A stretch of DNA of 41,979 bases from Nitrospirota bacterium. GTDB lineage: Bacteria > Nitrospirota > Nitrospiria > Nitrospirales > Nitrospiraceae. How positions within the stretch are numbered: position 1 is the first letter of the stretch; every line of letters begins with the position of its first letter. The notes beneath the pieces are model-generated. The model was not told where the DNA came from and searched no databases. It saw nothing but the letters and a program-made list of their open reading frames with translations. Below are positions 1 to 41,979 of the stretch, piece by piece. The stretch is taken from NCBI GenBank assembly GCA_016207025.1, contig JACQQM010000147.1, positions 1 to 41,979 of the forward strand, written 5' to 3'. Position numbers and translations under genes: made by a program.

Positions 1-1
1 C

Positions 2-121
2 AACGTGTCGATCACAGCGGAGTTGATCTCGCCGATTGCGATGGACCAGGGGTTGCGGTTTGCGATCCGGGAGGGCGGCAAGACCGTCGGCTCCGGCGTC
101 GTCACCGAAATCCTCGCGTAA
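2..121 (+). CDS. tuf: Elongation factor Tu, C-terminal fragment (5' end outside window)
   Basis: Frame 2 translates to [39 protein letters not shown], the EF-Tu C-terminus; directly upstream of rpsJ. Confidence 0.95.
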
Positions 122-137
122 CGGACGTTAGGAGACC

Positions 138-455
138 ATGGTCGTGAAGGTTGATCAGCGCATCCGAGTCCGGTTGAAGGGGTTCGATTACCGGGTTCTC
201 GATCAGTCGGTGGCCGAGATTGTCGAAACCGTCAAGCGGAGCGGAGCGAAGGTGGCCGGGCCCATCCCTCTGCCGACTCGGATCGAAAAGTTTACGGTTC
301 AGCGGTCCACCCATGTGGACAAGAAATCCCGCGAGCAGTTCGAGATTCGAACGCACAAGAGGCTGTTGGATATTATGGAGCCCACCCCGGAGACCATGGA
401 CGCGCTGATGAAGCTGAACTTGGCGGCGGGCGTGGATGTCGAGATTAAGTTGTAG
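138..455 (+). CDS. rpsJ: 30S ribosomal protein S10
   Basis: [16 protein letters not shown]...[39 protein letters not shown]. Confidence 0.98.
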
Positions 456-465
456 CGAGGGCTTA

Positions 466-612
466 GGCCGACCGGGCCGACTGCTGTGCTCGCGCACCGC
501 GCACACAAGAGCTATTTAGATTTGGCAAAGTTGATTGGTGTGCCGGGTACCCGTTGCTCAGCTTCATGCAACGGGTGATGACGCGCGCAGTGGCAGCCGG
601 CCAGGCCGCCCC
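466..612. repeat. Dispersed palindromic element copy A (rpsJ-rplC intergenic)
   Basis: Left core TGTGCTCGCGCACCGCGCAC and right core GACGCGCGCAGT...GCCGGCCAGGCC, like copies at 12.95, 40.35 and (half) 2.2 kb; internal stem ACCCGTTGC/GCAACGGGT (549-557/568-576). Confidence 0.6.
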
Positions 613-658
613 TCGCGTCACGTCCGGCGCTCTGGAGAGGTTGGTGGGTAGGGAAGCG

Positions 659-1282
659 ATGACGAACGGGTTGCTCGGGAAAAAACTTGGCATGACCCAG
701 GTGTATGACAGCGAAGGCCGACTCATCCCGGTCACGGTGATCGAGACGGGTCCCTGCCGGGTCGCGCAGGTCAAGAGCCGCGATCGGCACGGCTACGAAG
801 CGGTGCAGCTTGCGTTCGGCGACCTTCCAGAGCGCAAGCTCACGAAAGCCGAACTGGGGCATCTCAAGTCGGTGCAAGTCCCTCCAAGCCGTCACTTGCG
901 GGAGTTCAAAAAAACCGGCGATGTCCAGCCCGGGCAGGTGGTAAAAGCGGATCTCTTTCAAAAAGGTGACTGGGTGGACGTGGAAGGCGTGTCGAAGGGG
1001 AAGGGGTTTCAAGGAGTGATCAAGCGTCACCACTATAGTGGCGGACCGGAGAGTCACGGGTCCATGTTTCATCGTGCGCCGGGCTCCATCGGCAGCAGCG
1101 CCTTTCCGTCCCGGGTCTGGAAGAATAAGACTCTGCCGGGACACATGGGCAGCGAACGGGTCACGGTCCAGCGGTTGAAGGTGATTGATGCCCGCCCCGA
1201 GGAGAACTTACTGTTCGTGAGCGGAGCGGTACCGGGCGCCACCGGCGGGGTCGTGGTGGTCAGAAAGTCGAAGAAAGGCTGA
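659..1282 (+). CDS. rplC: 50S ribosomal protein L3
   Basis: MTNGLLGKKLGMTQVYDSEGRLIPVTVIETGPC; the longer ORF from 554 begins in the upstream repeat, so ATG 659 is preferred. Confidence 0.96.
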   Translation: MTNGLLGKKLGMTQVYDSEGRLIPVTVIETGPCRVAQVKSRDRHGYEAVQLAFGDLPERKLTKAELGHLKSVQVPPSRHLREFKKTGDVQPGQVVKADLFQKGDWVDVEGVSKGKGFQGVIKRHHYSGGPESHGSMFHRAPGSIGSSAFPSRVWKNKTLPGHMGSERVTVQRLKVIDARPEENLLFVSGAVPGATGGVVVVRKSKKG

Positions 1283-1285
1283 CGC

Positions 1286-1909
1286 ATGCCAACCGTGGAT
1301 GTAGTGGATCTCGCAAAACGCAAGGTGGGGTCGGTCGAGCTCCATGAGGGGTTGTTTGGAGCTGAGCCTGACAAGCCGGTGGTGCACGAAGCCGTGGTCA
1401 TGCAGCGTGCGTCCGCTCGACAGGGCACAGCCTCGACGCTGAAGCGCGGGGAGGTCAGCGGGTCCGGGAAAAAACCGTGGAAACAGAAACACACCGGACG
1501 GGCGCGTGCGGGGTCCATCCGGTCGCCCATCTGGCGGCACGGCGGGACGGTTTTTGGTCCGAAGCCGCGCAGCTACGCCTTTGCCATGCCGAAGAAGAAA
1601 TATCGAACTGCCCTGCAGGCCGCGCTCTCATCCAAGCTGGCTGAAGGCGGCATTATGGTCATCTCCGAGCTGGCCATTGCGGAACCAAAGACGCGCCTGC
1701 TGGCCAAGACGCTGGGGCAATTGGGCCTGACCGCCAAGACGCTGATCGTCCTGGGGGAGGGGCGCGCCGATCTGGAGCAGGCGGCCCGAAATCTTCCCGA
1801 CGTGAAGCTGGTGAGGCCGGAAGGGTTGAATGTCTACGACGTGCTTCGCTATGACTCGATCCTGATCCCGGAGCGGGAATTGCGGCGCGTCCAGGAGGTC
1901 TGGTCATGA
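1286..1909 (+). CDS. rplD: 50S ribosomal protein L4
   Basis: KPWKQKHTGRARAGSIRSPIWRHGGTVFGPKPRSYAFAMPKKK motif; operon position. Confidence 0.97.
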   Translation: MPTVDVVDLAKRKVGSVELHEGLFGAEPDKPVVHEAVVMQRASARQGTASTLKRGEVSGSGKKPWKQKHTGRARAGSIRSPIWRHGGTVFGPKPRSYAFAMPKKKYRTALQAALSSKLAEGGIMVISELAIAEPKTRLLAKTLGQLGLTAKTLIVLGEGRADLEQAARNLPDVKLVRPEGLNVYDVLRYDSILIPERELRRVQEVWS

Positions 1910-2199
1910 AGCGAGGACCCTACGACGTGCTGGTGGAGCCGCTGCTGACCGAGAAGATCACGGCAATGCGCGAGAGCGCAAACAAGGTCGGCTTTCTGGT
2001 GAAGCGAGACGCCAACCGCATCGAGATCAAGCGGGCGGTGGAGTCGGCGCTCAAGGTGAAGGTCGCGCGCGTGAACATTCTCAATATGATGGGAAAGACC
2101 AAACGGCTCGGCCGATTTGCCGGCAAACGGCCCGACTGGAAGAAAGCGATTGTGACGTTGAAAGCCGGCGAAAAGCTGGAGATGTACGAGAGCGTGTGA
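1906..2199 (+). CDS. rplW: 50S ribosomal protein L23
   Basis: DVLVEPLLTEKITAMRE...VNILNMMGKTKRLGRFAGKRPDWKKAIVTLKAGEKLEMYE. Confidence 0.97.
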   Translation: MKRGPYDVLVEPLLTEKITAMRESANKVGFLVKRDANRIEIKRAVESALKVKVARVNILNMMGKTKRLGRFAGKRPDWKKAIVTLKAGEKLEMYESV

Positions 2200-2202
2200 C
2201 GA

Positions 2203-2253
2203 AAGTGCTCGGCGGACGCGCGTAGTAGGAGGCCGCCAGGCCACCCCTGCGGG
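2203..2253. repeat. Dispersed palindromic element, solo right half (copy D, rplW-rplB intergenic)
   Basis: AGTGCTCGGCGGACGCGCGTAGT closely matches AGTGCTCGGTGGACGCGCGCAGT at 13021. Confidence 0.55.
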
Positions 2254-2274
2254 ATTGTGAGCGAAGGAAGCACG

Positions 2275-3111
2275 ATGGGACTGAAACAATTTCGACCGAC
2301 TTCGCCGGGACGACGGGCCATGACCATCGTGACCGGTGAGGATTTGGCCAAGAAGAGGCCGGAAAAGCGCCTCACGGAATTCCATCCTCGTTCCGGCGCA
2401 CGGAACAACGATGGGCGCATGACCATCCGGTTTCGTGGGAGCGGGCACAAGCGCCTGTATCGGCAGGTGGATTTCAGGCGGGACAAGGTGGGCATCCCGG
2501 CGCGTGTGGCGGCCATTGAATATGATCCGAACCGGTCGGCCCGGATTGCCTTGCTGCATTATGCCGACGGCGACAAGCGATACATCCTGGCGCCGCAAGG
2601 GCTGGCGGTGCGCGATACGGTCCAGTCCGGTCCAAACGCCGAGGTGAAGCCGGGCAACGCCCTTCCGCTCGCGAACATGCCGTTGGGGACGACGATCCAC
2701 AACATTGAGCTGAAGCCAGGCAAGGGCGGGCAGCTTATCCGTAGCGCCGGCGGTTTCGCACAGGTGATGGGGCGCGATGAATCATACGTGCAGATTCGTC
2801 TCAAGTCTGGCGAGATGCGCCGGATTCTGGCGACCTGCATGGCCACGGTGGGGCAGGTTGGCAATCTGGATCATGAAAATGAGTCCATCGGCAAAGCGGG
2901 GCGGTCTCGATGGATGGGGCGGCGGCCGCATGTGCGCGGGGTGGCGATGAACCCCGTCGATCACCCGCACGGCGGGGGAGAGGGCAAGTCGGGTCAAGGG
3001 AACCCGCATCCCGTCTCGCCGTGGGGGCTTCCGACCAAAGGGTACAAGACCCGGAAGAACAAGGCGACCGACAAGTTCATTCTCACGCGGCGCAAAAAAG
3101 GTGTCCGCTAG
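2275..3111 (+). CDS. rplB: 50S ribosomal protein L2
   Basis: [17 protein letters not shown]...[38 protein letters not shown]. Confidence 0.97.
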
Positions 3112-3132
3112 TCGCAGTCTAAGGAGATTCGT

Positions 3133-3420
3133 ATGCCCAGATCGGTCAGCAAAGGGGCGTTTGTGGATGCTCACCTGCTCAAGAAAGTGGAGCAGATGAA
3201 CGAAGTCAGGGACCGGAAGATCATTAAGACATGGTCGCGCCGTTCCATGGTGGTCCCGGACATGATTGGGCACACGTTTGCGGTTCACAATGGGAAAAAG
3301 TTTATCCCGGTCTTTGTGACCGAAAACATGGTCGGCCACAAGCTGGGTGAGTTCGCCCCGACCCGATTCTTCAAGGGCCACGGCGCTGTGAAGACGGAGA
3401 AGGCGATTCCCCTCAAATAA
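3133..3420 (+). CDS. rpsS: 30S ribosomal protein S19
   Basis: [19 protein letters not shown]...[46 protein letters not shown]. Confidence 0.98.
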
Positions 3421-3469
3421 GACGCGAAACGTTTCACGAATGACGTTTAACGGTTAACGGGGTTTTGGG

Positions 3470-3823
3470 ATGGCAGAGGCAAAAGCGATCCTGAGATATG
3501 TTCGAATTGCCCCTCGCAAGGCCCGCGCCGTGGTGGACTTGATCCGCGGACAGAAGGTTCCGCATGCCTTGACCGTGCTGAAATACACGCCCCGCTCGGC
3601 CGCCAAGGTCGTGGAGAAGGTCTTGCGGTCGGCGGTGGCGAATGCCGAACAGAAGGAAATGGGTGACAGCGGCGCGATGTGGGTCTCCAAGGCCTATGTG
3701 GATGTGGGGGCCACCTACAAGCGTTTTCGAGCGAGGTCCATGGGACGGGCCAACTCCATTCACAAGCGGACCAGTCATATCACGGTCGTCGTGTCGGCGC
3801 CAGAGGCCGCGCTGCGCAAGTAA
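3470..3823 (+). CDS. rplV: 50S ribosomal protein L22
   Basis: [25 protein letters not shown]...[24 protein letters not shown]. Confidence 0.97.
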
Positions 3824-3848
3824 GCCGTCGAGGGGCAGCAAGGAGGTT

Positions 3849-4514
3849 ATGGGACAGAAGACACATCCGGTCGGCTACCGATTGGGCTACAACCGTACCT
3901 GGAGCTCGAGGTGGTACGCGGGAAAAGAGTTCGCCAAGCTGCTCCACCAGGACATCAAGATTCGGAAAATGGTCAAGGAGAAACTATATCACGCCGGAGT
4001 CGCGCGAATTGAAATCGAGCGATCGGGAGACCAGACCCGTGTCATCATTCACACCGCCCGCCCGGGAATCATTATCGGTCGCAAGGGCGCGGAGGTGGAC
4101 AAGCTAAAGGCGACGCTCGAAAAGGAATACGGCACGCAGGTGTATATCACGGTGAAGGAGATCAAAAAGCCGGAGTTGGATGCGCAACTCGTCAGCGAGA
4201 ACATCGCAGTGCAACTTGAAAAGCGGGTGGCATTTCGCCGGGCCATGAAGCGAAGCGTCGCGGCGGCGCTCAGGCTGGGAGCTCAGGGTATTCGGATCAA
4301 CTGCGCCGGCCGTTTGGGTGGGGCCGAAATTGCCAGAACCGAATGGTATCGCGAAGGACGCGTCCCGTTGCACACGCTCCGCGCCTTCATTGATTTTGGG
4401 TTTGCGGAAGCCCATACGACGATGGGACAGATCGGGGTCAAAACCTGGATCTATCGGGGGGAAGCTCTTCCCGCTCAGCCGGAGAAAGTCGAGAGCGGAT
4501 TCGATCACAGGTAG
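3849..4514 (+). CDS. rpsC: 30S ribosomal protein S3
   Basis: [37 protein letters not shown] motif [14 protein letters not shown]; start 3849 preceded by AAGGAGG. Confidence 0.97.
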
Positions 4515-4588
4515 CGTGGGCCTGAGAGTGTCACTGGCTTGCCTGCTGGCAAGGACGACTCGCTTTCGCTCGCGAAGGGAGAACACGC

Positions 4589-4993
4589 GTGCTTGCGCCG
4601 AAGAAGGTCAAGTTCAGAAAGATGCAGAAGGGACGGATGCGTGGGAAAGCCTACCGCGGCGGCCACATTACGCTGGGGGAGTTCGGCCTCAAGTCCCTCG
4701 AACCCGGCCGGATCACGAGCCGTCAGATCGAGGCGGCCCGCATCGCCATCACACGGCACGTGAAGCGAGGAGGGCAGGTCTGGACGCGCATTTTCCCGGA
4801 TAAGCCCATTACGAAGAAGCCGGCCGAGACCCGCATGGGAAAAGGAAAGGGAAACCCCGAGTACTGGGTAGCGGTGGTCAAGCCGGGCCGCATCCTCTAC
4901 GAGATGGATGGGGTCACCCGCGAGGTGGCGGAAGAGGCCTTGCGGCTTGCCGCGCACAAGCTGCCGGTCGCGACGAAATTCGTTTCCCGCTGA
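4589..4993 (+). CDS. rplP: 50S ribosomal protein L16
   Basis: [42 protein letters not shown] start. Confidence 0.96.
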
Positions 4994-5018
4994 GCGGCCC
5001 GACCTGAGGGGAACTAAC

Positions 5019-5240
5019 ATGGACATGAAAGAACTCAGAGACATGGAGGTGGCCGAGCTGGCGGAGAAGGAACGCCAGCTGACGCAGGAAGTGTTCAACC
5101 TGCGCTTTCAACTTGCCACTGGTCGGATTGAGAATCCCATGCGGATTCGCCAGACCCGTCGGGACCTGGCCCGGGTGAAAACGATTATGGAGCAGAAAAT
5201 CAGCGCCGGCGGCAAGCCGACGAGCCAGAACAAGGGATGA
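5019..5240 (+). CDS. rpmC: 50S ribosomal protein L29
   Basis: [57 protein letters not shown]. Confidence 0.96.
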
Positions 5241-5512
5241 GCGTGATGACGGAGAAAATCCAGGGGCGGCGAGAGTGGATCGGCCACGTCGTCAGCAACA
5301 AGATGAATAAGACGGTCGTGGTGGCGGTTGACCGGTTTGTCCGGCACCCGTTCTATCGGAAAGTGATACGCCGCGTGACGAAGCTCAAGGCCCATGATGA
5401 ACAGAACAACTGTCGAGTGGGCGATCGGGTGAAGCTGATCGAGACCAGGCCGATCAGCAAACACAAGCACTGGCGCGTCGTGCAAATCATCGAACGTGGG
5501 CAGCCTGACTAG
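5237..5512 (+). CDS. rpsQ: 30S ribosomal protein S17
   Basis: [37 protein letters not shown]...[23 protein letters not shown]. Confidence 0.97.
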
Positions 5513-5571
5513 GGACCTCGCTCGCATCGGTCCGTGAACATGCTGCCGGATGCGGCATCCAAGGAAGCGTC

Positions 5572-5940
5572 ATGATCCAGAATTACAGTTATCTCGATGT
5601 GGCCGACAACTCCGGCGCGAAGCAGGTCATGTGCTTCCATGTCCTGGGCGGTTCCAAGCGGCGGTATGGGTCGCTCGGCGATGTCGTCGTGGTCGCGGTG
5701 AAGGAAGCGATTCCGCAGGCGGCGGTCAAGAAAGGGGACGTGAGCAAGGCGGTCATCGTGCGGACCACCAAGGGAATCCGACGGGACGATGGATCGTACA
5801 TCAAGTTCGATCGGAATGCCTGTGTCCTCATCAACGCTCAGGGCGAGCCGATCGGAACGCGCATTTTCGGGCCGGTCGCCAGAGAATTGCGCTGGAAGAA
5901 ATTCATGAAGATCATCTCGCTGGCGCCAGAGGTCCTCTAG
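5572..5940 (+). CDS. rplN: 50S ribosomal protein L14
   Basis: [48 protein letters not shown]. Confidence 0.98.
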
Positions 5941-5960
5941 GGGGTAGGGAATCGGAAGCG

Positions 5961-6302
5961 ATGAGTCAACAGGCGGTCGAGAAAGCGAAGATCAAAAAAG
6001 GCGATACGGTCATGGTGATCGCCGGCAAGGAACGCGGCAAGACGGGCAAGGTGCTGTCGCTCCATTTGGCTGACGGGAAGCTGATTGTTGAAAAACTCAA
6101 CATCATTAAACGCCACACGAAGCCCAGCCAGAAGACACGGCAGGGCGGGATCCTGGAACGGGAAGCTCCGCTGGCTCTGTCGAACGTGATGCTCTTCTGC
6201 GCGAACTGTCAGAAACCTGTCCGTCTGGGGATCAAGGCTCTGGAAGGGGGACGGCGCGTGCGAATCTGCAAGAAGTGCAAGGAAATCGTCGAAAAGTCTT
6301 GA
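5961..6302 (+). CDS. rplX: 50S ribosomal protein L24
   Basis: [67 protein letters not shown]. Confidence 0.96.
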
Positions 6303-6321
6303 GGGCATAAGGGATCGAACG

Positions 6322-6972
6322 ATGGCAAAGGCTGGAAAGGCGGCGCCTGACAAGGGGGCCGAAAAGGAAAAGAAGGTAGCGGCGAAGAAGGAAGCGGCCC
6401 CTGCGGTCAAAGAACCGAGCGGGCCCAAAACCCCGCCACGTCTGAAGGAAGCCTACCGTCAGCAGATCGTGCAGGCCCTGATGAAAGAGTTTGCGTATAA
6501 GAATCCGATGCAAGTGCCGAAACTGGATCGTATTGTCTTGAATGTGGGGATGGGCGAGGCGATTCAAAACGTGAAGCTCCTGGAAAGCGCCACCGCTGAG
6601 TTAGGGGTGATTTCGGGTCAGAAGCCGGTCGTCACGAAAGCCAAGAAAGCGATCGCCGGCTTTAAGCTTCGCCAGGGGATGCCGATCGGGGCGAAAGTGA
6701 CGCTCAGAAGCGATCGGATGTATGAATTCCTCGATCGGCTCGTGAGCGTGGCGCTTCCGCGGATACGGGATTTTCGAGGCGTGTCCCCCAAGGCCTTTGA
6801 CGGACGCGGGAACTACACGTTGGGTCTCAAAGAGCAACTGATTTTTCCGGAGATTAAATACGATAGCGTGGCGTCCATCCACGGGATGGACATTACGATT
6901 GTGACCACCGCAAAGACCAATGACGAAGGGAAGGCGTTGCTGCGCCATTTGGGCATGCCCTTCAGAGCCTGA
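6322..6972 (+). CDS. rplE: 50S ribosomal protein L5 with Ala/Lys-rich N-terminal extension
   Basis: Core [41 protein letters not shown]...; first ~38 residues are low-complexity. Confidence 0.96.
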
Positions 6973-7036
6973 GCGGATCGGGGTATTGAGGACGCCGTCG
7001 GCGACGGGTCCTTTCACATGAGGATGGAGACCAGGA

Positions 7037-7222
7037 GTGGCACGAAAAGCCTTGCGGCTCAAAGCGGCGAGTAAACCGAAATTCAAAGTGAGGCAATACA
7101 ACCGGTGCCCCCTCTGCGGGCGCGTCAGAGGCTTTCTGAGGCGCTTCAGAATGTGCAGGATCTGTTTTCGTTTTCTGAGCCTGCGCGGGGAAGTTCCCGG
7201 GGTGACGAAGGCCAGTTGGTAG
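7037..7222 (+). CDS. rpsN: 30S ribosomal protein S14 type Z (zinc-binding)
   Basis: 61 aa, [22 protein letters not shown] (two CxxC motifs). Confidence 0.96.
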
Positions 7223-7276
7223 CCGGGTGACGGTCAACCAAAGCGAGCCGCATGCACGACCTATGAGGTACACACG

Positions 7277-7672
7277 ATGACGACCGATCCGATCGCGGAC
7301 CTGCTGATCCGGCTTCAAAACGGAGCGCAGCGCCGTCACGAGACGGTGACCGTGCCTGCGTCCAAGCTGAAGACCGACCTCCTGAGGATCCTGAAGGCTG
7401 AGGGTTTCATCAGCAATTACGAGCCGGTCACCGCAGACGGGCATCCCGCGTTACGAGTGCAGTTGCGCTACGTGGGGGAGGGCCAGTCCATCATCACAGG
7501 AATGCGCCGGATCAGCAAGCCGGGCAAACGGGTCTATGTCGGCAAGCGAGACGTCAAACCGGTCATGGGCGGAATGGGCCTCGCGATTCTGTCCACGTCG
7601 AAGGGCCTGATGACGGATCAGGAATCGCGCCGCGCGAGCCTGGGCGGCGAAGTGGTCTGCCATGTCTGGTAA
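7277..7672 (+). CDS. rpsH: 30S ribosomal protein S8
   Basis: MTTDPIADLLIRLQNGAQRRHETVTVPASKLK...GLMTDQESRRASLGGEVVCHVW. Confidence 0.97.
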   Translation: MTTDPIADLLIRLQNGAQRRHETVTVPASKLKTDLLRILKAEGFISNYEPVTADGHPALRVQLRYVGEGQSIITGMRRISKPGKRVYVGKRDVKPVMGGMGLAILSTSKGLMTDQESRRASLGGEVVCHVW

Positions 7673-7699
7673 GAACGAACACATTCACGTAAGGTTACC

Positions 7700-8236
7700 A
7701 TGTCACGGTTAGGGCGAAAACTGATTCCGATTCCCGCAGGCGTTGAGGTCAAGGTCGCCGATCGACTGGTGTCGGTCAAAGGACCTCTGGGCCGGCTCGA
7801 ATGGCCGGTGGCGACCGGAGTGTCCGTGGCGGTCGCTGATGGTCATCTACGGGTGAGCCGTGCGGCTGACGATCCCAAAATCAGAGCCCTCCATGGTCTC
7901 GTGTGGGCCGAGCTCAACAACATGCTCCGGGGCGTGACGAAGGGGTTTGAACGCACGCTCGAGATCTCGGGGGTGGGCTACAAGGCGCAAGTTCAGGGGC
8001 AGGCGGTGAACTTGAGCGTCGGGTACACGCATCCGGTGATCTACCCTCTTCCGGCTGGGGTAGAAGCCAAGGTGGATAAGCAGACCGTCATTACGATCAA
8101 GGGGATTGACAAGAGAAAAGTCGGCCAGGTCGCCGCCAACCTCCGCGCGATTAAACCGCCTGATGTGTATAAACAGAAGGGCATCAAGTACGCGGGCGAG
8201 GTGCTCCGGAAGAAGGAAGGGAAGACCGGAAAATAA
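7700..8236 (+). CDS. rplF: 50S ribosomal protein L6
   Basis: MSRLGRKLIPIPAGVEVKV...VAANLRAIKPPDVYKQKGIKYAGEVLRKKEGKTGK. Confidence 0.97.
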   Translation: MSRLGRKLIPIPAGVEVKVADRLVSVKGPLGRLEWPVATGVSVAVADGHLRVSRAADDPKIRALHGLVWAELNNMLRGVTKGFERTLEISGVGYKAQVQGQAVNLSVGYTHPVIYPLPAGVEAKVDKQTVITIKGIDKRKVGQVAANLRAIKPPDVYKQKGIKYAGEVLRKKEGKTGK

Positions 8237-8245
8237 GAGCGCGCC

Positions 8246-8611
8246 ATGAATATCTTCGCGAAAAGAGAGAAGCTGAAAAGGAGACAGCAGCGCGTGCGCC
8301 AGCGCGTGTTCGGGACGCCGGCCCGCCCGCGGTTGAACGTGTATCGGAGCAAGAGCCATATCTACGCCCAGGTGATTGATGACACCACCGGGCGCACGCT
8401 GGCGGCCGCCTCGACGCTCGACCAGGGATTGCGGAAATCCCTGAAGTCAGCCGCCACCACGGAGGCCGCGAAAGCGGTCGGCAAGCTCTTGGCCGACCGT
8501 GCGAAAGCGGCGAAGATCACCAGCGTGGTGTTTGATCGAGGGGGGCGTCTCTACCACGGCCGCATCAAGGCTCTGGCTGAGGGGTCGCGCGAGGGTGGAC
8601 TGAAGGTCTGA
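8246..8611 (+). CDS. rplR: 50S ribosomal protein L18
   Basis: [40 protein letters not shown]...[28 protein letters not shown]. Confidence 0.97.
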
Positions 8612-8639
8612 CATTCTTGATGAAGAGGAGCAAAGCTGC

Positions 8640-9146
8640 GTGCGAGTTAATCCTGAAGAGCTGAACCTCAAAGACAAGGTGGTGTTTATCAACCGGGTCG
8701 CCAAGGTCGTGAAGGGCGGCAAGCGGTTTAATTTCTGCGCGTTGGTGGCGGTCGGGGACGGCCAAGGTTGGATCGGGGTCGGGAAAGGCAAGGCGGCGGA
8801 GGTGCCGGTGGCGATCGCCAAAGCCGTCGAGCAGGCCAAGAAGCACTTGGTGAAAGTGCCGCTCAAGGGCGGGACGATTCCTCACGAGGTACACGGCCTG
8901 TTTGGCGGCGAACACGTGCTGCTCAAGCCGGCGGCGGGAGGGACCGGGATTATCGCCGGGGGCGCGGTGCGCGCGGTGGTCGAATTGGCCGGCGCCCACA
9001 ACATCATCGCGAAGACGTTGGGACGGGGCAATCCGTTCAATACCGTACGAGCCACTTTGGATGGTCTGTGCCAGCTGAAAGATCCTGCTGAGGCCACGCG
9101 TCTTCGCCGGGGCGGTCTCGAGGGCGGGCTTGAAAAGACTGGATAA
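8640..9146 (+). CDS. rpsE: 30S ribosomal protein S5
   Basis: [64 protein letters not shown] start. Confidence 0.97.
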
Positions 9147-9150
9147 ACGT

Positions 9151-9357
9151 ATGCCGAAGACCGCGACGAGAACCAAAGGAAAAGGATTGTCCATCACGCT
9201 CGCGCGCAGCCCGATCGGCACTCCGTACCGGCACCGGCTGGTCTTGCGCGGCCTGGGCCTTCGGAAAGTGAACCATACCGTCATGCGTCCGGACACCCCG
9301 CAGGTGCGGGGCATGATCGACAAGGTCTCGTATTTGCTGGAAGTGAGCGGGCGATGA
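9151..9357 (+). CDS. rpmD: 50S ribosomal protein L30
   Basis: [51 protein letters not shown]; start may instead be 9130. Confidence 0.93.
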
Positions 9358-9803
9358 AACTGCATGAATTGACTCCGTCGGCCGGGGCGACGCAGAAGCG
9401 GAAACGGATCGGCAGGGGACCTGGTTCAGGGCACGGGAAGACCGCGACCAAGGGCCACAAGGGACTGCTGGCGCGGTCCGGAGGAGGCAAGCGGCCGGGG
9501 TTTGAGGGCGGGCAAATGCCCCTCGTCCGTCGTGTGCCGAAATACGGGTTCACCAATCCGTTTCGAAAAGAATACGCGGTCGTCAACCTGAAGTCACTGG
9601 CCTCCCTGGGGGCGACGGATCAGGTGACGCCCAAGATGCTAGTCGAAGCCGGGCTTATTAAGCGGAAGACCTTGCCAGTGAAGATCCTCGGCCTCGGCGA
9701 GCTGGGGAAGCCGATCGTTATCCAGGCCCATAAATTCAGCAAGTCGGCGATGGAAAAAATACAGGCTGCTGGCGGGAGGGCTGAGGTCATCGGCGGTGTT
9801 TGA
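9354..9803 (+). CDS. rplO: 50S ribosomal protein L15
   Basis: [37 protein letters not shown]. Confidence 0.97.
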
Positions 9804-11109
9804 ACGACTCCTGACGAGTTTCCAGAACATCTTCAAAATTCCGGAACTGCGAACCCGGCTTCTGTTCACGCTCATGATGCTGGCGGTCTATCGGGTTGGC
9901 GCCCACATCCCGACGCCCGGCATCAATAACGAGGAATTATACAAGTTTTTGCTCGAAAAGGGAGGGTCGCTCCTCGGGTTTTTGGACATTTTTTCGGGCG
10001 GCGCGCTGTCACGGCTGACGATTTTTGCGCTGGGCATCATGCCGTACATCAGCGCGTCGATCATTCTGCAACTGCTCACGGTCGTCATTCCGCATTTGTC
10101 AAAGCTGGCCAAGGAAGGAGAGCGGGGACGAAAGAAGATCATCCAGTACACACGGTACGGTACCATCGGGATCTCGCTCGTTCAGGGGTTTGGGATTGCG
10201 GTCGGTCTGGAGGGCATGAATCAGGGCGCCTTCGTGTTGAATCCCGGCTGGCCGTTCCGCCTCATGACCGTCATTACCTTGACGGCCGGAACCGCTTTCT
10301 TGATGTGGCTGGGGGAACAGATCACCGAGCGCGGGATCGGCAACGGGATCTCGTTGATCATTTTTGCCGGGATCGTGGCTCGACTTCCCAGCGCGGTGGC
10401 GCAGACGTTCGACCTGTACCAGGTCGGACAGTTGAGTTTCATGCTGCTGGTTGCGCTGCTGTTCATCATGATCGGCGTGGTGGCGGCGATCGTCTTTTTG
10501 GAGAGCGGGCGACGCAAGATCCCGGTGCAGTACGCGAAGCGCGTTATCGGGCGGCGGGTCTACGGCGGACAGAGCACGCACATCCCGCTCAAGATCAACA
10601 CGGCTGGGGTCATCCCCCCGATCTTCGCCTCCTCGATCATCGCGTTTCCGGCCACGATCGCAGGGTTCATTCAGATCCCGTGGGTGCAGTCGCTCGGCGC
10701 ACAACTCGCGCCCGGATCGCTGTTATATACCCTGCTCTACGTCGGGCTCATCTTGTTCTTCTGTTTCTTTTACACGGCGGTCGTGTTGAACCCGGTGGAC
10801 ATGGCCGATAACATGAAAAAGTACGGAGGGTTTATCCCGGGAATTCGCCCGGGGCAACGGACGTCCGATTATATTTACAACGTCTTGACGCGCATCACAT
10901 CCGCGGGGGCGGTCTATCTGGCCGCGGTCTGCGTGATCCCGGAATTTTTGATCTATAAACTGAATGTCCCGTTCTACTTCGGCGGTACATCTCTGCTGAT
11001 CGTGATCGGAGTGGGACTGGATACCGCCCAGCAGATCGAGTCGCATATGCTGATGCGGAACTACGAAGGGTTCCTGGCGAAGGGGCGGCTGAGGGGACGG
11101 AGCGGGTAA
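9796..11109 (+). CDS. secY: Preprotein translocase subunit SecY
   Basis: Multi-pass protein; [39 protein letters not shown] motifs. Confidence 0.98.
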
Positions 11110-11118
11110 GGGTTCCGC

Positions 11119-11775
11119 ATGCGGTTGGTATTCCTCGGTCCCCCGGGAGTGGGCAAGGGCACGCAGGCGGAATTGGTGGCGTCTCGGTTCCACCATCCCA
11201 AGATCTCAACCGGCGATATTCTTCGGGAGGCGGTTCGGAATAAGACGGCGTTGGGGCTGCAAGCCAAAGCGTGCATGGATGCGGGGAAACTCGTGCCGGA
11301 CGCCATCGTGATCGGGATCGTCAAGGAAAAGCTGGCCGAGCCGGTGTGCGCGAACGGATTCCTGCTCGACGGATTTCCCCGGACTGTCCCGCAAGCCCAA
11401 GAGCTGGGGGCCTTGCTGGAGTCCAAGGGGCTCCGGCTTGATCGAGTCATCAATGTCTCGGTGTCTCGAGAGGAGGTGGTCCGGCGATTGACCGGTCGGA
11501 GGAGTTGCCCGAAGTGCCAGGCGGTCTTCCATGTCGACTTCGCGCCCCCGCAAAAGGCCGGGATCTGTGACCGATGCGGCGGCGAGCTTGCTCAGCGCAG
11601 TGACGATCGGAAGGAGACGGTTGAAGCCAGGCTTTCGGTGTATGAGCAGCAGACCGCGCCGCTCATCGAGTACTATCGGCAGCAAGGCGTACTCTCCGAA
11701 CTCGACGGTTCGGGCCGGATCGAGGAGGTGAACCGGCGGCTGATGGCTCTGCTGACGGCGAAAGGGCTGGCATGA
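11119..11775 (+). CDS. adk: Adenylate kinase
   Basis: MRLVFLGPPGVGKGTQAELV P-loop; FLLDGFPRTVPQA; zinc lid CPKCQAVFHVDF...CDRCG. Confidence 0.98.
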   Translation: MRLVFLGPPGVGKGTQAELVASRFHHPKISTGDILREAVRNKTALGLQAKACMDAGKLVPDAIVIGIVKEKLAEPVCANGFLLDGFPRTVPQAQELGALLESKGLRLDRVINVSVSREEVVRRLTGRRSCPKCQAVFHVDFAPPQKAGICDRCGGELAQRSDDRKETVEARLSVYEQQTAPLIEYYRQQGVLSELDGSGRIEEVNRRLMALLTAKGLA

Positions 11776-12521
11776 TCATTCTGAAAACGCCGGACGAAAT
11801 CGAGGTGATGGCGAAGGCGTCCAAGCTCGTCGCCGAGACCCTGCAGGCATTGAAGCGGGAAGTCCGGCCCGGAGTGACAACGGAAGAACTGGACCGGCTG
11901 GCGGAAGACTTCATTCGATCGCGGGGAGGCATCCCTGCGTTCAAGGGCTATCGCAACTATCCGAAGACGCTCTGTGCATCAGTGAATGATCAGGTGGTGC
12001 ATGGTATCCCGTCAAAACGGGTGCTCAAGGAAGGGGATATCATCGGACTGGACCTCGGCGCAATCGTTGATGGGTTCTATGGGGACTCGGCGGTGACCGT
12101 TCCGGTTGGAGCCATCCACCCCAGGGCGGCGGAGCTGCTGCGGGTCACGGAGGAAGCGCTCTACAAGGGGATTGAACAGGCAGTTGTCGGCAATCGGCTC
12201 TCCGATATCTCTCACACGATTCAACGTCACGCCGAAGCGGCGGGCTTTTCGGTCGTGACCGATTTTGTGGGTCATGGAATCGGCCGTCAATTGCACGAAG
12301 AACCGCAGGTACCGAACTTCGGGAAGCCGGGGCAGGGGCCTCGCCTCCAAGTCGGTATGGTGCTGGCGATCGAACCGATGGTCAATATGGGCTCAGACGG
12401 AGTGCGGATTCTTGATGACCAGTGGACGGCTGTGACGCGGGATGGAAGCCTCTCGGCTCACTTCGAGCACACCATTGCGATCCTGCCGAGCGGGCCCCCA
12501 AGGATCCTGACCAAACTTTAG
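11772..12521 (+). CDS. map: Methionine aminopeptidase type I
   Basis: [23 protein letters not shown]...[16 protein letters not shown]...[19 protein letters not shown]. Confidence 0.97.
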
Positions 12522-12540
12522 AGAAGAGCGGGCGGCATCA

Positions 12541-12759
12541 ATGCCGAAAGAAGACGTCATCGAGGTGCAGGGGACGGTGGCCGAGACGCTGCCGAACGCC
12601 ATGTTCCGAGTCCAGCGGGAGACTGGGCACAAGATCCTGGCGCATATTTCCGGAAAGATGCGGATGCACTTTATTCGGATCCTTCCGGGGGATAAAGTCA
12701 CGGTGGAGATGTCTCCGTACGACCTGACCCGGGGGCGGATTACGTACCGGTTCAAGTAA
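12541..12759 (+). CDS. infA: Translation initiation factor IF-1
   Basis: [25 protein letters not shown]...[23 protein letters not shown]. Confidence 0.98.
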
Positions 12760-12830
12760 GTTCGAGCACCGATGGAGCCGGTGAAGTATCGCAGGCCCAT
12801 GGCGCCGCGGATCGAAGAGGATTGTGCATT

Positions 12831-12944
12831 ATGAAGGTCAAGTCGTCAGTCAAACCGATTTGCTCAAAGTGCAGGGTCATTCGCCGCCGAGGGGTGGTGA
12901 GAGTCCTGTGCGAGAACCCGAGACACAAACAGCGGCAAGGGTGA
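12831..12944 (+). CDS. rpmJ: 50S ribosomal protein L36 (37 aa, absent from ORF track)
   Basis: Hand translation [37 protein letters not shown] with Cys/His zinc motif. Confidence 0.96.
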
Positions 12945-12950
12945 GGCGAG

Positions 12951-13066
12951 GGCGACCGGAGTGCCTCTTGTGCTCGCGCACCACGCACTCAAGACCATTG
13001 AGAGATGGAAACTAGAGTAGAGTGCTCGGTGGACGCGCGCAGTGAGAGGCACTCCGGTCACCCTCT
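12951..13066. repeat. Dispersed palindromic element copy B (rpmJ-rpsM intergenic)
   Basis: Perfect 15-bp inverted repeat GACCGGAGTGCCTCT (12954-12968)/AGAGGCACTCCGGTC (13045-13059), enclosing TGTGCTCGCGCACCACGCACT and AGTGCTCGGTGGACGCGCGCAGT cores. Confidence 0.75.
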
Positions 13067-13092
13067 AGGGTAGGGGTAGAAAGGAAGGAACT

Positions 13093-13485
13093 ATGGCTCG
13101 GATCGCCGGGGTGGATTTGCCGAGGGAGAAGCGAGTGGATGTGGGGTTGACCTACATCTATGGGATTGGGCGCGCGTCCGCCGCCCAGATTGTGAAAAAA
13201 GCCGGGATGAACGGCGCGACTCGTGTCAAGGACCTGAGCGAGGATGAGATTGTCAAGCTGCGTGAGACCATCGAGCGTGATTACGAGGTCGAAGGAGATC
13301 TTCGCAAAGAAGTGTCCATGAACATCAAGCGCTTGGTGGACACGGGAACCTATCGCGGCCTGAGACATCGCAAGAGCCTGCCGGTCCGCGGACAGCGGAC
13401 GAGAACCAATGCGCGGACACGGAAAGGCCGGCGGGCTGCGATCGGCAAAGCGCGCAAGCCCGCGACCGCCCCAAGTAGAACCTAG
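13093..13485 (+). CDS. rpsM: 30S ribosomal protein S13
   Basis: [26 protein letters not shown]...[24 protein letters not shown]. Confidence 0.98.
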
Positions 13486-13519
13486 CCGACACGGGAATGG
13501 AGAGTAAGAGGAGCCACGC

Positions 13520-13903
13520 ATGAGCGTTAAAAAAGGAAAAAAGAAGGAGCGGAAGACCGTCCAGAGCGGGATCGCCCATATCCAGGCCTCGTTCAACAAT
13601 ACGATTGTCACGATTACCGATATGAGCGGCAACGCGGTGGTCTGGGCGAGCGCTGGTAACCAAGGGTTTAAGGGATCGCGCAAGAGTACGCCCTTCGCGG
13701 CTCAGCGGGCCGGTGAAAACGCGGCAAAAAAGGCGATGGAACACGGGATGCGCCAAGTGGATGTCTACGTGAACGGGCCGGGGTCCGGGCGGGAATCGGC
13801 GATTCGATCATTGCAAGCGGCCGGGCTGCGCATCAACCTCATCCGCGATGTGACGCCGATTCCTCATAACGGGTGCCGGCCGCCCAAGCGGCGGCGGGTC
13901 TGA
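13520..13903 (+). CDS. rpsK: 30S ribosomal protein S11
   Basis: [30 protein letters not shown]...[18 protein letters not shown]. Confidence 0.98.
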
Positions 13904-13929
13904 GCGGCCGCCAGAGGAGGAGTACCGCA

Positions 13930-14556
13930 GTGGCAAAATACAAAGGCCCAGTATGTCGGTTATGCCGGCGCGAGGGAGAAAAGCTGTTTCTCAAAGGTGC
14001 CCGATGCATGACCGAGAAGTGCGCCATCGAGCGGCGGAGCTACCCGCCCGGACAGCACGGGCAAGGCCGACAGCGTCTCTCAGAATACAGCGCCCAGCTC
14101 CGCGAAAAGCAGAAGCTGAGGCGAATTTACGGTCTTCAAGAGCGGCAATTCCGGGGCGTGTTCGGGAAAGCGGAGCGCCGGACCGGGATCACGGGAGAGC
14201 ACTTGTTGAAACTGCTCGAGTGCAGGCTGGACAACGTGGTGTACCGACTTGGATTTGCGTCTTCGCGGAAGCAGGCTCGGCAGTTGATCAACCATGGACA
14301 TTTTCTCCTGAACGGCCGGAAGACCGATGTGCCTTCCTACATTGTCAAAGCCGGCGACGTGGTTGAAGTCCGCCAGCGAAGCCGGGACCTCGCCTCCATC
14401 CAGTTGGCCCTGGAGGCGTCGGATGGTCGGGGGATTCCCGGCTGGTTAGAGCAAGACCGTGCGGCGTGCAAGGGAACGGTTCGGGCCGTTCCGACGAAGC
14501 AAGAAATCGCGATTCCGGTGAATGAACAACTCGTGGTGGAATTGTATTCCCGATAG
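13930..14556 (+). CDS. rpsD: 30S ribosomal protein S4
   Basis: [22 protein letters not shown]...; S4 domain [33 protein letters not shown] start. Confidence 0.96.
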
Positions 14557-14636
14557 CACTTGGCCCGGCCAGCGAATGGCCACGGGCGGACGGCCCAAGT
14601 GATGTCTGGTGAATGCGACAAGGCGAAGGGAGAACC

Positions 14637-15641
14637 ATGATTAAGGCAATGAAGGACTTCCAGGTCCCGATGCGGGTCGAGGCCGACAAGGACACTCTTT
14701 CACCAACGTACGGCAAGTTTATCGCGGAGCCGTTTGAAAGAGGGTTCGGGACGACGATCGGCAATTCCCTGCGGCGGGTGCTGCTGTCTTCGCTGACCGG
14801 TGCCGCCGTGACGACGGTGCGGATTGAAGGCGTGCTGCACGAGTTCTCCACGATCCCAGGGGTGACCGAAGACATCACCGCGATCATCTTGAATATCAAG
14901 AGTCTGAGGTTGAAGTTGCACACCGACAAGCCCAAGAACATCCGTCTCCGGAAGAAAGGTCCGGGAGAGGCGAAGGCATCCGATATTATTCATGACGCGG
15001 ACGTGACGGTCCTCAATCAGGACTTGCACATCGCCACGCTGGATAAAGAGGCGACCCTGGACATGGAAATGGTGGTCAAGCCGGGGCGCGGGTATGTTCC
15101 GGCTGAGCGGAACAAGGAGGAGGGCCTGCCCATCGGCGTCATTGCCGTAGATTCGATCTATTCGCCCGTGAAACGTGTGAATTTTCAGGTTGAGAACGCG
15201 CGGGTCGGTCGGGTCACGGATTATGACAAGCTGCTGCTCGATATCTGGACTGACGGCAGCATCACCCCGCAGGACGCGCTGTCAACCGCCTCGGGCATTC
15301 TGCGGGACCACCTGAACATCTTCATTCATCCTGAAGAACAGGGGGAAACGAAGCCCGAGACCCGCAAGGAGGAAGAGCGGCGTGAAATCAACAAGAACCT
15401 CTTCCGCAGCGTGAACGAACTGGAGCTCTCCGTCAGAGCGGCCAACTGCCTCAAGAATGCCAACATCAAGACGATCGCCGATCTGGTGCAAAAGACCGAA
15501 ATGGAGATGTTGAAAACCAAAAACTTCGGCAAGAAATCGCTCAACGAGATCAAGGAAATCCTGGCCGAGATGGGACTGAGCCTCGGAACAAAAATCGACT
15601 CGCTACCGTCCGGAGACAGCAGCGCAAAACGCGAAGCGTGA
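14637..15641 (+). CDS. rpoA: DNA-directed RNA polymerase subunit alpha
   Basis: [38 protein letters not shown]...; alpha-[20 protein letters not shown]. Confidence 0.97.
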
Positions 15642-15654
15642 ACGAGAGGGAGCC

Positions 15655-16095
15655 GTGCGTCACAGAAAAAAAGGAAGGCAACTGGGGAGAAATACGAGCC
15701 ACCGGCGGGCGTTGTACCGCAGTCTCGTCACGTCGCTTCTTGAGCATGAGCGGATCGAGACCACCGAGGCCAAAGCGAAAGAAGTGCGCGGGTTCACAGA
15801 ACGCATGATCACGCTGGGCAAGCAGGGCGACTTGCCCGCTCGACGCCGGGCCCTGGGATTTCTCCGCAGCAAGAATGTGGTGTCAAAGCTCTTTGGCGAG
15901 GTGGCCGGTCGGTTTCGGGACCGAAACGGTGGCTACACGCGGACGATCAAAACCCGTCGGCGGGTGGGCGATGCGGCCGAGTTAGTGGCCATTGAGCTAG
16001 TTGTGAAAAGCAGCGACGCACCCCAGGCCAAACCTGGAGCGTCTGACTCCGAGAAAGGGTCCAGGACGCCAACCAAGGACGTAAGTCCCCAATAG
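15655..16095 (+). CDS. rplQ: 50S ribosomal protein L17
   Basis: [48 protein letters not shown] start. Confidence 0.97.
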
Positions 16096-16241
16096 AGGTG
16101 CAAAAGGCGCCTTTCGCGGATCGCGCCGTTTCATTGCGTTCCTTTCTATTCCTCGTCCTCTCTCTCGATTCCCACGCGCGTGCCTCTTACCTGCCGGCCC
16201 TTTCATTGATGGTGACGGACACTTGATCGGCCCGCCGTTTA

Positions 16242-16270
16242 TTTACTTGCCTATCTGCGTATGCTATTAT
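16242..16270 (+). promoter_or_regulatory. Putative sigma-70 promoter for the lpt-rpoN operon (extended -10)
   Basis: TTTACT (16242-16247), 17-nt spacer, TGC-TATTAT (-10 at 16265-16270). Confidence 0.6.
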
Positions 16271-16319
16271 CGTGCCTGGCAAGTTAAGACTCAGTGAAGC
16301 GATTGATTTGGGTAGAGAG

Positions 16320-16886
16320 ATGTGGCAGCGCTGGGCCCGTGGCAGCCTCCTTGCACTCAGTGTTATTCTCGCCTCCTTCCTGTTCTACCTCCTTGCGACT
16401 CGCGTGGAATCGGTTCCGCCCCCCAGTTCGGCAAGCTCAAGCCCGCTGAATCGAGCCGACGCGGGGGTTGACCAGTTCACGTTCACCCAAACCAAATCGG
16501 GAGCGGTGCAATGGGAAGTCCAGGCCCAGCGCGCGCGTGTGTTTGAGACCGAGCACCGGGCGGCTCTCGAGAAGGTCCGGGTCACGCTGTACGGCGCGAA
16601 CGGGTGGGAAATGAAATTGGAGGGCGATGAAGGGACGATCGATATTCACAAGAAGGACTTCGTGCTTGCCAAACACGTGGGCCCGATCGCGGTGCAACTG
16701 GAGAGCGGGTATACGATCTATACGAATCACCTCGCCTGGGCGGACGCGCGGCGGGAGATCAGCACGCAAGACCCGGTCACCCTGTCCGGTCATGGCTTGG
16801 AAGTCACGGGCCGTGGTTTAGTGGGCAAACTTGATGTGGAGGAATTTAAGGTGTTGGAGGATGTGCGTGTCGAAATTTTACAGTAG
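16320..16886 (+). CDS. lptC: LPS export ABC transporter periplasmic protein LptC
   Basis: Single N-terminal TM then LptC-like beta repeats (QFTFTQTKSGAVQWEVQAQRARVFE...); the ORF extends to GTG 16272, but ATG 16320 is preferred given the promoter. Confidence 0.8.
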   Translation: MWQRWARGSLLALSVILASFLFYLLATRVESVPPPSSASSSPLNRADAGVDQFTFTQTKSGAVQWEVQAQRARVFETEHRAALEKVRVTLYGANGWEMKLEGDEGTIDIHKKDFVLAKHVGPIAVQLESGYTIYTNHLAWADARREISTQDPVTLSGHGLEVTGRGLVGKLDVEEFKVLEDVRVEILQ

Positions 16887-17427
16887 CGCGTGCGCAGTCG
16901 TCGTGATGGTGGCCGCGGCCGCGTTTGCTGCCGAGACCGGCGCGTCCAAGCCGGCTTCGACGGAAAGTTCGAGCACCACGATTACGGCCCAGAAAATGAC
17001 GGTTCGGAATCAAGAGAGCAAGGCCGTTTTTGAAGGAACCGTCGTGCTGACGAAAGGAGCCTTGGTCGTGCACTCGGATACGATGGTGGTCTCCTTTAAG
17101 CCGACCGAACCACCGGCTGCGGGGATACCCGACCGAGGGGCTCAGTCGGGTGCTGGACAACTCCCGATCATGTCGAACCGTTCGGTGAGCATGATTGAGG
17201 CAACCGGCCGGGTGAGGATCGAGAAGGCTGAAGGTAGAGCCACGTCCAAGAAAGCGATCTATTACGCTGATGAGGAAAAGATTGTGCTGACGGGTGAGCC
17301 GGTGGCTTGGCAAAAGGGCACCCGCGTGAGCGGGAAGAAAATCACGATGTATCTGGCCGAAGACCGCAGCGTCGTGGAGGGAGGTTCGCACGTGATGATC
17401 GATCAGGACGGGGGAGAAGGTCGCTGA
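16861..17427 (+). CDS. lptA: LPS transport periplasmic protein LptA (OstA-like)
   Basis: Signal peptide; SSSTTITAQKMTVRNQESKAVFEGTVVLTKGALVVHSDTMVV; between lptC and lptB. Confidence 0.85.
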   Translation: MCVSKFYSSACAVVVMVAAAAFAAETGASKPASTESSSTTITAQKMTVRNQESKAVFEGTVVLTKGALVVHSDTMVVSFKPTEPPAAGIPDRGAQSGAGQLPIMSNRSVSMIEATGRVRIEKAEGRATSKKAIYYADEEKIVLTGEPVAWQKGTRVSGKKITMYLAEDRSVVEGGSHVMIDQDGGEGR

Positions 17428-18215
17428 TGCGCGCCTTCGAACTCGTCGGCCGTGAGGAGGAGCCTCGTCTGGATCCGAGCTCTCCGGCGCTGGAGCAGCA
17501 TCTGGAGGCTGTCGGCCTGGTCAAGAGCTTCAAAGGCCGTCAGGTCGTCAAAGAAGTCAGCCTGGATGTCAGGGCTGGAGAGGTGGTTGGGCTCCTGGGA
17601 CCAAATGGAGCGGGGAAGACCACCATCTTCGATATGATGGTGGGACTCTGCCAACCTGATGCTGGCCAGATCCTGCTCAACGGTGAAGCGATCACTGACC
17701 TGCCGATGTTCAAGCGCGCACGGCGAGGCATCGGATACTTGCCGCAAGAGTCATCCGTCTTTCGGCGGTTGTCGGTTGAGGAAAACATCCTGGCGATTTT
17801 GGAAATGGTGGACCCTTCGTCGAAAGACCATACGCACCGAGTCGAGGCGCTTCTCAAAGAACTCGACTTGTGCGACCTTCGAAAAAGCAAGGCCTATGCG
17901 CTGTCCGGTGGGGAGCGGCGCCGACTGGAGATTACCCGAGCATTGGTCACACATCCCCAGTTTTTGCTTCTCGATGAACCGTTCGCGGGCATCGATCCCA
18001 TCGCGGTGGGTGACATCCAACAGATCATCACCCGGCTCAAGCAGAAGCAGATCGGCATCCTGATCACCGATCATAACGTGCAGGAAACTCTCTCCATCAC
18101 TGATCGCGCCTATATCATTAACGAGGGCAGCATCCTGGAGGCGGGCCCGCCCGACACCATTGTCAACAGCTCAACCGCGCGGGCGATTTACCTCGGCGAA
18201 CATTTCAGGTTGTGA
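17427..18215 (+). CDS. lptB: LPS export ABC transporter ATP-binding protein LptB
   Basis: GLLGPNGAGKTTIFDMMVGL; LSGGERRRLEITRAL; LLDEPFAGIDPIAVGDIQ. Confidence 0.95.
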   Translation: MRAFELVGREEEPRLDPSSPALEQHLEAVGLVKSFKGRQVVKEVSLDVRAGEVVGLLGPNGAGKTTIFDMMVGLCQPDAGQILLNGEAITDLPMFKRARRGIGYLPQESSVFRRLSVEENILAILEMVDPSSKDHTHRVEALLKELDLCDLRKSKAYALSGGERRRLEITRALVTHPQFLLLDEPFAGIDPIAVGDIQQIITRLKQKQIGILITDHNVQETLSITDRAYIINEGSILEAGPPDTIVNSSTARAIYLGEHFRL

Positions 18216-18242
18216 CAGAGGGTCACGTACACGGGGATCGGC

Positions 18243-19742
18243 ATGAAACTGCGTCTTGATCTTCGTCTTAGTCAGAAACTGATCATGACGCCTCAGCTGC
18301 AACAGGCGATCAAACTGTTGCAGTTGTCGCGGCTGGAGCTCCAACAAACGCTCACGCAGCACCTGATGGAGAATCCGCTCCTGGAAGAGGTGCAGGCTGA
18401 TGTGGAGGAGGGCGAAACGACTCTCGGTGAAGATCAGGAGAGCAAAGAAGTCAAACAGACTGAAAGCGTGAGCGAGACTGACGAGTCGAAATCTGAAGGT
18501 CCTGACAGCCCAGACGAAATGGGCTGGGACGACTACTTCGACAGTGAGCGACGGGCCGGTGATACTGAGGACCCCGCGGCCGCTCAGGAGGAGTTTCCCT
18601 CCTACGATCAAACCGTCGTCAAGCCGACGTCCCTGGAAGATCATTTGCTGTGGCAACTTTCACTCTCGGGGCTTTCCGATACCGACAAGGCGATCGGCCG
18701 GATGATCATCGGCAATCTGGATGAAGACGGGTATCTCAGAACCACGCTGAGCGACATTGCGGCAGACGCTGGGGTTTCGGAAAGTGTGGCCGAGAACGTC
18801 CTGAAACACGTTCAGACGTTTGATCCGGCTGGTGTAGGGGCGCGGGACTTACGCGAGTGTTTGTTGATTCAACTGGGCCATCTCGATCGCAACCCCATCG
18901 GCTCGGTTGGAAAACGGTCTGATGGGCTGAGGGGGTCGCTGGTCGAAGCGATTGTGGCGGATCATCTCAAGGACCTGGAAAAAAAGCACTATGGACGGAT
19001 TGCCAAGGCCTTAGGCGTGACGGCTGAGGAAGTCTTTAAAGCAACCCACGTGATCGAGGGGCTTGAGCCCAAACCGGGTCGCCCCTATTTCACAGCCAAT
19101 AATTACGCGGTTGTGCCCGATGTCTTTGTCGTCAAGAACGAGGGTGAATGGGTGGTGCTCCTGAATGATGAGGGGCTGCCGCGTCTCCGCATCAGTCCGT
19201 ATTACAAGCAGCTGATGGCGAGCCAGAAGGATCAGTCGGATGCGACCAAAGCCTACATGGAAGAGAAACTTCGTGGAGCGCAGTGGATCATCCGGAGCAT
19301 CGAACAGCGGAACAAGACCACCATCAAGGTCGTCCAGAGTATCGTCAAATTCCAGGAGCTGTTTTTTGAACACGGCGTGGAGCATCTCAAGCCGCTGGTG
19401 CTGAAGCAGGTCGCCGAAGATATCGGCATGCACGAATCGACGATCAGCCGGGTGACCGCCAACAAGTACCTCTACTGCCCGCAGGGAATGTATGAATTGA
19501 AATTTTTCTTCAACACCGGGATCCAGCGTTCCGATCAGGCTGAAGATATGTTGTCCTCGGTAACGGTCAGGGAGATGATCCGTCAAATGGTGGCGGAAGA
19601 GGACGCACACCATCCTCTGAAGGATCAAGAAATCGTGGCGCGGCTGCGAAGTCGCAACATTATGATTGCCCGCCGAACGGTCGCAAAGTATCGCTCTGAG
19701 GTGAACATCCCGTCCGCGAGTCAACGCAAGCGTTTTTTTTGA
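18243..19742 (+). CDS. rpoN: RNA polymerase sigma-54 factor
   Basis: N-term LRLSQKLIMTPQLQQAIKLLQLSRLELQQ; RpoN box ARRTVAKYRSEVNIPSASQRKR. Confidence 0.98.
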   Translation: MKLRLDLRLSQKLIMTPQLQQAIKLLQLSRLELQQTLTQHLMENPLLEEVQADVEEGETTLGEDQESKEVKQTESVSETDESKSEGPDSPDEMGWDDYFDSERRAGDTEDPAAAQEEFPSYDQTVVKPTSLEDHLLWQLSLSGLSDTDKAIGRMIIGNLDEDGYLRTTLSDIAADAGVSESVAENVLKHVQTFDPAGVGARDLRECLLIQLGHLDRNPIGSVGKRSDGLRGSLVEAIVADHLKDLEKKHYGRIAKALGVTAEEVFKATHVIEGLEPKPGRPYFTANNYAVVPDVFVVKNEGEWVVLLNDEGLPRLRISPYYKQLMASQKDQSDATKAYMEEKLRGAQWIIRSIEQRNKTTIKVVQSIVKFQELFFEHGVEHLKPLVLKQVAEDIGMHESTISRVTANKYLYCPQGMYELKFFFNTGIQRSDQAEDMLSSVTVREMIRQMVAEEDAHHPLKDQEIVARLRSRNIMIARRTVAKYRSEVNIPSASQRKRFF

Positions 19743-19933
19743 CATCTCACAGTTATCGCGCGGCTCCAGGCTTCGACAACACCCGTCAACTCTTGCAGAG
19801 GCACGGCGATGAGAAGCGCCACTCACAACGTAGGGGGCCTTCATGCGCGCGCGAATGTGTAAAGATAGCGGGTCTGTTGGAGAGCAGCCTGACGCGGTGA
19901 AGTGATCGGCTTTCTCAACGAAAAGGATCGTTC

Positions 19934-20458
19934 ATGCGCATAACGATTACCGGTCGTCACGTCAAAGTTACCCCTGGGTTGAGGCGTTACATCGAGACCA
20001 GAATGACGCGGCTGCAGCGCTATGGCGCCAAAGTCGGCGACGTTCAGGTTGTGCTGGGAGTCGAGAAATACCGTCATACCGCCGAGGCGGTTCTCACCCT
20101 CAATGGAGCGGTGATCCAGAGCAAAGCATCCACCAATGAGATGCACGCCTCGCTTGACCAGTTGCTGAACAAGATCAGCCGCCAGGTCCAGAAGCGAAAG
20201 GAAAAACTGATCGATCACAAATCCCGCGCCATTGCGCCTCGACCTATTCGAGAGCCTCGCGAAGCCGAGTTGGAGCCGTTGGACGTCCATACCGTCCACA
20301 CGCCGTTACACATCCTGACCGTTGCCGAGGCTGTGGGACGCCTGGGCGGAGTCCCCGGTGCCCTCGTTGTCTTCATCAACGCCTCTTCGAATCGAGTCCA
20401 AGTGGTGCGGCGGTTGGATAACGGCGACGTCGAATTGATCGATCCTCAACCGGGATAG
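19934..20458 (+). CDS. hpf: Ribosome hibernation promoting factor, long form
   Basis: MRITITGRHVKVTPGLRRYIETRMTRLQRYGAKVGDVQVVLGVEKYRHTAEAVL; C-terminal domain present. Confidence 0.92.
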   Translation: MRITITGRHVKVTPGLRRYIETRMTRLQRYGAKVGDVQVVLGVEKYRHTAEAVLTLNGAVIQSKASTNEMHASLDQLLNKISRQVQKRKEKLIDHKSRAIAPRPIREPREAELEPLDVHTVHTPLHILTVAEAVGRLGGVPGALVVFINASSNRVQVVRRLDNGDVELIDPQPG

Positions 20459-20471
20459 TCCTGGACGGCTG

Positions 20472-21338
20472 ATGCACACGCTCCGCCTGGTCATTATCAG
20501 TGGCCTTTCCGGATCCGGCAAGACCCATGCGATTAAGTGTTTTGAGGATCTCGGATTCTTCTGCGTGGACAACCTGCCCCCCGCATTGTTTCCGAAATTT
20601 GCCGAGCTCTGCACGCAGCGCGGAGGGGAGATGAAGAACGTCGCGCTCGGCATCGATATTCGTGAACGCGGCTTCTTTTCTGACTTTTGGGCTAATCTGG
20701 AGCGTTTGAAGTCGCTCGGGCATACCGTTGAGCTGCTGTTTCTTGAGGCAAAAGACGAGGTGCTTGTGCGTCGCTTCTCGGAATCGCGGCGCCCGCATCC
20801 CTTGCTGCCACAGTCACCGGTGATGGAGGGGGTCCAGCTCGAGCGGGAGCGGCTCAGCGAGTTGAGGAGTCGCGCCGACCGCATTATCGATACGTCGGAT
20901 CTCACTGTCCATGAGCTCAAAGACCTGGTGGCACGGCACTATCTGCAACAGGGCCAGGGACTTCGCATGGCCATCTCGCTGTTGACCTTCGGATTCAAAT
21001 TCGGCGTTCCGTACGATGTAGACCTTCTGTTTGACCTCCGTTTCCTGCGGAATCCAAACTTTGTTGCGGATCTGAAGCCACTGACCGGCGAGGATCCTCG
21101 CGTTCAGGCTTACGTCCTGGATGACCCTGAGGCCAAGGCGTTTCTTGATCACTTGGAGTCCCTGTTCAAGTTCCTCATCCCGCTCTTCGAGCGAGAACAG
21201 CGCAGTTACCTCACCATTGCCTTCGGCTGCACGGGCGGGCGTCACCGCTCCGTGGCCATCGCGTGTCGGCTGCGTGACAATTTTGCCGACATGGGTCATG
21301 AGGTCACGCTGCGGCATCGCGATGTCCGCAAATCCTGA
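20472..21338 (+). CDS. rapZ: RNase adapter protein RapZ (P-loop nucleotide-binding)
   Basis: LVIISGLSGSGKTHAIKCFEDLGFFCVDNLPP; FGFKFGVPYDVDLLFDLRFLRNP; IAFGCTGGRHRSVAIA. Confidence 0.96.
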   Translation: MHTLRLVIISGLSGSGKTHAIKCFEDLGFFCVDNLPPALFPKFAELCTQRGGEMKNVALGIDIRERGFFSDFWANLERLKSLGHTVELLFLEAKDEVLVRRFSESRRPHPLLPQSPVMEGVQLERERLSELRSRADRIIDTSDLTVHELKDLVARHYLQQGQGLRMAISLLTFGFKFGVPYDVDLLFDLRFLRNPNFVADLKPLTGEDPRVQAYVLDDPEAKAFLDHLESLFKFLIPLFEREQRSYLTIAFGCTGGRHRSVAIACRLRDNFADMGHEVTLRHRDVRKS

Positions 21339-21427
21339 CCCCACTACAAGTTATAGGGGGTTAGTTCTTTCGTCGACACCAGGTATCAATAAGGGCGCCT
21401 CGGTGTGCGCCACCGTCGACCAATGAC

Positions 21428-21458
21428 TTGACAGGTCTAGTATATTGACTATACTTAG
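21428..21458 (+). promoter_or_regulatory. Putative promoter with dyad overlapping the -10
   Basis: TTGACA (21428-21433), 16-nt spacer, TATACT (21450-21455); dyad AGTATA-ttgac-TATACT (21439-21455). Confidence 0.6.
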
Positions 21459-21517
21459 CAAGTTAACTGGTCTCTACGTATAAGCAGCATATATCGTTAT
21501 CGGGTCGTGGTCGTCAC

Positions 21518-21727
21518 GTGAAGAGCGCGGAAGCCAATTCGAAGAAGCAGTACAAGACGTACGAAGTGTGCAGGTTGTTCGATGTGTCTCGCGCAACACT
21601 CTTTCGGTGGGAGCGCGAAGGCCTGATTTCCGGCCCTCAACGTGACTGGCGAAACTGGCGGATCTATACGGCTCAGAACATCAAAGAGATCAAGCGAATC
21701 ATACAGACCCGCAGTGCGGTTTCCTGA
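21518..21727 (+). CDS. Small MerR-family HTH regulator
   Basis: YKTYEVCRLFDVSRATLFRWEREGLISGPQRDWRNWRIYTAQNIKEIKRI; 69 aa, DNA-binding domain only. Confidence 0.85.
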   Translation: MKSAEANSKKQYKTYEVCRLFDVSRATLFRWEREGLISGPQRDWRNWRIYTAQNIKEIKRIIQTRSAVS

Positions 21728-21739
21728 CCGAGGTGCAGG

Positions 21740-22849
21740 ATGTTTGAGCCCCTCAAGCAGCTCATGAATTTTGACGTGGGAGCGCTGTTCGGCCCCAGAA
21801 AACAGTTGCTGGGCTTGGACATTGGTTCCAGTGCCATCAAACTGGTTCAGATGAAGGAGACCAAGGGACACTACACCTTGCAAAAGTTCGGGATCAAGCC
21901 GCTGGAGCCGGAAGTGATCGTTGACGGGACCGTGATGGACGCGGGAAGGGTCATCACGGCCATCCAAGACCTCCTGAAGGAAGAAAATGTCAAGCTGAAG
22001 AATGTCGCGATGTCGATGTCAGGGCACTCCGTGATCGTGAAGAAAATAAATTTACCGCCGATGCCGGACGAGGAATTAGAGGCTCAGGTGAAACTCGCGG
22101 CGGAGCAATACATTCCGTTTGATATCAACGAAGTGAACCTCGATTTTCATGTCTTGAACCCGAATGAACAGTCGGAAGATGGACAGCCGCAAATGTCCAT
22201 CCTGCTGGTGGCCGCGAAAAAGGAAAAGATTAACGAGTTGACTGAGCTCGTGAAGGGGGCCGGGCTCACGCCGGTCGTCTTGGATGTGGACGCGTTCGCC
22301 ATCGAAAACATGTACGGCATCAATTACACGGTGAACCCGGAGGAGATCACGGCGTTGGTGAATATCGGCGCGAGCGTGATGAACGTCAATATCTTAAAAG
22401 GCGACAGCTCCGTCTTTACCCGCGATATTTCTATCGGTGGCAATCGCTATACCGAGACCATTCAAAGGGATCTGGGGATGTCGTACGAGGAGGCCGAAGC
22501 GGCTAAAAAGGGCGAACGTCGTGAGGGCGTTGACGCGGAAGCTGTTGCCAACGTCATCGAGAGCGTGAATGCGGAGGTCTCGTCGGAAATTGCCAGATCC
22601 ATTGACTACTTTAAGACGACTTACGTCGACGCGGAGATCAACAAAATTCTCCTGTGTGGGGGCTGTGCGAAAGTGTCGGGTTTGCTGGCGCAGTTGAGCG
22701 ATCGGATGGGGGTCGCGGTTGAGATGGCGAACCCATTCAACCAGGTGGATACCACGGCGACCGGATTCGATCCTGAATTGCTGGCTGACGTGACATCACA
22801 AGCTGCCGTGGGAGTCGGGCTCGCGCTGCGGACCGTTGGTGATCGATGA
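21740..22849 (+). CDS. pilM: Type IV pilus assembly protein PilM
   Basis: LLGLDIGSSAIKLVQMKETKGHYTL; EQYIPFDINEVNLDFHVL; IEIARS-type ATPase fold. Confidence 0.95.
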   Translation: MFEPLKQLMNFDVGALFGPRKQLLGLDIGSSAIKLVQMKETKGHYTLQKFGIKPLEPEVIVDGTVMDAGRVITAIQDLLKEENVKLKNVAMSMSGHSVIVKKINLPPMPDEELEAQVKLAAEQYIPFDINEVNLDFHVLNPNEQSEDGQPQMSILLVAAKKEKINELTELVKGAGLTPVVLDVDAFAIENMYGINYTVNPEEITALVNIGASVMNVNILKGDSSVFTRDISIGGNRYTETIQRDLGMSYEEAEAAKKGERREGVDAEAVANVIESVNAEVSSEIARSIDYFKTTYVDAEINKILLCGGCAKVSGLLAQLSDRMGVAVEMANPFNQVDTTATGFDPELLADVTSQAAVGVGLALRTVGDR

Positions 22850-23400
22850 TCCGGATTAATCTGCTCCCGGGGCGGCGAGCCGTACGGGGTGCGGCGCCGC
22901 GGTGGGACGTCCGAGTCGAAGTTGCCGGCGCGGTCGCTCTCATCGTCGTCGCGTTAGGGCTCTGCTTCCATTATTCAAGCGTGTTGGATCGCGAAATTGA
23001 GGCCCGGCAACTTGAAAAGCAGGAGAAGGAAAAGCGGTTGGTCGCTCTCAAGGAAAAAATCAAGCAGGTCGAGGACTTTGAGAAAAGAAAGAAAACGCTC
23101 GAAGATAAAAACAGAATCATCGAGCAGCTGGAGAACTCTCGTGGGGGGCCGGTCCGCGTGATGGATTATGTGAGTCAGAGTTTGGAGCCTCTGAAGCTCT
23201 GGCTCGTGAGATTGAATGTGAAGGGCAAGGACGTGGAACTGGAGGGACGGGCGCTGACGAACGATGACGTCGTGGAGTTTGTGAACAATCTTCGTCGGAC
23301 GGACTATTTCACCAATATCCGGCTGCTGGAGACGCGATCCGGAGCCGAGGCCAAGACCAATGTGTATCAGTTTCGGATCAACCTGGCGTTGAAAGGGTGA
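22846..23400 (+). CDS. pilN: Type IV pilus assembly protein PilN
   Basis: MIRINLLPGRRA start; TM then coiled coil; follows pilM. Confidence 0.93.
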   Translation: MIRINLLPGRRAVRGAAPRWDVRVEVAGAVALIVVALGLCFHYSSVLDREIEARQLEKQEKEKRLVALKEKIKQVEDFEKRKKTLEDKNRIIEQLENSRGGPVRVMDYVSQSLEPLKLWLVRLNVKGKDVELEGRALTNDDVVEFVNNLRRTDYFTNIRLLETRSGAEAKTNVYQFRINLALKG

Positions 23401-23401
23401 T

Positions 23402-24013
23402 ATGGAGCTTCCCAAGATCAATCTTGATGTGCTCCGAACAGTCCCGGTCGCCCAAAAAATTCTGCTGCTTGTCCTCATAGTGGCTGGGATCGGCGCAGGG
23501 TTCTATTACCTTGTCGTCGCAGACAAGAACGTCATGATTGCGAATCTGCAGACTGACATCGGCAAGCTTGATACGGAGATTCAGACCACCAGCATCAAGG
23601 TCCAACATTTGGACGAGCTGATCGCAGCGAATAAGCAGCTCGAGATCGAGCTTGCGAAGAAAAAAGAGCGGCTTCCGCCGGAAGAAGAGGCGATCATGCT
23701 GCTCAAGCAACTGTCGGACATGGCAGTTCGGCTAGGGCTGGACATCAAGCTTTGGAAACCTGGGACCCAGGTGCCGGACCCCTCGAAGTTGTTCGTAAAG
23801 ATGCCGGTCAATATTGAGGCGGCGGGGGGATATCATACGGCGGCGCTCTTTTTTGACCAAATCAACAGGCTGCCACGGATCATGAACGTCTCGGACTTGC
23901 GGATGGGTTCGTCCAGGATCGAACAGGATCGGGTCGTGATCCAGACCGCGTTTGAATTGACCGCATTCGTGGCGCCACCGGAGAGCAACCCGACCGCGCC
24001 TGCGGCTAAGTAG
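23402..24013 (+). CDS. pilO: Type IV pilus assembly protein PilO
   Basis: N-terminal TM, coiled coil, and ...GGYHTAALFFDQINRLPRIMNVSDLRM typical of PilO. Confidence 0.93.
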   Translation: MELPKINLDVLRTVPVAQKILLLVLIVAGIGAGFYYLVVADKNVMIANLQTDIGKLDTEIQTTSIKVQHLDELIAANKQLEIELAKKKERLPPEEEAIMLLKQLSDMAVRLGLDIKLWKPGTQVPDPSKLFVKMPVNIEAAGGYHTAALFFDQINRLPRIMNVSDLRMGSSRIEQDRVVIQTAFELTAFVAPPESNPTAPAAK

Positions 24014-24015
24014 CC

Positions 24016-24699
24016 ATGGCGGAGAATGATCCTCGCGAGGGTGGAATGCTAGAGGATCGAGTGGTTCGTCAGTTGAAGCGGCAACGGGGATGGGTGACGA
24101 TGAGCATCATAGGGGCGGCCATCTTGGCACAAGGTGTTTCATCCGGACTTGCGTTTCAACCTGCGCTGGCCGCCCAAGTCAATCCGGCGGGGACGAACTC
24201 CTCGAATCCACCGGGCGGAAACACCGCAGGGCCACCTGCGGTCGGTCAAGCCACCCCGACCGACCCCGCAGCCGGGAGAATCGCCGGAGTCCCACCCGCC
24301 GATGCGCGGGTTGCTCAGACGTCGGTGCCCGCGCCTGCAGTTGAGAACTATTCGTATAATCCGTCAGGAAGGCGGGATCCGTTCGCTTCGATCGTCACCC
24401 CGCAGGGCCCGAGCGGGCCGAAGAACCCGGATCTGCCTCCGCTCCAACGGGTAGGATTTACGGAACTCAGTTTGATCGGGATTATTTGGGGAGGGTTCGG
24501 CTATACTGCAATGGTGCAGACGCCGGATGGAAAGGGCTATACGGTTCGTCGAGGAACGCGCATCGGGCCGAACGATGGCGTGGTGAGTGAGATCACAGAA
24601 GGCGCGCTGGTGCTTCGGGAGCAGTTCACCGACGTGTACGGCAAAAAACAGGTGCGCGAATACGTCAAGCTCCTGCATCCGAAAGAGGGGTCAGAATGA
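24016..24699 (+). CDS. pilP: Type IV pilus assembly lipoprotein-like PilP
   Basis: NYSYNPSGRRDPFASI...LSLIGIIWGGFGYTAMVQTPDGKGYTVRRGTRIGPNDGVVSEI. Confidence 0.9.
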   Translation: MAENDPREGGMLEDRVVRQLKRQRGWVTMSIIGAAILAQGVSSGLAFQPALAAQVNPAGTNSSNPPGGNTAGPPAVGQATPTDPAAGRIAGVPPADARVAQTSVPAPAVENYSYNPSGRRDPFASIVTPQGPSGPKNPDLPPLQRVGFTELSLIGIIWGGFGYTAMVQTPDGKGYTVRRGTRIGPNDGVVSEITEGALVLREQFTDVYGKKQVREYVKLLHPKEGSE

Positions 24700-26993
24700 G
24701 CGCACGACACATTTACGCGAGCCTTGTGGTTCCCATGGTGGTGCTGGGGCTCTTGTCCTGTGTGCATCGTTCTCCGACAAGCACCGACTTGAAGCAAGGG
24801 ACGAGGCCCCTGGAGAACATTCGAGTCGCCGATCTTGGCGACAAGCTTCGGGTGGAGGTGGAAGGAGATCGCGGGGTCACGTATTCCCTCTCAACCGGTG
24901 TCGCTCCCACCAGCGTGACGATTGAGATACCCGGTCTCTCGAAAGGGAAGGGCTTGCAGCCCATCGAGCTCAACAAGCCTCCAGTTCTGCAGGTGATCCC
25001 GACGGAGGTCTCGAAGCCGAGGCCGGCGGTGCAGCTGGTCTTTACCTTGACCTCTGCGGTCACGCCGGAGGTCCGGAAGGAAGACACTCGCTTGGTCATC
25101 GATTTCCCAAAGGTCCAGAGTCCGGTTGACGCCGCGGCTGCCGCTCCAGCGGAAACATCCGAGTCACCCGCGCTCAGCGCGCAAGAGCCGCCTGCCGGGG
25201 AACCGAACAATACACAGGCAGCGCCGGCGCCGGCCGCGTCCGCAAGCACGATGACCAAGGTGGAGGTGAAGCGGGGCGAGGCCGAAGCGACGGTGGTGAT
25301 TCACGGTGACGGCGAATTCCGTTACGACGTGAGACGGTTGAGTCAAAACCGCCTGATTGTGGATCTGGCGAATGTATCCACTCCGCTGAGAGTCCCGGTA
25401 CTGCCAGTTGACCACCCGCTCCTCAAGCAGATCAGGGTGGGGCATCATTCAAACAAGACAAGGTTGGTGTTGGATTTGACCAGGCCGTCCAGCTATTCGG
25501 TGCAGCCCGGGAGTCGCTCGCTCGCCATCCGGCTGACCGCGTTGGGACAGGCTGGCGACCCAGACATTGCCGCGAAGGGCTCTGATGCGGAGGGGGGCGA
25601 GCAGGACGACAAACGCGTCCGTTTCGCAACGGCCGGCCGGGTCCCTTTTCCAGAGCGGCTGGCTCTCATTGAAGAGTCCGCTCGCTTCGCTCAAATGGCA
25701 CCGGAAGCAAAAGGAACCGCTGAACCCGACGAGGCGGGGCCGCAGCGGTATGTAGGGCGTCGCATTTCGCTCGACTTTCAGCAGGCGGATATTACCAATG
25801 TCCTCAGGCTGATCGCCGATGTCAGCGGGTTCAATATCGTCGTCGGTGAAGGGGTGAAAGCGAAAGTGACGCTGAAGCTGGTCAGTGTCCCCTGGGACCA
25901 GGCCTTGGATATGCTGTTGAAGATGAACGGCCTCGGCATGATCCGAGAGGGAACCATCGTCTGGATCGATACGCTGACCAATATCGCCAAGCAGCAGGAT
26001 GAGGAAACCAAGGCCAAGGAGTCCAGGATCAAGGCGGAAGATTTGGTCACAGACGTGATCTACGTACAAAACGTTGCGGCGACAGAGATTCAGACGACGC
26101 TCCGGCAATACTTGAGTCCGCGCGGGCAACTCCAGGTCAACCAGCCCAGCAACGCCCTCGTCGTTCAAGACACGGAGTCCAGAATGCTGGCGTTCAAGAA
26201 GCTCGTGCGCGACCTGGATTTGGAGGTCCCCCAGGTCCAGATCGAGGCCAGGATCGTCCAAGCGGATACCAGCTATTCCCGGTCGCTCGGGATCAAGTGG
26301 GGGATCCAAAATATTAACAATTTGGGGAACGCAAGAGCGGCGAGTTTTAAGAGCGGAGATAGTGGCACGTTCGGCTCGCAGACGTCAGATTTTCTGGTCA
26401 ATTTGCCCGCCACAGTGTCCGGATTGTCCCCGGTTCCGGCCGCTGGCTTTAGCTGGGGCAGGTTGGCGGCTGATGGGTTCCAGCTCGATATGCGCCTTTC
26501 GGCCGGCGAACTGCTGGGTCTGACCAAGGTGATTGCGGCTCCCAAGATCACAACCCTCGACAAGCGGGAGGCCAAGATCGAACAGGGTGAATCCATCCCG
26601 TTCCAGACCACCTCCTTGCAAGGGACCCAGACCACATTCGTGGATGCGAACCTCACGCTTCAGGTGACGCCTCAGATCACCTCGCGCGATCCGAGAGAGA
26701 TCGGAAAGCAAGTGTTGTTGAAGATCAGGGCCACTCGAAACGCGGTCGGCGCCCGAAGCAACCCGGCTGGGCCGAGCATCGACAAACGTGAAGCCACCAC
26801 CCAGGTCCTCGTCCGCGATGGCGAGACCATGGTGATCGGCGGGATTTTTGTGGATACCCAGACGAACACGGTGGGCGGTGTGCCCTGGCTCTCCCGCATT
26901 CCTGTGCTCGGCTGGCTGTTCAAAAACAAGGTTGAGAGCATCGCCAAGCAGGAGTTGCTGATCTTCCTGACCCCCACGATCGTGAAGAGCTGA
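24696..26993 (+). CDS. pilQ: Type IV pilus secretin PilQ
   Basis: AMIN-type repeats; RRISLDFQQADITNVLRLIADVSGFNIVV; secretin C-term KQELLIFLTPTIVKS. Confidence 0.96.
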   Translation: MSARHIYASLVVPMVVLGLLSCVHRSPTSTDLKQGTRPLENIRVADLGDKLRVEVEGDRGVTYSLSTGVAPTSVTIEIPGLSKGKGLQPIELNKPPVLQVIPTEVSKPRPAVQLVFTLTSAVTPEVRKEDTRLVIDFPKVQSPVDAAAAAPAETSESPALSAQEPPAGEPNNTQAAPAPAASASTMTKVEVKRGEAEATVVIHGDGEFRYDVRRLSQNRLIVDLANVSTPLRVPVLPVDHPLLKQIRVGHHSNKTRLVLDLTRPSSYSVQPGSRSLAIRLTALGQAGDPDIAAKGSDAEGGEQDDKRVRFATAGRVPFPERLALIEESARFAQMAPEAKGTAEPDEAGPQRYVGRRISLDFQQADITNVLRLIADVSGFNIVVGEGVKAKVTLKLVSVPWDQALDMLLKMNGLGMIREGTIVWIDTLTNIAKQQDEETKAKESRIKAEDLVTDVIYVQNVAATEIQTTLRQYLSPRGQLQVNQPSNALVVQDTESRMLAFKKLVRDLDLEVPQVQIEARIVQADTSYSRSLGIKWGIQNINNLGNARAASFKSGDSGTFGSQTSDFLVNLPATVSGLSPVPAAGFSWGRLAADGFQLDMRLSAGELLGLTKVIAAPKITTLDKREAKIEQGESIPFQTTSLQGTQTTFVDANLTLQVTPQITSRDPREIGKQVLLKIRATRNAVGARSNPAGPSIDKREATTQVLVRDGETMVIGGIFVDTQTNTVGGVPWLSRIPVLGWLFKNKVESIAKQELLIFLTPTIVKS

Positions 26994-27009
26994 TGCCTCG
27001 AATCCTTCC

Positions 27010-28170
27010 ATGCTGCGGTATTTGAACGGGGGCGAATCGCACGGCAAGTATCTGTTGGCCATCCTCGAAGGCGTGCCGGCCGGCCTCCCGTTGACAGCCG
27101 ACTCCGTAAACCATGACTTGGCTCGTCGTCAAAAAGGCTACGGCCGAGGCGGCCGCATGCGCGTGGAGGAAGACCGGGTCGAGTTCGGGTGCGGAGTTCG
27201 GAAGGGGAAAACATTAGGGAATCCGATCGGCCTGCTGATCGCGAACAAGGATTGGGAAAATTGGAAAGAGGTCATGGCGGTCGAGCCGGGCCCCGTCCCT
27301 CCTGAAAAAGTGGTCACACGGCCCCGTCCCGGCCACGCCGACCTGGTCGGCGCCATCAAGTACGGGCATCGCGACATCCGGAACGTGCTGGAAAAGGCCA
27401 GCGCGCGCGAGACGGCGATCCGCGTCGCCATAGGCGGGGTGACCAAGGCCTTGCTGGCCCAATTCGGCATGCGCGTCATCAGCTACACGATCGAAATCGG
27501 CGGTGTGGTCGCCCGCCGCTGCGAAGACCCGCTCGAGGCCTACGAACGTGCGGAAGGGTCGGAGGTCCGTTCTCCGGACCCGGAGGCCGGCGCCCAGATG
27601 ATCGAGCGAATCAGGACCGCCAAGCATCGCGGCGATACCCTGGGAGGCGTATTCGAAGTGGTCGTCACGAACCCGCCGATCGGGCTGGGCAGTTATGCGC
27701 AGTGGGACCGCCGACTGAGCGCCAGGCTGGCCATGGCGGCCATGAGCATCCAGGCGATGAAAGGCGTGGAGATCGGGATGGGCTTCGGCGCGGCGCGCCG
27801 GTTCGGGTCCGAAGTGCACGATGAGATCTATTACGACCGCGACGAGCATCGGTTTATCCGCAAAACAAACAACGCGGGCGGGCTCGAAGGCGGGATTACC
27901 AACGGCGAGCCGATCGTCCTGCGGGTGGCCATGAAGCCCATCTCGACCCTCTACAGCCCCAAGAAAAGCGTGGATATTCAGACCAAGGAACCTTTCGACG
28001 CGACGGTTGAGCGGTCGGATATCTGTACGGTCCCGGCGGCAGGGGTCGTCGGTGAGGCGGTGGTCGCCTTCGAGATGGCCAATGCCATGATCGAGAAGTT
28101 CGGCGGGGACAGCTTAGAGGAAATGAAACGGAATTACGACGCGTATCGGGCCTACGTCCAATCCTTTTAG
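27010..28170 (+). CDS. aroC: Chorismate synthase
   Basis: LRYLNGGESHGKYLLAILEGVPAGLPL; RPRPGHADLVGAIKYGHRDIRNVLEKASARETA. Confidence 0.97.
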   Translation: MLRYLNGGESHGKYLLAILEGVPAGLPLTADSVNHDLARRQKGYGRGGRMRVEEDRVEFGCGVRKGKTLGNPIGLLIANKDWENWKEVMAVEPGPVPPEKVVTRPRPGHADLVGAIKYGHRDIRNVLEKASARETAIRVAIGGVTKALLAQFGMRVISYTIEIGGVVARRCEDPLEAYERAEGSEVRSPDPEAGAQMIERIRTAKHRGDTLGGVFEVVVTNPPIGLGSYAQWDRRLSARLAMAAMSIQAMKGVEIGMGFGAARRFGSEVHDEIYYDRDEHRFIRKTNNAGGLEGGITNGEPIVLRVAMKPISTLYSPKKSVDIQTKEPFDATVERSDICTVPAAGVVGEAVVAFEMANAMIEKFGGDSLEEMKRNYDAYRAYVQSF

Positions 28171-28327
28171 TTTTGACCCCTGTGTGGTACCATCCCCCCT
28201 GCTCTCAACCCATTCCTTAGTCTCTCTCATACCCAGGTGTCCATCCGCTTACACGGAACGGACACGTGGGACACGAGGCGGTGCCTTCCCGGCTTCCCGG
28301 GGTGTGTCATCGCGTGAGCGGCGCGTC

Positions 28328-29476
28328 ATGACAGGAACCGATGAACACTGCGTCAAGGTCTCATTGGCCGAACGCAGTTATGACATTCTGATCAGGCCGG
28401 GCTTATTGACCGAAGTGGGCCGGCATCTCCGTCATCTCGGGTTCGCCGGCAAGGTGGCGGTGGTGACAAACCCGGTGATCGGCCGGTTGTACGCGCCCGC
28501 AGTGCTGCGTTCCCTCAGAACGGCCGGCTTTAAGACCCGCTCGATCGTGATTCCGGAAGGCGAGCGCGCCAAGACGCTTCGATGGGTCTCCGCGATCCTC
28601 GATGAGCTGGTGAAGGCGCGCTTTGAGCGAGGATCGGTGTTGGTGGCCTTGGGCGGCGGCGTGGTCGGCGACATCGCCGGTTTTGCGGCCGCCGTCTACG
28701 TCCGTGGGATTCCCTTCGTCCAGGTCCCGACCACGCTGGTGGCGCAGGTGGATTCCAGCGTGGGGGGCAAAACGGGTGTCAATCATTCCCTGGGCAAGAA
28801 TTTGATCGGCGCCTTTCATCAGCCGCGCCTCGTGCTCATTGATCCGGCGACGCTCACGACTCTGCCGACGCGCGAATGGGTCGCTGGCTTGGCCGAGGTG
28901 ATCAAATACGGGATGATCGCGGACGAGGAATTATTTTCTTACCTCGAACGACACATGGGCGCTCTGCTCAGGATGGAAGAGGGGCCGATCGTTCACGTCG
29001 TCGCTCAATCGTGCCGGATCAAGGCGTCGGTGGTGATGGAAGATGAACGGGAGGCGGATCGCCGTCGCATCCTCAATTATGGACATACGGTCGGCCACGC
29101 GCTCGAATCCCTGGGGAAATATCGGGCGCTCCTCCACGGGGAGGCCGTGGCGATCGGAATGGTGCAGGAGGTGGACGTGGCACGGCACGTCGGTCGTTGC
29201 GACAAAGAGGTGGCGACTCGCCAGCGCGCACTTGTGCGCGAGGCCGGCCTACCCGATACCCTCCCGCCCGTGACCTTCTCCGAGCTGTGGGGAGCCATGC
29301 AACACGACAAGAAAGTGGCGCAGGGCCGCCTGTACTGCGTCCTGCCCGTGCGGGTCGGGCAGGTGGTGATCGAGCCGCTCGAGCGCGCCACATTCGAACG
29401 GTGGTTTGCGAGTCGCCCTCGGGAACCCCATCGGAGTCATTCGCGTCGTCGCGCCGAATCGTCGCAGCGGGCCTGA
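28328..29476 (+). CDS. aroB: 3-dehydroquinate synthase
   Basis: VALGGGVVGDIAGFAAAVYVRGIPFVQVPTTLVAQVDSSVGGKTGVNHSLGKNLIGAFHQP. Confidence 0.97.
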   Translation: MTGTDEHCVKVSLAERSYDILIRPGLLTEVGRHLRHLGFAGKVAVVTNPVIGRLYAPAVLRSLRTAGFKTRSIVIPEGERAKTLRWVSAILDELVKARFERGSVLVALGGGVVGDIAGFAAAVYVRGIPFVQVPTTLVAQVDSSVGGKTGVNHSLGKNLIGAFHQPRLVLIDPATLTTLPTREWVAGLAEVIKYGMIADEELFSYLERHMGALLRMEEGPIVHVVAQSCRIKASVVMEDEREADRRRILNYGHTVGHALESLGKYRALLHGEAVAIGMVQEVDVARHVGRCDKEVATRQRALVREAGLPDTLPPVTFSELWGAMQHDKKVAQGRLYCVLPVRVGQVVIEPLERATFERWFASRPREPHRSHSRRRAESSQRA

Positions 29477-29525
29477 GCAATCTGGGAAAAGGGCAGGGAC
29501 ATCGGGGAAGGGAGATTTCCGTAGG

Positions 29526-30791
29526 ATGGAGTCGAGACGTCGTCTGTCGGTTCAACAGCTCGAGCAGGCCGTACGAGAAAAAACGCGCGAAGTGGATGTG
29601 CTGCATCGGATCAGCGAGTCCATCAGCAGCACGCTCGATCTGGAGGCGGTACTCAAGCACATCGTCGAGGTAGTGGTCGAAGTGACCAAGGCGGATGCCT
29701 GCCTGCTGTACCTGCTCTCTGACAGCCGGGAGGAGCTCATTCTCAGAGCGTCGAAGAACCCCCATCCCAAGCTCATCGGTCGGATTACGATCGGGCTGGG
29801 GGAGGGCATCACCGGATGGGTGGCACGGGAGCGGACGCGTGTGGTGATTCCCAGCAACGCCAACGATGATCCCCGCTTCAAGTTCTTCCACAATCTCCCC
29901 GAAGACCGCTACCAAGCCTTTGTATCGGTCCCGATCATGGCCAAGAAAGAGGTGGTGGGGGTCATCAACGTGCAGCACAAACGGTCGCGGCGGTACCGGC
30001 CGGACGAACTGGCGCTGCTGACCACGATCGCCAATCAGGTGGGCGGGGCCATTGAAAACGCCCGCCTCTATGCCGAGATGAAGCGCAAAGCGCTGCAGGT
30101 TGACACGCTCTCGCAGGTGTCAGAAACCGTTGCCTCGAACCGCCTGCTCGAGGACGTCTTGCAGTTGATCGTGACGATGACCGCCCAAATGATGAATTCG
30201 AAGATCTGTTCCATCATGTTGCTGGATCAGCAGGCCGGGGAGCTTCGCATCGTGGCCACCCAGAGCCTGAGCGAACAATACAGGCGGAAGCCCAGTCTCA
30301 AGATCGGCCAGAGCATCAGCGGCCGGGCGGTGCTGGAACGCCGACCTATCATCGTGTCGGACGTCACCCGCGAGCGCGACTACATGTTTCCCGAGATCGC
30401 TCGTAAAGAGGGCCTCTGTTCGCTGCTCTCGGTGCCGATGCTGCTCCGGGATCGGGCGATCGGGGTGATCAACAGCTATACGTCCGTGCCCCATGCATTT
30501 ACGTCGGAAGAGATCAAGGTCCTCCAGGCCGTCGCCAACCAAGCGGCCATCGCGATCGAAAACACCAAACTGGTGGAAAAATCATTTGAGATGCAGGAAG
30601 CCTTGGAAGTCCGGAAGCTCGTTGAACGCGCGAAGGGGAGTCTCATGCAGACGAAGGGCATTTCAGAAGAAGAGGCGTTCCGCCTCATGCAGCGCCAGAG
30701 CATGGACTCGCGCAAATCCATGCGCGAGATCGCCGAGGCGGTGATCCTCACGCTCGGGATCGAGAAGCAGGCCGACCTAAAAAAATCTTGA
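29526..30791 (+). CDS. GAF-GAF-ANTAR signalling/antiterminator protein
   Basis: Two GAF-like domains; C-terminal ANTAR motif ALEVRKLVERAKGSLMQTKGISEEEAFRLMQRQSMDSRKSMREIAEAVILT. Confidence 0.9.
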   Translation: MESRRRLSVQQLEQAVREKTREVDVLHRISESISSTLDLEAVLKHIVEVVVEVTKADACLLYLLSDSREELILRASKNPHPKLIGRITIGLGEGITGWVARERTRVVIPSNANDDPRFKFFHNLPEDRYQAFVSVPIMAKKEVVGVINVQHKRSRRYRPDELALLTTIANQVGGAIENARLYAEMKRKALQVDTLSQVSETVASNRLLEDVLQLIVTMTAQMMNSKICSIMLLDQQAGELRIVATQSLSEQYRRKPSLKIGQSISGRAVLERRPIIVSDVTRERDYMFPEIARKEGLCSLLSVPMLLRDRAIGVINSYTSVPHAFTSEEIKVLQAVANQAAIAIENTKLVEKSFEMQEALEVRKLVERAKGSLMQTKGISEEEAFRLMQRQSMDSRKSMREIAEAVILTLGIEKQADLKKS

Positions 30792-30817
30792 CACGGTCTC
30801 CGAGGCGATGCTATAAG
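30788..30817 (+). promoter_or_regulatory. Putative sigma-70 promoter overlapping the ANTAR gene stop codon
   Basis: TTGACA (30788-30793), 18-nt spacer, TATAAG (30812-30817). Confidence 0.75.
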
Positions 30818-30820
30818 CGG

Positions 30821-30946
30821 GCACACGTTACTGGCGGGAGACAACGGCGTTTCCCGTATGTGCGGTAGCCATGATGCGGCAGTGAATGCCGGATAGCAGG
30901 ACGATGACGTCCTCAGTCCCATGTGGGACCGAGGGCGTTTTTTTTT
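30821..30946 (+). ncRNA. Candidate ANTAR-responsive leader/attenuator RNA upstream of nadE
   Basis: Hairpin CGGGAGAC[AACGGC]GTTTCCCG (30835-30856) with AxxGxx hexaloop; second hairpin CGGCA-GTGAA-TGCCG; promoter before, terminator after. Confidence 0.65.
30907..30946 (+). terminator. Intrinsic terminator
   Basis: ACGTCCTCAGTCCC-atgt-GGGACCGAGGGCGT (14-position stem, one wobble and one A-C mismatch) followed by a run of T's to 30946. Confidence 0.88.
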
Positions 30947-30960
30947 GACCCTCTCCCTAA

Positions 30961-30997
30961 CCCTCCCCCGTGGCGGGGGAGGGGAGGGTGGGGGAGG
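30961..30997 (+). promoter_or_regulatory. C-rich/G-rich hairpin and G-quadruplex motif covering the nadE ribosome-binding region
   Basis: CCCTCCCCC-gtggc-GGGGGAGGG stem; GGGGGAGGGGAGGGTGGGGG (30975-30994), 8 nt before ATG 31003. Confidence 0.55.
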
Positions 30998-31002
30998 TCG
31001 TT

Positions 31003-32781
31003 ATGCGCATCTTCCGCATTGCCATGGTTCAAATGAACCCCATCGTGGGCGATCTGGCAGGGAATGTCGGGCGCATCAGTCGGTGGATCCAGGAGGCGCG
31101 TCACGTCAAACCGGACCTGGTTGTCTTTCCGGAGCTCGCGATCACCGGCTATCCACCGGAGGATCTGCTGCTCAAGCCGCGGTTCGTGGAGGACACCCGC
31201 CATGCGCTCGAAGAAGTGATTCGCCAGTCCAAGGGCGTGGCCACCGTGGTCGGCTACGTTGCGGAAGGCGGAGTCTCCGACTCGACTCGTGACCGCCCGA
31301 TGGTGGTGCCGGCCGGCCGGCACGAGCTGTACAACGCGGCGGCCGTCATCGCCGAACGGAAACTGGTCACGACCTACTGTAAGTCCTACTTGCCCAACTA
31401 CGGCGTCTTCGACGAGAGCCGTTATTTTCACCAGGGCCGACGCATCCCGGTCGTCGTGTTGAACGGCACCGTGCTGGGCGTGAACATCTGCGAAGACATC
31501 TGGTTTCCGGAAGGGCCGACACGGGCTCAGGCCGCGGCAGGCGCCGAGGTGATCGTGAATATCAATGCGTCACCGTTTCACGTGGGCAAAAGCCGGTTCC
31601 GCGAGCAGATGCTGGCCACACGGGCCAGGGACAATGGCGTGATCGTGACCTATACGAACATGGTGGGCGGGCAAGACGAGCTGGTCTTCGACGGGAACAG
31701 CCTGGTTCTGGACCAGACCGGGGAGGTCATTCTTAGAGGCAAGGCTTTCGAAGAAGACCTGCTGGTGGTGGATCTGAACGTTGCGGCGGTGGCCCGCAAC
31801 CGGATCGCTCATGGGCGAAAGAAATGGTTCGCCGGCAGGACGGCGGCCGCGATGGAGCGCGTCGTCATCTCGGCAGACTACCTGCCCAAGCGGCGTGCGC
31901 GGATTGTTCCCGCTGGCGCGGCTCCGCTGGACCCGTTGCATGAAGTGTACCGCGCCCTCGTGCTGGGCGTGCGTGACTATGTCCGAAAGAACAGGTTCAA
32001 GCGCGTACTCATCGGCTTGAGCGGGGGCATCGATTCGGCGCTGACCGCCGTCATTGCGGCGGATGCGCTGGGGCCGGCCAATGTGTTGGGCGTCTTTATG
32101 CCGTCCCCGTACACCTCCCGGGAGAGTCGTGAGGACGTGGCGGAACTGGCGCGGCGTGTGGGGATTCCGTTGCGGACGATCCCGATCACGAACACGTTCA
32201 AGACCTACTTGAAGTCTCTTGCCGCATCGTTCGAAGGCCGACCGTCCGACACGACCGAGGAGAATCTGCAGGCCCGGATCCGCGGCAATATCCTCATGGG
32301 GCTTTCCAACAAGTTCGGACACCTCGTCTTGACGACCGGCAACAAGAGCGAAATGAGCGTGGGATACGCCACGCTCTACGGGGACATGGCGGGAGGCTTT
32401 GCCGTGATCAAGGACGTGCCCAAAACGATGGTCTATGATCTGGCGCGCCTTCGCAATCGTATGGACCAGGCGGCAGTCATCCCCAAGCGGGTCTTTGAGC
32501 GGCCGCCGTCGGCCGAGCTCAAGCCCCATCAGAAGGACGAGGATTCTTTGCCCCCCTATCCGATCCTGGACCCGATCCTCAAGGCCTACGTGGAGGAGGA
32601 CCGCTCTCCGGAGGAAATTGTGGACATGGGCTTTGAACGGGAAACGGTGGAGCGGGTGATCGCAATGGTGGATCGCAGCGAGTACAAGCGGCGTCAGTCT
32701 CCGATCGGGATCAAGATCACCCATCGGGCCTTCGGCAAGGACCGTCGGATGCCGATCACAAACGGGTACCGGAACAGTTGA
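31003..32781 (+). CDS. nadE: Glutamine-dependent NAD+ synthetase (nitrilase + NAD synthase)
   Basis: MRIFRIAMVQMNPIVGDLAGN...LVVFPELAITGYPPEDLLLK; VLGVNICEDIWFP; LIGLSGGIDSALTAVIAADALG. Confidence 0.97.
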   Translation: MRIFRIAMVQMNPIVGDLAGNVGRISRWIQEARHVKPDLVVFPELAITGYPPEDLLLKPRFVEDTRHALEEVIRQSKGVATVVGYVAEGGVSDSTRDRPMVVPAGRHELYNAAAVIAERKLVTTYCKSYLPNYGVFDESRYFHQGRRIPVVVLNGTVLGVNICEDIWFPEGPTRAQAAAGAEVIVNINASPFHVGKSRFREQMLATRARDNGVIVTYTNMVGGQDELVFDGNSLVLDQTGEVILRGKAFEEDLLVVDLNVAAVARNRIAHGRKKWFAGRTAAAMERVVISADYLPKRRARIVPAGAAPLDPLHEVYRALVLGVRDYVRKNRFKRVLIGLSGGIDSALTAVIAADALGPANVLGVFMPSPYTSRESREDVAELARRVGIPLRTIPITNTFKTYLKSLAASFEGRPSDTTEENLQARIRGNILMGLSNKFGHLVLTTGNKSEMSVGYATLYGDMAGGFAVIKDVPKTMVYDLARLRNRMDQAAVIPKRVFERPPSAELKPHQKDEDSLPPYPILDPILKAYVEEDRSPEEIVDMGFERETVERVIAMVDRSEYKRRQSPIGIKITHRAFGKDRRMPITNGYRNS

Positions 32782-32866
32782 GCAGCGGGCGTTGGATGGA
32801 CGCACACAAGATGCCGGTGGCGAGTTTGCCGAAAGGGTTCATGACGGTCTTGACAAGGAGGCCACT

Positions 32867-34198
32867 GTGAGAATGGTGATGCGGTACGGGATCGGAATCA
32901 TCTCGGCCGTGTTCGGTGTCGCCGTGTGGGCAAGCGGAGCCTGGGCCCAAGAGGCATCGCAATTGCCTGCTGTGTCCAAGATCAATAGCGGGGACACGGC
33001 CTGGGTCCTGGCCGCCTCAGCGCTGGTGCTGGCCATGGTCTCCCCGGGCCTCGCCCTGTTTTACGGCGGGCTGGTCCGGAGCAAGAATGTGCTGGGCACG
33101 ATCATGCACAGCTTCATCATCCTCTGCCTGGTCAGCCTGATCTGGGTGCTGTGCGGGTACAGCCTGGCCTTCGGGCCGGATAAAGGCGGGGTGATCGGAG
33201 GTCTGGACTGGGCGGGGCTGAGCGGCGTCGGAGTGGACCCCCATCCGAGGTACGGTCCCACGATTCCTCATCAGGCCTTTATGGTGTTTCAGCTCATGTT
33301 TGCCGTGTTCACCCCGGCCCTCATCACCGGCGCCTTTGCCGAGCGCATGCGGTTCAGCGCGTTGCTGCTGTTCGCCGTCTTATGGTCGCTTCTGGTCTAT
33401 GCCCCGTTGGCGCATTGGGTCTGGGGCGGTGGCTGGCTGAAGAAGCTGGGAGCCTTGGATTTTGCCGGCGGCACGGTTGTGCATATCAGTGCGGGCGTCG
33501 GCGCGCTGGCCTGCGCCTTGGTGCTGGGCCAGCGCAGGGGGTACGGGACCGACTATATGGCGCCGCACAACCTGCCGTTCACCCTTCTGGGAACCGGGTT
33601 GCTGTGGTTTGGGTGGATCGGGTTCAATGGCGGGAGCGCGCTGGGGGCCAATGGCACCGCCGTCGGCGCCATTGTCGCGACCCAGACGGCCGCGGCCACT
33701 GCGGCGCTGACCTGGATGGTGGTGGAATGGCTCCATCGCGGCAAACCGACGGCACTGGGTGTGGCCAGCGGGGCGGTGGCCGGCATGGCCACCGTGACCC
33801 CTGGGGCCGGCTATGTCTCGCCCTTCTCGGCCATCCTGATCGGGCTCGCGGCCGGCACGTTCTGCTATTTCGCCATTGTCTGCAAGGGGAAACTTCGCTA
33901 TGATGATTCGCTTGATGTGGTCGGCATCCATGCGGTTGGTGGGATCACCGGGATTCTGGCCACGGGGCTCCTTGCCTCCAAGGCGATTAATCCTTCGGGG
34001 GCGGACGGACTCTTCTTTGGAAATCCCGCCCAGTTTGGCATTCAGGCGATGGCGGCATGCGCGGCGGTGCTCTTCTCCTTCATCGGCACGTACATGATCC
34101 TCAAGCTGGTCGACGGCCTGATGGGATTGAGGGTGTCTTCGGAAGAGGAAGCGATCGGCTTGGATCTCAGCCAACACAATGAGCGAGCCTATTCGTGA
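32867..34198 (+). CDS. amtB: Ammonium transporter (Amt family)
   Basis: SGDTAWVLAASALVLAMVSPGLALFYGGLVRSKNVL; DFAGGTVVHISAGVGALA; HAVGGITGILATG; GTG start after AAGGAGG. Confidence 0.95.
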   Translation: MRMVMRYGIGIISAVFGVAVWASGAWAQEASQLPAVSKINSGDTAWVLAASALVLAMVSPGLALFYGGLVRSKNVLGTIMHSFIILCLVSLIWVLCGYSLAFGPDKGGVIGGLDWAGLSGVGVDPHPRYGPTIPHQAFMVFQLMFAVFTPALITGAFAERMRFSALLLFAVLWSLLVYAPLAHWVWGGGWLKKLGALDFAGGTVVHISAGVGALACALVLGQRRGYGTDYMAPHNLPFTLLGTGLLWFGWIGFNGGSALGANGTAVGAIVATQTAAATAALTWMVVEWLHRGKPTALGVASGAVAGMATVTPGAGYVSPFSAILIGLAAGTFCYFAIVCKGKLRYDDSLDVVGIHAVGGITGILATGLLASKAINPSGADGLFFGNPAQFGIQAMAACAAVLFSFIGTYMILKLVDGLMGLRVSSEEEAIGLDLSQHNERAYS

Positions 34199-34221
34199 TC
34201 GAGTGAGCCATAAGCGGATAG

Positions 34222-37346
<3,125 letters not shown>

Positions 37347-37370
37347 GTCGGAGATGAAAGGAGGATCGGA

Positions 37371-38780
37371 ATGAATTCCCGCGAAGTGTTGGAGTACGCA
37401 AAAAAGAACAAGGCGCAGGTTGTGGACCTCAAGTTCGTGGATCTGCTTGGAACCTGGCAGCATTTCTCGATCCCGATCGAGGAGTTGGGCGAGGATACGT
37501 TCAAGAACGGTTCCGGATTCGACGGATCATCCATCAGAGGATGGAAAGCCATCCAGTCCAGCGATATGCTCGTTGTCCCGGATCCGGCCACCGCCTGCAT
37601 GGATCCCTTTATGGCGGTGCCAACGCTGAGCCTGGTCTGCAACGTGGTGGATCCGATTACCCGGGAAGCCTACGACCGGGACCCGCGGAACATTGCGCAG
37701 AGAGCCGAAAAGTATCTCAAGGGCACAAAGATCGGCGACATCTCGTATTGGGGGCCGGAGGCTGAGTTCTTCATCTTTGACCAGGCCCGCTATGACCAGA
37801 ACAGCCACAGCGGCTATTACTTTATCGATTCCGAGGAGGGAATCTGGAACTCCGGCAAGGAAGGGGTGAACCTTGGTTCGAAGCCCCGGCACAAAGAAGG
37901 GTACTTTCCGGTGGCCCCGACCGACACTCAACAGGATATCCGGAGCGAGATGATCCTGGAAATGCAGAAGGTGGGGATGTCGGTCGAGAAGCAACACCAC
38001 GAGGTGGCGACGGCCGGCCAAGCCGAGATCGACCTGCGCTTCGACTCTCTGGTGAACATGGCCGACAAAATGATGATGTACAAGTACATCATCAAGAATG
38101 TAGCCCGCCGGCACCACAAGACCGTCACGTTCATGCCCAAGCCGCTCTTCGGCGACAACGGTTCCGGCATGCACACGCATCAGAGCATCTGGAAAGAAGG
38201 CAAACCGTTGTTTGCCGGCAAAGAGTATGCCGGGGTGTCCCAGCTCTGCTTGTACTATATCGGCGGCATCCTGAAGCACGCGACGGCCCTGGCGGCCTTT
38301 ACCAACCCGACCACCAATTCGTATAAGCGACTCACCCCTGGGTTCGAAGCGCCCGTCCTGCTGGCCTATTCCAGCCGCAACCGGTCCGCCGGCATCCGCA
38401 TCCCGATGTATTCGCCAAGCCCCAAGGCCAAGCGGATCGAAGTGCGGTTTCCCGACCCGGCCTGCAATCCGTATTTGGCCTTCTCCGCGATGCTCATGGC
38501 CGGCCTGGACGGCATTGAGAACAAGATCGATCCGGGCGAGCCGATGGACAAGGATCTCTACGACCTCGAGCCTCGGGAAGCGGCCAGGATCCCGACCATG
38601 CCGGGCAGTCTTGATGACGCCATCAGAAATCTTGAGAAGGACCATCAGTTCCTGCTCAAGGGCGGCGTGTTCAGCGAGGACTTGATCGAGACCTGGATTG
38701 CGTATAAGCGCGGTCGTGAAGTGGACCAGCTTCGGCTGCGCCCGCATCCCTACGAATTCTTTATGTACTACGACGTGTGA
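37371..38780 (+). CDS. glnA: Glutamine synthetase type I
   Basis: [55 protein letters not shown]. Confidence 0.98.
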
Positions 38781-38940
38781 GACATGAGGCGAGAGGCGAT
38801 AGGCAATGGGCGAGGAGTGCGACGGAGTACCTCGTCTGCTCCAGGCTATAGCCCATAGCCGATAGCCTCGTGCCCATTTCTTAGGTCCGACAGCGTCGTC
38901 GGGCGGGGTGCCCGTTGCTCCGAAAGTGCAACGGGCCAAC

Positions 38941-39019
38941 TGGCAAAGGCGCCAGCACTGCCGAGAGCGTTCGATGAGCGAACGCTCCGGACAGAAGGCT
39001 GGCGCTTTTTATTTGAGGT
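38941..39019 (+). terminator. Compound hairpin with U-tract between glnA and the sigma-54 activator
   Basis: Outer GCGCCAGC/GCTGGCGC enclosing CCGaGAGCGTTCG-atgag-CGAACGCTCCGG, followed by TTTTTATTT. Confidence 0.7.
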
Positions 39020-39074
39020 TCAATCCGGGCGTCGGCTGTGATGGCACGTCCAGCCCGGTGGCAAAGGAATTGTG

Positions 39075-40334
39075 ATGAGTGTAGCTGAAGTCATGGCGGG
39101 ACAGCTCGAAGAATTCCTCACGGACGAGTGCGCCGCGCTTGAGACCATGGCCGTGGTGTTGGCCGGAGGAGGGTCCCCGCAACAGAGGGTTGACCACGCG
39201 CTGGAACTGCTCCAGCACCGCCTCCGCGTGCTGCGGGCCAGGCTCGTTTCAAGTGAGTCTGGGGCCGAGGTGTTCTCCAAGCCACCGAAGCGGCTAGGGG
39301 GGGCGGACCATTCACAAGCCAAAGAAGCGACAGCGGTGACGAGTCGCCACGCGGGTCTGGTCGGACACAGCGCCGCGGTGCAACAGGTCTATCAGGCGAT
39401 TGAGCGTGTCAGTCACAGCCAGGCAACGGTCCTGCTGCGGGGAGAAAGCGGGACGGGCAAGGAACTGGTCGCCAAGGCGATCCACCTGGAAGGGCCTCGG
39501 GCGGATGGCCCGTTTATTCGTCTGCACTGCGCGGCGGTGACCGAAACCCTGCTGGAGAGTGAGCTGTTCGGTCATGAGCGCGGCGCGTTCACCGGCGCAG
39601 TGGAAACGCGCAAGGGACGGTTCGAACTGGCTGATGGAGGCACGTTGTTCCTGGATGAAATCGGCGATGTGCCCCTGGCCATCCAGGTCAAACTGCTCCG
39701 CGTCCTGCAGGACAAATGTTTCGAGCGGGTAGGGGGAAGCCGGTTGGTGATGGTGGATGTGCGTGTGATTTCCGCCACCCACCGCGATCTGGAAGCGATG
39801 GTGCGGGCGGGGGAGTTCCGGGAAGATCTGTATTACCGCCTCAACGTCGTCCCCATCGCGTTGCCGCCGCTGCGAGAGCGCGAAGGGGACATTCCGCTCT
39901 TGATCGAGCATTTCCTGGCTCGCTTCAATCGGGAGAACCGCCGGCAGGTGCGTTTGGGCCATGATCTGCTGGCCCTCATGGGGCGGTACCATTGGCCAGG
40001 TAATGTGCGGGAACTTCAGAACTGTGTGGAGAGGCTGGTGGTCATGGCCGACTCCGATCACGATCTGGTGACGTTCGAGACCATTCCCCCGTCGCTGCGC
40101 GGCTATTTTGCGGACATGAGACAGGTTACAGGCGCGGATCAAGGTAAAGGCGGAAAAGAGCGGGCGGAAGGGCAGCCGCTTGGCGCAAGCCTGCAAGCCA
40201 TCGAACGACAGCGGCTGCTGGATGCGCTCGAGCGAGTCGGGTGGGTGCAGGCGAGGGCGGCTCGCGCCCTGGGGCTGACGCCCCGGCAGGTGGCGTACAA
40301 GATGCGGAAGTACGGGATCTGTGAGTTGAAATGA
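39075..40334 (+). CDS. Sigma-54-dependent transcriptional activator (AAA+ and Fis-type HTH, no receiver domain)
   Basis: [15 protein letters not shown] Walker [33 protein letters not shown]-term [25 protein letters not shown]-term ~85 aa unrecognised. Confidence 0.93.
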
Positions 40335-40345
40335 GGGCAATGGAT

Positions 40346-40433
40346 GTCCGGGCTAACTTCCGTGCTCGCGCGTCGCGCACGATCGGAATGTGCTCGCTGG
40401 ATGCGCGCAGTAAAGGACAGTCCGGCCAACCCT
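40346..40433. repeat. Dispersed palindromic element copy C (upstream of cynS)
   Basis: CGTGCTCGCGCGTCGCGCAC left core and TGTGCTCGCTGGATGCGCGCAGT right core, flanked by TCCGGG / AGTCCGGCCAACCCT. Confidence 0.6.
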
Positions 40434-40566
40434 ACTGGTTGTAGAAGCGAAGAAAGCAAATAATAGGCGCGCGGTAGAGCCCAGCCGCCCCATAGTCATC
40501 AATGAATCTAAAGACCTCCATACCCTAGTATGTGGAGAGGGGAGATAAAAGCAAGGAGGAGGCCAT

Positions 40567-41007
40567 ATGGAAGAAAAGAAGGCGAGGGATATGATTAAGG
40601 CCAAGCGGCTGGAGAAAAAGGTAACGATTGCCCAACTGGCCAAGACGGTTGGGAAAAATTCGATGTTCGTGGCAGCGGCCCTGCAGGGTAACCACCGTCT
40701 GACCGAGGAGGAGGCCAAGAAGGTAGGACACGCGCTAGGGCTTGATAAGGAGACCACCGAGGCGCTCAGCAAGTTTCCAGTTCGAACCGATTTTCCGAAC
40801 GCCACCGACCCGTTCAAATACCGTCTCCTGGAAGTCATCGGAGTGTATGGAGATGCCCTGCGAGAAATGGCCAACGAGATGTTCGGCGACGGCATCATGA
40901 GCGCGATTGATTTTACGATCGACATGGAACGGGTGACCGGGAGCCAGGGTGAGGCCCGCTGCAAGATCACCTTGAATGGCAAGTGGCTGGAATACAAGAC
41001 ATTTTGA
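40567..41007 (+). CDS. cynS: Cyanate hydratase (cyanase), cytoplasmic
   Basis: HTH-like N-domain; DPFKYRLLEVIGVYGDALREMANEMFGDGIMSAIDFTIDMERV...ITLNGKWLEYKTF; catalytic R, E, S present. Confidence 0.96.
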   Translation: MEEKKARDMIKAKRLEKKVTIAQLAKTVGKNSMFVAAALQGNHRLTEEEAKKVGHALGLDKETTEALSKFPVRTDFPNATDPFKYRLLEVIGVYGDALREMANEMFGDGIMSAIDFTIDMERVTGSQGEARCKITLNGKWLEYKTF

Positions 41008-41142
41008 CAGAAGGGGGTGGTGTCACAGTTATGGCTATCTAAAGAAACCTTCAGGTGCGAGTCGTCATGGAGCTAGGCGGCGGCTCAGAGTGTCGCACAT
41101 CGCGTTCAACCATTTCATGTTCATGAACAGAGGAGGTCGGTC

Positions 41143-41703
41143 ATGAAATTCTTCACCTTGAGCGCCTTGGCTCTGCTGCTCCTAGGTTTTTGGCAGGGGG
41201 CGGCATGGGCAGAAATTGAGAGCGACGTGGTCGATATGATCGCCCAGGAGAGTCTCGATAAACGCAAGCCAACGTTGGCCGTCGCTAACAAAGCGGCCGT
41301 GGCGAAGAAACTGACACTCGAAGCGCTGGGGATGGCCTGCAAGTTGATGCCGATCCGGGTAGGTGCAGTGCTCACCGGACAGGCACCGATGGAGAAAAGG
41401 TCGCAGGAGTGTCTCGAGAAGCAGCTCGGCCTGAAGGCCGGCAGCCTCGCCCCGCTGCTAGAGCCCCCGGCCCGGTGGAATGTGGGGTCCATCTATCGGG
41501 TTCACGAGGCCATCGACGTCTACGCTCCAGCGATCCAGCGGTGGTTCAACGAACATTTTGGCGATTACATCATGTCGGCCATTGACTTTGTGGTGGAAGT
41601 GAAGGAGACCAAGGGCAGCCACGGTGACCGCCGCATCCAGATCATCTTCGATGGCAAGGCGTTACCATATTCCGATGACGAAGGCTGGGCAGCGACGCAG
41701 TAG
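41143..41703 (+). CDS. Cyanase-family protein with predicted Sec signal peptide
   Basis: MKFFTLSALALLLLGFWQGAAWA|EIES leader; C-domain SIYRVHEAIDVYAPAIQRWFNEHFGDYIMSAIDFVVEVKET...IIFDGKALPY aligns with CynS; R, E, S spacing retained. Confidence 0.85.
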   Translation: MKFFTLSALALLLLGFWQGAAWAEIESDVVDMIAQESLDKRKPTLAVANKAAVAKKLTLEALGMACKLMPIRVGAVLTGQAPMEKRSQECLEKQLGLKAGSLAPLLEPPARWNVGSIYRVHEAIDVYAPAIQRWFNEHFGDYIMSAIDFVVEVKETKGSHGDRRIQIIFDGKALPYSDDEGWAATQ

Positions 41704-41825
41704 GGACTGTGAGGTGCTGGGGATGAAACTTCGCAGGCTCTTCCCGGCAGCCTGCGCCAAGCAGCCACAGGGGGGACGAGAAGCAACGAATCGAGTCGAT
41801 CCCATTCAATGTTAGGAGGTGTGTC

Positions 41826-41979
41826 ATGAGGGCTCTGACGCTCAGCACTTTGTGTCTACTGATTGGAGGGCTGTGGCTCTCTGCATTAGCACAGGCAGAA
41901 ATTGAAAGCAGTGTCGTAGACGGGATTGCGCACAGCAGTTTTCACAAGCGCAAGGCGACCTTAGAGAAGGCCAACGAAG
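41826..41979 (+). CDS. Second signal-peptide-bearing paralogue, N-terminal part only (runs off window)
   Basis: Hand translation MRALTLSTLCLLIGGLWLSALAQAEIESSVVDGIAHSSFHKRKATLEKANE; mature start matches AEIESDVVDMIAQESLDKRKPTLAVANK of the preceding gene. Confidence 0.75.
   Translation, partial: MRALTLSTLCLLIGGLWLSALAQAEIESSVVDGIAHSSFHKRKATLEKANE

Follow-up and report, generated by a model that had tools for sequence, protein, structure and literature searches.

The gene of a probably exported cyanase-like protein and its surroundings

The stretch of DNA analysed here (henceforth the window, 41,979 nucleotides) is an entire contig of the draft genome G000 (2.47 Mb, 85% complete), assigned to a bacterium of the family Nitrospiraceae. 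Its distal part contains a canonical cyanase gene, cynS, followed after a gap of 135 bases by a gene for a cyanase-like protein with a predicted signal peptide (exported protein 1) and then by the beginning of another gene of the same kind. The relevant features, all on the forward (+) strand, are as follows.

32792..34198, +: AmtB-type ammonium transporter, about 7 kb upstream, recognised by sequence
37371..38780, +: glutamine synthetase
39072..40334, +: sigma-54-dependent transcriptional activator
40567..41007, +: canonical cytosolic cyanase cynS, 146 aa, no leader
41077..41096, +: small hairpin GCGGCG-GCTCAGAG-TGTCGC, upstream of exported gene 1
41143..41703, +: exported cyanase-like protein 1, precursor of 186 aa, mature form of 163 aa
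41143..41211, +: Sec/SPase-I-type signal peptide MKFFTLSALALLLLGFWQGAAWA, cleavage predicted before Glu24 (rule-based)
41338..41340, +: codon of Cys66, present in 7/7 exported proteins and 0/53 canonical cyanases
41410..41412, +: codon of Cys90, present in 7/7 exported proteins and 0/53 canonical cyanases
41497..41499, +: codon of Arg119, Arg96 in the mature protein and in E. coli (by alignment)
41506..41508, +: codon of Glu122, Glu99 in the mature protein and in E. coli (by alignment)
41566..41568, +: codon of Tyr142, aligned with E. coli Gly119; the exported clade has Ala, Thr, Tyr or Met here, the other cyanases compared Gly
41575..41577, +: codon of Ser145, Ser122 in the mature protein and in E. 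coli, followed by Ala123 (by alignment)
41826..41979, +: third exported cyanase-like gene, leader MRALTLSTLCLLIGGLWLSALAQA followed by EIESS..., cut by the contig end

The start of exported gene 1 is preceded by a good ribosome-binding site (GAGGAGG), and removal of the 23-residue leader brings the numbering of its catalytic residues into register with that of the E. coli enzyme. The original prediction had described this ORF with the same coordinates and a Sec-type leader, as well as Arg–Glu (+3) and Glu–Ser (+23) spacings and two cysteines 24 residues apart. All of this holds: the spacings are exact (R119, E122 and S145 of the precursor) and the cysteines occupy precursor positions 66 and 90.

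The gene order in the window is amtB, glnB, glnD, glutamine synthetase, sigma-54 activator, cynS and two exported genes, with amtB, glnB and glnD named by sequence recognition. The connection with AmtB drawn by the original prediction is weak, cynS and the ABC transporter found in another genome, G015, being the stronger immediate context. There the genes of a nitrate-type ABC transporter (substrate-binding protein of Tat type, NtrB-like permease and NtrCD ATPase), cynS and the exported gene follow each other on one strand, and in G005 a C-terminal remnant of cynS lies directly upstream of an intact exported gene. The hairpin listed above likewise recurs upstream of exported genes in other genomes.

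L047 (G005:C146), about 3176-3307, minus strand: decayed cynS remnant, C-terminal part
L051:4326-4345, L052:4954-4973, L053:7901-7920: hairpin ahead of the exported cyanase genes in the other three genomes (G015, G005, G002)

The hairpin loop GCTC(T/A)GAG is kept in the four genomes and the changes in the stem preserve pairing; G000, G002 and G005 each have a single exact occurrence, and G015 has a version with two mismatches. A search of Rfam returned no known riboswitch or other RNA upstream of the exported genes, and a pattern search showed no -24/-12 sigma-54 promoter close to cynS or to any exported gene.

The original prediction had missed the third, truncated gene, the remainder of which was not found in the assembly, and a second full exported copy that G000 has on contig C79 (71% identity to protein 1). 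Two canonical cynS genes accompany the three exported copies in this genome. Upstream of the second exported copy there are MazF/PemK-type toxin and antitoxin-like genes (L043, G000:C79, 1527-2197, minus strand), recognised by eye and hinting at a possible mobile setting; a search for exported copies carried by viruses or plasmids found none. The second canonical cynS of G000 is located within an ABC transporter cluster (L044, G000:C169, 357-5819), which is followed by another amtB-like gene and by Rieske/cytochrome b genes.

Relationship to cyanases and the state of the active site

The C-terminal half of exported protein 1 corresponds to the Cyanate_lyase domain (PF02560) with an E-value of 4.2e-20 and 71.8 bits (gathering cut-off 25), six further full-length exported homologues likewise score above this cut-off, and a phmmer search against PDB matches exported protein 1 to solved cyanases at 3e-13. 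Judged by these comparisons, its likeness to cyanase is beyond chance. The protein nevertheless misses the NCBIfam cut-offs for cynS itself (60.5 against 113.3 bits for TIGR00673 and 78.2 against 150 bits for NF002773), as do three other exported homologues tested against the equivalog cut-off, which the canonical neighbour cynS passes. The N-terminal domain is far more diverged than the C-terminal half. The original prediction had aligned it with the HTH-like domain of cyanase, and it does align end to end with CYNS_N (PF21291) and is predicted to be helical; its score of 13.8 bits, however, lies below the cut-off of 27.1.

In E. coli, the cyanase active site needs four subunits and the enzyme is a decamer. 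A structure model of exported protein 1, built as a monomer from a shallow alignment (pLDDT 71.8), was compared with PDB by Foldseek; the best 18 matches are all cyanases, with a TM-score of about 0.4. The canonical neighbour CynS, modelled alike, gave the same pattern (pLDDT 73.3, TM about 0.47), and because this control behaves in the same way, the low TM-scores are best ascribed to modelling alone one chain of an intertwined dimer.

All seven full-length exported proteins retain Arg96, Glu99, Ser122 and Ala123 in the alignment. In a published cyanase structure (PMC7801690) an inhibitor is held by the equivalents of Ser122-Ala123 and Arg96, the equivalent of Arg96 pairs with that of Glu99, and mutants of these residues are less active. 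The near-invariant positions of the canonical C-terminal domain are retained to 90% in the exported set, compared with 16-29% for less conserved ones. Two invariants are lost, though, throughout the exported set. Asp91-Pro92, invariant in the 53 canonical sequences, falls within a deletion of 5-7 residues in 7/7 exported proteins, which the original prediction had not noticed, and at position 119 all seven have Ala, Thr, Tyr or Met instead of Gly. The canonical reference set (n=53) had been pre-selected with GDGI, which affects its Gly119 count; without this selection, Gly is found in 39/39 non-exported cores and a different residue only in the seven exported ones. The Gly-to-Tyr change pointed out originally is therefore real, yet it is not peculiar to protein 1, since the whole clade lacks both this Gly and Asp91-Pro92. 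With these positions lost, the pocket is kept but the loop leading to the Arg helix and the turn ahead of Ser122 are redesigned.

Evidence for export

Leaders were called by rules considering core hydropathy, charge and cleavage site. By these rules, 8/8 exported N-termini bear a leader with one or two basic residues and a core with a mean Kyte-Doolittle value of 2.4-3.4, ending in an A/V-x-A site at residue 22-26 that occupies the same place in the alignment; for protein 1 the core mean is 2.52, the net charge +1 and the site AWA followed by E. No such leader is present in any of the 53 canonical cyanases; in the single one above the core threshold, the hydrophobic residues lie within the HTH-like domain. 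Each of the seven full-length mature exported proteins has exactly two cysteines in fixed columns, whereas most canonical cyanases have one, located elsewhere. Joint acquisition of a cysteine pair and a leader is consistent with residence in an oxidising compartment, where the pair may form a disulfide. With a leader in every exported protein and a cysteine pair unique to the clade, export is well supported, and we consider it very probable that these proteins leave the cytoplasm. Of the extracytoplasmic cyanase originally proposed, the first half is thus well founded, while cyanase activity is plausible.

Distribution and evolutionary history

Among 175 genomes of the family, the exported form occurs in five (G000, G002, G005, G011 and G015), and no further carrier was found among 236 genomes of the order. 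Outside it, the exported form is present in G217, the only carrier among 14 genomes of a different class within the phylum; this isolated occurrence suggests horizontal transfer. G217 (97% complete) yielded no match to a canonical cyanase and has the exported form only. Exact motifs were also run against 85,462 named genomes, a scan that would miss diverged forms such as that of G217; its four matches were all to Nitrospirae/Nitrospiraceae MAGs, one of them labelled as coming from deep Lake Baikal. A protein from G281 with a match extending into the leader region was rejected as an exported form, as it has no leader and possesses Gly119.

A phylogeny places the seven exported proteins in one clade with support of 100/99. 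The stem of this clade is 2.33 substitutions per site long. Within the clade pN (0.12-0.26) is far below pS (0.6-0.8), and dN/dS, where measurable, mostly falls in the range 0.07-0.22, synonymous sites being nearly saturated. A value of 0.6, based on few changes, comes from G005/G002, the sole closely related pair. Together with the long stem, these values suggest a single burst of strong change, after which the proteins came under constraint.

Nitrifier traits were also surveyed. For comammox metabolism, a search for AmoA in eight genomes gave no match, with the control equally silent. For possible nitrite oxidation, NxrA of the Nitrospira type is complete in G002, as is an NxrA-like protein (42% identity) in G005; the one in G015 is partial, G011 yielded just a short fragment, and none was found in G000 (85% complete). 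In two of the genomes with an exported cyanase, the NxrA or NxrA-like protein bears a Tat-like leader (L037; L092, G002:C12; L093, G005:C145).

Possible function of the exported proteins

The explanation that we prefer, with some confidence, is that the exported proteins constitute a periplasmic clade of cyanase paralogues of Nitrospiraceae that degrade cyanate outside the inner membrane. Granted that they are exported, action on cyanate seems to us fairly probable. A working enzyme is supported by the retained catalytic residues, by the adjoining cynS and ABC transporter genes and by synonymous changes exceeding non-synonymous ones. Against the periplasmic cyanase stand the loss of Asp91-Pro92 and Gly119, the score below the cynS cut-off, the dN/dS of 0.6 in G005/G002 and the stem, which at 2.3 substitutions per site is longer than a mere change of location would appear to require.

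What chiefly competes with cyanate hydrolysis is a protein of cyanase fold, an enzyme or a binder, whose substrate has changed, its Arg/Glu/Ser pocket acting on, or only binding, some other small carboxylate- or carbamate-like compound of the periplasm. Altered assembly or specificity has to be taken as a real alternative because the whole clade has lost Gly119 and the Asp91-Pro92 loop; the variability of position 119, the long stem and the scores below the cynS equivalog cut-off point the same way. Every residue known to contact the substrate analogue is, however, retained, and three loci (the window, G015 and G005 with its cynS remnant) link the gene to cynS, so that we regard changed chemistry as possible but rather unlikely. 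The N-terminus might also be an uncleaved anchor, or the protein might be cytoplasmic, making it a membrane-bound or auxiliary cytosolic cyanase. The rule-based nature of the leader calls leaves some room for such an interpretation, which is nonetheless improbable given the cleavage site at the same place in all eight N-termini and the clade-specific cysteines.

Decay of functionless cynS duplicates could likewise account for the very long stem, for three copies in one genome and for the position of one copy at a contig edge. Seven open frames with pN far below pS speak against it, as do the retention of the exported form alone in a distant lineage and the fact that the broken gene in G005 is the canonical one; decay is thereby largely refuted and strikes us as very improbable.

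On the preferred reading, that of a periplasmic cyanase, we infer the following for where the protein resides, its disulfide, its assembly, the reaction and the benefit to the cell. The exported protein would cross the membrane unfolded via Sec and be cleaved after A-x-A, before Glu; a disulfide in the former HTH-like domain would stabilise it, and it may form a cyanase-type oligomer. In the periplasm, cyanate and bicarbonate would be converted to carbamate and CO2, and then to ammonia and CO2. Ammonium would enter through Amt or be shared with ammonia oxidisers, and CO2 would diffuse in. Such breakdown would spare the ATP of ABC uptake and keep carbamoylating cyanate out of the cytoplasm.

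Comparison with known systems and significance

The exported form shares with CynS (EC 4.2.1.104; PF02560, TIGR00673) the C-terminal catalytic domain with Arg96/Glu99/Ser122/Ala123, the two-domain layout and genomic proximity to cynS and ABC transporter genes. It differs in its signal peptide, a mature N-terminal extension of about 25 residues, the cysteine pair, the diverged N-terminal domain, the loss of Asp91-Pro92 and Gly119, and an identity of only about 33% to canonical cyanases. The CynS of Nitrospira is encoded with an ABC transporter (cynABD/nrtABC), and the exported gene of G015 comes after such a cluster; the Nitrospira enzyme, however, is leaderless and needs imported cyanate, whereas the exported form would need no import. 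Periplasmic metabolism of a small toxic pseudohalide also has a parallel in the thiocyanate dehydrogenase pathway (PMC6504805), although the enzyme there is an unrelated, Tat-exported copper protein that makes cyanate rather than consuming it.

We found no description of an exported, periplasmic, secreted or extracellular cyanase in the open-access literature. The published cyanases that we encountered are treated as intracellular, and in one paper the cyanase of Trichinella was checked for a signal peptide and none was found. Discussions of reciprocal feeding, in which nitrite oxidisers with a cyanase supply ammonia oxidisers, have involved the cytosolic enzyme. We lean slightly towards the view that the present proteins represent the first extracytoplasmic, disulfide-containing cyanase, which would have arisen by a one-time duplication of CynS, export and redesign, and with which relatives of nitrifiers would mineralise cyanate extracytoplasmically, feeding both their own Amt and neighbouring ammonia oxidisers.

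If true, this would be a rare instance in which a cytosolic oligomer whose active sites span subunits has moved to the periplasm. Environmental data can be searched for the form by its leader, its cysteine pair and the signature YAPAIQRWxNEHFGD[not G]IMSA. If the exported forms still work, they would turn cyanate into ammonia and CO2 without cyanate import, and an exported cyanase is thus a concrete, testable candidate enzyme for extracellular cyanate breakdown.

Follow-up and report, generated by a model that had tools for sequence, protein, structure and literature searches.

The right end of this locus raises the question of whether some Nitrospirota carry cyanases that work outside the cytoplasm. 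Cyanase decomposes cyanate in a bicarbonate-dependent reaction and is a decamer, a pentamer of dimers, with shared active sites. A 2025 comparative study of the order described its cyanases as cytoplasmic and dependent on cyanate import, and found that the cytosolic Nitrospira-type CynS adjoins CynABD/NrtABD or NirC (PMC12342949). No paper on a periplasmic or extracellular cyanase was found in the full-text literature, a coverage that leaves out most subscription journals. The window analyzed here (41,979 nucleotides) is a whole contig, C124, of the source MAG G000, which is close to Nitrospira-type bacteria (2.47 Mb, 174 contigs, completeness of 84.8%, contamination estimate of 0.46%), and carries nitrogen-assimilation genes, cynS, and a pair of exported cyanase-like genes toward its right end. 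As the best explanation of the whole, in which we have moderate confidence, we propose that the pair belongs to an old, patchily distributed cyanase family with Sec signals, which would be exported and would convert cyanate to ammonium in the periplasm. Cyanate breakdown may then take place beyond the cytoplasm, in a compartment not regarded as a site of cyanase action.

The nitrogen-assimilation block was identified by Pfam on the plus strand (32792 to 38780) and comprises genes for Amt (32792 to 34198), PII (34261 to 34623), GlnD (34620 to 37346), and GlnA (37371 to 38780), with coordinates counted from the first in-frame starts. Upstream of cynS on the same strand is a gene for an NtrC-type sigma-54-dependent activator (39072 to 40334; PF00158, 1.8e-72; HTH_8, 1.2e-13), which may in fact start a few codons later. 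These neighbors fit a role in nitrogen assimilation, and the exported cyanases within this cluster are probably active in the periplasm. The cynS gene (40567 to 41007, plus strand) encodes an ordinary cytosolic cyanase of 146 aa, which was matched by PF02560 (1.2e-30), CYNS_N (3.9e-11), and the NCBIfam cynS model (134.3 bits, above the cut-off of 113.3). Copy 1 of the exported cyanase-like genes (186 aa; 41143 to 41703, plus strand) begins 135 bp downstream, and it is followed by copy 2 (41826 to 41979, plus strand), which runs off the contig after its first 51 codons. The original prediction placed 122 bp between the two copies and gave each its own ribosome-binding site. The gap is exact, from the end of copy 1 at 41703 to the ATG of copy 2 at 41826, and a GGAGG sequence stands 6 bases before each ATG on the plus strand (41132 to 41136 for copy 1 and 41815 to 41819 for copy 2). 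Near matches to the sigma-54 promoter consensus in the window numbered 31 versus 42 expected, giving no signal, and no sigma-70 promoters or terminators were found between the genes on the coding strand.

Copy 1 was recognized as a cyanase homologue by several searches. The cyanate-lyase model PF02560 matched it at 71.8 bits (4.2e-20), compared with a gathering score of 25, and its PDB matches were cyanate hydratases only. Its score with the NCBIfam cynS model (TIGR00673) was 60.5 bits, below the curated cut-off of 113.3, and that with CYNS_N (PF21291) was 13.8 bits, below the gathering score of 27.1. Copy 1 is therefore classed as a cyanase homologue and not filed as CynS. In a Foldseek search, all 18 of the matches at E <= 0.001 were cyanases, with a weak query: the AlphaFold2 monomer model was poor, having a mean pLDDT of 60 and low confidence in the C-domain. 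The plus strand thus holds three cyanase-related genes in a row, as originally described, with cynS above the NCBIfam cut-off, copy 1 above the Pfam cyanate-lyase cut-off, and copy 2 assigned by homology to copy 1 and to the exported protein of another genome (G016). Cytosolic Nitrospira-type CynS comes from the same order of bacteria, and often from the same genome as an exported gene; however, copy 1 is only about 31% identical to it and lies outside its clade.

Export was predicted from the N-termini. Copy 1 starts with a predicted Sec signal peptide, MKFFTLSALALLLLGFWQGAAWA, followed by EIES (41143 to 41211, plus strand), with a charged start, a hydrophobic core (Kyte-Doolittle value of 2.54 over 12 aa), and an AWA/E cleavage motif. 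In copy 2, the predicted signal peptide, found by inspection and hydropathy, is MRALTLSTLCLLIGGLWLSALAQA, again followed by EIES (41826 to 41897, plus strand). The Sec signature of a charged n-region, hydrophobic core, and small-x-small site was seen in copies 1 and 2 and six homologues by inspection and hydropathy, and a hydrophobic N-terminus with the small-x-small motif was present in all seven complete members of the family. The cleavage motif is AxA/EIES in copies 1 and 2, in a third copy on contig C79 of the same MAG, and in G016, and it is LA/EIES in G021. Complete and partial copies alike are predicted to be exported through a putative Sec signal peptide. The analysis bears out the suggested family of signal-peptide cyanase homologues, of which no fewer than two follow cynS in tandem and another is found on a separate contig of the MAG. 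The N-terminal stretch could also be an uncleaved membrane anchor that tethers the enzyme on the periplasmic face, since the hydrophobic stretches are clear (Kyte-Doolittle values of 2.1 to 3.0) and cleavage itself is predicted from motif and hydropathy. We consider an anchor very unlikely, because the small-x-small motif stands at a fixed distance before the conserved mature start and because the abrupt change at EIES, with variable sequence before it and conserved sequence after it, fits cleavage by signal peptidase I.

Next, we compared the seven complete exported members with 35 cytosolic cyanases (E. coli K-12 CynS and 34 others). In a tree of these sequences, the exported members formed one clade (support of 100/99) outside the Nitrospira cynS group, indicating that the exported gene is no copy of the adjacent cynS. 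The stem of the clade is long (1.71 changes per site), so its exact placement among the cyanases is uncertain. PF02560 matched 7/7 members (best, 1.3e-22), and CYNS_N matched 3/7 at E <= 0.1 (best, 0.011). Relative to CynS (TIGR00673, PF02560 plus PF21291; E. coli CynS, PDB 1dw9), the exported family shares the C-terminal cyanate-lyase domain, and its similarity in the N-domain is weak but collinear. The catalytic residues singled out in the original prediction, R96, E99, and S122 in E. coli numbering, are kept in all seven, the C-domain of copy 2 lying beyond the contig. In copy 1, they align with R119 (41497 to 41499), E122 (41506 to 41508), and S145 (41575 to 41577) on the plus strand. Y95, Y104, E114, F116, G117, D118, I120, A123, I124, F126, G138, G148, K149, and L151 are also kept in 7/7, and nearly every C-domain residue that is invariant in the 35 cytosolic cyanases is retained. 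Estimates of dN were 0.13 to 0.33, and dS, in every comparison that allowed an estimate, exceeded 1, apart from the recent G014/G023 pair (dN of 0.06 and dS of 0.10). With dN well below dS, the family is under purifying selection.

The exported family differs from CynS in other respects. The N-domain is preceded by a signal peptide and by some 25 residues of additional mature sequence, and the C-terminus is different from that of the cytosolic set. Two cysteines of its own, Cys66 and Cys90 (codons at 41338 to 41340 and 41410 to 41412 of copy 1, plus strand), are present in 7/7 exported members and in 0/35 cytosolic cyanases at the same columns, and the retention of the pair suggests a disulfide. 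The linker is shortened in 7/7 by the loss of Asp91-Pro92 (D in 34/35 and P in 35/35 cytosolic sequences), and Gly119, found in 35/35 cytosolic sequences, is replaced by A, T, Y, or M in 7/7. It is mainly because these last two changes sit close to the active site that activity is in doubt, and it may be altered or lost. The family could accordingly consist of exported but catalytically dead homologues with a periplasmic binding, sensing, or structural role; they might, for instance, sense or scavenge cyanate or bicarbonate on behalf of the NtrC-linked nitrogen cluster. In agreement with such a role, Gly119 and the linker are changed, the scores fall under the curated cynS cut-offs, the stem branch is long, and the same genome usually has a cytosolic cynS as well. 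In contrast, members from two classes retain the catalytic residues and nearly all of the other invariant positions of the C-domain, more than binding alone would call for, and selection has been purifying; we therefore regard a dead homologue as unlikely. The low scores and the two changes near the active site, together with the poor structural model and the finding of carriers in only 5/175 genomes, are the points that count against periplasmic cyanate breakdown as the best explanation.

In addition, we investigated how the two copies are related. The 49 aligned residues of copy 2 matched copy 1 at an E value of 1.4e-7, and its DNA matched the exported genes of G016 (4e-13) and G021 (1e-11); by these matches, the similarity of copies 1 and 2 is homology and not chance. 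None of the family models matched the 51 codons of copy 2 that are present, and its catalytic domain, which would lie beyond the contig end, is deduced from homology. A recount confirmed that 18 of the 28 mature N-terminal residues of the two copies are identical (56% identity over 51 aa). However, copy 2 is closer to the G016 protein (75% over 51 aa and 25/28 mature residues), with which it grouped at a support of 78/77, and a constraint making copies 1 and 2 sisters was rejected (p-AU of 0.02, from 51 residues). Because copy 2 is nearer to the protein of another genus than to copy 1, the tandem duplication originally proposed does not hold as a recent local event. These short sequences give moderate evidence that the tandem pair is not freshly duplicated, and they fit an older divergence of paralogues, or transfer. 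Copies 1 and 2 would then have split before the present neighborhood arose or before the related genera separated.

The third exported copy of the MAG is complete and lies away from cynS (C79, locus L035, 3233 to 3808), and it is 70% identical to copy 1. Some ORFs beside it, at about 1527 to 2197 on the minus strand, read as a MazF/RHH-type toxin-antitoxin pair. As to the suggested expansion within the genome, a single clade holding copy 1, copy 2, and the C79 gene was not rejected (p-AU of 0.34), which leaves the expansion neither shown nor rejected. The copies might work together, as originally suggested, as hetero-oligomers or as forms specialized for different substrate levels; this is speculation, and we hold it to be quite unlikely. 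Two different tandem paralogues, both preceded by a strong ribosome-binding site, would suit a joint function, and according to the title of PDB entry 1dw9 the active sites of cyanase lie between subunits, so that mixing is possible in principle. On the other hand, a single exported copy was found in each of G016, G014, G023, and G241, so that one suffices there, and the catalytic domain of copy 2 is beyond the contig end.

An artefact of assembly or binning, with a chimeric contig end or with extra copies from another organism, was also weighed. The MAG is fragmented and incomplete, the contig terminates inside copy 2, and C79 is only 6 kb long. However, the contamination estimate is low, and the GC content of C79 (0.578) is close to that of the window (0.596). 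G021 independently shows the same gene order (L038, contig C218, 316 to 5075), with one exported gene directly after cynS. A continuation of copy 2 past position 41979, which would have extended the array, was sought on the other contigs of the MAG and none was found; no G000 contig besides C124 itself shares the C124 end sequence. An artefact is therefore most improbable. The G021 contig ends 133 bases past its exported gene, where a second copy would begin if the order were that of the window. Upstream of its cynS are a substrate-binding protein, a permease, and an ATPase, whose translations read as a nitrate/nitrite/cyanate-type ABC transporter.

The distribution of the exported family was examined by profile searches. 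It was found in 5/175 genomes of the bacterial family (G000, G014, G016, G021, and G023), which represent five genera, and a class-wide search of 270 genomes gave no carrier beyond those five. An evenly drawn sample of 396 genomes of the phylum added a single carrier, from a different class (G241). A scan of GTDB r220 with one genome per species recovered only four genomes, all of them known carriers, with strict patterns that would miss members as divergent as that of G241. The original description of the family as lineage-specific thus holds only in part, since this real exported family is spread over five genera plus one genome of another class. The best reading of these sequences is that the family is old and patchily distributed. 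The named relatives that carry it are 'Nitrospirae' or 'Nitrospiraceae' MAGs from sediment-labelled (CR_Sed), 'nzgw', and Lake Baikal bins. The plasmid sequences searched held ordinary cyanases only, aligned from residue 60 onward among the matches listed, and no exported homologues were found in viral contigs.

If the family works as proposed in the best explanation, the proteins would cross the inner membrane and be cleaved after A-x-A, the family-specific cysteine pair perhaps would stabilize them there, and they would assemble through the cyanase C-terminal domain. Cyanate and bicarbonate would then be converted in the periplasm to ammonium and CO2, whereupon Amt, whose gene is close by, would take up the ammonium and glutamine synthetase would assimilate it. 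Such an enzyme would spare the cell cyanate import and protect envelope proteins from carbamoylation, and an alternative benefit of this activity might be to detoxify cyanate before it carbamoylates them. It would need a supply of bicarbonate and a proper quaternary structure in the periplasm. Export, the oligomeric state, activity, and physiological role in this scheme are all deduced from sequence. A stronger reading, that a periplasmic family separate from CynS has partly adapted through its cysteines to the oxidizing envelope, that some Nitrospirota make ammonium outside the cytoplasm, and that two or three paralogues do so here, is put forward as tentative. It would imply cyanate use that does not depend on a cyanate importer, and the released ammonium could be assimilated or shared with ammonia oxidizers. 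An exported cyanase, if real, would change the site of ammonium release and who gets the ammonium, and genomes without a recognizable cyanate transporter would need rereading. Expression of a single gene would be enough for a direct test of the idea.

We then considered the metabolism of the carriers. A search for the AmoA family gave no match in the six carrier genomes, whereas the same search was positive in 58/172 genomes of the family. With the search working in comammox relatives, the carriers, incomplete MAGs as they are, probably are not ammonia oxidizers, which counts against an exported cyanase that feeds the carrier's own ammonia oxidation. An NxrA-like ORF of > 1100 aa was evident only in G014 and G023; none was evident in G000, G016, or G021, even though completeness reaches 97% in G016. 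Either these three MAGs fail to include NXR or their genera do not oxidize nitrite. Cyanate serves nitrification as a source of nitrogen and energy, and cyanase-bearing nitrite oxidizers can feed ammonia oxidizers (PMC9239080, citing Palatinszky et al. 2015). In the same report, cyanases of Nitrotoga and of Nitrospirae from Lake Baikal make up a cluster of their own. One of the genomes with the exported gene is a Lake Baikal MAG (L045), and the sequences are perhaps the same, although no signal peptide is described in the passages compared.

Cyanate is made in the periplasm in the 'cyanate pathway' of thiocyanate dehydrogenase and cyanase (PMC6504805), and this is the compartment where an exported cyanase would be useful. 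The sole candidate neighbor examined, in G014 (L039, 6200 to 7600), is an exported cupredoxin fused to a YVTN-type beta-propeller beside a c-type cytochrome. Its best PDB matches were a surface-layer propeller, hydrazine synthase beta, and amicyanin, and no thiocyanate dehydrogenase was among its matches at E <= 0.001.

Two further cyanase loci were observed. On contig C169 of G000 (L036, 357 to 7247), a second cytosolic cynS (2163 to 2603) lies behind ORFs that read as an ABC permease and ATPase. It is followed by genes for Amt, a Rieske protein, cytochrome b, and a multihaem cytochrome, in an order that is the same in G016 (L041) and resembles the petBC-plus-octahaem-nitrite-reductase arrangement of PMC12342949. 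Contig C23 of G004 (L034) encodes a very divergent cytosolic cyanase (YRMTE...FGDGIMSAIDF) with a branch length of 1.97, possibly of the Nitrospina-like type mentioned in the same study.
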